Part shown: positions 1 to 45,684 of the stretch, in pieces
Position numbering within the stretch: position 1 is the first letter of the stretch
How the letters are laid out: each line of letters opens with the position of its first letter
Virus record (IMG/VR): IMGVR_UViG_3300027503_000029
Coordinates: 1-45,684 of that record
Direction: 5' to 3' (one strand)
DNA from: a virus
Length of the DNA stretch: 45,684 bases
Made by a program: the position numbers and the translations under genes
The notes under the pieces: generated by a model
The model's database searches: none
What the model saw: the letters and a program-made list of their open reading frames with translations, nothing else
Told to the model about the DNA's origin: nothing

Positions 1-10
1 GGGAGGGGCG

Positions 11-380
11 ATGGAAATCAAGGGATACGTTTGGGGTGGCAGCCTACACGGGCAGGTCACTGTCCAGGATAGTTTCGAGTTCGTTTGCGTTTCCAGAGCC
101 GTACCCGCGATGGAAGCGGTTCATTTGCAGGCTGATCGGAGTCCCGCAAAGCGATCCGATTCCGGATGTTCAAGTGTTCGAAGAGGTCTACGAAGCGAAA
201 TGGTGGATTTTCGGAAACCGAAGAATGTGCATCTTTCAACTGCGTGGAATCCCGGAACCAACTGACAAGGACCGCATGCACATCTTCCGAACGCACCCCG
301 ATCTGGTGGAAATTATGGAGTCACCATTCGATCTCACCGGAAGTCATTATCTGTTTAACCGACATATCCAACGAGGATAA
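11..380 (+). CDS. Small hypothetical phage protein, apparently frameshifted
   Basis: Two overlapping frames look like halves of one gene. The first starts at ATG 11 behind GGAGG (2-6), reads MEIKGYVWGGSLHGQ and stops at 265. The second, open from 36 to 380, carries protein-like sequence from about base 90 (FPEPYPRWKRF, later EVYEAKWWIFGNRR, ending NRHIQRG). A +1 shift near 84-95, around tttgcgttt, would join them into about 122 residues. I do not recognise the family. It lies upstream of the terminase genes. A real frameshift mutation, recoding, a sequencing error, or a GTG start at 36 for an intact 114-residue protein are all possible. Confidence 0.5.
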
Positions 381-437
381 GGACTTACGGACAACAGGGG
401 GCAGAATCGACAGCTTCCATCGAGAGGACTTTCCGCC

Positions 438-1058
438 ATGCTTGACGCCGACACATTGCAGTACCAGGAAGAGGACGCAACCTACCTGCGAAGGATGGAG
501 GCGTACAGGATGGTGTTACTGCAAGGCAAGCAAAGGAAAGAAGTTGCGGAACTGTTCGGAGTCAGTGCCAGGACGATTTACAGCTGGATCAAAGACGTAT
601 CTGCCCACCTGCGGGAGCAGTCCAAGGAAGGGGTAGAAACGCTCCGGGCCACACTGACCAGCCGATGGGAGCATGTTTACGGGCTGGCAATGGACGGCTT
701 CGAGCGATCCCAGAAGAAGAAGCTCGAGACTACCCGCAAGGAGAAGCCAGGGCCGGTCGTGGAAGCCAAAGAGGGCGAACCGGTTCAGCCACCGCCGGAG
801 CCGATCGTCGAGGTGACAACGAAGGAATCAGAGCAGGCGGGGGCACCAGCGTTTCTGTCAGTGGCCTGCGACAGCCTGAAGGCGATTGGCGGGCTGTGGG
901 CCAATGAGATGGACGCTGCGGAACGCCGCGAGGGGGCGAGCATCCGCATGGCGGGCAAGTCTCAGGCTGAGATGATTAAAGCGAACATTCGGAAGCTCGA
1001 GGAGCAGCTGCTACGACTTGGCTTGCGAGGTGCAGGCGGCAGCGGCGACCGGGCGTGA
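438..1058 (+). CDS. Terminase small subunit (putative TerS)
   Basis: A 206-residue protein directly upstream of the large terminase subunit. Small terminases bind the packaging site on phage DNA and hand it to the large subunit. A helix-turn-helix is visible at residues ~34-51 (KEVAELFGVSARTIYSWI), followed by a charged, Pro/Glu-rich middle. The C-terminal helix (KANIRKLEEQLLRLGLR) is likely to oligomerise. Size, HTH and position fit TerS. The middle is not diagnostic, so the call rests on HTH plus synteny. Confidence 0.72.
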   Translation: MLDADTLQYQEEDATYLRRMEAYRMVLLQGKQRKEVAELFGVSARTIYSWIKDVSAHLREQSKEGVETLRATLTSRWEHVYGLAMDGFERSQKKKLETTRKEKPGPVVEAKEGEPVQPPPEPIVEVTTKESEQAGAPAFLSVACDSLKAIGGLWANEMDAAERREGASIRMAGKSQAEMIKANIRKLEEQLLRLGLRGAGGSGDRA

Positions 1059-1059
1059 A

Positions 1060-1080
1060 CTGTTCGGAGTTTCCGAATAG
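1060..1080 (+). promoter_or_regulatory. RNA hairpin in the terS-terL gap
   Basis: CTGTTCGGA (1060-1068) pairs with TCCGAATAG (1072-1080) around a 3-nt loop: nine pairs, one of them G-U. It begins two bases after the small-terminase stop and abuts a second hairpin at 1081. No U-tract follows, so it does not look like an intrinsic terminator. Together the hairpins fill most of the 61-nt leader of the large terminase, which suggests translational or RNA-processing control. Confidence 0.5.
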
Positions 1081-1100
1081 TTGCGGTTGAGGGACCGCGA
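1081..1100 (+). promoter_or_regulatory. UGAGGG-loop hairpin, copy 1
   Basis: TTGCGGT (1081-1087) pairs with ACCGCGA (1094-1100): seven pairs with one U-G wobble, around the hexaloop TGAGGG (1088-1093). It lies 19 nt upstream of the large-terminase ATG. The same loop and stem length recur at 7487, 20638 and 38041 (minus strand) with different but compensating stem sequences. The stem is followed by GAGAAAGT, much like the copy at 7487. Confidence 0.65.
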
Positions 1101-1119
1101 GAAAGTGCCGAGATAACTG

Positions 1120-3702
1120 ATGTTCTCCGCTGAGAATCCCGCCTACCTGTACTTCACGCCGCGACCGGATCGGCCAGCCGATTACGATCAGCAGACTTCG
1201 TTCGTCGAGGAGCAACTGCCAGGCGTGGCGTTTCTGGTGGGGGGAAACGGAGCCGGCTGTTTAGGTGCGGAGCAACCGATCTACGATCCTGTTGCCGACA
1301 CGCACACGCCGGTCAGCCAGATCCAAGGCACGTTCCACGTGTTTGCCAGGGACAAAGACGGGCACGTTGTCATTGCACGGGCAGAGCAGCCGAAAGTGTA
1401 CGGTTACGCCGATCTATATCGCGTGACATTCAGTAATGGCCGGTCGCTCGTGATTACCTGCGAGCACAAACTGCTGGCTGCGGACCAACAGTGGTTAGAA
1501 ATGCACGAGCTTCTTCAAAATGCGATGGAAGTGGGTCGCTCATCTTGTGCGAGTTTCGAGTTACTAGGATGCCGCTTGCCTTCAGTGCTCGCGACACAGA
1601 CGCAGGAATCTTTCCCAGAAGCTTGCCGATTGCACCGCACGATAGGCCATCGGACTCATACCACTTTTGAAGCAGGTCGGAAGGCCACCACGATCGTCTC
1701 TTGCGAGTCCCCGTGGCAATCGCTTGTGCGATCCTGCTCGGTGGAACCTTCCCTTTCATCGTCACAGAGATGTGCTCAGAGTTCGACGCGAACAGCTCAA
1801 GATTTTCAATGGCGTTGTTGCTCGGATCATCGTCGCGATGGTGAACAACCTCTGATGGAATCAGGTATCTTCCGATGTGTTTTTCCATTACCAGTCGATG
1901 TTCGCGAACGTAACCCTTCTTTGAAGCGTATGGGTGATCTGGGCAGTAAACCAAGATGTACCCCTCGGGCTTCTCGATGTGCCTTCCACCGTTCCATGCT
2001 CGATTTCGGCGGCCAGGTGCTCCAGTCTTTCGAAGTGGAACGCCGATCCTCTTCATCACCTTGTTTACGATCTTCTGGCCCGGCCTATACTCTCGGCCAA
2101 GAATCTTCTTCCAGTGCTTCTGCCAGTCTTCGGAGCACAACGCATCTGCGATCTCCTGAAGCGTCATTTGCTTATCGATGTACATCGACTTCATTGCGTC
2201 AATCGGCCACGGAAATGTCTTCACGAATCGTTCCTCGAAACACGGAAACAGGTAGCGTATATGTTACCCAAGTCGAGTTCCTGAGGCACGATGTCTATTG
2301 GGATTTTCATGTTCCGGTTCATGAAAACTACTGGGCAGCCGGAGTGTGGAACCACAATACGACTAGCTGCAGCCTCCATAAAGTCGTCACCTTCCTGATG
2401 TCTCAGCCTCCACCGAGGTATGACACGCCCTTCTGGATTATCGGAGAGAGCTACGATCAGATTTGCGAAACAGCTTGGAAGGAGAAGCTCAACGGGCAGC
2501 AGTTTCTCTGCCCTGCCGATGTCGACTGGGCGAGAATCACATGGCTGGACTCGAAGGCCGATCACCCGAAGACGGTGCCGTTGATGCCGTGGGAAGATCG
2601 ACCGGGCAAGAACTGGATGATTGAGTTCAAATCGTACAAGCAGGGGCGGGCCGAGATGCAAGGCCGGTCAATCGGTGGCTTTTGCTTTGTGGAACAGTTC
2701 CCATGGCAGATCCTGCGGGAAGTGCATCGAGGGTGCCGTGAATATCACTTTCCAGGGTCGATGATGGCCGAGTTTACGCCGATCGATCCTGTTCTCTCAA
2801 TCAAGCTCCAGGAGATGCAGGAGAACGGCACGCTCCCCGAAGGATGGAAGGTTTACCGGGCCAATACCCGCTGTGCGATGGAAGCTGGACACGTCGACAA
2901 GAATTGGTATCAGCAGTTCTTCGGCAGCATGGATGACGCGGAGAGGGCCGTTCGAGAGATTGGAGCCTGGGCAACATTTGAGAGCCAGATTTACCCGACA
3001 TTCAACCCGCTGCTGCACGGGATCACGGAAGAAGAGGTGTTCTGCCACGAGGGAGACTTCCCGCTGGACTCGCACCACTTCAGGTCGATCGACTGGGGCT
3101 TCTCCGCCGAGCATGCGTTCGTGTGCCTGTACGGATACCGCTGGGGCGATTCAGGCGACTGGGTTATCTATGACGAGTATTTCAGCACGGACCAGCGGAA
3201 GATCGTCCAGGAGCATCTGTACGACATCTCCAGCCGCTGGGACTGGCCGGATGATGCCTACCATCACGTGACCTATGCGGACCCATCCCGCCAGGATCAC
3301 ATTCGGATTGCCGGGCGGCTGGCTGAGTACACGCATCCAATCAGTGGCAAAACTGCCCCGTCGATGGCGATGGCCAACGCGAGCAATGCGGTCTTCCCCG
3401 GCATCGACCAAGTGCGGTACATGCTGACAATCAATCCCGCGACCGGTAAGCCGCGGCTGCGAATCTGTAAGGAACGCTGCCCGAACCTGTGGCGGCAGAT
3501 GCAGACCTACCGGTGGAAGCGGGGCAGCGAGCAGGGCATCAACCCGCGGGCCGGACAGATGGAGCCAGTCAAGGTCGATGACGACGCCGTTGACGCCCTG
3601 AGGTATCTGCTGTTCAGTGAAGCCAAGTCACGAGGGGCCACTATCTCGCAGATTGCACGGTCGTCCCGTGCGGCGAGAACAGTGCCAGGTTACAGGGGGT
3701 GA
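1120..3702 (+). CDS. Terminase large subunit precursor containing an intein
   Basis: An 860-residue precursor. Residues 47-413 are an intein, leaving a ~493-residue packaging ATPase/nuclease after splicing. The N-extein ends in the P-loop start (FLVGGNGAG) and the C-extein resumes TTSCSLHK, so the intein splits the ATP-binding loop. The RNase H-like nuclease is visible: SIDWGF (Asp658), VIYDEYF and the C-terminal VDDDAVDALRY (Asp820-822, Asp825). The spliced P-loop lacks the usual Lys, and the Walker B region (GGFCFVEQFP) has Glu but no preceding Asp. Both are unusual but do not weaken the family call. Enzyme activity should depend on splicing. Confidence 0.92.
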   Translation: MFSAENPAYLYFTPRPDRPADYDQQTSFVEEQLPGVAFLVGGNGAGCLGAEQPIYDPVADTHTPVSQIQGTFHVFARDKDGHVVIARAEQPKVYGYADLYRVTFSNGRSLVITCEHKLLAADQQWLEMHELLQNAMEVGRSSCASFELLGCRLPSVLATQTQESFPEACRLHRTIGHRTHTTFEAGRKATTIVSCESPWQSLVRSCSVEPSLSSSQRCAQSSTRTAQDFQWRCCSDHRRDGEQPLMESGIFRCVFPLPVDVRERNPSLKRMGDLGSKPRCTPRASRCAFHRSMLDFGGQVLQSFEVERRSSSSPCLRSSGPAYTLGQESSSSASASLRSTTHLRSPEASFAYRCTSTSLRQSATEMSSRIVPRNTETGSVYVTQVEFLRHDVYWDFHVPVHENYWAAGVWNHNTTSCSLHKVVTFLMSQPPPRYDTPFWIIGESYDQICETAWKEKLNGQQFLCPADVDWARITWLDSKADHPKTVPLMPWEDRPGKNWMIEFKSYKQGRAEMQGRSIGGFCFVEQFPWQILREVHRGCREYHFPGSMMAEFTPIDPVLSIKLQEMQENGTLPEGWKVYRANTRCAMEAGHVDKNWYQQFFGSMDDAERAVREIGAWATFESQIYPTFNPLLHGITEEEVFCHEGDFPLDSHHFRSIDWGFSAEHAFVCLYGYRWGDSGDWVIYDEYFSTDQRKIVQEHLYDISSRWDWPDDAYHHVTYADPSRQDHIRIAGRLAEYTHPISGKTAPSMAMANASNAVFPGIDQVRYMLTINPATGKPRLRICKERCPNLWRQMQTYRWKRGSEQGINPRAGQMEPVKVDDDAVDALRYLLFSEAKSRGATISQIARSSRAARTVPGYRG
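1258..2358 (+). mobile_element. Intein inserted in the TerL P-loop
   Basis: 367 residues from Cys47 (CLGAEQPIYDP, block A) to the terminal His-Asn followed by Thr (block G, GVWNHN then T). Block B is GRSLVITCEHKLLA, with the T-x-x-H arrangement. Block F/G is DVYWDFHVPVHENYWAAG. These Hint-fold parts occupy only about the first 80 and last 30 residues. The middle, roughly residues 128-385, is Ser/Arg/Cys-rich sequence with no domain signal in the sense direction, and it is the antisense of an HNH gene. The sense frame stays open throughout, as splicing requires. Junctions are 1257/1258 and 2358/2359. Confidence 0.93.
1454..2224 (-). CDS. HNH homing endonuclease encoded antisense within the intein
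   Basis: A 256-residue protein read against the intein strand. The GTG start at 2224 has the SD GAGGA (2232-2236) seven bases away, so it can be translated from its own mRNA. An N-terminal HTH-like stretch (MTLQEIADALCSEDW) is followed by an intact HNH core: YVREHRLVMEK, IPSEVVHHRDDDPSNN and IENLELFASNSEH. A C-terminal HTH-like repeat (GLSCGAIGKLLGKIPASVS) resembles DNA-binding repeats of homing nucleases. The stop falls inside the sense codons of intein block B. Its role is presumably to cut intein-free terL alleles and drive intein homing. Usually the nuclease is in frame inside the intein, and here it is not. Confidence 0.92.
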   Translation of the reverse strand: MKTFPWPIDAMKSMYIDKQMTLQEIADALCSEDWQKHWKKILGREYRPGQKIVNKVMKRIGVPLRKTGAPGRRNRAWNGGRHIEKPEGYILVYCPDHPYASKKGYVREHRLVMEKHIGRYLIPSEVVHHRDDDPSNNAIENLELFASNSEHISVTMKGKVPPSRIAQAIATGTRKRRSWWPSDLLQKWYESDGLSCGAIGKLLGKIPASVSRALKASGILVTRNSHKMSDPLPSHFEEARAFLTTVGPQPAVCARR

Positions 3703-3706
3703 TGCG

Positions 3707-4042
3707 ATGAGTGTACCGATTCCAATTACCGGTTTATTAGTGAGAACCATCTCTGAAATGCCGCTTACCGTGAACGGCATTCAGATCATCATCACGGATC
3801 TTCGTAACCAGCAAAGTCCACTACGCACGGCGGTGTACGCTGAAAATGAAGCGAGTGCAGCAACAGTGTGCGGTCTTGTGATTCAGCCGCATGTGTCAAT
3901 ACAGATTAGTCACTTCAATCTAGATAGAAACCGGTTCACATTAGAGGCAAAAAAGCGTGGATTGGTTGTCTCCGAACTGCCTGAGACCGACAGAGGGTAC
4001 TGGATCGGCCGGAAGTCTGGCGGCAACTCAACGCCACCTTGA
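3707..4042 (+). CDS. Hypothetical protein, 111 aa
   Basis: The ATG at 3707 follows the terL stop by four bases, with a G-rich stretch (caggggg) upstream as SD. The protein begins MSVPIPITGLLVRTISEMP and alternates hydrophobic and polar residues as in a beta-rich domain. No family is recognised. By eye it is more AT-rich than its neighbours, which could mean recent acquisition. The position just after terL is where small morphogenesis or accessory genes often sit. Confidence 0.6.
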   Translation: MSVPIPITGLLVRTISEMPLTVNGIQIIITDLRNQQSPLRTAVYAENEASAATVCGLVIQPHVSIQISHFNLDRNRFTLEAKKRGLVVSELPETDRGYWIGRKSGGNSTPP

Positions 4043-4087
4043 CGACATGCGGCGGCTTGTGTTCGATGCGGAAAGGAAGGGGCTGTG

Positions 4088-4201
4088 ATGGCGAGTCCCT
4101 GCGAAAAGCGACGGCGGCGGAAGATTGCCGATCGCAAGCGAGTCAGGCGGCGGAAGCGGGCTCGCGAGCGAAGACCGAAACAGACCTCCCGCAGCGAGTA
4201 G
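4088..4201 (+). CDS. Tiny highly basic protein, 37 aa
   Basis: ATG 4088 follows a strong purine-rich SD (aaggaagggg, ~4073-4082). The product is MASPCEKRRRRKIADRK followed by more Arg/Lys and ends SRSE; roughly half its residues are basic. It sits between two well-supported genes. Such a peptide could bind nucleic acid or an acidic protein, but no family is recognised. The strong SD and correct spacing support translation, while short length and Arg-rich composition leave doubt. Confidence 0.5.
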   Translation: MASPCEKRRRRKIADRKRVRRRKRARERRPKQTSRSE

Positions 4202-4252
4202 CGGATCGGTTACACTTCAACGCGAGGCAAGGGGCACTCTTTCGGAGGGATC

Positions 4253-5050
4253 ATGAGTTTCAGCGAGCAAGTTGCCAAGATCGACGTGGACGCACTTCAG
4301 GCATTCAATGCGAAGGTTCTGGAAGAGTTCGGGGCCGGTTACACGCCACCAGTGGGAGAGGATCGCACCTGCCTGAGCTGGTGGTATCCGAAGATCGAGG
4401 GGCTGGTTCCGACTCCGCGAACCGAGATTGTGCGGGCCGGGATCAGCCTTACGGACCTAATAGACGGCAAAGAGCCTAAAGGGTTCGATGAGTTCTGCGG
4501 TCGGCTGGCAGAAGCTGGATCCAGAATTCAGGCCCATAATCCGACAGGGTATCTGTTCCTGCGAACCGGACACACAAGCGGCAAGCACAATTGGGACTAC
4601 TGCTGCCGTGTCGGCCTTGGGGACTCGTATCAATCGCACGTGGCCAGTCTTGTTGAGTTCTCGGCAATGGCTGGTTTCTTCGGGCTTCCAACTGAGGTAT
4701 GGGCTGTCCGTGAAATGCTCCCGGTCAATCTGGCGTTTCGGTGCCAGGATTACGGAAACATGCCGGTCGTTCCAGAGCGGCGGTACTTCATCGACGGCGG
4801 CAAGCTGCTCTATTCGATCCCGTATTGGCCTGAGGATGCACTTCGGCAGGGAAGCCCGGACGATACGAACTGGCGGGATAAGCTGCCAGTTGTGCAGCAG
4901 GAGTTCAGCGAGTCCGCCGCCGATATGGCTCGCAAGTGTGGTGAGGCATGCGGCGGGAAGTGGTCAGTCGATGTGCTGCTCACGCGAGACGGGTACTACG
5001 TGACCGACATGGCGGAAGCCGAGAAGTCTTGGGGATGGGTGGAACAATGA
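4253..5050 (+). CDS. ATP-grasp-like phage protein, 265 aa
   Basis: The start is supported by GGAGGG at about 4241. Features recalling ATP-grasp proteins (possibly the phage-associated R2K group) are an Arg followed by a glycine/histidine stretch (FLRTGHTSGKHNW), VREMLPV, ERRYFIDGGKLLYSIPYW, and a C-terminal WSVDVLLTRDGYYVTDM with a following Glu (AEAEKSWGW). Family members ligate amine groups to carboxylates using ATP. The substrate here is unknown. The next gene overlaps its stop (ATGA). The fold is an inference from motif order, not a firm match. Confidence 0.5.
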   Translation: MSFSEQVAKIDVDALQAFNAKVLEEFGAGYTPPVGEDRTCLSWWYPKIEGLVPTPRTEIVRAGISLTDLIDGKEPKGFDEFCGRLAEAGSRIQAHNPTGYLFLRTGHTSGKHNWDYCCRVGLGDSYQSHVASLVEFSAMAGFFGLPTEVWAVREMLPVNLAFRCQDYGNMPVVPERRYFIDGGKLLYSIPYWPEDALRQGSPDDTNWRDKLPVVQQEFSESAADMARKCGEACGGKWSVDVLLTRDGYYVTDMAEAEKSWGWVEQ

Positions 5051-5286
5051 GCGATACGGACGACTTCGTAAAACGCCAAGCCGAAAAGCAGAGGCGGCTG
5101 GAGTGCATCGCAATGGAAGTGAAGTGCCTGTGTGGTTGTGATCTGTGCGGACGCCGAATGGTCGATTTCGACGGAGACACTCCGACTAGACCACGTGGCG
5201 TGATAGTCCAGGGTCCAGACGGCTCATACCCGTGCTGCTTTCAGTGCGTGCAGGCGGTTCATGCGGCTGAGCAGGAGCAGAGGTGA
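5047..5286 (+). CDS. Cys-rich small protein, possible zinc binder
   Basis: 79 residues, translationally coupled to the ATP-grasp-like gene through ATGA at 5047. Cysteines cluster as CLCGCDLCGRRM and PCCFQC, with a spacing that could hold one or two zinc ions. The N-terminus is charged (MSDTDDFVKRQAEKQRR). Coupling suggests work with the upstream protein, but no function can be named. Confidence 0.65.
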   Translation: MSDTDDFVKRQAEKQRRLECIAMEVKCLCGCDLCGRRMVDFDGDTPTRPRGVIVQGPDGSYPCCFQCVQAVHAAEQEQR

Positions 5287-5290
5287 CCAA

Positions 5291-5446
5291 ATGAGCATGA
5301 ACCCGCCTCCACCACATCGGCAACCGCCGCCCGGCAGTCCGCCACCGCCACCGGGCCGATGGGTAGAACCGCCTGTCACTAGAGGAATACTACAACGTGT
5401 CAACTCGCGAGTGGATATTCACTGCATATTGCCATGGCAGAACTGA
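5291..5446 (+). CDS. Proline-rich small protein, 51 aa
   Basis: ATG 5291 lies four bases after the preceding stop, with GAGG (5280-5283) upstream. The first half is almost entirely Pro/Gly/His (MSMNPPPPHRQPPPGSPPPP), then a short ordinary tail ends ILPWQN. Proline-rich peptides often act as extended linkers or partners. Nothing specific can be assigned, and an unexpressed frame is possible. Confidence 0.4.
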   Translation: MSMNPPPPHRQPPPGSPPPPPGRWVEPPVTRGILQRVNSRVDIHCILPWQN

Positions 5447-5453
5447 GAAATGC

Positions 5454-5470
5454 TCGATTTATGAAATCGA
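5454..5470. promoter_or_regulatory. Perfect 7-bp inverted repeat
   Basis: TCGATTT (5454-5460), spacer ATG, AAATCGA (5464-5470). It lies in the 87-bp gap before the KTSC-domain gene. It could be an operator or a small RNA hairpin. There is no T-tract to make it a terminator. Confidence 0.35.
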
Positions 5471-5533
5471 CATCGCCTTAGGGGCACAGGTTTTTCAGGG
5501 AACTGCGTTTCACGACGCGAAAAGGATCGCACA

Positions 5534-6709
5534 ATGAGCCTTGACCATCTCCGACAGAAGCTCCGGGCACAGCGGACACGCCAGCAGATCGCCAGCCAGT
5601 TGGCAGATACGCCCGTCGGCAAGCTCGCTCGGGAAGTCGATCGCGTCGCTCGCACAAGGTCCGCAACCAGAGCAACTGCTGACCGACTGAGGCGGCAATT
5701 GGAGACTCTCACGCGAGGGGCCAGCCGGGAAGCCGTGGCAAAAACGGCTGTTGCTCGCCAGATCGAAGAGATTGAACGATACGCCCGTGGAGAGGGTGGA
5801 GTCTGGAATTACCTCAAGAAGAAGTTCGGACCGGTCGCCGACGCCATCAAAGGCATGCTCCAGCCGTCTGGCAAGCCACAGCACACTCAGGAGATGGAGA
5901 AGGCTGCGGAACTGCTCAACGCCCTGGGCATGGGCACTGAAGGGGCCAAGGGGCGGCGTGTATCGGTCGACTCTGCCGATCCCACAGTACGGGCTGATGC
6001 GGAGCGAGTTCTCAGGAGCCTGGGATTCGATGTGCAGCCAGCAGATCCGCAGCCGAATCCGTGGGCCGGTTCAAACCGGACAAGGCTCCCGCCGCGAAGT
6101 GATCGCATCACACCGGCAATGGCTCCCGATCCGACCGGCGGCATGGAACGCCGCATGCTCGGTGGGATGTATGTCTACTTCCGGGCCGATGATCCGATCA
6201 TCACCGGCGAGATGATTCACGTCACCAGCTCGAACGTGCATTCCATCGGATTCATCTGGAACGAGCGACAACCGGAAGCCGGGATACTGAAGGTGCGGTA
6301 TCTGGACACCGACGCCAGCGGCAAGAAATCGAGCCGCGGGGGACCGACCTACCAGTATTACGATGTGCATCCTCGCGTGTTCATCGAGTTCCAGAAGGCC
6401 AGTAGCAAGGGCAAGTTCGTATGGGATCGCCTGCGAGTCCGGGGAACCGTTTCAGGCCATCAGTACCGCTACGACCTCGCCCGCATCTCCAGCAGCCTCT
6501 ACGTGCCACGCCAGGCGGTCAGGCGAGGTGACGAAGAATGGTACGTTCGGCGGACCGTGCAGACGGCAGGTGGGCAGACTTTGAAGAGCCAGCTACAGGA
6601 CCGCATGGTTCGCAAGCTGACACCAAACGATGGACGCCCAAGGGACGGCAGGCCGCGAGATGGAAGACCTCGCGATGGGCGACCGAACAACGGAAGACCG
6701 GGAGGGTAA
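5534..6709 (+). CDS. KTSC-domain protein with DGRPR tail repeats, 391 aa
   Basis: Residues ~1-130 are charged and helical (MSLDHLRQKLRAQRTRQQ onward) and likely coiled. Residues ~215-310 contain a KTSC-like domain: HSIGFIWNERQPEAGILKV, YQYYDVHPRVFIEFQKASS and GKFVWDRLRV. The C-terminus is five DGRPR-type pentapeptide repeats followed by Gly. KTSC domains occur in phage and bacterial accessory proteins, and their biochemical role is poorly known. The SD is weak (aaaagga at 5520-5526). The combination suggests a multi-domain accessory or minor virion protein. Confidence 0.6.
   Translation: MSLDHLRQKLRAQRTRQQIASQLADTPVGKLAREVDRVARTRSATRATADRLRRQLETLTRGASREAVAKTAVARQIEEIERYARGEGGVWNYLKKKFGPVADAIKGMLQPSGKPQHTQEMEKAAELLNALGMGTEGAKGRRVSVDSADPTVRADAERVLRSLGFDVQPADPQPNPWAGSNRTRLPPRSDRITPAMAPDPTGGMERRMLGGMYVYFRADDPIITGEMIHVTSSNVHSIGFIWNERQPEAGILKVRYLDTDASGKKSSRGGPTYQYYDVHPRVFIEFQKASSKGKFVWDRLRVRGTVSGHQYRYDLARISSSLYVPRQAVRRGDEEWYVRRTVQTAGGQTLKSQLQDRMVRKLTPNDGRPRDGRPRDGRPRDGRPNNGRPGG
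6629..6703 (+). repeat. 15-bp tandem repeat, 5 units, coding DGRPR
   Basis: Five consecutive 15-base units encode DGRPR, DGRPR, DGRPR, DGRPN and NGRPG at the end of the KTSC-domain gene. Units differ at synonymous positions (gga/ggc/ggg; ccc/ccg/cct), so the peptide pattern is kept while the DNA diverges, and expansion is not very recent. Confidence 0.85.
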
Positions 6710-6715
6710 GGCAGC

Positions 6716-6892
6716 ATGATTCAGGTGAAGCCAGCGAACACTCCAGATGAGGCATTTGCTGAGGCCCAGCGGATTCTCAAAGAGGCCGCAGTCGACACGG
6801 TCCACGGCAGCCTGACGATCGAGGTCCGACTGAAGGACGGGAAGCCAGTCCAGACGACGACGAACCTTGCGATTCAGGGGAGGCCGCAATGA
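6716..6892 (+). CDS. Small acidic hypothetical protein, 58 aa
   Basis: ATG 6716 follows GGAGGG (6701-6706). It reads MIQVKPANTPDEAFAEAQ and later TIEVRLKDGKPVQTTTNL, a helix then a beta-hairpin by eye. The stop overlaps the next ATG (ATGA). No family recognised; expression is plausible from SD and coupling. Confidence 0.55.
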   Translation: MIQVKPANTPDEAFAEAQRILKEAAVDTVHGSLTIEVRLKDGKPVQTTTNLAIQGRPQ

Positions 6893-7122
6893 TGTACGGC
6901 AGAAGCGACAGACGGCATTTCGTCCACAATGAAGGCTATCAGGCCGATCGCGATACGCAGTGGACTCGCAACAGTGCGGCGGTCTTGAGGTTCATTGGCG
7001 GCGGTGAGGTCGAGTGCCATGTCCGGGGCAAGTGGGTGCCGATCACTGCCCTACGCGGCGAGCTTGAAAACAGCATGCGAGCGTTCCACCTGTACGAGTG
7101 CAGGCCGGTTGACGTTGCGTGA
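6889..7122 (+). CDS. Hypothetical protein, 77 aa
   Basis: Starts by ATGA overlap with the upstream small gene, with GGGGAGG just inside that gene as SD. Contains GGGEVECHVRGKWVPI and ends FHLYECRPVDVA, possibly a small beta barrel. No family recognised. Confidence 0.6.
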   Translation: MMYGRSDRRHFVHNEGYQADRDTQWTRNSAAVLRFIGGGEVECHVRGKWVPITALRGELENSMRAFHLYECRPVDVA

Positions 7123-7170
7123 GGTCACCAGGGCGGTCACAATCACGCGAGGTAGAAAAGCTCACCGCAA

Positions 7171-7416
7171 ATGCCTGACGACACACCCCTATCATCGAGC
7201 GGCGTGAACCCATTTAGGGCACCGCCTCAACACGTCTGCTGGTCATGTCAGATGGGACACTCAGGCCAGCCGGTATCGCTCACGCCTGACCTGCTGTTGC
7301 CAGTGTGTCGCACCTGCTGGCTGAAGATGAGCCAGTTCGAGCGGATCACCATCGCGATTCAGTTTCACGACCGCGACGATTCGAGTAAGCCGATACGGTT
7401 TCAGAGTGACAACTGA
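7171..7416 (+). CDS. Small zinc-finger-like protein, 81 aa
   Basis: Two Cys pairs, CWSCQMG and VCRTCWLKM, about 25 residues apart suggest one treble-clef-type zinc site. The C-terminus FHDRDDSSKPIRFQSDN is charged. The upstream SD is poor. It is the last gene before the promoter region at 7.45 kb. Function unknown. Confidence 0.55.
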   Translation: MPDDTPLSSSGVNPFRAPPQHVCWSCQMGHSGQPVSLTPDLLLPVCRTCWLKMSQFERITIAIQFHDRDDSSKPIRFQSDN

Positions 7417-7446
7417 GGCAACTGACATTTGTGACAAAAAATACTA

Positions 7447-7475
7447 TTGACATTGTTTTGAAGGGGCGATAATGT
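7447..7475 (+). promoter_or_regulatory. Sigma70-like promoter
   Basis: A perfect -35 TTGACA (7447-7452) with either TAATGT (7470-7475) at 17-bp spacing or GATAAT (7468-7473) at 15-bp spacing. It lies in a 142-bp AT-richer gap and points at the 7559 gene. The predicted start, near 7481-7484, places a hairpin at the very 5' end of the transcript. Confidence 0.7.
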
Positions 7476-7486
7476 TACACGCATGA

Positions 7487-7506
7487 GGCCCGTTGAGGGA
7501 CGGGCC
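7487..7506 (+). promoter_or_regulatory. UGAGGG-loop hairpin, copy 2
   Basis: GGCCCGT (7487-7493), loop TGAGGG (7494-7499), ACGGGCC (7500-7506): seven perfect pairs. It would be the first structure in RNA from the 7447 promoter, 52 nt before the next ATG. It is followed by GAGAAGT, resembling copy 1. Confidence 0.7.
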
Positions 7507-7558
7507 GAGAAGTAAAATGCAACGCGACTCACGCGGGGCGAACACAGCGAGGAGATGA

Positions 7559-7900
7559 ATGATGCAAAAGACGGAATATGAGTGGTGCGTCGAGATTCAT
7601 TCAACAGACGCTGAAACTGGAGAAACGCTTGTTGAGAATCACGACTGGCGGGAATCGTTTCGAGAGTGCGTCGATTGCGTTTCTGGTCCGTGCTGCTTGA
7701 ATGGCGCCACTGGCATTGACTTGCGATACGCCATCGTGCTGGTCAAGAGGTCGTACCGCTCTGCGGATGAGTGGGCCTACGTCGACATGAAATCGCTGAC
7801 TCTTCCGGATCATTTCAGAGACTGCCTCGATGATGTCGAACTATCTCGTGTTCCGAAGCGTTTTCACGCCGAGATTGCCAAGGCGATGGCTAACACATAA
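7559..7900 (+). CDS. Hypothetical protein, 113 aa, promoter-proximal
   Basis: SD GAGGAG (7549-7554) precedes ATG ATG at 7559. Text such as EYEWCVEIHSTDAETGE and DLRYAIVLVKRSYRSADEW suggests a small alpha/beta protein with a CVDCVSGPCC cysteine cluster. It is first after the near-consensus promoter and structured leader, so it may be an early or separately regulated gene. No family recognised. Confidence 0.7.
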   Translation: MMQKTEYEWCVEIHSTDAETGETLVENHDWRESFRECVDCVSGPCCLNGATGIDLRYAIVLVKRSYRSADEWAYVDMKSLTLPDHFRDCLDDVELSRVPKRFHAEIAKAMANT

Positions 7901-7932
7901 TCCCGGCCCGATGGCTTTTCGAGGGGAATGAC

Positions 7933-8058
7933 GTGAGCGACAAATCACTACAGGACCGCCAAGCTGATGCGTTCAATCGACTGGCCGCGATCAACGAGAC
8001 TTGGATCGTAATGCCTCTGTCGACGAGTGGAAAGAAAAGGAGCAATCATGCTGAGTGA
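7933..8058 (+). CDS. Possible small protein, 41 aa
   Basis: GTG 7933 with SD GAGGGG (7921-7926). Reads VSDKSLQDRQADAFNRLA and ends NHAE, overlapping the start of the next gene out of frame. A comparable small gene precedes the paralogue on the minus strand at 39.5 kb, with the same atcatgctgagtga junction. Expression is plausible, not certain. Confidence 0.4.
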   Translation: MSDKSLQDRQADAFNRLAAINETWIVMPLSTSGKKRSNHAE

Positions 8059-8434
8059 CGAAGCTGCGAAGGCGTTGGAACGGTGGCGTGTTCTGCACGA
8101 ACAGCCGCGTCTGAATTCGAGAGAATGGTTGGAGTATTTTCAAGCATCGAAAGTGCTCTCCCCTGAGATTGCCCGCTTATACCCGCCCGGCTGGAACGAG
8201 CCGGTCACGGTCGAGGGTCTGGAAAAGTGCGGGTTCACCTTTGACAAGGAAATCGGTCATATCGCTCCTGGTGAAATGTTGTGGAGAACAGTTGAGACCT
8301 CTTGGCAAGAGTCAACATGGAGAGTTGGAGGTGCCTATGTTCTCAGGGAGATGCAACCACGCAACATGGGCGAGGTCTGGCAACTGATGGACCGGCTGGG
8401 AATCAAGCGAAAGGATGTGCAGAATGCCGAGTGA
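8048..8434 (+). CDS. Hypothetical protein with a paralogue at 39161-39535, 128 aa
   Basis: ATG 8048 is chosen for AAGGAG at 8036-8041. It starts MLSDEAAKALERWRVL and contains LYPPGWNEPVTVEGLEKCGF and PRNMGEVWQLMDRLGI. The minus-strand gene at 39.2-39.5 kb has nearly the same two blocks and N-terminus, so this is an internal duplication on opposite strands in different modules. The central parts differ. No biochemical function is known to me. Confidence 0.72.
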   Translation: MLSDEAAKALERWRVLHEQPRLNSREWLEYFQASKVLSPEIARLYPPGWNEPVTVEGLEKCGFTFDKEIGHIAPGEMLWRTVETSWQESTWRVGGAYVLREMQPRNMGEVWQLMDRLGIKRKDVQNAE

Positions 8435-8714
8435 ACTGCGAGTCGATCTGAATGGCACCCCGTACCGCGTCACGTCAGAGGATGTCGTAGCGATCTGGGC
8501 GAGACTGACCAATAAAGATCGGAGCGAGTTAGCGAAACAACTTGAACCCGCCCCACGTCGGGGTCGCCCATCTGGAGACGGAACATTCGACCTGAAGCGG
8601 GCCGAGAATCTCCGCAAGCAGGGCAAGACATACGCCGATATCGCCGCCGAACTGGGGTGCAGTTCGAGAACCGTTATCCGCAAGCTGAAGGCAGGCTGCT
8701 CGGTGTCACGTTGA
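8424..8714 (+). CDS. Helix-turn-helix DNA-binding protein, 96 aa
   Basis: ATG 8424 is preferred over 8415 because AAGGA (8411-8414) is then well spaced. It overlaps the upstream stop. The C-terminal half carries an HTH like resolvase/Hin-type domains: LRKQGKTYADIAAELGCSS then RTVIRKLKAG. The N-terminal part reads VDLNGTPYRVTSEDVVAIW. Likely a small transcriptional regulator. It ends just before a terminator and the portal gene, so it may control the late genes (inference). Confidence 0.68.
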   Translation: MPSELRVDLNGTPYRVTSEDVVAIWARLTNKDRSELAKQLEPAPRRGRPSGDGTFDLKRAENLRKQGKTYADIAAELGCSSRTVIRKLKAGCSVSR

Positions 8715-8797
8715 AGGAGGAGAAACCCGATCAATCTTCCCAATCCGCCGCCTCTGGTTAGAATCACCCGCTGAACTGGCGGCAACGGAAGCACCGA

Positions 8798-8837
8798 GAC
8801 CGCGAGACACCTGCAAGGGTCGTTTCGCGGTCTTTTT
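8798..8837 (+). terminator. Intrinsic terminator upstream of the portal gene
   Basis: GACCGCGA (8798-8805) pairs perfectly with TCGCGGTC (8825-8832) and is followed by TTTTT (8833-8837). The portal ATG is only 19 nt downstream, leaving no room for a promoter. Its left flank (GAAGCACCGAGACCGC) resembles the terminator at 16818. Confidence 0.82.
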
Positions 8838-8856
8838 GCATTGAGAGGCGTCTCAC

Positions 8857-11679
8857 ATGATCGCGGCAATGGCTCCAAACGGTAGCGGAAGTGCTACCAA
8901 GGCTGGCGGAATCGAGTTTTTCCCGGTATCCCACGTCAGCACGTTCCAAGGTCTTTCGACCACGGCGGCCAGCACATACCGCGACTACGACGTGGCGATG
9001 CGTAACAGCCTTCCGCACGCTCGCATGATGCGGGAAGATTGCTCGGTGATGGAATGCCTGGAAGCCCGACAGCGGGCCGTGGCTCTGCTCAAGTGGCACA
9101 TCCAGCCTGAGGACGATCAGAGCCAGGAGCAGAAAGACCTCGCGACCGAGATGAAACGGATACTGGAGAGGACGCCCCGGTTTATCGAGATGCGGCGTTC
9201 ACTGCTGGAAGCCATCTGGTACGGCAAGTCTGGCGTCCAGGTTCACTTCAACCGAATCCTTGTCAACGGCTACATGCGGACGGCGATCTGTAAGCAGGAC
9301 GGCAATCCAGACTCGATGGCATGGTCCCCAGTTCACGGGGACAAGATCGTGTTTCGCAATGACGACATTGCCCACCTGAAGCAAGGTCAGTATCCGTTCC
9401 AGATGGGAATCCGCATCGGTTCAAGCTGGGCCGGTAACCGACTGCCGAACGGGTACGAACCTGAGGCGATTCGGACCGCTTTCCGGGGTGAGACTGTAGA
9501 CCGCGGCATGGCCTACTTCCTGAGGCCAGACGATCGGCAGCGGTTTATTGTTCACAAGCACATGATTGAGGACGGGGCCTACGAAGACCTGTTGTCGGCT
9601 GGCTCGATTCACGGGGTAGGCGTCCGGTCCCGCATCTATTGGGACTGGCTCCAGAAACAAGAGATTCAGGCGATGCTCATCGCCTACATCGAGCGGACGC
9701 ATGGCGGTATCGAAATCTACCGCTACCCGATGGGCAACCCGGAGGCTGAGAAGGAAGCCCGTAAGGCCATCAACGGGCGAGTACCTGGACGAGCCGCCCT
9801 GCTGGTCCCGGTCCCGATGGGTGAAGATGCGTTCCAGTATGGCGTCGAACTGGTCGAGCCTGGCATGGCCGGCGTGTCTGTCCTGCAAGACCTGCTGGGA
9901 AGTTTCTTCGGACATCGCATCAAGCGGTACATCCTGGGGCAGACTCTTTCGACGGAAGCCGATGCGACCGGACTTGGCTCGGGAGTGGCGGACCTGCACC
10001 TTGAATCGTTTCTCCAGATCGTCGAGTACGACGCCACAAACCTGGAAGAGACGATCACTGATGAGATGCTGAAGCGGCTTCAGCACAACAACTTCCCCAG
10101 CTCGAAGGGCATTCACCTCCAGTTCAAGATCGACACTCAGGACGCGGACACGCAGAAGAAGCTGGAAGCCCTGCATATGGCTTGGCAGATGAACGCGAAC
10201 ATCCCGGAGCGGGAAGTGTTCGACGCCATTGGCATCAGTCCGGCGACAGAGAACGATCGAGTTCTACCGGGTCCATCTGCTGGGGGAGGTAGAGCAGCAG
10301 GTCCGGGCCAGAACCCATTTCAGCAGTCCGAAGCCTCACACGGGGCCGCTGTGAGCGTTCCGGAGCAGATTGGAGGCGACCAGCAGCCAGAGCAGTTTGA
10401 GGCCGATGGAGAGCCGGAGCGGTACGGATACGCCAGCCGGGAGCCTGACCTGCGTTCGGCCATTGCCAAGGCGGCCGCTGAGACCGATACGGAGCCGTCC
10501 GAAGCCCAGCGGATCACTGGCAACTACCGCAAGGGGCAATTCCACTGGAACGGATGGACCATCGCCATTGAGAACCCGGAAGGGTCGATTCGCCGGGGCC
10601 GCAACTCGCTCGGGGTGGAGTGGTCCCACAAGATGCCTGTTCACTACGGGTACATCCGGCGGACCGAATCGGCAGCCGATGGGGATCATGTCGACGTGTT
10701 CGTGGGGCCTGATCCGGAAAGCCCTGCGGTCTTTGTCATCGACCAGCAGAAGCCCAATGGCCGGTTTGACGAACACAAGGTCATGATCGGCTTTCTGAGC
10801 GAAAAGGACGCCATTGACGCCTACAAGGCAAGCTACTCATCCGACTGGCAGGGCCTGCGATGCGTGACGGCAATGACGGTCGAGCAGTTCGGCAACTGGC
10901 TGAATGACGGCGACACAGGCAGCCCAATCGAAGGGCAGGTAAGCAAGTACAGCCAAAAGGAATTCGACTGGAATGAGTCAGAGCATCCAAGGAACAGCCT
11001 GGGGGAGTTCGTCGAGAAGAAAGCTAAGCCCCCCCGGCCTGGATATGTGGCCATGCGTCAGGCCAAAGCTGGCGGGGAAACCTCAGAGGTCACCGGCAAG
11101 TTCTACAAGGGCGGGCACTGGATGCCGGTTCACGGCTTGCATTCAGGGAAAGAGAAGCCTGAATCCGAGCAAGGGGAATTGAAATCTCAGTCGCCTGTCG
11201 CCAATGAAAACGCCAGACCGCCGATGTCTCGCCAGTTAAGCCCAGAGCAAATTGCGGAACAGTCGGAACGCCAAGAGACAGCCGAAAGGTGGAAGCAGAT
11301 TCACGCTGGCCCGCTTGGTCATGTTCTTTCACTGGGAGATAAACCTCACCGAATCAAATTTGGTCATGGTGTGTTACAGCGATACGTCGACACAGCCAGA
11401 GCGATGGACAACCCCAACGAGAAGTTCAAGCAGGTCGCGGACGTTGCCAGGGCTATCGTCAAAGAGCATTTGCCCGGCAGTGACGATGACTACGAATACT
11501 TGGAAAGCTCGATCGTCCAAAATGCCAACGATGATGTTGGGTATTCGCCGATCACAACCCGCAAGTTTCTGAAAGACAATCCGAACGTGCTGATCGCACG
11601 CCGCTGGATCGAAGAGGCACTGGAGCAGAACCAGTCGATCGACACTCTTGCTCGCATCAACGACGCATTCTCAGCGTAG
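8857..11679 (+). CDS. Portal protein fused to a pyrophosphatase-like polyvalent module, 940 aa
   Basis: Residues ~20-480 resemble the Mu gp29/DUF935 portal family (MECLEARQRAVALLKWHI, FGHRIKRYILGQTLSTEAD, DAIGISP). Portals form the dodecameric gate at the capsid vertex. A linker follows, then residues ~553-680 match the inorganic-pyrophosphatase-like domain of polyvalent proteins: GNYRKGQFHWNGWTIAIENP, HYGYIRRTESAADGDHVDVF and DEHKVMIGFLSEKDA. The rest contains EHPRNSLGEF and YKGGHWMPVHG, short motifs common in such proteins, and a helical C-terminus. Polyvalent effectors are thought to enter the host with phage DNA. Fusion to the portal would deliver them from the vertex. GAGG at 8844 supports the start. 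Confidence 0.85.
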   Translation: MIAAMAPNGSGSATKAGGIEFFPVSHVSTFQGLSTTAASTYRDYDVAMRNSLPHARMMREDCSVMECLEARQRAVALLKWHIQPEDDQSQEQKDLATEMKRILERTPRFIEMRRSLLEAIWYGKSGVQVHFNRILVNGYMRTAICKQDGNPDSMAWSPVHGDKIVFRNDDIAHLKQGQYPFQMGIRIGSSWAGNRLPNGYEPEAIRTAFRGETVDRGMAYFLRPDDRQRFIVHKHMIEDGAYEDLLSAGSIHGVGVRSRIYWDWLQKQEIQAMLIAYIERTHGGIEIYRYPMGNPEAEKEARKAINGRVPGRAALLVPVPMGEDAFQYGVELVEPGMAGVSVLQDLLGSFFGHRIKRYILGQTLSTEADATGLGSGVADLHLESFLQIVEYDATNLEETITDEMLKRLQHNNFPSSKGIHLQFKIDTQDADTQKKLEALHMAWQMNANIPEREVFDAIGISPATENDRVLPGPSAGGGRAAGPGQNPFQQSEASHGAAVSVPEQIGGDQQPEQFEADGEPERYGYASREPDLRSAIAKAAAETDTEPSEAQRITGNYRKGQFHWNGWTIAIENPEGSIRRGRNSLGVEWSHKMPVHYGYIRRTESAADGDHVDVFVGPDPESPAVFVIDQQKPNGRFDEHKVMIGFLSEKDAIDAYKASYSSDWQGLRCVTAMTVEQFGNWLNDGDTGSPIEGQVSKYSQKEFDWNESEHPRNSLGEFVEKKAKPPRPGYVAMRQAKAGGETSEVTGKFYKGGHWMPVHGLHSGKEKPESEQGELKSQSPVANENARPPMSRQLSPEQIAEQSERQETAERWKQIHAGPLGHVLSLGDKPHRIKFGHGVLQRYVDTARAMDNPNEKFKQVADVARAIVKEHLPGSDDDYEYLESSIVQNANDDVGYSPITTRKFLKDNPNVLIARRWIEEALEQNQSIDTLARINDAFSA

Positions 11680-11698
11680 CGGCATCATCACCTGAACC

Positions 11699-11715
11699 GT
11701 CAAGCATTACTTGAC
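11699..11715. promoter_or_regulatory. Inverted repeat in the portal-polyvalent gap
   Basis: GTCAAG (11699-11704), spacer catta, CTTGAC (11710-11715). It contains TTGACA on its right side; ATTACTTGACAGTTG (11706-11720) recurs exactly at 28645-28659. It could be an operator or a promoter -35, but no -10 is convincing. Confidence 0.3.
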
Positions 11716-11746
11716 AGTTGCCACCAACAACCCAAGGCACACCGCC

Positions 11747-14700
11747 ATGTCACTCGCAACCGCAGTCGCCAACCGCATCCGTCAGGCCCTGAGCGATCCG
11801 GAGAAGTACAGCCGATGGGTCACCGTTGGCGGCCATGCCGAAGGCGGTAAGCAGCATGTCGGCGGTACGCCAATGAAGATCGGCGATGGGGGGACTGTGG
11901 AGGCTGGTCCCAGTGCATTGAAAGGCCAGAAGATCGGCGGCGTGGAATCACATGCCGAGAAGCCGCACGCGAACAGCAAGGCCCCGTGGCATCAAACGGC
12001 TGATGAGTTTGCAAAGTCAGGGGCTAAGGCATTTCGGACATCTCAGGGCAGCCTGTACGTCCACAACAACGGCCAGACGATTCGAGTCAAAACTCCTCAC
12101 ATGGGGCATGATGCGAAAGACGTCGGACTGAAACAGGGAAGCGTGCAAACCCATTTCGTCGATCCTGCAGACGCCCAGAAGGTCGGAATGTGGAACACTC
12201 TCAACGCCAGCGGGAAGAGGATCATTGTTAAAGACGGCCACATGCTGTTGACGAGCATCAATCCACAAACTGGACAGCGTGGGCTGGACGAGCGAATTGC
12301 GATCCGCTCGCACGAACCGCAGGTCGGGCTGGCACCGGTTGAGATGTTGTCTAAGTCATCCCAGGGTGATGGATGGTACAGTGGCAATCATCCGGGAAAT
12401 GCCATTACCGAAATGGTCGATCCAAAGGAAGCCCACGGGCACCTTGTAAAAGCCGCCAAGGCTTCCGGGAAAAGCGTACTTGTCCAGAAGATTGCCGATG
12501 CGATTCAATCAAGGATGATTCCACACACAACGCCGCAGGGAAACATCGACTTCAAAGATCACTACGCCCGGCGGCACAAGTCAGCCGAAGGGCAGCAGGA
12601 GTTCCGCTGGATCACCATCGGCGGTGACAGTGACGGAAAAGAGCATCACATCGGGGGAACCCACGTTCGCATTCGGTCGAAAACCGGCGAGATTGTCGCC
12701 GGGCCGGACACATTGACCGGCAAGAAAGTGAGCGAGCTGGGCAAGAAGCCTGACCATTCTGCCGATGCCGGGAAAAAGGTCAGTGAGAAGGACTCCAAGC
12801 CCAAAAGGCCGTCAGGGTATTTCAAAGGGGACCGCATCGAGTACACCGGCAAGATGGTTGATGGCTTCCACGAGTTCGAGTACATGGAAGGCCACAAGAA
12901 GGGGCAACTGGGAGTGACTGGCACTGCCCCCGATGGGACCAATCCCAATGACGGCAGGTCGGCAAGGGAGTGGAAAAAGCAGCAGGAAGAGTTCCGCAGG
13001 TTACGTGATAAGCCAGAACCTGAATCAACCGGGCAAGAATCAGAGCCGAAAGCGGAAGACTCGGATGCTAATTCCAAGTCAACGAACCGACATGGCCAGA
13101 TTCTCGATCACCTGAAGACCGGCAAACACACAAGCCTGTCTGAGTTGCGGGACGCCATTGGAGGTGACGGACTGGAGCAAGACCTGCAATCACTGGCGGA
13201 TGATGACCGAATCAGCATGCACAAGCCGCGATCTGGCGAACCTGGATTGTGGATGACACCCGAGCAGGTCAAGCGGCACGAAGAAAATCCACCTGAAGCA
13301 TCTGACGACGATTCCGGGGAAACAGAGGCTCCAACGGCCAGCGTTCCCAGAGAGTCACGGCCAGCATTGGACGACAGCAATGAAGGCGATCCGATTCCGG
13401 CAAACACTAACGAACCTCGCCAAGCGGCGGATCGACTTTTTGACGCTGAGCATGACAGCGAGTATGCGTTCGCTCGCAAGTCAGCGGTCCCAAACTTCGG
13501 ACAGGATGTTCTCGGATCGGCCCGGCACAAGCGAAACGCATGGCGAGGTCTGGCCGACGCTGAGGCAAACGGCACCGCAGTTCAACAGGTCACCAGAGAC
13601 AACCTGCTCAAGAACGAGCCGCACAACCTGATGGTGACAGCGGACAAAAATCCGCTCACGTCGCTCGCTATGTTCCACGCTTTGAAACTGTTTCCGCCTA
13701 AGCCGCCCAAGCAGACGGTAGAAGACCGTCAGCAGTACGTTGCCGAGTATCAGAACCTCAAGGCGACCGTAGAAGGTCTCGCAAAGTCAGAGATTGATCC
13801 GAATCGGGCCGTTCGTTCTGTCTTGGATCATGTTCGCAATACGATCCAAAAACTGCGAGACACTCACGGGAGGGGAAACGCCCTTGCCAATGCGATGTGC
13901 GGCATGCAGAACCCGCTATGGAAAAGCCGGGGGCGAACAGTCACCGGAAAGATGGAGGAGTTCGCCAAGGCATTGAAGGATCGATACGGGAGCATTCCGC
14001 AATCGAGCACAGCTGAAGCGAAGGAGTTCATGGGCAAGATCGCGAAGCACGCTCAGGACATTATCGAAGGTGTCAGCCTGCCTGAATCGTTTGGGCGATC
14101 TGAGGCGAAAGGCAAATCGAAGTGGTCACCTGCTGATCGATATGTTGGCAAGCCGAAACGAGTGGGCGGAAAGGACGTGGGAGCAGTTGCGTCTTCGGGA
14201 GTGGCTGCATCTAAGCATCTTGTCGATGCGTTTAAAATGAAGGCCGTTCAGTGGGGAAACAGCGTCACCGACAAAGAGCGAGAGCATCACGGTCGGCACG
14301 CGGTCGAAGCGTTTACCGATCTGGCCGACGTGTTGGGGATGAAGCCGGAAGATGTCAGTTTGAATGGAGCAGTTGCACTGGCAATTGGATCGCGAGGGGT
14401 GGGGGGGTCATCAGCGACGTATCATCCTGTATATCAGGTTATCAACCTGAATCGATCCGGTGGAGTGGGGGCACTGGCTCACGAGTGGGGGCATGCCTTC
14501 GATCACTCTTTGACAGAATTCGGAACATCCAATGACGGAGAGAAAATAGATGCCAGCTACGCCAGCGAGACCCTCTCACGAAGAGATGCCATCCGAGAAC
14601 ACTCTGCCAGCGGATGGGTGAAATCACCAGCAGGGGAGGCGGCCAGGGCACGGTTTGACAAAGCCTATCCACCGCTGAGCGATTCCGAGAAAGAATACGC

Positions 14701-16735
14701 CAAGGCGTTCAAGTCTCTCGACGAAGCGATGGAGTCGAGCGGGTTCAACACCCGTCTATCGACCGAACTCCGGAAGCTGGTCGATGACGGTGCGATGACT
14801 CACGACAAGGCCAACAAATATTGGAAATCGACCCGAGAGAAGTTCGCTCGCTGCTTTGAGCGTTACGTTCAGAGGAAACTACACAAAGCGGATCGCGAGA
14901 ATACCTACTTGACCGGTCTGTCCGATGGGGGCAGCTTATGGCCGACTGACGCCGAAGCGGATGCTTTGGAACCACACTTTGAAAAGCTGTTCGCCGCCCA
15001 CCGCAAGGCCAAGTACGGCAGCGAGGAGCCGCAACGGTTTGCACGCGAAGAACTGGCCGAGTATTACGCCAAGCAGCTTGGCTTCAACTTCGACGAGGCC
15101 AAGCATCCACGGGACGAGGGGGGCCGGTTCTCGACATCCGAAGCAAAGAGCGGAGATGGATCAACTGCCAAGTCGAAGAGGCCAGAGCCATCTGCCGCCC
15201 ACAAAGCGGTCGCATCTCGATTTGGAATTCCTCCCGAAGCTGTTCAGGACATTGCATCAACGGACGTGAAGGAACTTCAACGCAGAGATCAATACACGCC
15301 GCCCAACTATGCCGGTGATTCTCCAGTGACCGACTTCGAGGATCATCCGCTTGGAACGGCACGCATTATGTCATATGGAGACCCAGACAATGCCTATGTC
15401 GACTTCATGCACGAGTTCGACCCGAACGACCTGACTCCGACTGAACACGAAGATGGAGTCAAGCAACGGGACAAGTCCTACCCGAAGTATGTCGAGTGGG
15501 CGAAAGCAGGTCACAAGCCGCCGCCGATTTCGGCAGCCGTTTCCGAAAAGACTGGCAAATATCTTTCAATGAACCGCCGTCGCGTTTTGGCAGCCCAGGA
15601 TGCTGGGGTTAAGTCTATAAAAGGATGGCTTGGAGTGAACAACAAAGAGACAGGGAACCCCTTGAAGTACGGCGACGTGATGCGGGCACTCAAGGAGCAT
15701 GAACAGAAGTCCGCGAACACGGAGCCTGCACAGGCAAAGCCAGCCAAACCTCCTGGAGTCGCAGGCATGCAGCAGGGGCTATTCGGTCAAGAAACCAGCG
15801 GCCAGAAGTCGCTGTTCAACGTCGTGAAGCCCGGCGGCAAGAAACTCGCTCCAGTGGTTGCCGAAAAGATCAAGGGTAAGCTGGGCGAACTGCTGGCCAA
15901 AAAGGATACAGTCAGCCCGGCAGACCTTGGTACGGTCGTTCAGTCCGAATCTCTGCCCGGTCAAAAATCAATGTTTGGCATGGGCGAACCAGACCATTAC
16001 GAAAAGCGATGGATCACACTGGGTAAGGACTGGCAAGAGCATCGCACACGAGTGCAGATCGACGATGACGGTCGAATCACCGCAGGTCCGGCAGCATTGA
16101 AGGGCGACAACATCGCCAGCCTGGGGGACAAATCGAAGTCAGCCGAACGGCGAGCCAAGGCCGATCACGCGAAGGCCAGCGGCAAGACCGGGCGAGATGT
16201 ATCTACCAAGCAGGCGGTTGCACTCGGATTGTCAAATCGCATGCTTCAGCATCAGCACGCGAGCAAGTTCGCCAAGCTGGCCGGTGTCTCGACCGCGGAT
16301 GTTCTCAAGCTGATGCCAGAAGCTCGCGACTTCATCAACCAGCAGAACGAACTACGCGAGCGAGCCAAAGACCGGGCACGCAAGCTGACCGGTTTGAATG
16401 CCGGTGTGCTGTCGCAGATCGAGAACGCCCATCGAGATTACTCAACAGTGCCGGGCTTTGATGAAGCTGCAAACGCAGTCGCAATGGAGCATCCGGAACT
16501 GGGACTTGACCCCGACGATTCAGATACTCCAGCCGCGATCTGGGAGTTGATTCGCGAAGGGAAAGAGGATGCCCCGACGCTGCACTCACCGGAGGTCGCC
16601 AAGCTGGCCGCCGACTGGCTGAAGGCTTCCAAGTCTGGCAAGAAGGTGACTCCCAAAGAGGAGTTTGATGACTCAGTTCCGTTCTCAATGAGCGAAGATG
16701 AGTTTTCAAAAACTCGCATGAATGGATCAAAGTAG
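11747..16735 (+). CDS. Giant polyvalent protein (LPD1/HExxH, ParB-like domains), ~1662 aa
   Basis: ATG 11747 is preferred over an in-frame TTG at 11711. A ~45-residue module occurs three times: RWVTVGG (W24), RWITIGG (W288) and RWITLGK (W1422), each followed by an AGP-x-x-L-x-G motif. Residues ~830-930 match LPD1 (KAVQWGNSVTDKEREHHG, MKPEDVSLNGAVALAIGSRG), ending in a zincin-like site ALAHEWGHAFDH (His912, Glu913, His916). Near 1195-1320 is a ParB/sulfiredoxin-like region (MNRRRVLAAQDAGVKSIKGW). KHPRDEGGRF marks a linker. Such proteins are thought to be injected and to act against host defences or DNA. Targets are unknown. Confidence 0.85.
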   Translation: MSLATAVANRIRQALSDPEKYSRWVTVGGHAEGGKQHVGGTPMKIGDGGTVEAGPSALKGQKIGGVESHAEKPHANSKAPWHQTADEFAKSGAKAFRTSQGSLYVHNNGQTIRVKTPHMGHDAKDVGLKQGSVQTHFVDPADAQKVGMWNTLNASGKRIIVKDGHMLLTSINPQTGQRGLDERIAIRSHEPQVGLAPVEMLSKSSQGDGWYSGNHPGNAITEMVDPKEAHGHLVKAAKASGKSVLVQKIADAIQSRMIPHTTPQGNIDFKDHYARRHKSAEGQQEFRWITIGGDSDGKEHHIGGTHVRIRSKTGEIVAGPDTLTGKKVSELGKKPDHSADAGKKVSEKDSKPKRPSGYFKGDRIEYTGKMVDGFHEFEYMEGHKKGQLGVTGTAPDGTNPNDGRSAREWKKQQEEFRRLRDKPEPESTGQESEPKAEDSDANSKSTNRHGQILDHLKTGKHTSLSELRDAIGGDGLEQDLQSLADDDRISMHKPRSGEPGLWMTPEQVKRHEENPPEASDDDSGETEAPTASVPRESRPALDDSNEGDPIPANTNEPRQAADRLFDAEHDSEYAFARKSAVPNFGQDVLGSARHKRNAWRGLADAEANGTAVQQVTRDNLLKNEPHNLMVTADKNPLTSLAMFHALKLFPPKPPKQTVEDRQQYVAEYQNLKATVEGLAKSEIDPNRAVRSVLDHVRNTIQKLRDTHGRGNALANAMCGMQNPLWKSRGRTVTGKMEEFAKALKDRYGSIPQSSTAEAKEFMGKIAKHAQDIIEGVSLPESFGRSEAKGKSKWSPADRYVGKPKRVGGKDVGAVASSGVAASKHLVDAFKMKAVQWGNSVTDKEREHHGRHAVEAFTDLADVLGMKPEDVSLNGAVALAIGSRGVGGSSATYHPVYQVINLNRSGGVGALAHEWGHAFDHSLTEFGTSNDGEKIDASYASETLSRRDAIREHSASGWVKSPAGEAARARFDKAYPPLSDSEKEYAKAFKSLDEAMESSGFNTRLSTELRKLVDDGAMTHDKANKYWKSTREKFARCFERYVQRKLHKADRENTYLTGLSDGGSLWPTDAEADALEPHFEKLFAAHRKAKYGSEEPQRFAREELAEYYAKQLGFNFDEAKHPRDEGGRFSTSEAKSGDGSTAKSKRPEPSAAHKAVASRFGIPPEAVQDIASTDVKELQRRDQYTPPNYAGDSPVTDFEDHPLGTARIMSYGDPDNAYVDFMHEFDPNDLTPTEHEDGVKQRDKSYPKYVEWAKAGHKPPPISAAVSEKTGKYLSMNRRRVLAAQDAGVKSIKGWLGVNNKETGNPLKYGDVMRALKEHEQKSANTEPAQAKPAKPPGVAGMQQGLFGQETSGQKSLFNVVKPGGKKLAPVVAEKIKGKLGELLAKKDTVSPADLGTVVQSESLPGQKSMFGMGEPDHYEKRWITLGKDWQEHRTRVQIDDDGRITAGPAALKGDNIASLGDKSKSAERRAKADHAKASGKTGRDVSTKQAVALGLSNRMLQHQHASKFAKLAGVSTADVLKLMPEARDFINQQNELRERAKDRARKLTGLNAGVLSQIENAHRDYSTVPGFDEAANAVAMEHPELGLDPDDSDTPAAIWELIREGKEDAPTLHSPEVAKLAADWLKASKSGKKVTPKEEFDDSVPFSMSEDEFSKTRMNGSK

Positions 16736-16817
16736 CGTTGACGCTACACGCAAGTCTCGGTAAAGATTTCGCCTGACGCGGGAGAAATCCCAGCCGATGC
16801 GGCAAGAGAAGCACTCA

Positions 16818-16858
16818 GACCGCTGTGACCCTTAACCGGGGTTGCAGCGGTCTTTTTT
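16818..16858 (+). terminator. Intrinsic terminator upstream of the protease/scaffold gene
   Basis: GACCGCTG (16818-16825) pairs with CAGCGGTC (16845-16852), followed by TTTTTT (16853-16858). An inner AACC/GGTT pairing can extend it. The next ATG is 18 nt away. Its left flank GAAGCACTCAGACCGC is close to the terminator at 8798, suggesting common origin. Confidence 0.85.
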
Positions 16859-16876
16859 CGTTTGTGGACCTCGCAA

Positions 16877-18502
16877 ATGACGACCGCCAACGCGATCCCT
16901 CAGCCACTTCCCGGAGAAATCCAGGTCGACTACTACAGCCGCGTTTTTTCGCTGCTGGATGGTGAGACCGACGAGAAGAACGCCGCGATCTTGGCGGCAT
17001 GGGATCAGAGTGAGGAAGCCCGAAAGCTCGATGGCATCGCCGCAAAGAAGTTTCCGGTCGAGAAGTTCAGCCGCGGTTCGATGGTCCCGGTGTTTACCGA
17101 ACACACGACAGTCCGACGCACGGTTGACGCCAACGGGAACCAGATCGAAGAGCCGGTAGTCTGGGACCGCGATCGTCTGGCGGCCATGTGCTACCAGATG
17201 AACCATCGCATTCGGGACACCGGATCGTTCTCGCCAATCACTGAAGGCCACACGCCTGACAAATTCGCCCGTGATAAAGGCTGCCCACAACCGGCAGTGT
17301 TGGGATATCAGGGCAAGTTCCGCATGGGACTGATCGGCAATATCGACCCCAAGTGGACGATCTTCTGTGACGAGTACCGGCACGCCGAAGATGCCGAGAA
17401 GTTTCAGAAGCTGACTCGCCGGTCCCCGGAAGTCTGGACGGCAGCCGAGAAGCCTTTCTTCGATCCCTGTGCCGCCTTGGGGGCAGAAACTCCTCGCTTG
17501 GACATGGGCACATCGCTGGCCTACTCCCGCGAAGGGTACTGGCAGTCAATCGGCGATGACGGGGCCGAAGTCGACAAGTATTCGATGGGCGTGGCGACGT
17601 TTCCCGGGCCGGGAAATGTCTCGATGCCGGAACACGTCAAGGTCAAGGACAACTACGAAGCTGGTCAGGATCCGGACGGCGATGAGGCCGGTGATGATGT
17701 GAACCAGATTATCGAAGCGGTGATGAATGCCCTCCAGCCCGTCATTGAGCAGTTCCAGATTCTCCAGCCGATGATTCCGACCCTGCAAAAGCTGGCAGTC
17801 GGTGCGGAACTTCCCGAGAAGCCAGACAACGCCGGGGCGGCACCTCCTGCTGGAACTGCTGCCCCAGCCGCAGAGGGGGACAAGGTCGCTGCCCCAGCCG
17901 CCCCGGTTCAGAAGCCAGCGGAGCCGAATCCCCAGCCACACGTCGCCGGTCATCAGCCACCGCCCGTAGCTCCCGAAGCCAAACCGCAGGTTCAGCCGCA
18001 AGAACTTGCCGACGATGACAAGGCGATGATGGTCAAGTACATGGCCGGGCAGTGTTCCGAAATGGACCTGCGGGCACACCGGGACAAGAAGAAGCCCGCA
18101 CCTACACCGGTCGCCCAGCAGTCCGCTGCCGCCTCGCCTTACTCGCGTCTGTCGGCTGAAGAACAGCAAGCCCGGTACGAGAAGCTCAATGCCATGCGGG
18201 ACAAGGGCTACGAGTTCGACGTGGAACCGGAACTGCGATTGACGGCCAACTACAGCCGTGAGCAGTTCGACAACCACGTGAACATCGCCATGACGCGGTA
18301 CTCACGCCTACCGATCGGCGGTCGCAACTTCCCGACCTTGGAAAGCGACCCATTGGACAGCCCCAAGTCGCTCGATCAGGTCACTGCCGAAGATCGCGAT
18401 GCGGTCACCCGGTACGCACTCGCTCACAACATTGACAACTTCGCGGCGGCGTTCGCTGCCATGAAGGAAGACGCCAGCCGAACAGCAGCAACCGTTCGGT
18501 AA
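16877..18502 (+). CDS. Head maturation protease/scaffold protein, 541 aa
   Basis: N-terminal region resembles Mu gpI/DUF2213-like prohead proteases: PITEGHTPDKFARDKGC (candidate catalytic His), VLGYQGKFRMGLIG, KLTRRSPEVW and ALGAETPRLDMG. The middle is Pro/Ala/Gln-rich and flexible (~310-400), as in scaffolds. The C-terminus is helical (RYALAHNIDNFAAAFAAMKE). Residues 238-253 (GVATFPGPGNVSMPEH) nearly repeat the N-terminus of the major capsid protein. ATG 16877 is used; TTG 16862 is in frame but would start within 5 nt of the terminator. The catalytic Ser was not identified. Confidence 0.72.
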   Translation: MTTANAIPQPLPGEIQVDYYSRVFSLLDGETDEKNAAILAAWDQSEEARKLDGIAAKKFPVEKFSRGSMVPVFTEHTTVRRTVDANGNQIEEPVVWDRDRLAAMCYQMNHRIRDTGSFSPITEGHTPDKFARDKGCPQPAVLGYQGKFRMGLIGNIDPKWTIFCDEYRHAEDAEKFQKLTRRSPEVWTAAEKPFFDPCAALGAETPRLDMGTSLAYSREGYWQSIGDDGAEVDKYSMGVATFPGPGNVSMPEHVKVKDNYEAGQDPDGDEAGDDVNQIIEAVMNALQPVIEQFQILQPMIPTLQKLAVGAELPEKPDNAGAAPPAGTAAPAAEGDKVAAPAAPVQKPAEPNPQPHVAGHQPPPVAPEAKPQVQPQELADDDKAMMVKYMAGQCSEMDLRAHRDKKKPAPTPVAQQSAAASPYSRLSAEEQQARYEKLNAMRDKGYEFDVEPELRLTANYSREQFDNHVNIAMTRYSRLPIGGRNFPTLESDPLDSPKSLDQVTAEDRDAVTRYALAHNIDNFAAAFAAMKEDASRTAATVR

Positions 18503-18540
18503 TTCGATCCGAAACATCCACCTCACTTTTGGAGTGAACC

Positions 18541-18945
18541 ATGAACTTTCAGGCTTCCGGATCGATCGTGCGATGCCGGTTCGTCAAGCAGTCAGCGGCT
18601 GGCACTGTCGCCCAGCAGTCTACCGCCGGAGCGTTCTGTGTTGGCATCTCCGGAGATGCTGGCAACAGCTCACCGATTCCTCTGAACACGACCGACCCGC
18701 CGTATGCCGCCGTCTCTGGACAGCAGTGCAACGTCATCGGATTCCACGATGGCAGCAACTTCCCAGTCTTGGAGATCGGCACTGGCGGATGTTCTGCCGG
18801 TGACCGCCTGGCATCTGACGCCAATGGCAAGGGAGTCGTGACCACGACTAACGGTCACTGGCTGCATGCCGTTGCTGAAGAAGCCGCATCGGCTGGCGAA
18901 CTGTGCAAGGTTCGCTGGATCGAAGCGATTCTCTACGCGGCGTAG
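18541..18945 (+). CDS. Capsid decoration protein (DUF2190-like), 134 aa
   Basis: Sits between protease and major capsid gene, the usual place for decoration or head-stabilising proteins. It is beta-rich and Gly/Ala/Ser-rich (MNFQASGSIVRCRFVKQSA, CSAGDRLASDANGKGVVTT, HAVAEEAASAGELCKV), matching the general look of DUF2190 proteins. SD GGAG at 18531-18534. Confidence 0.7.
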   Translation: MNFQASGSIVRCRFVKQSAAGTVAQQSTAGAFCVGISGDAGNSSPIPLNTTDPPYAAVSGQQCNVIGFHDGSNFPVLEIGTGGCSAGDRLASDANGKGVVTTTNGHWLHAVAEEAASAGELCKVRWIEAILYAA

Positions 18946-19026
18946 TAGTAACACTTCCGCTACCCGTTCACTTCAATTTCGACAGTCAACATCTGACCGC
19001 TACGGTCACCAGAAAGGAAAGACAGC

Positions 19027-20070
19027 ATGTCTTCTGGAATCGCAACTTTTCCGGGACCGTACAACGTCAGCGTTCCGGACCATGAGGCAACGGGAAATCT
19101 GGTCATTTCGTACAGTCGAAATGAGAAGGACTTCCCGCTCAACAAGTACGCCAAGCTGATCCCCGTTTCGAAGGTCCAGGGCCTGTACCTGAAGATCACG
19201 AACGAGGAAGCCGGACGCCTGATGCAGGACGGGGAAACTGACTGGCCAGCCGGAGCACCTCGTCCTTCCGGACTGGGAACGACCGAAAGTCATGCCTACT
19301 TCGACTACCGGATCAACCGGAAGGCGTTCACGGTTCCTCTGGATGACATCACGGTTGCCGAGGCGACTTGGGACATCATGCAGACCCATGTTCGCATCAA
19401 GGCTCAGGCTGCAATGACTCGCCGGACGAAGCAGGCTGTGACAGCTCTGACCACTTCAGGCAATTACGACAGCTCGCACGTGTCGACGATCGCCGCCATC
19501 TGTGGAAGCGGTGAGACGTGGGCGGGATCGACAGGGACAACCTTGAACATCAAGAAGTCGATCGACTACGCGATGAACAAGATTGAGCAGGACAGTCTGT
19601 CAGCCGTGAAGCTGGAGGACATGGTTCTGGTCTTGAACCCGTCGCTGGCAGCCGCCATGTCGATCACGGGCGAGCTGCGGGACTACCTGAAGAGCAGCGT
19701 TTACTCCGGTCAGGTTGTCAAGGGCGATTGGGCCGGTCCCAGCTCCCGTGGTCTTCCCACGCAGCTCTATGGTGTCAATGTGGTTGTCGAGAACACTTCT
19801 CAGACCACAAGCCGCCGCGGTGCAACTGCCGCCAAGTCGTATCTGATGGGCAACGCGGTCGCTGCTCTGGTTGCCCGCCCTGGCTCGCTGCAAGGCTTCG
19901 AGGGTCCGCAGTTCTCGACCCTGTCAATGTTCGTCCACAAAGAGATGGACATGCTCGTCGAGAAGATCCCGAACGTACGCGACAAGCTGACCGAAGTGTC
20001 GATCGTCGACGGTACGGATTCGCAGATCACGGCACCGGTCACGGGCTTCCTGTTCACCAGCTGTCAGTAA
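19027..20070 (+). CDS. Major capsid protein, 347 aa
   Basis: Likely HK97-fold shell subunit. Length, position after protease and decoration genes, and text such as YFDYRINRKAFTVPLDDITV, DYAMNKIEQDSL, VLVLNPSLAAAM, YLKSSVYSGQVVKGDW, QLYGVNVVVENT and FVHKEMDMLVEKIPNVRDKL are typical. The N-terminus GIATFPGPYNVSVPDH is shared with the protease/scaffold protein. SD AGAAAGGAAAG lies at ~19011. Upstream, GACCG-CTA-CGGTC (18991-19003) can form a small hairpin. Confidence 0.86.
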   Translation: MSSGIATFPGPYNVSVPDHEATGNLVISYSRNEKDFPLNKYAKLIPVSKVQGLYLKITNEEAGRLMQDGETDWPAGAPRPSGLGTTESHAYFDYRINRKAFTVPLDDITVAEATWDIMQTHVRIKAQAAMTRRTKQAVTALTTSGNYDSSHVSTIAAICGSGETWAGSTGTTLNIKKSIDYAMNKIEQDSLSAVKLEDMVLVLNPSLAAAMSITGELRDYLKSSVYSGQVVKGDWAGPSSRGLPTQLYGVNVVVENTSQTTSRRGATAAKSYLMGNAVAALVARPGSLQGFEGPQFSTLSMFVHKEMDMLVEKIPNVRDKLTEVSIVDGTDSQITAPVTGFLFTSCQ

Positions 20071-20123
20071 TCGGCGGCTGGGTTGCGGGCCAATCGTTTC
20101 GTATCGCGTAGGGAGTCGGTTCC

Positions 20124-20609
20124 GTGTCGTTACAACAAAACGTCGCCTGTACAGTCACTGTGAAGCTGGATACCGGTTCGTCAAACGCCCTGGAAACATG
20201 GTGTGAGTCGATCGACGGGATCAGCATTCGCGAGCAGCTGTTCAAGGAACCGATTCACTCCGACTCGAACGGCGGAACGGCGGGGCCTCCTGTGGACGTA
20301 CTGCTCCATGGCGAGGTCCACACCATCACGTTCCAGTCGGTGCGGTTTGATCCTGCGGTCGACGCCAAGCTCCAGTACGCATACGGTGCCACTGCAGGCA
20401 ATGCGACTGCGAACTGTGTTCTTGCATTTGCAGACAGCAAGACCTACCGGGTTCTGCTGACCGGGACGAACTTCACTCGGAACTATCTCCGGGTGATGGT
20501 GGAAGATAAGGAACTTGGCCGGATCGGCTCACACGCGAGCGTCCGCCAGATCACTTTGACCTGTTACGCGAATGCCAGCGGCGTTCTGTGGAACACGACG
20601 ACAAGCTGA
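20124..20609 (+). CDS. Putative tail tube or head-tail protein, 161 aa
   Basis: GTG 20124 with GGGAG (20111-20115). Beta-rich sequence (VACTVTVKLDTGSSNALETW, YRVLLTGTNFTRNYLRVMVE, QITLTCYANASGVLW) lies between the capsid gene and the tail chaperones, where tail tube or adaptor proteins occur. The family was not recognised, so role is from position. Its end overlaps a possible GTG start (20588) of the chaperone gene. Confidence 0.55.
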   Translation: MSLQQNVACTVTVKLDTGSSNALETWCESIDGISIREQLFKEPIHSDSNGGTAGPPVDVLLHGEVHTITFQSVRFDPAVDAKLQYAYGATAGNATANCVLAFADSKTYRVLLTGTNFTRNYLRVMVEDKELGRIGSHASVRQITLTCYANASGVLWNTTTS

Positions 20610-20620
20610 GGCTGATTCTC

Positions 20621-21154
20621 ATGGGGCTTTCTGTGCTGAACTGGTTGAGGGACCGGTTCGCATCTGACCGAGCGATCTTCTCATATTGGGACGGTTCGCG
20701 GACGTGGTTCGGTCGGAAGCGGATACGGCGGATTGATCCATTCGCGGCGTATCTGACGCTGTTCAACTTTCCGGACTTCAAGCTGTCCGACTTGGAAGGT
20801 CTCGGAGCCGAGGTCGACGGCGAGACATCGCTGAAGTGGCGACTTGAAACGATTGCCAAGGTCGCGGGCTGCTCCCGCAGCGTGTTTGGCATAAAACCGC
20901 TCTCCGGGGGAGGTCTGACCAACGAAGAAGCATGCCGGTTGCTGCTGTCGTTTGTCGAGTGGATGGGATCAGTAAAAAAAAATGGCGGGCCGCCGCAGAA
21001 CTTGCCGCCATCTGCGGAACCGACCCCGGAAGCCACGAAGGAAGATTTGGTGTCTGGCTCAACCGGCAGCACATCGGAGCCTGGCACGCCTTCTGGCAAG
21101 CCACTGGATACCGCTGGGGACGAACCGGAAAGGTCAGTCTCGATGGCTGGCTGA
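20621..21154 (+). CDS. Tail assembly chaperone, 0-frame product (G-like), 177 aa
   Basis: ATG 20621 has GAGG at 20607-20610; GTG 20588 is an in-frame alternative. The N-terminal ~120 residues form the folded part (LNWLRDRFASDRAIFSYW, DPFAAYLTLFNFPDF, NEEACRLLLSFVEWMG). At 20974 the frame runs through a slippery A-run. Without a shift it continues 57 residues of Pro/Ser/Thr/Glu-rich tail to 21154, longer than the usual early stop. In lambda-like tails this protein coats the tape measure during tail assembly. Confidence 0.75.
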   Translation: MGLSVLNWLRDRFASDRAIFSYWDGSRTWFGRKRIRRIDPFAAYLTLFNFPDFKLSDLEGLGAEVDGETSLKWRLETIAKVAGCSRSVFGIKPLSGGGLTNEEACRLLLSFVEWMGSVKKNGGPPQNLPPSAEPTPEATKEDLVSGSTGSTSEPGTPSGKPLDTAGDEPERSVSMAG

Positions 21155-21210
21155 CGGTGGCTTCAACGCAGTTTGAGGCCGAGCTGACCGCACTGAAACA
21201 GGGAGCCTGA
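20621..21210 (+). CDS. Tail assembly chaperone, -1 frameshift product (GT-like), 196 aa
   Basis: Same start as the G-like product, then -1 slippage on A-AAA-AAA (20974-20980) leads to the frame reading KKKWRAAAELAAICG, GRFGVWLNRQHIGAWHAFW and TGYRWGRTGKVSLDGWL, stop 21210. The Trp-rich extension looks like a genuine folded segment. Gene order (tail protein, G/GT, tape measure) is classic for siphovirus-type tails. The two C-termini overlap in different frames for ~170 nt. Confidence 0.8.
20638..20659 (+). promoter_or_regulatory. UGAGGG-loop hairpin, copy 3 (in chaperone coding sequence)
   Basis: GAACTGGT (20638-20645), loop TGAGGG (20646-20651), ACCGGTTC (20652-20659): eight pairs, one U-G. 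It begins 17 nt after the chaperone ATG, a place where a structure or bound protein could alter translation initiation. Confidence 0.6.
20974..21017 (+). promoter_or_regulatory. Programmed -1 frameshift site with downstream hairpin
   Basis: Nine A residues (20974-20982) contain the heptamer A-AAA-AAA in the correct phase for the chaperone frame. Ten bases later CCGCAGA (20993-20999) pairs perfectly with TCTGCGG (21011-21017) around an 11-nt loop, a suitable stimulatory structure. Confidence 0.82.
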
Positions 21211-21213
21211 ACC

Positions 21214-22608
21214 ATGTGGGAATTCTTCGAGCAGTTGCTATCGCAGCTTCCCTCGCGGGATTTCGTTCAGACTTCCGTAACCGGGGCGATTGACAGGGCC
21301 ATTCAGTCATTCAAGGCTGTCATCAAAGGTGATGGACGGCAGCAGATTGAAAACCCACTGCGGACCGCTCGAACGGAACAGGCTGAATCCGATCCGACTC
21401 AACAGAAGATTGACGAGTCGCGAGCGAAGCTGGATCGCATGCGGGACATGCTGGCCGGTCTGAAGACTTCCAGCGAAGCGGATGACCGGAAGGATCCCGC
21501 CGACTCTTCTCCGAAGCATGTGATTGTCGACAACATCGGAGACGCGAATCATGAGACGGAAACGCCGGCTGCTCCTGAGGCCAAGACTGGCGTCATTCAG
21601 GCCATCTTCGACAAGCTGAATTCTGCCCAGTCTCCCGAGTGGCACGGCAAGAGCGAAGCTGAAAAGAAAGCAGCGTACGAGCAGCGGTTCGGTCCGGAAA
21701 AGATGGTCGAGTTCGTTGACCAGTTTCCCAAGGAGCAGCAGGCAGAAGCAAAACGTGCCTGGTGGCGAAAGACGATCAACCGCCGATTGTCGGACTCGTT
21801 TGTAGATGGCCGAAGGAAAGACAAATCGAAGTCTACCGCTCTGACGGCCGTTAGAGTGGCACAGACCATGAACCGCATGCAGCGGGCTGGTCGAGCAATG
21901 CAGATGTGGGGTGGTCGATTCTCGGCAATGGGCGGCCGTATTCCGGGGATGATCGGCAGAGGTCTTGGACGGGCCGGGATTGCACTGGAGGGCCTTGGCG
22001 GGGCCGGGGCACTGGCCGGACTTGGAACTGTCGGTGTGACGATCGGAGCATTTGCGGCTGGCCTCGCGGCTGCTGTTGGTGCCGTAGTCGGCTTCGTCAA
22101 AGGCACGAAAGCTGCCGGTGAAAGTCTGCTGGAGCAGCAACGCCGGTACGCCTCAATGTCGATGGGGCAGGCTCAGGCAATGGGCATGACCACGCTGAAC
22201 CAGCTTCAGAACGACATGAAGACCGCTCGGGGCACTGAGGCATGGACTTTGGAACTGGCAAAGGAGATGGGCGAGTTCCGGGATGCTCTTCAGCCGCTGG
22301 ATCAGTTGGTAACGAATCTCGAGCTGGCTGTTGTCTCCAAGCTGGTTGACGTGGCAACGCTGCTGGTCAACGGGATGAAGTCACTGGGACAGCCAATCGA
22401 GATGCTGTCGGAGCAGATGGTACGCCTCATAGTGAAGATGCAAGGCGGCAATGAGCAAATGCAAGACGCTGCTGCGATGGGTTTGAGAATGGCAATCGAA
22501 GCCAACCTGAACCCGCCAATCGGTCCCACGCCGATGGACCAGCTACTTCGCAATCTGCGGGACGCGGCTCCCGCTCCTGGCCGTCCTCCACTTCCCCCAA
22601 TTCGTTGA
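21214..22608 (+). CDS. Probable tape measure protein, 464 aa
   Basis: Lies directly after the chaperone pair. N-terminal and middle regions are helical and charged (EAEKKAAYEQRFGPEKMVEF). A Gly/Ala-rich hydrophobic stretch at ~235-300 (MWGGRFSAMGGRIPGMIG, LGTVGVTIGAFAAGLAAAVG) resembles the membrane-active segment of tape measures, and a helical C-terminus follows. 464 residues is short, so a short tail would be expected if this sets tail length. It could instead be another internal virion protein. Confidence 0.62.
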   Translation: MWEFFEQLLSQLPSRDFVQTSVTGAIDRAIQSFKAVIKGDGRQQIENPLRTARTEQAESDPTQQKIDESRAKLDRMRDMLAGLKTSSEADDRKDPADSSPKHVIVDNIGDANHETETPAAPEAKTGVIQAIFDKLNSAQSPEWHGKSEAEKKAAYEQRFGPEKMVEFVDQFPKEQQAEAKRAWWRKTINRRLSDSFVDGRRKDKSKSTALTAVRVAQTMNRMQRAGRAMQMWGGRFSAMGGRIPGMIGRGLGRAGIALEGLGGAGALAGLGTVGVTIGAFAAGLAAAVGAVVGFVKGTKAAGESLLEQQRRYASMSMGQAQAMGMTTLNQLQNDMKTARGTEAWTLELAKEMGEFRDALQPLDQLVTNLELAVVSKLVDVATLLVNGMKSLGQPIEMLSEQMVRLIVKMQGGNEQMQDAAAMGLRMAIEANLNPPIGPTPMDQLLRNLRDAAPAPGRPPLPPIR

Positions 22609-22615
22609 GGCTGAC

Positions 22616-24487
22616 ATGCAACAGAGCATCATCGACTGGGGCAGTGTTCGCTTGTGGAACGTCCAGCTTCAACTGTCGCAAGATCAGGTGTACGACCAGA
22701 CCGACACGAACCCCAGCTACACGCGGTTTACGATCGTCGCCTCTGGACTGGTTCGCGAGTGGGAACACAGCTACGACACTCCGAAAGGTGTTTACTCGGG
22801 CAAGGTGACTTACGGGGTAGATATATCCGATCCACCAACGGCGAATGACACCCTGCCATCAACTCTGACCGAGAACATGGAAGATTGGCGGGACCGTGTA
22901 GGCCACCGACAACGCCTGGCCGTGCGGATCGGTTGCGACTCGACGGGCGACAATGGGCAGTTTCTGCTCTGGGCACAGCCTTATCAGGATGGCACGACCG
23001 AGCTGTGGACGGCAGAAGGATCCGCATCGACTAAATGCTGGTACGACTGCAATGCCGGACCGAAATGCCGGTCGTTTCACGTTGAGCGAATTTACGCCGG
23101 TCACGCTGCTCGAGTAGTCGCCACATTTGAGGTCTGTATCCCGTGGTGTCAGGACTACGGCGGTACGCTGCGAAAGATTCTCGAACATACGTGGTCAGTC
23201 GCCGATTCGATCGACAACAACAGCTACACGACTCGCCGATACAGCGGTCGCGTGAAGGTGGCGAATCCGTACGTTGACCCAAATCTTCTGAGGTCGATCG
23301 TGGTACCGCCGTTAGCTGCTGGCATGCGGCGAAGCTCGATGGACTTCCAAGTGGAGGCTGACGGTCGAACATTGGCATATACGATCCTGGACAAAGAGGT
23401 GGCCTACTCGGCTCCACTTCCAGCCAGTTCGATGTCTATTCAGGCCACCGAGTCGATCAGTTTGGGGCGTCCCGTGCTGCACACCGCATTGAGTGTGAGG
23501 CTGGAGGGGGATCGCAATGTCTCCAAGAAAGCGTTGGCAGCTCTGGCTGTCGCCATCGCCGAGGAGCGGATTGTCGGACTGTCGGTCGCAAACAATGCTG
23601 CGGATAAGACAGTTCTGGTGGAAGACCTGTCCTTAACGGAGTTCACGAGTCAGGACAACCCGGTTTCCATTGAACTGCGATTGTCGGTCCAACATCTCAG
23701 AAATGACGGGGCGGCATTCAACGGGGCTAATGGGGCATTCGGAAAGGATATTCTCGGAGCGGCGTTTCCGGTCGCGGGATACGACGCCAACGTCAGCGAT
23801 GACCCCGGCACTGAGGGGCCGATATCACTGCTCGGTGCGATGCGGTCTCAGCTGATGTCAGTGTGTGTCGGACTACCTGCTATCAAGGACGGCAGCTACT
23901 CCAGCGGCGATGACATTGAGGGGGCGATATCGGACCCAGCCAGTCCGCCAACAGTAACCGCCAGAACGGTTCCCACGGGATCAACAACGAAGCCAAGTTG
24001 GGTGTCCGTGCAGTTTGCGACGGCGATCTACACGCAATATCAGGTCGATTCGATCTATGACACCAGCTACCAACGGTCACAGCTTCCAATTGCCGGCTTG
24101 GCTTCCAGCTACACGGCTGGCGATGCGACATGCTCAGTGGTCGGGCTGGGATACCCGATGACGACTCGCACGATTCGGATTGAAGCCACACGCCACGGCG
24201 ATCCACCGCTTTTGCAAGAACCAAAAGACACCTGGACTACTGGCAGCGGTTCCACGGCGATGACGTTTACAAGGCTTCGGACAAAGGTCGCCCCCACGAC
24301 TCCCGTAAAGTCGGCAGTCGGTCAAAACGTCTGGACTGTTCGGGCAGAGTACGTCTATGCCTGCTCACGCAACCCGCTCAACAGTGAAGCCCTGGCGGTC
24401 GGTCTTGATCCAACGTGGACGGGATCGGTTCCCACTCTGCCGTCTGGCACGCTCGACACCTTTGACGAGACCTCCACCATGTCTTAA
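22616..24487 (+). CDS. Large tail/baseplate protein, 623 aa
   Basis: SD GAGG (22607-22610), ATG 22616. Long beta-rich protein with no signal peptide. N-terminus MQQSIIDWGSVRLWNVQLQL, a central Cys-containing region (KCWYDCNAGPKCRSF) and a Thr/Ser-rich C-terminus. Position after the probable tape measure suits a distal tail or baseplate component. Family not recognised. An intrinsic terminator follows 22 nt after its stop. Confidence 0.58.
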   Translation: MQQSIIDWGSVRLWNVQLQLSQDQVYDQTDTNPSYTRFTIVASGLVREWEHSYDTPKGVYSGKVTYGVDISDPPTANDTLPSTLTENMEDWRDRVGHRQRLAVRIGCDSTGDNGQFLLWAQPYQDGTTELWTAEGSASTKCWYDCNAGPKCRSFHVERIYAGHAARVVATFEVCIPWCQDYGGTLRKILEHTWSVADSIDNNSYTTRRYSGRVKVANPYVDPNLLRSIVVPPLAAGMRRSSMDFQVEADGRTLAYTILDKEVAYSAPLPASSMSIQATESISLGRPVLHTALSVRLEGDRNVSKKALAALAVAIAEERIVGLSVANNAADKTVLVEDLSLTEFTSQDNPVSIELRLSVQHLRNDGAAFNGANGAFGKDILGAAFPVAGYDANVSDDPGTEGPISLLGAMRSQLMSVCVGLPAIKDGSYSSGDDIEGAISDPASPPTVTARTVPTGSTTKPSWVSVQFATAIYTQYQVDSIYDTSYQRSQLPIAGLASSYTAGDATCSVVGLGYPMTTRTIRIEATRHGDPPLLQEPKDTWTTGSGSTAMTFTRLRTKVAPTTPVKSAVGQNVWTVRAEYVYACSRNPLNSEALAVGLDPTWTGSVPTLPSGTLDTFDETSTMS

Positions 24488-24509
24488 ATCGCCGCGGCCC
24501 CTGCGGCGG

Positions 24510-24546
24510 GCCGGGTTGTAGCTTCCCTCAAGTTCCCCGGCTTTTT
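24510..24546 (+). terminator. Intrinsic terminator between tail genes
   Basis: GCCGGG (24510-24515) pairs with CCCGGC (24536-24541), then TTTTT (24542-24546). The next ATG (24570) is 23 nt downstream, again too close for a promoter. Confidence 0.75.
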
Positions 24547-24569
24547 CTCACACCTGACGAGTTCCTACG

Positions 24570-25085
24570 ATGCCCGGAAACGGTTTCACAGCGACGGCAA
24601 TCTCTGCAACGCAGGAAGATATCCTGTCGGGGATGGCGGACCTGCTTCGGGCTGAGTTCAGCGAATGGGACACGACTGCCATCTACTGGACTGACAATCC
24701 GAAACCTGAGGTCAGCCAAAACCTTGACCTCTTCATCCAGCTCACCCCTGGCGGCGGATCGTTCAATCAGGGCATTCTGCAAGGCGGTCCGCGGGCCGAG
24801 GAAACTTCGCTGGTCGGAGTGACGATCTGGCGGCGGTCCGTAATTGATGACGCTGGACGTGCTCAAGATTCGCTGTTCAACACCTCCGAGGGTCTTCTCA
24901 AAATCAAGCGGCGTGTCCTCAAAGCCTTGACCGGCAAGATGCTGGTTGATGGCTCTGGCAACCAGATTGCGACTGGAACGATCACACCGCAGCAGGCACT
25001 GGAGCCAGACACCGGGGCGACTGATCCGCCATTGGATCGACTCGCTATGTACTTCCAAGTTCCATTCGACTGGGATCTATCATGA
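24570..25085 (+). CDS. Putative minor tail protein, 171 aa
   Basis: Starts MPGNGFTATAISATQEDIL and contains ADLLRAEFSEWDTTAIYW and a later LLKIKRRVLKALTGKMLV. The mixed alpha/beta pattern resembles tail-completion or terminator-type proteins, but identity is not established. Its stop overlaps the next start (ATGA at 25082). Confidence 0.5.
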   Translation: MPGNGFTATAISATQEDILSGMADLLRAEFSEWDTTAIYWTDNPKPEVSQNLDLFIQLTPGGGSFNQGILQGGPRAEETSLVGVTIWRRSVIDDAGRAQDSLFNTSEGLLKIKRRVLKALTGKMLVDGSGNQIATGTITPQQALEPDTGATDPPLDRLAMYFQVPFDWDLS

Positions 25086-25276
25086 TCGAACCGAAGATGC
25101 GAAGAGACTTTCAGGCAGGCGGCGGGTTTGCTGTCTACGTTGCCGACGAGACGGTCAACACCTCAACGACTGACCCAACTGCAGGAGCGCCGGCCGAAAC
25201 CGCGAAACCACCTGCGACTGATGATGACGAGACTGTTCCACCGGAAGGCGACTGCGAAGGCTGTACCAAGCGATGA
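25082..25276 (+). CDS. Small acidic protein, 64 aa
   Basis: Coupled on both sides by ATGA overlaps. The first third is ordinary (MIEPKMRRDFQAGGGFAVYV), the rest is disordered Thr/Pro/Asp/Glu-rich, ending DCEGCTKR. Probably a small tail-assembly or accessory factor; no family recognised. Confidence 0.55.
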   Translation: MIEPKMRRDFQAGGGFAVYVADETVNTSTTDPTAGAPAETAKPPATDDDETVPPEGDCEGCTKR

Positions 25277-26841
25277 TTGAGTTTGCCGGTGTCAATCCGC
25301 TGATCCCAACCCCGGAACTTGAGCAGTGGGTAAACGCTCATCTGCCGCTGGGTCTGGCTCAATATTTCACCCCTGCCGGTGGAGGGGCGGAACTGAGCGG
25401 TACGGCTCCGGCGATCACTCGCAACACATGGGGTGAATCGTTTCAGCCAAAGGTGAATTGCCTGTACTGGCCAACGGGAGCCAGCCGCTGGGCCTGCATG
25501 CTGTTGCTGGTTGACAGCGACATGGTCGATACGATCATCTCGGCCACTTCCGAGGCGGTATCGCTCAACTACAAAGCCGTAGCGGCACAATTGAAGATTG
25601 CCGACAGTAGGTTTAACGGGACAATCGCAGATGACGCCTGGACACTCGACTCCGATGATCGGTATGTCGGACTGTCGACTCAGATGTATGCCCTGACGCC
25701 GCATCCGGTGGCTGACCATGGGACCAGCGACAAGAAGCTCTATGTCTTGCCGATCGTGGACGCCCGGTACTGGTGGCAGTGGGTGAATATCGGGGACGGA
25801 ATCGCCGATCCGCCTCACACGTGGTCGGTTATCCTGGACCATCTTAACGGACGATTTGGACCAGTCGGTACGGTCACGTTGGACACCAGCGACACGGTTC
25901 CGGCAGGTTACGGAACCACGTTCGACCTGTGGACGGATGACCGAAAGTACGCTCCGATCGGTCTGACGCTCGATAGCTTGGCTCGCATGATCGGCATGCG
26001 ATTCGTGCGGAACATCGACGGCAGCACGATTCTGAACCGCTACCCGGACGCCGGAGAAATCTGGGATGGAAACGTGGTCACGGCATCGCGAACCACGGTA
26101 TACGGTCAGTGGGATTTGATGGCCGGCGGAGAGTTCTCGAAACGCGGCACGGCGACGATCCCCCAGAAGGTGCGAGTCGTCGATAACCGCAGTGTCGACC
26201 TGACTGTCAATTCGATCGATGTCGGTGCCACATACTACGTCGAGAACACAGAAGCAACGATCTTTGCCGCTGTTCCCAGTGGAGTGACTGCCAGCGACTT
26301 CAAGACTGCCGTTGCAAATGACTGGATTGGATGGCGAAGAACAAAGAAAGGCGACCTGGCGTACTGCGGAGTTAAGGCATGGGACTTCACCGGGTATGAA
26401 GATGTCGCGATATTCGAGCATCGAGCGGACCAGCTATCGACTCGTATTATCACTTTGCCGGAGAATCTCGGGATCTACTCTCTGGGCGGCGGCTCAGCCA
26501 CTAAATGCGTTTCGACGATCGACTTCCGGTTTCTCAATTTCCCGGCCAGCGGCAACGGCAAGATTGACTTGACTTACAACTCTGTGACCGAAGAAATCAC
26601 ATTCAATGTGTCCAGCGATCTCGACACGGATGTGAAGACCGCGATTGACGCTCACAGCGAGTTTGTCGCCGCGTCCAAGGAATGCACCATTGCAGGCGGG
26701 ACTGGTCGCATGAACGGCGGCAACGTGCTTATCTCGCTGCCGGACGGGGCAACTGCCGATTGGAAGTCTCAGAGCCTTGTGCGATCGGCGTTCGCTCCAT
26801 ACCCGCAGTTTGTCGCCTGGGAAACGGGGCCGTGCGGATGA
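25273..26841 (+). CDS. Tail/baseplate protein, 522 aa
   Basis: ATGA overlap with the upstream gene. Long beta-rich sequence, e.g. DARYWWQWVNIGDGIADPP, TTVYGQWDLMAGGEFSKRG and KIDLTYNSVTEEITFNVSS. No transmembrane segment or catalytic motif is seen. Location among structural genes supports a baseplate or tail-tip role. Family not recognised. Confidence 0.58.
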   Translation: MIEFAGVNPLIPTPELEQWVNAHLPLGLAQYFTPAGGGAELSGTAPAITRNTWGESFQPKVNCLYWPTGASRWACMLLLVDSDMVDTIISATSEAVSLNYKAVAAQLKIADSRFNGTIADDAWTLDSDDRYVGLSTQMYALTPHPVADHGTSDKKLYVLPIVDARYWWQWVNIGDGIADPPHTWSVILDHLNGRFGPVGTVTLDTSDTVPAGYGTTFDLWTDDRKYAPIGLTLDSLARMIGMRFVRNIDGSTILNRYPDAGEIWDGNVVTASRTTVYGQWDLMAGGEFSKRGTATIPQKVRVVDNRSVDLTVNSIDVGATYYVENTEATIFAAVPSGVTASDFKTAVANDWIGWRRTKKGDLAYCGVKAWDFTGYEDVAIFEHRADQLSTRIITLPENLGIYSLGGGSATKCVSTIDFRFLNFPASGNGKIDLTYNSVTEEITFNVSSDLDTDVKTAIDAHSEFVAASKECTIAGGTGRMNGGNVLISLPDGATADWKSQSLVRSAFAPYPQFVAWETGPCG

Positions 26842-27878
26842 CAAGGCAATTCTGCAAACCTCACTGTCTGCCCCAGATAAACACCGTCCTGGAATGCCAG
26901 AGCAGCGATACGAAAATCTGCTGCATTGAGTTGAACCTGGAACTCACCGGATGTGATGCGGACTACGGCGACGACCTGACCTACGATGGACTTCACACCT
27001 ACCAAGCAGGAGATGTGGACTGCAATCCAACGGCATTTACAGCGGTCGGGTACAACCGCAGTGGATCGGCAATGTGGTCCACGCAGGGCGGTGAGAACGT
27101 CCCGTATCGCTGTCTAGGAGACTTCTGGGTACTGGCAACTCCCAACTACATCATCGCCGTCGAATGGTTCTCCCGATGCGATTCCAACATTGTCGACATG
27201 GTTGTCTGGACGCAGATGGAATATCGGTTTGGTGGCGTGAGCTGGCTTCAAGGTCCGCGGTACTTGGTCGGATACCTGGAAACAACTGCCGACTGGTACT
27301 TGTCGGTCCCGCTGACGATTCCCTGTGCTGTCAAGTATACGAACTGGCCGCCGAACAACGTCAGCGTACCGATGTCCCAGTTTTACGAATACAATGAAAT
27401 CATTGACTGCGGTCGAGTTACCTCGCTGTCCGTGAATTTGAACTGCCCAGCCGCTCCGTGTGATGGCTACCCATGCTACCCGAGCTGCGTAATCAATATG
27501 TGCGATGGAAACGTGAACGCCTCGCTGCTGTTCTGGAATTTGGACTGTGACGGATCGACAGGCGATCATGACGGGCAGTTCACATGGGGCGGAACTGGAG
27601 GCGGATCAGGGTCCGACCAGTTTCAAGCGGCGGACTGGCCATCGTCTGTGGGATTGGGGACGCCGACAATCGAATGCGTGTCCGGAAATCTGGTTCTGGA
27701 CAACGTACCGATATTTGGCGGCACGTACGGACCGTTCACTATGTCGCCAGATTGCACGGACGGCGAATATTCCTGGACATACACGTTCACCGATCCAGCA
27801 GGCGGCGGCTCTGGCGGCGGGCCGGGCGAATTCTGCATTCTGACAATCTACACGAATAACTCCGGGGCACTGCCATGA
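26838..27878 (+). CDS. Cys-rich tail protein, 346 aa
   Basis: Starts within the upstream stop (ATGA at 26838). Unusually rich in Cys (FCKPHCLPQ, KICCIELNLELTGCDADYG, CDGYPCYPSCVINMC) with Trp/Tyr, and has a Gly-rich C-terminal linker (GGGSGGGPGEF) before a final strand. The cysteines could form disulfides or bind metal in an exposed fibre or tip. Host binding is an inference from position and composition. Confidence 0.55.
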   Translation: MTRQFCKPHCLPQINTVLECQSSDTKICCIELNLELTGCDADYGDDLTYDGLHTYQAGDVDCNPTAFTAVGYNRSGSAMWSTQGGENVPYRCLGDFWVLATPNYIIAVEWFSRCDSNIVDMVVWTQMEYRFGGVSWLQGPRYLVGYLETTADWYLSVPLTIPCAVKYTNWPPNNVSVPMSQFYEYNEIIDCGRVTSLSVNLNCPAAPCDGYPCYPSCVINMCDGNVNASLLFWNLDCDGSTGDHDGQFTWGGTGGGSGSDQFQAADWPSSVGLGTPTIECVSGNLVLDNVPIFGGTYGPFTMSPDCTDGEYSWTYTFTDPAGGGSGGGPGEFCILTIYTNNSGALP

Positions 27879-28225
27879 GCGACCTGCCGCCTGCGTCTGA
27901 TCCTGTCGCACGGGCAAACGCTCTGAGGGCACGGATGAACGCTCGGAATGGCGTTGCACCTGTCGAGCGTCCGGCGGCTCCGGCGAAGCGTCTGGACTGG
28001 TTCGCCGAGGTCGGAGAGTGTCAGTATCGACAAGGCCCGGAAGTGGTCCTAGCGTGCGGATGCGGCGGAACAGGGCGAGTCGTGATGCGGGACTGTTCCG
28101 AGACGCCGGGAACCAGATGCGTGGCGACAGATGCTGCACGGCAAGGACTGCTGAAGAATCATCGCGAGATTTACGACTCAGTCAGGGTTTGCAATGGGTG
28201 CGAGATTATTCTTCGCAAAGCCTGA
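27875..28225 (+). CDS. Cys-containing hypothetical protein, 116 aa
   Basis: ATGA overlap with the previous gene; last gene of the + strand block. N-terminus is Ala/Arg-rich (SDPVARANALRARMNARNG). The C-terminal half has LACGCGGTGRVVMRDC and VCNGCEIILRKA, plausible zinc ligands. It ends just before a convergent terminator. Function unknown. Confidence 0.58.
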   Translation: MSDLPPASDPVARANALRARMNARNGVAPVERPAAPAKRLDWFAEVGECQYRQGPEVVLACGCGGTGRVVMRDCSETPGTRCVATDAARQGLLKNHREIYDSVRVCNGCEIILRKA

Positions 28226-28237
28226 CAATACCGACTA

Positions 28238-28267
28238 CTTTCCAGTTGAAGTCTGACAACTGAAAAC
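28238..28267. terminator. Bidirectional terminator between convergent blocks
   Basis: CAGTTG (28243-28248) pairs with CAACTG (28257-28262) around an 8-nt loop. TTT on the left and AAAA on the right extend the stem and supply a short U-tract in either direction. It lies between the last + gene (stop 28225) and the end of the - gene at 28280. The stem is weak. Confidence 0.45.
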
Positions 28268-28279
28268 CGCGAGACATGC

Positions 28280-28621
28280 TCACTCTCTCCCATCGTAGAA
28301 GTCCGCCCGGACCGGCGTAGGCACAACGTCTGGCGAGTGGTCTTTCTGCTCAATCACCGGCTCTTCCGCCGTCAATGGCTTTCGCTCGATCGCCTTGATG
28401 GCCGCATCGATGGCAACGCCCTGCTTGAGAATTCTCTCACACAGAGCCTTCCTCTCTTCGGTGTCAGTGCGTATCGCAAGTGTCACATCGTAGGCTAGAA
28501 AGCAGGCCAGCAGCATCGCCGCAGCTTGAACCCACATCGCCGCATGCAGCGACATGCCGATGTTGCTGTCCGGTTTCGGTTGTGCCGCCATTGGCACAGA
28601 TTCGCTCGTGTCCACGTTCAT
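28280..28621 (-). CDS. Small membrane protein, 113 aa
   Basis: One transmembrane helix near residues 28-47 (HAAMWVQAAAMLLACFLAYD) preceded by a polar N-terminus and followed by a helical charged tail (ERKALCERILKQGVAID). It is the last gene of the minus-strand cassette of small membrane proteins. A lysis accessory (holin- or spanin-like) role is possible but unproven. Confidence 0.55.
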   Translation of the reverse strand: MNVDTSESVPMAAQPKPDSNIGMSLHAAMWVQAAAMLLACFLAYDVTLAIRTDTEERKALCERILKQGVAIDAAIKAIERKPLTAEEPVIEQKDHSPDVVPTPVRADFYDGRE

Positions 28622-28747
28622 TCCCCTTGCCTGAACTGGTAAGGATTACTTGACAGTTGAAATCCCCTGGCACAATCAAACCTCATGGCTGAACTGAGGT
28701 CAAGAAAAAACCTCCATCAAGTAGCGAAAATGTCACAAGTCGGAAGC

Positions 28748-28803
28748 CGGGCAACTGGGATCGAACCAGTCCGGATAGCCCCATACCCCCTGCCGGGTGC
28801 CCG
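28748..28803 (-). other. tRNA-like T-arm element in a 216-bp gap
   Basis: Read on the minus strand, ACTGG-TTCGATC-CCAGT (28770-28754) is a perfect T-arm with the conserved TTCGA loop. Six outer pairs CGGGCA/TGCCCG (28803-28798 with 28753-28748) mimic an acceptor end. No D-arm, normal anticodon arm or CCA is present, so it is not a functional tRNA. The outer pairs compete with a separate hairpin, GCCCGTG/CACGGGC (28799-28823). It may be a tRNA-derived remnant, an attachment-site-like sequence or a structured 3' end. The rest of gap 28622-28837 holds no convincing gene. Confidence 0.4.
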
Positions 28804-28837
28804 TGCGATTGCGAGACACGGGCGATGGAATGGCGGT

Positions 28838-29152
28838 TCACGCGATGCCATTATCGAACAGCTTCTTCTCTAGTTCGGAGATGCGGGCCTTGAGTGCCAC
28901 GACGTCGCTTTTCTCCATTCCAAATCCGGTAAAATGGTTTGCCAGCATGCCAGCCGTAAACGCTCCACCGATGAAAAATAGAAACACTCCACCTGACTGG
29001 GACAGTGAATCGGCGACGTACTGAGACAGAGTAAACCTCAAACCCCATCCGATGAATAGCCCTGCGTCCAAAAGTCCACCAGCTGTAATCACCAGTCCCA
29101 TGGTCAGCAGAAACGATCCCCAGACTTTATTGGTCGGTTGCATCACATCCAC
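28838..29152 (-). CDS. Putative holin-like protein, 104 aa
   Basis: Two hydrophobic segments (residues ~11-35, GSFLLTMGLVITAGGLLDAG, and ~54-72, GGVFLFFIGGAFTAGMLA) are followed by a charged coiled-coil tail (KARISELEKKLFDNGIA). Size and topology fit a holin, which permeabilises the inner membrane at lysis. Holins share little sequence, so this is topology-based. Confidence 0.5.
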   Translation of the reverse strand: MDVMQPTNKVWGSFLLTMGLVITAGGLLDAGLFIGWGLRFTLSQYVADSLSQSGGVFLFFIGGAFTAGMLANHFTGFGMEKSDVVALKARISELEKKLFDNGIA

Positions 29153-29790
29153 CTCAATCGAGGAAGCCCCCAGCCGATCACGCCTGAGGTCTCAAAGTCG
29201 CCGTAATCACGACCGATCGTGATTGATGACAGCGTTGTATTCGTCACTCGCCGCAAAATTCCAAGTCCGAAGATGCCATCACTGCCGAACTGTACCTGCG
29301 GAGGATCACTCCAAGTCAGCTTTGCAGCCTGACCATCCCAAGTGACCTGCGGGATGAGTGAACCGAATCGCACCTGACCGATATTCAACTGGAGCCACTT
29401 GCCCGTGCAGATCACTCGCTGGATGTTGTTGCGGTAGGCCATCTGAATCATCTTCTCGGATGGTTCCCCGCCGAACAACGAATATGTGAGGTACAGGCTC
29501 AACTCGCTGTCAGTGATAATCGGGGACCGCTCCGCAATCGAAACGGTCCCGATCTCGACATCGTTGGCTTCCAGCTTCAAACAGTTTCCGGCCGCCGCGT
29601 AGGCCAAGATCAGATCGACCAAGCCGCGAGATTGCGGAACTTCCTTCGTCCATAGACCTGCTGCCCTGCCCTGCTTTCGCCTGCGATCTGCGTCCCGAGG
29701 CGATTCAGAATGTCCAATGGCGGTCGCAATCGACTCTGCGAAGTCGAGCCACTGGACTGGTTGCACGCTGGAAGCTCCGCGAACCTGCAT
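29143..29790 (-). CDS. Hypothetical protein, 215 aa
   Basis: Overlaps the holin-like gene start by a few bases. Text such as LVDLILAYAAAGNCLKLEAN and IITDSELSLYLTYSLFGG, and a beta-rich C-terminus (FGSLIPQVTWDGQAAKLTW, GVIGWGLPRLRWM), suggests a soluble or virion protein. No family recognised. Confidence 0.6.
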   Translation of the reverse strand: MQVRGASSVQPVQWLDFAESIATAIGHSESPRDADRRRKQGRAAGLWTKEVPQSRGLVDLILAYAAAGNCLKLEANDVEIGTVSIAERSPIITDSELSLYLTYSLFGGEPSEKMIQMAYRNNIQRVICTGKWLQLNIGQVRFGSLIPQVTWDGQAAKLTWSDPPQVQFGSDGIFGLGILRRVTNTTLSSITIGRDYGDFETSGVIGWGLPRLRWM

Positions 29791-29792
29791 GA

Positions 29793-30122
29793 TTACAACC
29801 CCATCAGTTTCAACTGGACCTGTCGATTCTCGATCAACTGCTCACGAAGGGCGATGTTGGCTTCTCGACTTTTGATTGCCTCTTCGACTGACATCGGTGC
29901 AATAACCAGATCGCTGCCTTGAGGTGCAGTCGATCCATACCCGCCCTGTCCCATTTGGCACGCATACAGGGCGTATAACGCAGCCATGCGGGCCGTGACC
30001 GCCGACTGGTACGCATTGGACGCGATCGTGTAATCGGCCATTGCGATAGCCACATTGGCCGCAGCGATCGCTTCATCGATCTGAGCCAGATTGTAAGCGT
30101 CCTGTTCCGCTTGACATGCCAT
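29793..30122 (-). CDS. Ala-rich helical protein, 109 aa
   Basis: ATG 30122 is selected for AAGGAG eight bases upstream on the minus strand; longer in-frame starts lack an SD. Long Ala-rich helices (AQIDEAIAAANVAIAMADYT, SAVTARMAALYALYACQMG) and a charged C-terminal helix (EEAIKSREANIALREQLIE). Its 5' end overlaps the upstream gene by 50 nt. Function unknown. Confidence 0.6.
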   Translation of the reverse strand: MACQAEQDAYNLAQIDEAIAAANVAIAMADYTIASNAYQSAVTARMAALYALYACQMGQGGYGSTAPQGSDLVIAPMSVEEAIKSREANIALREQLIENRQVQLKLMGL

Positions 30123-30321
30123 TGAGATACTCCTTCGAGAGTTGTTCCCTGAGTCGCGAGGCTTCGGACTCAGGAGTGTTGATGTTGACTTGTTGAAGAT
30201 TGCCACCAACTGGAGAGTCTGGAGGCGACTGATTTCGGCTGAGTGCAAACAGGAATATCGAAAACGTGCATGAAGCTGCGAACGTTCCAAGGCTCATCAG
30301 CTTGGCTTGCCTCCATGTCAC
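30073..30321 (-). CDS. Small membrane protein, 82 aa
   Basis: GTG 30321 overlaps the previous stop (GTGA) and has GGAGG about ten bases upstream. One transmembrane segment near the N-terminus (LMSLGTFAASCTFSIFLFAL), then a polar tail (EASRLREQLSKEYLNGMSS). The 50-nt overlap with the next gene is typical of lysis cassettes, where spanin genes may nest, but no lipobox or spanin motif is clear. Confidence 0.5.
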   Translation of the reverse strand: MTWRQAKLMSLGTFAASCTFSIFLFALSRNQSPPDSPVGGNLQQVNINTPESEASRLREQLSKEYLNGMSSGTGRLQSGSDR

Positions 30322-30668
30322 GCATTCGATACCTCCGTCCCCTTGGCCTGCTGAGGGGGCGTCTTGCATGTGTTCTCCTGAATCCGTGCCAAGACTACTG
30401 AGTTGGCTTCGATGTTGGTTCTCACTTGGTGCATGTCGTCGCTGATCTTGTTGATCGCAGCGGTCCCCTGCACCTGAGTCTCCTTCAGTGTATCAATCAA
30501 GCTGTTGTGCTTTTCCAGGAACTCGTCAACCTTCGGCTTGGCGTAGGCGATGGCGTCATTGCCGCGAGCCTTCAGCCAGCCCCAGAATCGGTACAAGGCA
30601 CCTCCCAGTGCTGTGCCGATTCCAGCGATGATCGTCCAGGTTTCGCCGTCGATGTTTGCGAATGCCAT
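30318..30668 (-). CDS. Holin-like or tail-associated membrane protein, 116 aa
   Basis: N-terminal hydrophobic stretch TWTIIAGIGTALGGALYRFW, then a long helical region (FLEKHNSLIDTLKETQVQG, MHQVRTNIEANSVVLARIQE). Second holin candidate of the cassette. Between its start and the upstream lipoprotein gene lies a 211-bp gap without a convincing ORF or promoter. Confidence 0.5.
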   Translation of the reverse strand: MAFANIDGETWTIIAGIGTALGGALYRFWGWLKARGNDAIAYAKPKVDEFLEKHNSLIDTLKETQVQGTAAINKISDDMHQVRTNIEANSVVLARIQENTCKTPPQQAKGTEVSNA

Positions 30669-30879
30669 CTGGTTGACTCCGTTCAGAAAAAGCGGGCTGC
30701 GTTTTCGTTCGATCGCTATGCAGCCTTCGGAAATGCCCTGTCACCTGAGTTTTGTGCTTATCGCCAGTTCAGTCGCTGCGAACGATTCGGCTGGCAATGG
30801 CCTCAGAAGGGGATGACAAGCCGCTCGATACTGCCACGGTTTGATTCTTCACGCCAGAGGCGTCCCCTACCACGTGTGT

Positions 30880-31734
30880 CTACTGACAGCAGTTGCCACC
30901 GTTGCAGCGAGCTGCACGCCGGGCAGCGGCTTTGCTAACCGGCTTCTGGTAGCTGTAGCTCCAGCTTCGCGAGTAGCTCACTCCGGAACCTGCCGGGGCC
31001 TGCGTCACGACATTGGACGACGATCGGCTTACGCCGTTCTTTTCGACTGTCACTGTTCGCGACCGCAAGGGGCATTTGCCATCCGGGCAGTCACTGGAGG
31101 CGACAGGAGCCAGTCCGTCAATAGGCGTTGGGGTTGCCTGTGCCAACTGCTTTTCGTGCAGAGCGGCATGCAGCTTGGCCTTGGTGTCAGCGGCTAGATC
31201 GGTTTGCAGATTCACGCCGTGAACGCTGGACAGATGCTGGTCGAGGTCTCCCGTCCAAGTCCATGGCCGTTTGTAGTTCTGAGCAATGAAGTCGGTCAGA
31301 TTCCAGGTATTGCCCTGATTGTCGCTGATCGTATCGACGGCTTTCCCATCGGCCACCTGCGACTCATCAATCAGCGGTACGTTGGGATTCTCTCCGGCTG
31401 CTCGGGACGGCTCGGAAATCGGGTTAGGCTCCGGAGCCTTGTTGTCAGCTTTCAGTTCGTCCAGAGCGTTCGCCAGATCGCACTGCTGGCTGTTTAGAGT
31501 CACCACCTGATCGGACAGGCTGGCAATCTCGGCCTTCAGGTCTTTCAAAGCCTGAGCAGTGTCTTCTGCGGCGTCGGCATGCCGCGACAGGACATCTTCA
31601 ATACGCTCAGTCTGGCTGAACGGGTGAGGTCCGATCTTCGGGGCCTCGCTCATCGCATGGGCGGCTTGACACCCCTGCATCAACGGCAACATCATCAACA
31701 TCAGGCCAGCGGCCAACAGTCCAAAACGCTTCAC
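30880..31734 (-). CDS. Phage lipoprotein, 284 aa
   Basis: GTG 31734 is chosen for AAGGAG seven bases upstream and because it gives a lipoprotein signal: MKRFGLLAAGLMLMML then a lipobox ending MQGC before Gln. The mature part has coiled helices (DLKAEIASLSDQVVTLNSQQ), a middle domain (TWNLTDFIAQNYKRPWTW) and a Cys/Arg-rich end (RRAARCNGGNCCQ). Expected on the host outer membrane after lipidation. It directly precedes the papain-like protease in reverse order, so roles in lysis or superinfection exclusion are both possible. Confidence 0.7.
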   Translation of the reverse strand: MKRFGLLAAGLMLMMLPLMQGCQAAHAMSEAPKIGPHPFSQTERIEDVLSRHADAAEDTAQALKDLKAEIASLSDQVVTLNSQQCDLANALDELKADNKAPEPNPISEPSRAAGENPNVPLIDESQVADGKAVDTISDNQGNTWNLTDFIAQNYKRPWTWTGDLDQHLSSVHGVNLQTDLAADTKAKLHAALHEKQLAQATPTPIDGLAPVASSDCPDGKCPLRSRTVTVEKNGVSRSSSNVVTQAPAGSGVSYSRSWSYSYQKPVSKAAARRAARCNGGNCCQ

Positions 31735-31744
31735 GAGAGTCTCC

Positions 31745-32551
31745 TTACAGAGCGGTAGAATGCAGAACGGCGATCTGGTCGAAGCCTCGCGTGATGTAAT
31801 CCTCAGCAAGGATCGACATCCCGCGTTGCCCCCAGCTTTCCGCCCATGAATTCCAGATACGGGCTGCGAATCGCCCATCTTTCAGAATGACCGGATCACA
31901 CGCTGTGACCTCATGTCCCCACGCATCAAGACCGATTGCCACGGCACGCAGCCGCAGCAGTTCGGACATCAGGTGATCGAATGAATTTCGCGGAAGGTCA
32001 ATCCAGTCCTTCACACGATGCTGTTCGCGGACAGCTTGAGTCTTATCGTTGTCGTACCGGCGATCGATGGCGATTTGAGGCCACATCGAAGAGGGTACGC
32101 CGCCGAACTTGGCGTAGTAGGCAATGGCTTTATTGGCCCAGTTGCCCACGTTTCGGAAGTCGTTGACAGGGCACGCGATCGCAGCCGGGGACAGGTCGAC
32201 ATACTTTTCACCGGCCTGCACTCGGGCGATCTCGACGCACAAAGTGGGAGCGAATGCCCAGCAGAAGTTCGTCTGACCCTGGTTCTTTGTCTGCACGCCG
32301 CCACGCCGGGCCATGTCAGACAGAATCAGTTTCTTGGCCGTCATCTCCTGAATGCGTTCCTTCCACTCGGAGCGAGGGATTGGCTTCGTGGCAACCGGCT
32401 TGGCAAACGGCAGTGAACCGAATGGAGTCGCGTTGTAGTCGCGAGGAACTCGCCCCCTGCCCTGCTCCGGGTTGGCTCCGTCCAGGTTCAGCAGGTCTTG
32501 ATTGCTGTTGTCGTCGATGACCGGACAGCCGTCGGAATGGATCAAACTCAC
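31745..32551 (-). CDS. Papain-like cysteine protease, 268 aa
   Basis: GTG 32551 overlaps the upstream stop (GTGA). C1A-type signature order is complete: oxyanion Gln and nucleophile Cys in NQGQTNFCWAFAPTL, His in WGHEVTACDPV and Asn in RIWNSWAESWGQRG. No signal peptide. It sits among lipoproteins and membrane proteins, and no peptidoglycan hydrolase is seen in the window. A peptidase in this position may act in envelope degradation at lysis or entry, or may process virion proteins. The enzyme class is well supported, the substrate is not. Confidence 0.85.
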   Translation of the reverse strand: MSLIHSDGCPVIDDNSNQDLLNLDGANPEQGRGRVPRDYNATPFGSLPFAKPVATKPIPRSEWKERIQEMTAKKLILSDMARRGGVQTKNQGQTNFCWAFAPTLCVEIARVQAGEKYVDLSPAAIACPVNDFRNVGNWANKAIAYYAKFGGVPSSMWPQIAIDRRYDNDKTQAVREQHRVKDWIDLPRNSFDHLMSELLRLRAVAIGLDAWGHEVTACDPVILKDGRFAARIWNSWAESWGQRGMSILAEDYITRGFDQIAVLHSTAL

Positions 32552-32973
32552 TTCGAGTACCTCCCCAGCAGGTCGATGACTTCGACGGATGTCTTGGGAA
32601 GCGGACCACTTGCCCCCTTGCCGTTTGTGCCGCCAGTGACCCAAATCCAGGGCAGAGAATCGTGAGGCATCTTCACGGCATCCTGCCAAAACTTGTCGGC
32701 AAACTGGGTGTCAATGTGCTGGTCCCAGATTCGCCAGTCGGCTTTGTGTGATGTCAGCCACTCGCGAACTTCCGGTCCTCGAATCGCCTGCATCTGGCTG
32801 ACTGGAAGATTCGGAATGTTGTCCTCTTCGTACAGGATCAGGACGCGGAGTTTGCCGTCAGTGACAACTGGGGCCGGTGGATCGACCGGAGTTACCGGGT
32901 CTGGACCAGGGGCCGGGGCAACCTGTTGGATGCACCCGGCGAACAGAATCAGGAATAGAAGCCAGTATCGCAC
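32548..32973 (-). CDS. Phage lipoprotein, 141 aa
   Basis: GTG 32973 with AAGGGGG upstream. Signal YWLLFLILFAGC with lipobox FAGC, then a Pro-rich linker (PGPDPVTPVDPPAPVV) that could span periplasm. A thioredoxin-like or small alpha/beta domain follows (GKLRVLILYEEDNIPNL, WVTGGTNGKGASGPLP). Translationally coupled to the papain-like protease by GTGA. Role unknown. Confidence 0.68.
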   Translation of the reverse strand: MRYWLLFLILFAGCIQQVAPAPGPDPVTPVDPPAPVVTDGKLRVLILYEEDNIPNLPVSQMQAIRGPEVREWLTSHKADWRIWDQHIDTQFADKFWQDAVKMPHDSLPWIWVTGGTNGKGASGPLPKTSVEVIDLLGRYSK

Positions 32974-32983
32974 GGTTTCCCCC

Positions 32984-33493
32984 TTACTTGGCCGGTGCAG
33001 GTGATGCAGCAACGGGAGACTTTGCTGCCGGTGGCGTCAGGGCCTTGATAGTGCCCTCTGGCGGCATTCCAGACTGATTGACCAGTTGGCACATCCGCAG
33101 GGCTGCCAGATGCTCCTGTGCGATCTGGTTATTGCTCCACTGGCTGACGATCTTCTGGAGCAGTGCGATAGCTTGATCCGTCACGTAGGCCATCAGCCGC
33201 TCATCGGCGTCCGTCCGGTTCTCCGGGTCGATCTTCAGCTTGTCGTGAACCCATCCGAAAACCTTATCAAGAGCTTTCTTGATCTGTGGCCAGCCGTTGG
33301 GGCCACTCAGAAACGACATCATCAGAGAACCGCCAGAAGTCGCCAGCCATGCGAACACGACTGACAGATTGAACGGGGTTGCTCCGTAACCGGGATCTGT
33401 GGTGATCTTGACGCCCTGCATCAGTCCGGCGATGCCAGACAGTAGGGACAGGCCCCGGAATACCCAGGGAAGCCAAAGAAGGACCGCTGCCAT
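32984..33493 (-). CDS. Membrane protein, 169 aa, holin-like
   Basis: Hydrophobic N-terminus (LLWLPWVFRGLSLLSGIAGL) and a second segment (FAWLATSGGSLMMSFLSG), then an amphipathic helical domain (KKALDKVFGWVHDKLKI) and an Ala/Pro-rich tail. Upstream of the lipoprotein and protease genes in the same transcript. It could be the holin or another envelope protein. Confidence 0.55.
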   Translation of the reverse strand: MAAVLLWLPWVFRGLSLLSGIAGLMQGVKITTDPGYGATPFNLSVVFAWLATSGGSLMMSFLSGPNGWPQIKKALDKVFGWVHDKLKIDPENRTDADERLMAYVTDQAIALLQKIVSQWSNNQIAQEHLAALRMCQLVNQSGMPPEGTIKALTPPAAKSPVAASPAPAK

Positions 33494-33544
33494 GATTCGC
33501 TGCTCCGAAAGTCGCTGAGTCCGCTTGACAAAGTAGCGGATATG

Positions 33545-33988
33545 TTACGCATGGTCCGCAGTAGGTTTCGGCTTGTCAATGTGAACCGAATGAATGCGAT
33601 CCCAGAGAATAGTCCAGGCAAGCCACGCAGCTAGCGGTACTTGCCCGTTTCCGATGGCTTTCAGGCGAGCTACGCGGTTCGGGATGTCTTTGGCAGTGCG
33701 AGGAATGGCCGGCTCTCCTGCGATTCCGGCCCCCTTGCCGGCGACGCTGATGTCTTGGCACGGGAATCCTCCAGCCACGCAATCAGCGATCCCCTTCCAA
33801 GGTCGGGCATTGAACTGCCGAACGTCATTGGCGATCGGAAAGAGTGGAAGCAAACCATCACGCTGTCGCTGCTGCATATTGCGGATGCAATAGGACTCGA
33901 TTTCGACAGCACAGCAGCAGGTATGCCCAAGAAGTCGTTCGGCGAGCAAGCCGCCGCCAGATCCAGGGAACAGGTGTAGAACATTCAC
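33545..33988 (-). pseudogene. Internally deleted C5 cytosine DNA methyltransferase, 147 aa
   Basis: GTG 33988 with AAGGAG five bases away. Motif I (LHLFPGSGGGLLAERLLGH) and the catalytic motif IV (GGFPCQDISVAGKGAGIAG) are present. The chain then jumps to the C-terminal part with motif X (LKAIGNGQVPLAAW). Motifs VI (ENV) and VIII and the target-recognition domain are missing; normal relatives are much longer. The reading frame is kept across the junction near AGEPAIPRTAKD. Probably an inactive remnant, though retained SAM and DNA-binding parts could give another function. Confidence 0.75.
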
Positions 33989-33997
33989 GGGCACTCC

Positions 33998-34537
33998 TTA
34001 TAGCCAGCGGGTTTCCATCATTCCGGGGTAACACTTTGGCGACCGGCTGATGACCGCCGCCGCCGCTCTTTCAACGTCCAGCGAGTATTCCGGGCCGATG
34101 AAATCTCTGATCTTGCCAGCGGTTCCATTGGGATCGGCCAGTGTCGCCTCAAACGGCAGATGCAGCATCGACTCCTGAAGTTCTGCCCAGTTGCGAATTG
34201 TGGCCACATCGCGTTCGATGCTCGACCTCACTCGCTTTTGATCGACTCCGAGAATGAAGCCCGCGGCTCGCAGAAACTTCGTCATTGACATCGCCTGTTG
34301 GACGATGTTGCGAGTCGTGAGCAGTACTCGGTAGCTGCCTGCTGGTGTAAGATGCAGGTGAGCATCGACCATCTTAACGGCGGTCCCCCGTACCTGGCTC
34401 CACGGTATCGTTCCAATGTCGTACGGCTCGAACGCTGGGAACTCGCCTTGCACTGGAACGCCGCCTGCGTGCAGCATCTGCATCGTCATTGTCATGCCGG
34501 ATCGTGTGCAGCCTGCCACGATTAGAGTTGGTCGCAT
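33998..34537 (-). CDS. Sulfotransferase-like protein, 179 aa
   Basis: An N-terminal P-loop-like VAGCTRSGMTMTMQMLHAGG corresponds to the 5'-phosphosulfate-binding loop (TRSG) of sulfotransferases. The later LLTTRNIVQQAMSMTKFL matches the region that binds the 3'-phosphate (Arg and Ser). Sulfotransferases move sulfate from PAPS to hydroxyl or amine groups. Phage versions are uncommon, and substrate and activity are unknown. A PAPS-reductase-like gene lies ~5 kb upstream in the same block. Confidence 0.6.
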   Translation of the reverse strand: MRPTLIVAGCTRSGMTMTMQMLHAGGVPVQGEFPAFEPYDIGTIPWSQVRGTAVKMVDAHLHLTPAGSYRVLLTTRNIVQQAMSMTKFLRAAGFILGVDQKRVRSSIERDVATIRNWAELQESMLHLPFEATLADPNGTAGKIRDFIGPEYSLDVERAAAAVISRSPKCYPGMMETRWL

Positions 34538-34541
34538 CGGT

Positions 34542-34997
34542 TCATCCTTGCTGTGTAATTCGAGGAATCCACTGATGCTCTTCCGCTGTTTCTAGAACAG
34601 TTTTTCCAGTCGATGGCAACAGAATCTGACCGAGAAAAGCCCCTTCAAAACTGAGAATACCGGTCTCTATGGCGGTTACCTGCCCCTTAATCCAGTCTCG
34701 AAGTATCGACCACACGGAAATCTCAGCCTGCTTCAGTGCCTTGCGTTCGTGTTCAACTCGATTGCACCGCATGCGAGTTGTATATGGGTTATGCTTAAGC
34801 CACGCCGTTGCATAACCCTTGTACGAAGCCTTGACGGATACTTCGCGACCGCGATGGCGAAACTGAACCAGCACCTCGCCCTTTTCGCAGTCAACATAAT
34901 GCCCAAAGCCCTGGCATCCGAACGAGGTCAGAACCTTCTGGATGTCAGCGATCGCAGCCTGACCGGTTGTTGAGTTTTCATAAGGCAGGGGCATCAT
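34542..34997 (-). CDS. Conserved phage protein of unknown function, 151 aa
   Basis: MPLPYENSTTGQAAIADIQK, EVLVQFRHRGREVSVKASYK and GQVTAIETGILSFEGAFLGQ are familiar from many tailed-phage genomes, usually near replication or nuclease genes. No function is known to me. The gene starts two bases after the preceding tiny ORF. Confidence 0.7.
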   Translation of the reverse strand: MMPLPYENSTTGQAAIADIQKVLTSFGCQGFGHYVDCEKGEVLVQFRHRGREVSVKASYKGYATAWLKHNPYTTRMRCNRVEHERKALKQAEISVWSILRDWIKGQVTAIETGILSFEGAFLGQILLPSTGKTVLETAEEHQWIPRITQQG

Positions 34998-35060
34998 TCA
35001 CCTTTCAGAAGAACAAAGAAAGGCGACCAGCAACACGCCGGCCGCCGTGAGAACGAACAT
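34998..35060 (-). CDS. Tiny hydrophobic peptide, 20 aa
   Basis: ATG at 35060 overlaps the beta-clamp stop (TGATG). The peptide MFVLTAAGVLLVAFLCSSER ends exactly before the next gene's ATG. It could be a membrane peptide or simply a translational-coupling ORF carrying ribosomes to the next gene. No separate SD is apparent. Confidence 0.35.
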   Translation of the reverse strand: MFVLTAAGVLLVAFLCSSER

Positions 35061-36178
35061 CAGTCCTTTGCCAGTGGCATGACGATGTACCGGTACTCAT
35101 CCCCGCAGCTGAACACAGCCGCAGAGTCGCCATCAACGAACTTCGCAGTTATCGGAAACTCGCGATCGCACACGTTGAGGAACTGCCCCAGGTACTTCGG
35201 GTCGAAGGTCGCTTCGATCGGTTCGCCTTCCAGTTGAACCGGGATCTTGATTTCAGACTCGCCGACTTCTGCGGCCTTGGAAACGATCGACAGTTCACCA
35301 TCCGAGAACGTGAAGTCTGCCCCCTTGCTCTCCTCGTTCTGCGTAATCATCGCCTGACGAACAGCCGAATGCAGCGGGCCGCAAACTGCCGTCACGGTGT
35401 GATTGCACTCGGTTGGGATGACATCCTGATATCTCGGGAACCGTCCTTCGATCAGGCGGCCGTAAACCGTAATGCCGTCGCACTTCGCCAATACCGCACT
35501 TGGCAGGATGGCAATCTGAACTTCGGCGTCAGAGTCTGGTAGCGACTTTGACAGTGCTAACGCAGCTCGCAGCGGGATCACCGGCAGATTGCTGGGATTG
35601 ACCTCCAGCAGTGTGCCAACAGATTCTGACGCGATCCGTGCGATCGCCAGACGCTTACTGTCAGTCGAGACGAACGAAGCCAGGCCAGCGGTGCCAAAAT
35701 CGACAGCGATGCCTCCCAATGCGAACCGCTGCGAGTCGGTGTCAACAGCGAACGACACGCGGGAAATGGCCATCTTCAGGGCCGACGACTTCACCTTGAC
35801 GAAGTTCGGTTCTGTGAAGCCGGCGACATCCGGGAACTCGTTTGCATCGACTGTTGACAGCGTGAACTTGCTGCCACCGGCAACGATCTTGATCGACTTC
35901 TCGCCGATGTCGAGGTCGATAGATTCGCAGTCGACCTCGCGAAGAATGTCCATCAGCCGCCGAGGCGGGATGATGACAGAGCCATCGTGAGGGGCTGTCA
36001 CGTCTTTGATCTCGCGACGGATGCCGACTTCCTGATCTGTGGCGATCATCGTAGCTGTGCCGCCAACGATCGTCAGTAGAACATTCTTGAGCAGTTCCTT
36101 TGGCGTCTTGGTCGGGATGACTGGTGACACGTCGGACAGAGCAGAAACAAGAGCATCTCGGGGGATTGTGATTCTCAC
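35060..36178 (-). CDS. dnaN: DNA polymerase III beta sliding clamp, 372 aa
   Basis: Full-length three-domain clamp: MRITIPRDALVSALSDVS, NEFPDVAGF at the first domain end, TDSQRFALGGIAVDF, VYGRLIEGRFPRYQDVIP and the C-terminal EYRYIVMPLAKD. Beta clamps encircle DNA and tether the polymerase. Length matches bacterial DnaN. No DNA polymerase is in the window, so it may recruit host Pol III or a polymerase outside the window. It is embedded among phage genes, so it is phage-carried. Confidence 0.93.
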   Translation of the reverse strand: MRITIPRDALVSALSDVSPVIPTKTPKELLKNVLLTIVGGTATMIATDQEVGIRREIKDVTAPHDGSVIIPPRRLMDILREVDCESIDLDIGEKSIKIVAGGSKFTLSTVDANEFPDVAGFTEPNFVKVKSSALKMAISRVSFAVDTDSQRFALGGIAVDFGTAGLASFVSTDSKRLAIARIASESVGTLLEVNPSNLPVIPLRAALALSKSLPDSDAEVQIAILPSAVLAKCDGITVYGRLIEGRFPRYQDVIPTECNHTVTAVCGPLHSAVRQAMITQNEESKGADFTFSDGELSIVSKAAEVGESEIKIPVQLEGEPIEATFDPKYLGQFLNVCDREFPITAKFVDGDSAAVFSCGDEYRYIVMPLAKD

Positions 36179-36190
36179 GGGTTGGGTTCC

Positions 36191-36523
36191 TTACAGTTGG
36201 TGAGGGGGTTGGGTTTCGTCGAGGTAGTCAAGTGGGGTCTTTTTGAGACTCACGTAGATTCCAAACGGGCCGCCGTTCAACAGAATCGGATCGTGCGGAT
36301 TTTGATGAAGATGCTTTAGGTCATCGGTTGTCAGTTCGATGTCGCATGTCGCTGCAATGAGGCGACAGTTGACAGGAAACATCTTGATACCGATTTCACT
36401 CAAAGCGTTTCTGATCTCATCCTTGTCTTGTGGGTTAAATCGAACGCACGCCTCACCTTGGCCGGGTGGCAGTACATCGATCTCAACAAGATGTTCTTCA
36501 GGGTGAAAGATTATCTTCGCCAT
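36191..36523 (-). CDS. Hypothetical protein, 110 aa
   Basis: ATG 36523 has GGAG upstream. Starts MAKIIFHPEEHLVEID and ends PLDYLDETQPPHQL, beta-rich by eye. Lies just upstream of the clamp gene in the transcript. No family recognised. Confidence 0.6.
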   Translation of the reverse strand: MAKIIFHPEEHLVEIDVLPPGQGEACVRFNPQDKDEIRNALSEIGIKMFPVNCRLIAATCDIELTTDDLKHLHQNPHDPILLNGGPFGIYVSLKKTPLDYLDETQPPHQL

Positions 36524-36579
36524 CGCAGCATCTCCAAAGGAAGCCCCGCCGGTTTCCATTTGGGGCAGTGACACATACG

Positions 36580-36903
36580 CTACTCATCGCCGTCGTCGGA
36601 TTCGTCCGAAGACTTCGACTGCTTCACAGTCTCGATCTTCACGGCGTCTTTGTGCTCGATGCGAACGACCTTTTCGGTGGTCCCGTGAGTGAACCGGACC
36701 ATCTCGACGCCCTTGCGGGTCATCACTTCCAGCAACGCATCTTTTGCGGTTCCCTTCTTCTGCTTGGCGTTGCTTTCGGTGGTCAACGCTTTTGCGTAGG
36801 CCGATGCCGCCGCTTCGAGTTCAGGATCAGGCTGCGGGAAGCCTTCCGCCTCAAAACGCTGCTGTCCCGCTCGCTTCCGGGGTTTCGTTGCCGTGTCGCT
36901 CAT
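36580..36903 (-). CDS. Acidic-tailed hypothetical protein, 107 aa
   Basis: ATG 36903 with AAGGAG six bases away, overlapping the end of the RuvC-like gene by 53 nt. Basic N-terminus (KPRKRAGQQRF), a helical middle, and a C-terminal Ser/Asp/Glu tail (SKSSDESDDGDE). Such tails mimic DNA or bind basic proteins. A replication or ssDNA-binding accessory is possible. Confidence 0.6.
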   Translation of the reverse strand: MSDTATKPRKRAGQQRFEAEGFPQPDPELEAAASAYAKALTTESNAKQKKGTAKDALLEVMTRKGVEMVRFTHGTTEKVVRIEHKDAVKIETVKQSKSSDESDDGDE

Positions 36904-37474
36904 CACTCACTCCTTGGGCCATGGCCCTGACAATGTTCAGCCGCGTGCCGAAAACGGTTTTCAGGCACTCCAACTGATGGGGTTTCAATGTGTTCGGTTT
37001 GGCAAGAGCGGCTTTAGCGATCTGCCAATATGCAAATGCGTCCGCTTGATCGTCGCTGTCAAATGAGACGCGAAAGTCTGTCCACAATGCCGCCGCAACT
37101 CGATTCTTGCTCTCGCCCTTGACCTGCTTTCCGTTGCCGGTCAGGAACTTCATCATCGTCGTGGGGGCCGCCTCTTCAACGACCTCGCAAATGTCGGTCA
37201 GGTGCCATCGCAATATGCCGCCGTACTCGCCCAGTTCAGATGTTCGGTTCGTGCTGCCGTGCGAGTACCCTTCCAGCACGATGATGCTCGGTTTCAGTGG
37301 CTCCAGGTCTTCCATGATACGAGCGATGACGTCATCGTAGCGGCGAATGCGATCCCGCATGTGCGGTCCGAGTCTTTTGCTCGGGTAGCGGGTGCAAGTG
37401 AACTGCTTCGAGTCATGCCGCCCGGAGCAGACCGCCGTTCCGCTGATGCTGGGATCAATGCCGACGACGATCAT
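36851..37474 (-). CDS. RuvC-like Holliday junction resolvase, 207 aa
   Basis: RNase H-fold acidic residues are all visible: Asp in VVGIDPSISGTAV, Glu in IIVLEGYSHG and the C-terminal acidic pair in DSDDQADAFAYWQIA. Length and motif spacing fit the phage RuvC family, which cuts branched DNA before packaging. It overlaps both neighbours slightly. Confidence 0.82.
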   Translation of the reverse strand: MIVVGIDPSISGTAVCSGRHDSKQFTCTRYPSKRLGPHMRDRIRRYDDVIARIMEDLEPLKPSIIVLEGYSHGSTNRTSELGEYGGILRWHLTDICEVVEEAAPTTMMKFLTGNGKQVKGESKNRVAAALWTDFRVSFDSDDQADAFAYWQIAKAALAKPNTLKPHQLECLKTVFGTRLNIVRAMAQGVSDERHGNETPEASGTAAF

Positions 37475-37842
37475 TATCCAGGCTCCTTGCAGGCGACCTT
37501 CAGGAAAACATCTTTCTCGGTCTCCTCGCGAATGTAGACCAGCTTTGCCGCCGCCTCGCGAATCACCTGCTGCATCTCCCAGATACGCCGCTGCTTGTCA
37601 GCTTCTGGCAACTTATGAGCGGAAACCTTGATTGCCTTCATCAGGTGCAATAAGTCGGGATTGTTTTCCGTGTAACGCTGCCAATAGACCTCGTTTTCGT
37701 TTTGCTCCCAGCTCAATCCAACCGACTCAGCAGTCACGTTTTTCCAGATATGAAAGTCGGTCGGCCTCAAGATGTCGCCGAGCTTGACCCACTTGCAGCC
37801 TGGCTTCAGCGTGTGGCCACCGTTCTGTGCAATCTCACTCAC
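37474..37842 (-). CDS. Hypothetical protein, 122 aa
   Basis: GTG 37842 is chosen for GAGGAGG six bases upstream. Contains PTDFHIWKNVTAESVGLSW and a helical C-terminal half (KQRRIWEMQQVIREAAAKL). Adjacent to the RuvC-like gene with a one-base overlap. No family recognised. Confidence 0.6.
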   Translation of the reverse strand: MSEIAQNGGHTLKPGCKWVKLGDILRPTDFHIWKNVTAESVGLSWEQNENEVYWQRYTENNPDLLHLMKAIKVSAHKLPEADKQRRIWEMQQVIREAAAKLVYIREETEKDVFLKVACKEPG

Positions 37843-38692
37843 GATTCGCCTCCTCAAAGACCGTTGACGGCATTACGTTGCCGCTCGACTCTTCAATAAG
37901 TTCGGCCACTGCTTCAGCAGAGAAAAACCGAATGACCTGTTCCCCTTGCCGCGTGTAGCTCGTGTAGTACCCTCGCGAAATGTCATCGCCCGGTGCCGGG
38001 TTCATCGGCAATTCGGGATCGACATCATCCGCACTCACAACCTGCGAAACGCCCTCACGCTTCGCAGGCGACTTTCCGGACCGTTCTACCGGGCCGTCCA
38101 GTAGCGGAAGTGTGACACGTTCGCCGATTTTTGCCAACTGCTGTTCGATCGCTTTTCGCTCGGGAGTGGGATCTTTCTCGACAGGCATACCGACCACTTT
38201 CGGTCGCAGCCCGTTCGGCAGAGTCTCCAGGGCCTGCGTAGTCGATGTGTATCGGTTCCAGGCGTCCCGAAACTGTGCAAATAGGGCAGGCCGATCGTCG
38301 GGCGTGCAGTCGCAGAATCTCTCGAATCCGCCGAGCGACTTGATGCACTTCCAAACGGTATCGCCGCACATCTTATGGGCCTGCTCTGACTGGTCCAGAC
38401 CGTACCGCTTGACAGCTTCTCTGGCTCGCTCAAATGCCGCTTCCGCCGTGGCAAACTGCCCGTGAGTGAGCAACTGCACAGCCTCGCGAATTTCCGCAGG
38501 GTTCGGGTATCGCTTGGAGTTCAGCCACTTGTTTTCAGCCAACAGCTTGTAGCAGGCTTTCTCGACCTGCACGGCGTCCAAGTCTGCCAGCAGTCGACGG
38601 TAGACCTCCATTTGGGCCGCTGGCATTTCTCCCGCAAGGCCGCAATTGAGAATCTCAACACACTTGGCCCATTGTTTTTCGTTCATGGGCAT
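37835..38692 (-). CDS. Putative replicative helicase loader, 285 aa
   Basis: ATG 38692 with AAGGGGG nearby. The N-terminal ~75 residues (ECVEIL-like helix, LADLDAVQVEKACYKLL, NSKRYPNPAEIREAVQLL) resemble the helical domain of G39P-type helicase loaders. A long linker follows, then a C-terminal tail (RFFSAEAVAELIEESSG). It would deliver the replicative helicase to the origin. The helicase itself is not in the window. A UGAGGG-loop hairpin is embedded in its coding sequence. Confidence 0.5.
   Translation of the reverse strand: MPMNEKQWAKCVEILNCGLAGEMPAAQMEVYRRLLADLDAVQVEKACYKLLAENKWLNSKRYPNPAEIREAVQLLTHGQFATAEAAFERAREAVKRYGLDQSEQAHKMCGDTVWKCIKSLGGFERFCDCTPDDRPALFAQFRDAWNRYTSTTQALETLPNGLRPKVVGMPVEKDPTPERKAIEQQLAKIGERVTLPLLDGPVERSGKSPAKREGVSQVVSADDVDPELPMNPAPGDDISRGYYTSYTRQGEQVIRFFSAEAVAELIEESSGNVMPSTVFEEANRE
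38041..38068 (-). promoter_or_regulatory. UGAGGG-loop hairpin, copy 4 (minus strand)
   Basis: On the minus strand CCTGCGAAGCG, loop TGAGGG (38057-38052), CGTTTCGCAGG form eleven pairs, one G-U. On the plus strand that pair would be A-C, so the structure favours the sense transcript. It lies inside the helicase-loader-like gene. Confidence 0.6.
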
Positions 38693-39054
38693 GGTAACCC
38701 CCTTGGTGGCAGTGGGGCCGGTTGATCGGCTTCTTTATTGCGATGGGCGTTCAGGAACACGTCGATTTGCGAGCCTGGCGTTGAAGCAAACGTGAGATAC
38801 TTCTTGGCGTGCTTCTCGGGGAACGTCCCCTGCCAACCCTGTTCTTGGCTTTCGTGGATCGCGTCAATGACCGCCTGCACCGGGTACTTGCTCCACGCGG
38901 TCAGCTTGGCGGCGGCTCCTGCTGGCGTGTACCGCTTGTGCTTCCAGTCCTTGCGAGCCTGCAGGTGGAACAGCCAATGCTCGCGAAACGCCTCGCCGCC
39001 GAGGGCTTCGGGCAGGCCGATGCTTTCGATGTCTGTTGCGGGTTTCTTGGTCAT
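38683..39054 (-). CDS. Replication-associated helical protein, 123 aa
   Basis: ATG 39054. IGLPEALGGEAFREHWLFHL, LTAWSKYPVQAVIDAIHES and GWQGTFPEKHAKKYL match a helical module common in phage replication-initiation proteins. It overlaps the helicase-loader-like gene, and together they suggest a replication-initiation pair. Confidence 0.58.
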   Translation of the reverse strand: MTKKPATDIESIGLPEALGGEAFREHWLFHLQARKDWKHKRYTPAGAAAKLTAWSKYPVQAVIDAIHESQEQGWQGTFPEKHAKKYLTFASTPGSQIDVFLNAHRNKEADQPAPLPPRGLPCP

Positions 39055-39161
39055 GGCGTCACCCCAGACAGTGCGGAGTTCGCTTTTGCCTGATACCAAT
39101 CGCATTCACAGTCCACAAGAAGCGTTTGACCAGCAGCCGCTCGCAGTTGTTTCGCGTTCAT
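39051..39161 (-). CDS. Small coupled protein, 36 aa
   Basis: ATG 39161 overlaps the upstream stop (TGATG) and its stop overlaps the next ATG (ATGA). Begins MNAKQLRAAAGQTLLVDCE. Tight coupling on both sides supports translation. Function unknown. Confidence 0.5.
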   Translation of the reverse strand: MNAKQLRAAAGQTLLVDCECDWYQAKANSALSGVTP

Positions 39162-39535
39162 CACTCACCGTCCTTTCGGTCCAAGGGGCTAGGCAGTCCG
39201 CACCGTTGCATGAGCTGCCACACTTCCAGCATGTTGCGGGGCTTAAACGGCTCAGCGACAGTTTCATAGTCATACTGAAACTCATGTGGCGAGTATGGCC
39301 ACCACCGCACTCGCCCTATTACTAGCCAGTAGTCAACGCCTTTCCAACCGCACCTTTCCAGCCCCTCAACCGTCACCGGCTCGTTCCAGCCGGGCGGGTA
39401 AAGGCGTGAGAGTTCTTCGGCCATCGTGCAAATGTCATCTGCAATACTACACAGAGGACGAATGACACTCGTGTCCGTTTCGGACATTGCAGTTCGATAC
39501 CGCTCCAAGGCGGCTGCGGCTTGTTCACTCAGCAT
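39161..39535 (-). CDS. Hypothetical protein, paralogue of the 8048 gene, 124 aa
   Basis: MLSEQAAAALERYRTAMS, LYPPGWNEPVTVEGLERCGW and PRNMLEVWQLMQRCGL match the plus-strand gene at 8048-8434 block for block. The middle (YWLVIGRVRWWPYSPHEF) differs. The bases around both starts are identical for 14 nt (atcatgctgagtga). Two diverged copies on opposite strands suggest related functions in different expression programmes. Confidence 0.7.
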   Translation of the reverse strand: MLSEQAAAALERYRTAMSETDTSVIRPLCSIADDICTMAEELSRLYPPGWNEPVTVEGLERCGWKGVDYWLVIGRVRWWPYSPHEFQYDYETVAEPFKPRNMLEVWQLMQRCGLPSPLDRKDGE

Positions 39536-39675
39536 GATTCCGCCCTCGCTTTCAGCATCGCGTCTGCAATTCGAAACCAGTACTTACACAAGTTGTCCAA
39601 TCCATGAACACTTAAGTCGTATTCCGTTCCTACCGGAAACGCAGGTCCGCCATCTTCGGTTCTCTGCTCTGACAT
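39529..39675 (-). CDS. Small protein, 48 aa
   Basis: ATG 39675 with AGGAG eight bases upstream. Starts MSEQRTEDGGPAFPVG and contains GLDNLCKYWFRIADAMLKA. It overlaps the paralogue start by seven bases. SD and coupling support it. No function known. Confidence 0.55.
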   Translation of the reverse strand: MSEQRTEDGGPAFPVGTEYDLSVHGLDNLCKYWFRIADAMLKARAESC

Positions 39676-39702
39676 GGTTCGCACTCCTGTTGGTTGGTTG
39701 AA

Positions 39703-40554
39703 TCAGACGCCGCACATGCCTTCGCAGTCCATGTCGGACCACGGGATTCTCTTCTGCCGAGATTCCTCCTTCGGCTGAAGCTGAACAAGCTCCAGCGGAA
39801 CGCATGAACGATGCAGGTACTGTGTCGCATTCATTCCGCGAGTGCAGACGGAGGTTTCGTCGCGGATTGCTTTGTCGATCTCGACCGCCCTGGCCCATCC
39901 GTCCTCGTCGGTGTCTTTGAGATGCTGCCATTCGGCGTCACTCTTGTACGGACAGAACACGCACGCGGAACGTGGAATGTGAATGTTTGGCAATCGATCT
40001 TTGAGATACGCCAAGCAGTCCTGTCGGGTCATGTACTGATCGAACAGTGGGAACTCGCAATTCCACTGCGACCGGCTGCGAAACTGATCCTTAACTCTCA
40101 CAACTCTCTTCGGCTCGTCAAATGAGAGTCCGAACACCTGGGTAATGTGAACATCTTTGGGGACACGATGTCCCGGAAGAATACCTAAGACTCGCCTTAT
40201 CTCAGCTTCGATGGGGATCAGCTTGTACTCTTTCGTGCATTGCCTTCGACCGATCCCGGTCGATTCCCCGTCCACTGAAAGAAAACTTGGAATCGCCACA
40301 AACCGCTGACCAGTAGAGTTGATCCCACGAATCAGGTTGTCTCCAAGGTTGCCGGCCGAAACCGTTGTGATTGGCGGACCGTTATCGATCTTCTTGAGAA
40401 ACTCAACGTGATCGTAAACGGAACGTGGCTCATCGCCAGTGTCAGCGAAAATCGCCATGTCAACGGGCGGCAGTTCTCCGTCCGCAATCATCATGAAGAT
40501 GGCCGACGACTGAACACCGGCCCCAAGATTAAGGACGCGAATGTTCTTTTCCAT
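39703..40554 (-). CDS. PAPS reductase-like PP-loop protein, 283 aa
   Basis: ATG 40554 with GGAGGG upstream. The PP-loop LNLGAGVQSSAIFMM and following DMAIFADTGDEP match the phage PAPS-reductase/adenine nucleotide hydrolase-like family. A C-terminal cysteine pair (CVFCPYKSDAEWQHLK) suggests an iron-sulfur or zinc site; RRQCTKEYKLIPI binds the nucleotide region in relatives. Members activate a group with ATP, some in sulfur or base modification such as DndC. The exact reaction here is unknown. Confidence 0.78.
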   Translation of the reverse strand: MEKNIRVLNLGAGVQSSAIFMMIADGELPPVDMAIFADTGDEPRSVYDHVEFLKKIDNGPPITTVSAGNLGDNLIRGINSTGQRFVAIPSFLSVDGESTGIGRRQCTKEYKLIPIEAEIRRVLGILPGHRVPKDVHITQVFGLSFDEPKRVVRVKDQFRSRSQWNCEFPLFDQYMTRQDCLAYLKDRLPNIHIPRSACVFCPYKSDAEWQHLKDTDEDGWARAVEIDKAIRDETSVCTRGMNATQYLHRSCVPLELVQLQPKEESRQKRIPWSDMDCEGMCGV

Positions 40555-40565
40555 GCTCTCCCTCC

Positions 40566-42275
40566 TCAAGCAAACTGCCGGGCCACGCGAGCGATGAGGT
40601 CATCGCTCACACGTTGAGACACCCCAGATGGTGCCCCATTCATCAGCCAATCAGACTGTTCGTCTTTCAGCCCCAATACCTCGCTCATGATGGGGTCAAT
40701 GCCGCTGTCGGAAACCATCACGTATGTCAGTGTCTCATCATCAACCATACCATCGCGATGTTTTCGGCCAATGCACTGGACCAAAACCGCAGGACTCCAG
40801 TCAAGCTCTCCAATTACGTTGACAGAGTTGGCAACGAGCTGGATTCCATCAAGCCCAACTCCAGAACGAAGGCTTATAATTAACACCTGAGAGTCGCCGC
40901 TCATAAATCTAGATCTAGCCGCGTCCTTCTGATTTGCCGACTCGCTGCCGGTATACAAAGCTGGTCGATACTTCTCCAGCTTCTGCATCCAGATTTCATA
41001 AACCGCACGATGCCAACCAAAAAGAATGACCTTTTTGCCTTGCTCGACAAGACTTGCAACAAACTCGGCAACCTGTGGAGCCTTTGAAATGCCGGTCGCC
41101 TGCCTGACGACGTTTTCGAGGTCTGCCCGAGCCTGCCGTGCATCACCGCGACCGCCCTTTGCACCACCAAGGATGAACCGGGCCAGATCGCCAGCTCGAC
41201 CACGTATCTCGTCGATTTTCTTCTCGTCGGCGTCAATCGGAATCGTAATCCGCTGGCATGGTCCCAGTTCGCGACCGACATCCTTTCGAGTTCGCCGCAT
41301 CATTAGGAAGTTCGCCCGCAAGTAGCTTCCGAATCCGTTGGGATCCTTCAGACTGGCCTTTGACCTGTCGTAATTCGTGCAGTGTTCCGCGGCGAACTCG
41401 TTCCAGTCTCCGAAGCATCCGGGCCGCAGGGCTTCGTAGACATTGAAGATTTCACCGCCATAGTTGTAGATCGGACTAGCTGACATGCCGTGAGCCATTC
41501 CGCAGCCGAGAGACAGTTCCATCGCTCCGGCATACTTCCCTGTGAACTGCTCCATCCCTCCCTCGCGACTACCACTCATCGCCCGACGAAGTTCTTGGCA
41601 CTCGTCGTAGATGGCCATGTTGCCGTACTCGCCCAGTGGCTTACCCCAGTTGATGAGTTTGTTGTAGTTCAGGATGACCACATCCGGGCCGCAGTCTCGA
41701 CCGTTCAGCCGCAGTGTCGGCAACTCGTACGGCTGGCCGCTCTTGATGATGTGAGACCTCAAGTGAGGTGCGAACCGTTGCAATTCTCGCTGCCACTGCT
41801 TTGTGAGGTGCGTAAGTGTTACAACGATGGCAGGCAAATGCTCGCCAGTGGCAATTGCTCCAATTGCGGTCGCTGTCTTTCCAAGGCCGATGTCATCGCC
41901 CAGGATGCCGTATCCGCTGCGTTCGATCCAGTCGGCTCCGAGTCGTTGATAGTCTCGCAGGGGGATGTTCGTATCGTACTTGCGAGGTACGTAATCGGTC
42001 GCAGTCAGCTTCTCCAGTACGGCGATTCGATCGTGATACGACTTCGACAGTTCGCTGATCTTGGCCGTTGTAGCTGGCTCAATGTCCAGTTTGAAACGGA
42101 ACATCAGCATTTCCAGATCAGCCGCAGTCTCAGGCGTTGCTGGGACAGTGAGCAGATTCGCCCCGGCTTTGCGGTCCTTAAACCGCGTGAAGATGCGTTT
42201 CGCCATCGTCGCGACATGAGGTTCCAGCCACATGAGGAAGTGGCCGCCGTTGTGTTGAATTCGTCCCTGAATCAC
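40566..42275 (-). CDS. SNF2-family DEAD-like helicase, ~569 aa
   Basis: GTG 42275 is preferred because GGGGAGG lies seven bases upstream; longer in-frame starts are weaker. Motif I GDDIGLGKTATAIGA, motif II AIYDECQEL, motif III GMSASPIYN, motif V ISLRSGVGLDGIQLV and motif VI QCIGRKHRDG are in order. SNF2 helicases translocate on duplex DNA. The nearby PD-(D/E)XK nuclease gene is a common phage partner. Its start overlaps a 28-codon gene. Confidence 0.88.
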   Translation of the reverse strand: MIQGRIQHNGGHFLMWLEPHVATMAKRIFTRFKDRKAGANLLTVPATPETAADLEMLMFRFKLDIEPATTAKISELSKSYHDRIAVLEKLTATDYVPRKYDTNIPLRDYQRLGADWIERSGYGILGDDIGLGKTATAIGAIATGEHLPAIVVTLTHLTKQWQRELQRFAPHLRSHIIKSGQPYELPTLRLNGRDCGPDVVILNYNKLINWGKPLGEYGNMAIYDECQELRRAMSGSREGGMEQFTGKYAGAMELSLGCGMAHGMSASPIYNYGGEIFNVYEALRPGCFGDWNEFAAEHCTNYDRSKASLKDPNGFGSYLRANFLMMRRTRKDVGRELGPCQRITIPIDADEKKIDEIRGRAGDLARFILGGAKGGRGDARQARADLENVVRQATGISKAPQVAEFVASLVEQGKKVILFGWHRAVYEIWMQKLEKYRPALYTGSESANQKDAARSRFMSGDSQVLIISLRSGVGLDGIQLVANSVNVIGELDWSPAVLVQCIGRKHRDGMVDDETLTYVMVSDSGIDPIMSEVLGLKDEQSDWLMNGAPSGVSQRVSDDLIARVARQFA

Positions 42276-42358
42276 TTCACAGCCTCCCCCACGTCGATGC
42301 ATAACACGTCCACCGGCTCCGGGCCCTTGAGGTTCAGACGCAGGATATTCGTTGTCAT
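42272..42358 (-). CDS. Tiny coupled protein, 28 aa
   Basis: ATG 42358 overlaps the upstream stop (ATGA), and its stop overlaps the helicase GTG (GTGA). Begins MTTNILRLNLKGPEPVD and ends GEAVK. GGAGG upstream is slightly far. It may be a real peptide or a coupling ORF. Confidence 0.42.
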   Translation of the reverse strand: MTTNILRLNLKGPEPVDVLCIDVGEAVK

Positions 42359-42561
42359 GCTGCTTCAATCGCCTCCGGTGGAATGTTGCTCACAAACACC
42401 AGACCGCCCGGTGTAATCGCGTTGGCCGAATATCGAAGACCGCTGCTCGTGTCGTGCAGAGCCTCGATTCTGAACACCTGACCGGCTGGCCACTGCTGAC
42501 CGTTGCCGTGCGTCCAATCAAGAACTCGGTTTGACTTCACAAGGTCGCCTCGCTGGAACAT
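42355..42561 (-). CDS. Small beta-rich protein, 68 aa
   Basis: MFQRGDLVKSNRVLDWTHG then GQVFRIEALHDTSSGLRYSA, a small beta-barrel-like pattern. The ATG overlaps the upstream stop (TGATG at 42561). No family recognised. Confidence 0.6.
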   Translation of the reverse strand: MFQRGDLVKSNRVLDWTHGNGQQWPAGQVFRIEALHDTSSGLRYSANAITPGGLVFVSNIPPEAIEAA

Positions 42562-42809
42562 CAGTTCTCTCCCGGCTGTGTGACCTTCGACGTTAGGTTG
42601 ATCGTGTTTTTAACAACCTGATCGGTTTGCCTCACAGCCGTCACAAAGCCTGATCCAAACCCAGCAATAAATCCGTGAGTCCAAATCCGCCTGTCGCCTT
42701 CAGTCATGACGCCCATCCGCTGAACATGTTCATCAAACATCGAGTCAGCGACTTCATTGGCAAAGTCCACCGCTTTCCTGCCGATTTCTTCAAGCTCACC
42801 ATTGGTCAT
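42561..42809 (-). CDS. Helical hypothetical protein, 82 aa
   Basis: ATG 42809 overlaps the nuclease gene stop (ATGA). EEIGRKAVDFANEVADSMF, then RIWTHGFIAGFGSGFVTAVR, a hydrophobic stretch possibly buried or membrane-associated. Function unknown. Confidence 0.55.
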   Translation of the reverse strand: MTNGELEEIGRKAVDFANEVADSMFDEHVQRMGVMTEGDRRIWTHGFIAGFGSGFVTAVRQTDQVVKNTINLTSKVTQPGEN

Positions 42810-43168
42810 AGCGATGCCACCCACACGAGAGAAAACGGCTTGTCGTTCAGCGTTGGCAGGTCGGCCATCTCAGCCTTATGCCTCGCCCGACAAGTCACCA
42901 GGATCACGCTGCGGACAACATCATGTTCCGCATACCTCAGGCACTGCGACAGAACAGCGGACGCACTGCCGTCGATCTTGCATTCAATCGCGATGCCTTC
43001 CGACGGTATCCAGAAGTCGACGCGATCGCGGGCCGAGAAACGATGTTCGGCGATGAACTCGATTCCAGCAGTAACCAGCAAGTCGGTAACATCGGAGTGC
43101 ATTACAGATTCGGTCGAGTAGTGAATGCGATGAATCAGCAGCAGGGCAACGATATCGGAGTGAGTCAC
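42806..43168 (-). CDS. PD-(D/E)XK nuclease (VRR-NUC-like), 120 aa
   Basis: GTG 43168 with AGGAG. Catalytic residues fit the fold: acidic residues before the core in IEFIAEHRFSARDRVDFW, then Asp in RVDFW and E-x-K in GIAIECKIDGSASAV, plus Gln/Tyr in LSQCLRYAEH. Such small nucleases often pair with phage SNF2 helicases and may work on branched or damaged DNA. Confidence 0.78.
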   Translation of the reverse strand: MTHSDIVALLLIHRIHYSTESVMHSDVTDLLVTAGIEFIAEHRFSARDRVDFWIPSEGIAIECKIDGSASAVLSQCLRYAEHDVVRSVILVTCRARHKAEMADLPTLNDKPFSLVWVASL

Positions 43169-43353
43169 TTCGTTCTCCTGAGATGATATTGAACCACTAG
43201 AGAGTCCTCTGCATCATCGGGACTCGCAAGCAACATGATTCCATTGAAGTGGATTTGAACAACTGCGTTTAGTCGCTGAGCAAGTTCAACAGCCTCTCTG
43301 GATGCGTCAGAGATGTCCGTACAAGGTGCGACTTCTGCTTTGACGATCAGCAT
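43165..43353 (-). CDS. Small hypothetical protein, 62 aa
   Basis: Coupled on both sides (ATGCTGA overlap with the upstream fusion gene, GTGA with the nuclease gene). MLIVKAEVAPCTDISDASRE, then LAQRLNAVVQIHFNGIMLLA suggests a compact alpha/beta protein. No family recognised. Confidence 0.58.
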   Translation of the reverse strand: MLIVKAEVAPCTDISDASREAVELAQRLNAVVQIHFNGIMLLASPDDAEDSLVVQYHLRRTK

Positions 43354-45684
43354 GATGCAGCCTCCAATGTCTTCAGTTCTTCCTCTTGCATGAACTCGAC
43401 AAGATCGAACAGTGTTGGAGAATTCAGTTCACGTTCAGCCCGTTCGCAGAACGCTACGTGATACTTCCAGTAGTCCGTCGAAAGTTCTATGCCCCAGCCG
43501 ATGCGGCCCATGCGGATGGCCTGATAAGCGACCGATCCAACGCCGCCGAACGGATCAAGAACAATCTCGCCGGGGTTGCTGTACCGCTGGATCAGCCGCT
43601 CGATCACATCGAGCTGGAGAGGACAGACGTGGCTGTCATTCTTCTTGCGTGACAACTCTGTGTTGAGCGTGTTGATTCGCAGAATGTCAGTCCAGATGTC
43701 CGGGTTGTGTGCGACCGGAGCGAACAGCATCATCGTTGCCGGAAGCCTGCCTTGTCGCTCCAGTTCTTCCGTGATCTGCTGGTGAGCGTGCAGGTCATAT
43801 CCATGTTCTGCCGAGAATCGACGCCACCAGCGATAGATGTCCTTGATCGACATACCGGCAAGCTGCTGAGGCGACACAAGCTCATTACCGCTGCTCCTCC
43901 ACGTGCCAGATGCGTCAATTTGCCACTTGGCTCGCGTGTAGTCGGCCTTGTCCTTGCGTACCGGGTCCGGACCGTTTGCAGTCTGATTTGGTGACATCGA
44001 CGGTTCCCACTTCCGGAACAACAGCACATACTCGTTCGATCCGCAGCCCATCTTGGTCGAGTCCTGGCACACTTCAGACCAGCCAAGCCGATAGCTTTGG
44101 TTATTCTCGCGAACCACGTCCGTGTCGATGACAATCCGGCCCTGAAACAAGAATCCATGCTTCTTGAACGCCGCGATAGTCTTGTCACTGAACTCGTTTA
44201 CCGAGTACATCCCAGTCCCCGTCATCGTCCCGTACTGAATGCGATCCTTGGTGTGAATGCAGGCAACACGTCCAGGTTTCAGTACGCGATACAACTGCGG
44301 CACAAGATGATCGAACTGGCCGAAGAAACCGTCATCGCCCTGGTTGTGCCCGAAGTCGTTGAACGACGGTGAATATTCGTAGTGGTCAGAAAACGGGATC
44401 GAGGTCACGATCTCATCGACACACTCATCAGGCCAGTCAAGCAGTTCATCCACACAATCATTGTTGATCGCCCGGTACAGGTCTCCTGATGCTTCCTGTC
44501 GTTTGCATCCCATCGCTCGCTCAAACTTCATCTTCAGTGCCTCCCCGGAAAGTCCATGCTCGCGGATGATCGACCGCATACGCTCGGTCAATTCGTCGTG
44601 TTGCTTCCACTTCCGCTTCATGATCTGCACGGTGTCGTACTGCGTGTCGGCAAATACGATGTGAATCTCAACCGGCTTGTCTTGCAGGAACCGATAGATG
44701 CGATGGACAGCCTGAATGAAGTCGTTGAACTTGTCGGTCGGACCGATGAAGATGGCCTTGTGGCAGTGCCGCTGAAAGTTGCAGCCTGAACCCAGCAGCT
44801 CGGGCTTGCTCGACAGAATCCGAAACTCTCCACGCTCGAATCCGATAACAAGGTTTTCCCGATCTTCCAGGTCTTGAGTCCCGTAAACCGCCTTGGCTTC
44901 TGGTATCACCTTCTGGATCGTGTGCCGCTCATCTTCCAGGTAGTGCCAGATAATCCAGTGATCGTCCGGGCCAGCCGCATTGATGATCTCAGCCGCCTTG
45001 TCGATTCTCGGGTCGAGAGTCTTGCGGCGGTTCTTGGCAACATGTTTGATCCCACCGGTGGACTTCGGAAACAGCAGTGGGGCACCGCGACTGTCGCGAT
45101 AGTCTCCAGGCTTCCCAACGTCACCTTTGACCTCGTGCCATTTCACAGTGACCGGCGGCATGGCGTAGCCGGTGTCATCGTGACCAAGATCAGCCGGTGA
45201 GGTCACGAACACTGCCCAGGATGCCACCCAGAGCCAGAAGTTATGTTCTTCGTGAGGGTACAACTGGAGGTTACCGGCCTTTGTTGAATCACGCTGAAAG
45301 AATCGAGTCATGGCCTGACCGCGATCCATCACCCCCAGAAAATCGGCGTAGTTAATCAGCTCGATGAAATCGTTGGGTGATGGTGTTGCGGTCGCGACGA
45401 ACCGATATTGGACGTCCTTGAAGACAGCGGCAAACTGCTGTGTCGTTTTCGTGCCGTATGACCTCAGACAACTGGCCTCGTCGAGCGTGGCCCCGGCAAA
45501 CTGGCTCGGATCAATCTGACCATCTCGAACCCGCTCGTAGTTCGTGATGATGTACGGAGTCGTCGCTGCCGCGACCTCTGCATCAGTGCGACAGTACACG
45601 ATCTCCATGCCCATCTTCGGGCCGTCGTTTCGCGTGAACTGATGGCGTACTCCCAGGGGAGCCACGATCAGCACCTTGCCGCCG
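43347..45684 (-). CDS. SNF2-type helicase fused to a beta-class DNA methyltransferase (5' end cut by window)
   Basis: The visible ~778 residues begin within helicase motif Ia (GGKVLIVAPLG); the ATP-binding Lys lies beyond the window. DEASCLRSYG (motif II), VATATPSPNDF (III) and QAVHRIYRF (VI) follow. The C-terminal ~350 residues form a methyltransferase with motif IV (EIVTSIPFSDHYEYS) before motif I (VLDPFGGVGSVAYQA), the order of beta-class N4-cytosine/N6-adenine enzymes. Motif IV reads SIPF instead of the usual SPPY/DPPY, so activity is uncertain. Translocation and methylation on one chain could mark or repair phage DNA against restriction. Confidence 0.85.
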   Translation of the reverse strand, partial: GGKVLIVAPLGVRHQFTRNDGPKMGMEIVYCRTDAEVAAATTPYIITNYERVRDGQIDPSQFAGATLDEASCLRSYGTKTTQQFAAVFKDVQYRFVATATPSPNDFIELINYADFLGVMDRGQAMTRFFQRDSTKAGNLQLYPHEEHNFWLWVASWAVFVTSPADLGHDDTGYAMPPVTVKWHEVKGDVGKPGDYRDSRGAPLLFPKSTGGIKHVAKNRRKTLDPRIDKAAEIINAAGPDDHWIIWHYLEDERHTIQKVIPEAKAVYGTQDLEDRENLVIGFERGEFRILSSKPELLGSGCNFQRHCHKAIFIGPTDKFNDFIQAVHRIYRFLQDKPVEIHIVFADTQYDTVQIMKRKWKQHDELTERMRSIIREHGLSGEALKMKFERAMGCKRQEASGDLYRAINNDCVDELLDWPDECVDEIVTSIPFSDHYEYSPSFNDFGHNQGDDGFFGQFDHLVPQLYRVLKPGRVACIHTKDRIQYGTMTGTGMYSVNEFSDKTIAAFKKHGFLFQGRIVIDTDVVRENNQSYRLGWSEVCQDSTKMGCGSNEYVLLFRKWEPSMSPNQTANGPDPVRKDKADYTRAKWQIDASGTWRSSGNELVSPQQLAGMSIKDIYRWWRRFSAEHGYDLHAHQQITEELERQGRLPATMMLFAPVAHNPDIWTDILRINTLNTELSRKKNDSHVCPLQLDVIERLIQRYSNPGEIVLDPFGGVGSVAYQAIRMGRIGWGIELSTDYWKYHVAFCERAERELNSPTLFDLVEFMQEEELKTLEAASC

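Follow-up and report, generated by a model that had tools for sequence, protein, structure and literature searches.

An intein in a viral large terminase with an HNH endonuclease gene nested on the opposite strand

Described systems and the present locus

Intein endonucleases are normally encoded in frame with the intein and co-translated with it. In canonical class 1 mobile inteins, such as the full-length Mtu RecA intein, the endonuclease is a domain of the intein polypeptide, and its site within inteins is highly conserved (PMC6801210); a canonical example is the HNH_3-bearing intein in the dCTP deaminase of phage CL131 (PMC6293099). Here, we analyzed an intein in the large terminase gene (terL) of a 45,684-base window, which comprises the whole IMG/VR virus record IMGVR_UViG_3300027503_000029. 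This intein is like the canonical ones in its HINT domain, its catalytic residues, the location of the endonuclease between blocks B and F, insertion into a conserved motif, patchy distribution and exact empty sites. However, its putative endonuclease is not a domain of the intein polypeptide but a separate gene on the opposite strand, and the corresponding loop on the sense strand is predicted to be disordered.

Three further systems share parts of this arrangement. The ShiLan domain is an HNH nuclease hidden in another frame of an insertion in a phage methylase (PMC11855218). As in the window, the HNH lies in a different frame of the insertion, the host ORF is kept open, and the spread is disjunct; unlike in the window, it is on the same strand as its host, has no splicing domain, occurs outside inteins and lacks a detectable ribosome-binding site. 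In the fractured genes with split inteins reported by Dassa et al. 2009, an endonuclease gene likewise lies outside the intein polypeptide and is tied to a splicing element, but there the two genes are separated, whereas the window has one continuous intein ORF that the HNH gene overlaps. I-HmuI, whose homing role in phages is established and which was the top fold match of our HNH model, is the third. It is encoded in a group I intron, whereas the window HNH is antisense and within an intein. On the subject of overlapping frames, PMC11855218 refers to Gosselin et al. 2025 (bioRxiv, "Non-Canonical Architecture") and to Gorbalenya 1998 ("Non-canonical inteins"), and it is possible that these two works describe related architectures. 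No antisense intein nuclease was found in the open-access literature searched, which did not cover those two works, and we claim no priority.

The terminase precursor and the nested gene

The features of the terL strand are as follows.

438–1058, plus strand: upstream gene, probably encoding the small terminase (PHROG terminase small subunit at 2.1e-5, with another PHROG scoring higher)
1120–3702, plus strand: terL precursor ORF of 860 aa, made up of N-extein, intein and C-extein; both exteins can be aligned with intein-less homologues
1120–1257, plus strand: N-extein, ending ...LVGGNGAG at the Walker A motif
1258–2358, plus strand: contiguous intein of 367 aa (Cys1...His-Asn, +1 Thr), terL residues Cys47 (1258) to Asn413 (2358)
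1258–1536, plus strand: N-terminal part of the HINT splicing domain, intein residues 1–93 (block A Cys1, block B His70)
1543–2247, plus strand: sense linker, intein residues 96–330, a stop-free filler that is predicted to be disordered
2248–2358, plus strand: C-terminal part of the HINT splicing domain, residues 331–367 (blocks F and G, HN end)
2359–3699, plus strand: C-extein (remaining TerL ATPase and nuclease), beginning TTSCSLHK

The intein interrupts the Walker A motif of terL at GGNGAG/TT (the slash marks the junction), and in the intein-less relatives L326 and L328 the same GGNGAG/TT runs uninterrupted at this point. The window C-extein is 44–51% identical to the intein-less TerLs L326–L328. 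The Walker A motif of the window (GNGAG-TT) has no Lys, and damage by the intein was considered as a cause; this was rejected, since the intein-less L326–L328 share GNG[AS]GTT, and the Lys-less motif is therefore taken as ancestral.

All residues of a class 1 intein are present in the window, namely Cys1, block B His70, Asn367 and Thr+1, and C1, H70, D349 and N367 were invariant among 42 nested inteins. The Pfam Intein_splicing match on the terL ORF was split around the middle of the intein and stayed below the curated cut-off (4.7e-5; 23.7 bits vs 35.8), which two relatives exceeded (L226, 52.5; L198, 37.8). In an AlphaFold2 model with the 42 nested inteins as alignment input, residues 1–93 and 331–367 were predicted at pLDDT 88–98, and a Foldseek search with this folded part gave the Mtu RecA mini-intein 2in8 as the top match (E 1.2e-5). 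We thus regard the window intein as class 1-type by its catalytic residues and predicted HINT fold; that it splices is inferred. In the same model the sense linker (residues 96–330) had a mean pLDDT of 32–52 without secondary structure, and neither Pfam nor NCBIfam gave a domain in the sense middle of the window intein. As we read the model, a linker predicted to be disordered occupies the position usually held by the endonuclease domain.

On the opposite strand, the following features were assigned.

1454–2224, minus strand: putative HNH homing-endonuclease gene of 256 aa, GTG at 2224 and TAA at 1456–1454, nested antisense in the intein
2232–2236, minus strand: Shine-Dalgarno-like GAGGA, 7 nt ahead of the GTG, read from the sequence
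2045–2224, minus strand: N-terminal helical region, HNH residues 1–60, four helices at pLDDT 87–96
1790–1900, minus strand: HNH_3 catalytic core, residues 109–145
1580–1669, minus strand: weak HTH match (HTH_38, E 0.006, below cut-off), residues 186–215, helices in the model
1457–1579, minus strand: C-terminal tail of the ORF, residues 216–256, low pLDDT of about 40–75, partly opposite intein block B

The antisense ORF matched Pfam HNH_3 at 1.5e-10, over the curated cut-off, and its homologues match starting at residue 2–6. H129, N137, N141 and H151 were invariant among 53 nested HNHs. The AlphaFold2 model of the protein had a pLDDT of 83.6, and its top fold match was I-HmuI (1u3e), with a probability of 0.99 but an E value of 0.062. 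Residues 1–60 are probably the DNA-binding part, as inferred without binding data, and the C-terminal tail is probably read-through, again by inference. A group I intron RNA around the HNH gene was also considered and was rejected, as Rfam at the gathering threshold gave zero matches in the window.

Antisense ORFs longer than 240 aa are present elsewhere in the window. Because of these, ORF length alone is no evidence for the HNH gene, and we judge the nested gene to be real from its HNH_3 match, from its homologues and from the codon-phase test.

Recurrence, selection and transfer among homologues

IMG/VR was scanned using both the window HNH and an alignment built from nested HNHs, and 129 HNH-family loci were classifiable. 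In 88 of these, the window included, the HNH lay wholly within a long opposite-strand ORF, always in the identical phase, with HNH codon position 1 opposite sense position 1. The host ORF carried the intein C-terminal block at every one of the 88 loci and the N-terminal block as well at 79; the nine without both blocks were partly cut by contig ends or had an unscored N block. The 88 loci represent 53 lineages at 80% identity, and the antisense-nested HNHs group together in the HNH tree (4 label changes vs 27.7 when shuffled). As judged by a simple text rule, the insertion was directly at a GK[ST]-type Walker A motif in 83 of the 88 loci. The window (GGNGAG/TT) falls outside this count because its lineage lacks the Walker A Lys, and L226 likewise lies in a P-loop. 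The host proteins were mostly TerL, and they also included a DnaX-type clamp loader, SNF2 and AAA_34 helicases, an AAA_24 protein and an SMC-like protein. We conclude that the arrangement is that of one clade of phage inteins specializing in Walker A motifs. The element is carried by the cultured Pectobacterium phages Sabo, Ymer, Abuela, Koroua, Amona, Pappous and Taid and by Dickeya phage Setonix; their terL is labelled "hypothetical protein" in annotated records, and the HNH is unannotated in the Sabo record. An assembly artefact was rejected, given the recurrence in independent metagenomes and in cultured phages. One scan of cellular genomes gave two relatives, neither of which was seen nested in an opposite-strand ORF.

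The closest relative of the window HNH (L007, 63–66% identity) is free-standing and lies antisense, flanked by an intein-less terL and the gene that precedes terL. This kinship suggests exchange between free-standing and nested forms, and since the closest HNH stands free beside an intein-less terL, the window HNH could possibly have been acquired separately from its intein.

To count stops in the terL frame, the HNH codons were synonymously reshuffled with the HNH protein kept. Opposite the window HNH the terL frame has 0 stops vs 7.7 expected, and only 0.05% of the reshuffles were open (P about 0.0005). The host frame was free of stops in all nine antisense HNHs tested, the window among them, with P of 0.0015 or less in eight. 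The eight further antisense HNHs had 2 to 22 stops in every frame other than the host frame, and six free-standing HNHs had 6–12 stops in the equivalent antisense phase and 2 to 26 in every frame. No broken sense frame over the HNH was found among the 88 antisense-nested loci. A chance antisense ORF was therefore rejected on the domain match, the phase test and the 88 loci, and a split intein or fractured gene on the single uninterrupted frame seen at all 88 loci, the window among them. Codon permissiveness as the cause of the single antisense phase was unsupported, as all three antisense phases gave expected stop counts of similar order; common descent is a more probable explanation. Four claims that an earlier note had drawn from sequence alone thus held: intein ends within the TerL P-loop, with the coordinates confirmed; no endonuclease domain in the sense direction; a complete antisense HNH with a GTG start and GAGGA; and a stop-free sense frame opposite it.

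We then asked which strand is read by selection, counting substitutions per codon at sense positions 1, 2 and 3 in 14 independent pairs of antisense loci. The usual third-position excess was seen in the exteins (0.243/0.180/0.524) and in the splicing blocks (0.155/0.116/0.397). In the overlap, however, the values were 0.158/0.291/0.164 (462, 853 and 480 substitutions over 2,930 codons), so that the free position there is sense position 2, the wobble position of the HNH frame. The substitutions thus peak at the HNH wobble, indicating that in the overlap it is the antisense strand that selection reads. The same switch was seen between the cultured phages Sabo and Koroua of Pectobacterium, with substitution counts of 1/1/26 in the exteins and 2/14/3 in the overlap. 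Mean amino-acid identity was 83% for the HNH vs 63% for the sense linker, with the HNH higher in 14 of 14 pairs (Wilcoxon P 0.00012). In these homologues, then, protein-level selection acts on the HNH and on the splicing blocks, and the sense linker is mainly just stop-free; this is shown for the homologues and not for the window copy.

The element has also moved between alleles. In a marine phage group (the L010 group), the element is present at 11 loci, and the exact empty site GG[NS]R/SGKT is found in 62 relatives. The element is 99–100% identical across terL alleles of this group that differ by up to 25%, and extein third positions differ by 0.29–0.36 per site vs about 0.01–0.03 in the element. 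L094 and L096 have inteins without a single difference over 933 nt, with flanks 90.7% and 80.8% identical, and the inteins of L088 and L092 are 99.6% identical with flanks at 84.6% and 75.4%. This pattern is a signature of recent homing, and horizontal spread of the element in the group is shown by computation. The identity islands show recent transfer of the element, without proof of the enzyme that drove it. An empty site for the Sabo element was found in Klebsiella phage HSE3 (FVAGFG/TGKSQTM). Across 42 loci, the distances of the intein splicing domain correlated with those of the HNH (Spearman 0.29, 0/2000 permutations), indicating that the two tend to travel together. For the window's own gene, only empty sites were available (L326–L328, GGNG[AS]G/TT), and an exact-pattern search for its own junction found nothing. 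For the window element there is no close relative that shares its intein, and for this reason selection and mobility are shown on homologues and not on the window copy.

As the two genes are on opposite strands, the nuclease and the splicing element cannot be co-translated. Expression of the HNH from an antisense transcript is inferred, without RNA data. A Shine-Dalgarno match of 5 nt or more preceded 14 of 45 family HNH start ATGs vs 41 of 464 internal ATGs (P 7.5e-5), and a clear one is absent at many family starts. A conserved promoter before the HNH was considered and set aside; the signal was strong against shuffles and then only weakly enriched against a synonymous-codon control (8/53 vs 7.2% expected, P 0.034). 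In the window, no convincing promoter site was found ahead of the HNH.

The remaining claims of the earlier note fared unevenly. That both strands are constrained was half right, since in homologues the HNH is kept as a protein and the sense middle mainly for its lack of stops; the comparison of synonymous-site patterns on both strands, which it had proposed, shows the wobble switching to the HNH frame in the overlap. It had named sense-frame stops in homologues, or a sense middle conserved where the HNH is not, as outcomes that would refute it; no such stops occur in the 88 loci, and the reverse of the second was seen. The uncoupling of the nuclease from splicing held, as it follows from the opposite strands, whereas uncoupling from late terL timing and transcriptional interference remain inference, with a weak promoter signal and no RNA data.

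The homing model and its rivals

We consider it very likely that the locus is a mobile intein whose homing endonuclease is an independent antisense gene and not an in-frame fusion; splicing, cutting and antisense transcription are inferred. The terL strand would give one precursor, in which the N- and C-terminal HINT parts would fold together across the approximately 235-aa disordered linker and excise the intein, which would restore TerL. The opposite strand would give the 256-aa HNH endonuclease, with its N-terminal helices and possible C-terminal HTH, which would cut or nick the Walker A site of an intein-less terL, and repair would copy the whole intein with the nested gene into the cut allele. 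Selection would keep the HNH protein and the splicing blocks, and the sense linker would need only to stay open. The cleavage specificity and splicing activity of the window element are inferred.

Several other explanations were weighed against this model. The HNH could be a free-standing gene lately inserted backwards, or a by-product of antisense reading, in an arrangement that is not conserved. The long antisense ORFs elsewhere in the window and the free-standing nearest HNH speak for this, but the 88 loci in one phase, the clustered HNH clade, the absence of stops and the selection in the HNH frame refute it for the family, and it is very unlikely. That the sense middle hides a degenerate or cryptic in-frame endonuclease, the antisense similarity to HNH being secondary, would fit the position of the endonuclease domain in canonical inteins (PMC6801210). 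This is all but ruled out by the lack of a Pfam or NCBIfam domain there and the low-pLDDT prediction (32–52) without secondary structure; the linker also evolves more rapidly than the HNH in all 14 pairs, and the codon-position data are likewise contrary. A split intein or RNA intron, with the stretch opposite the HNH untranslated in the sense direction, has a parallel in the fractured genes of Dassa et al. 2009, in which an endonuclease gene is reported to lie between the two halves of a split intein. We hold it to be most improbable, as the sense frame is open in 88 of 88 loci and Rfam matches are lacking in the window.

The HNH could also be real and conserved but a hitch-hiker, with a role in, for example, packaging or the exclusion of rival phages, the element being spread by ordinary recombination. 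Phage HNH proteins can act in packaging (PMC11855218), cleavage data are lacking, and the free-standing relative lies beside terL. Against this stand the mosaic identity bounded by the intein, the exact empty sites in 62 close relatives, the I-HmuI fold match and the co-inheritance with the splicing domain, and we regard the hitch-hiker reading as unlikely. The homing model is thus preferred. The architecture is real and it recurs; sequence evidence strongly supports the homing reading, with splicing, cleavage and transcription inferred.

Read in this way, the locus breaks the standard picture of the intein homing endonuclease as a domain of the spliced protein. It is a natural case of extended coding overlap between opposite strands in which the division of labour can be measured, since one strand is under protein selection and the other needs only to stay open. 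It also bears on how mini-inteins gain mobility, a free-standing nuclease beside terL (as in L007) being a plausible intermediate, and it explains some phage "hypothetical proteins" as intein-bearing terminases. Since cultured phages carry the element, the arrangement is testable. On a bolder reading, towards which the evidence in our view leans only slightly, this is an undescribed and widespread intein clade with an antisense endonuclease gene, mobility separate from splicing at the level of both expression and sequence evolution, and a specialization in the Walker A motifs of unrelated P-loop ATPases, alongside a parallel same-strand clade.

This second HNH clade (A3), with zinc-finger-like cysteines, lies on the same strand as its inteins in another frame (+1 at 67 loci, +2 at 12). 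It is nearer to ShiLan than the antisense clade is, but it occurs within inteins, both intein blocks being present at 73 of the 79 loci. Its insertions were mostly at the TerL nuclease motif and, by the same text rule, never at Walker A. The codon-position pattern of this clade was shifted in like manner to that of the antisense overlap.

Free-standing and same-strand HNH genes

The nearest relative of the window HNH was the free-standing, antisense HNH of the homologous locus L007 (63-66%), an arrangement that may be a transitional stage linking homing genes that stand alone to those nested in an intein.

L007:2635-3291, antisense: free-standing HNH, directly upstream of an intein-less terL (1367-2623)
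L067:2899-3552, same strand: example of an out-of-frame nested HNH of the second clade

TerL inteins also house a second HNH clade, encoded on the same strand and out of frame (+1 or +2), at loci L061, L063, L065-L071, L073-L085 and L239-L316 and in Tetrasphaera phage TJE1 (L320). Zinc-finger-like Cys motifs were present in this clade, and the codon-position switch, in which the substitution peak leaves sense position 3 within the HNH/intein overlap, was found here as in the antisense loci.

Unusual intein-bearing loci

A single terL ORF (L055:566-3736) contained two inteins, with an antisense HNH in that at the P-loop and a same-strand, out-of-frame HNH in that of the nuclease domain. The 1214-aa ORF L186:167-3808 carried an antisense-HNH intein plus an in-frame LAGLIDADG_3 domain. 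The sense frame of the antisense-HNH intein at L009:1-2241 lacked block B; this intein is possibly degenerate and splicing-incompetent, or else an assembly error.

TerL Walker A and a two-part window ORF

The TerL Walker A was GNG[AS]GTT, without the canonical lysine, across the window (1240-1257 + 2359-2367; GNGAG-TT) and the intein-less relatives L326, L327 and L328; the motif in locus L332 was GNGSGKT. Elsewhere in the window, a 940-aa ORF (8857-11679) combined a portal-like part (248-516) with a minor-head-protein-like part (about 537-692).
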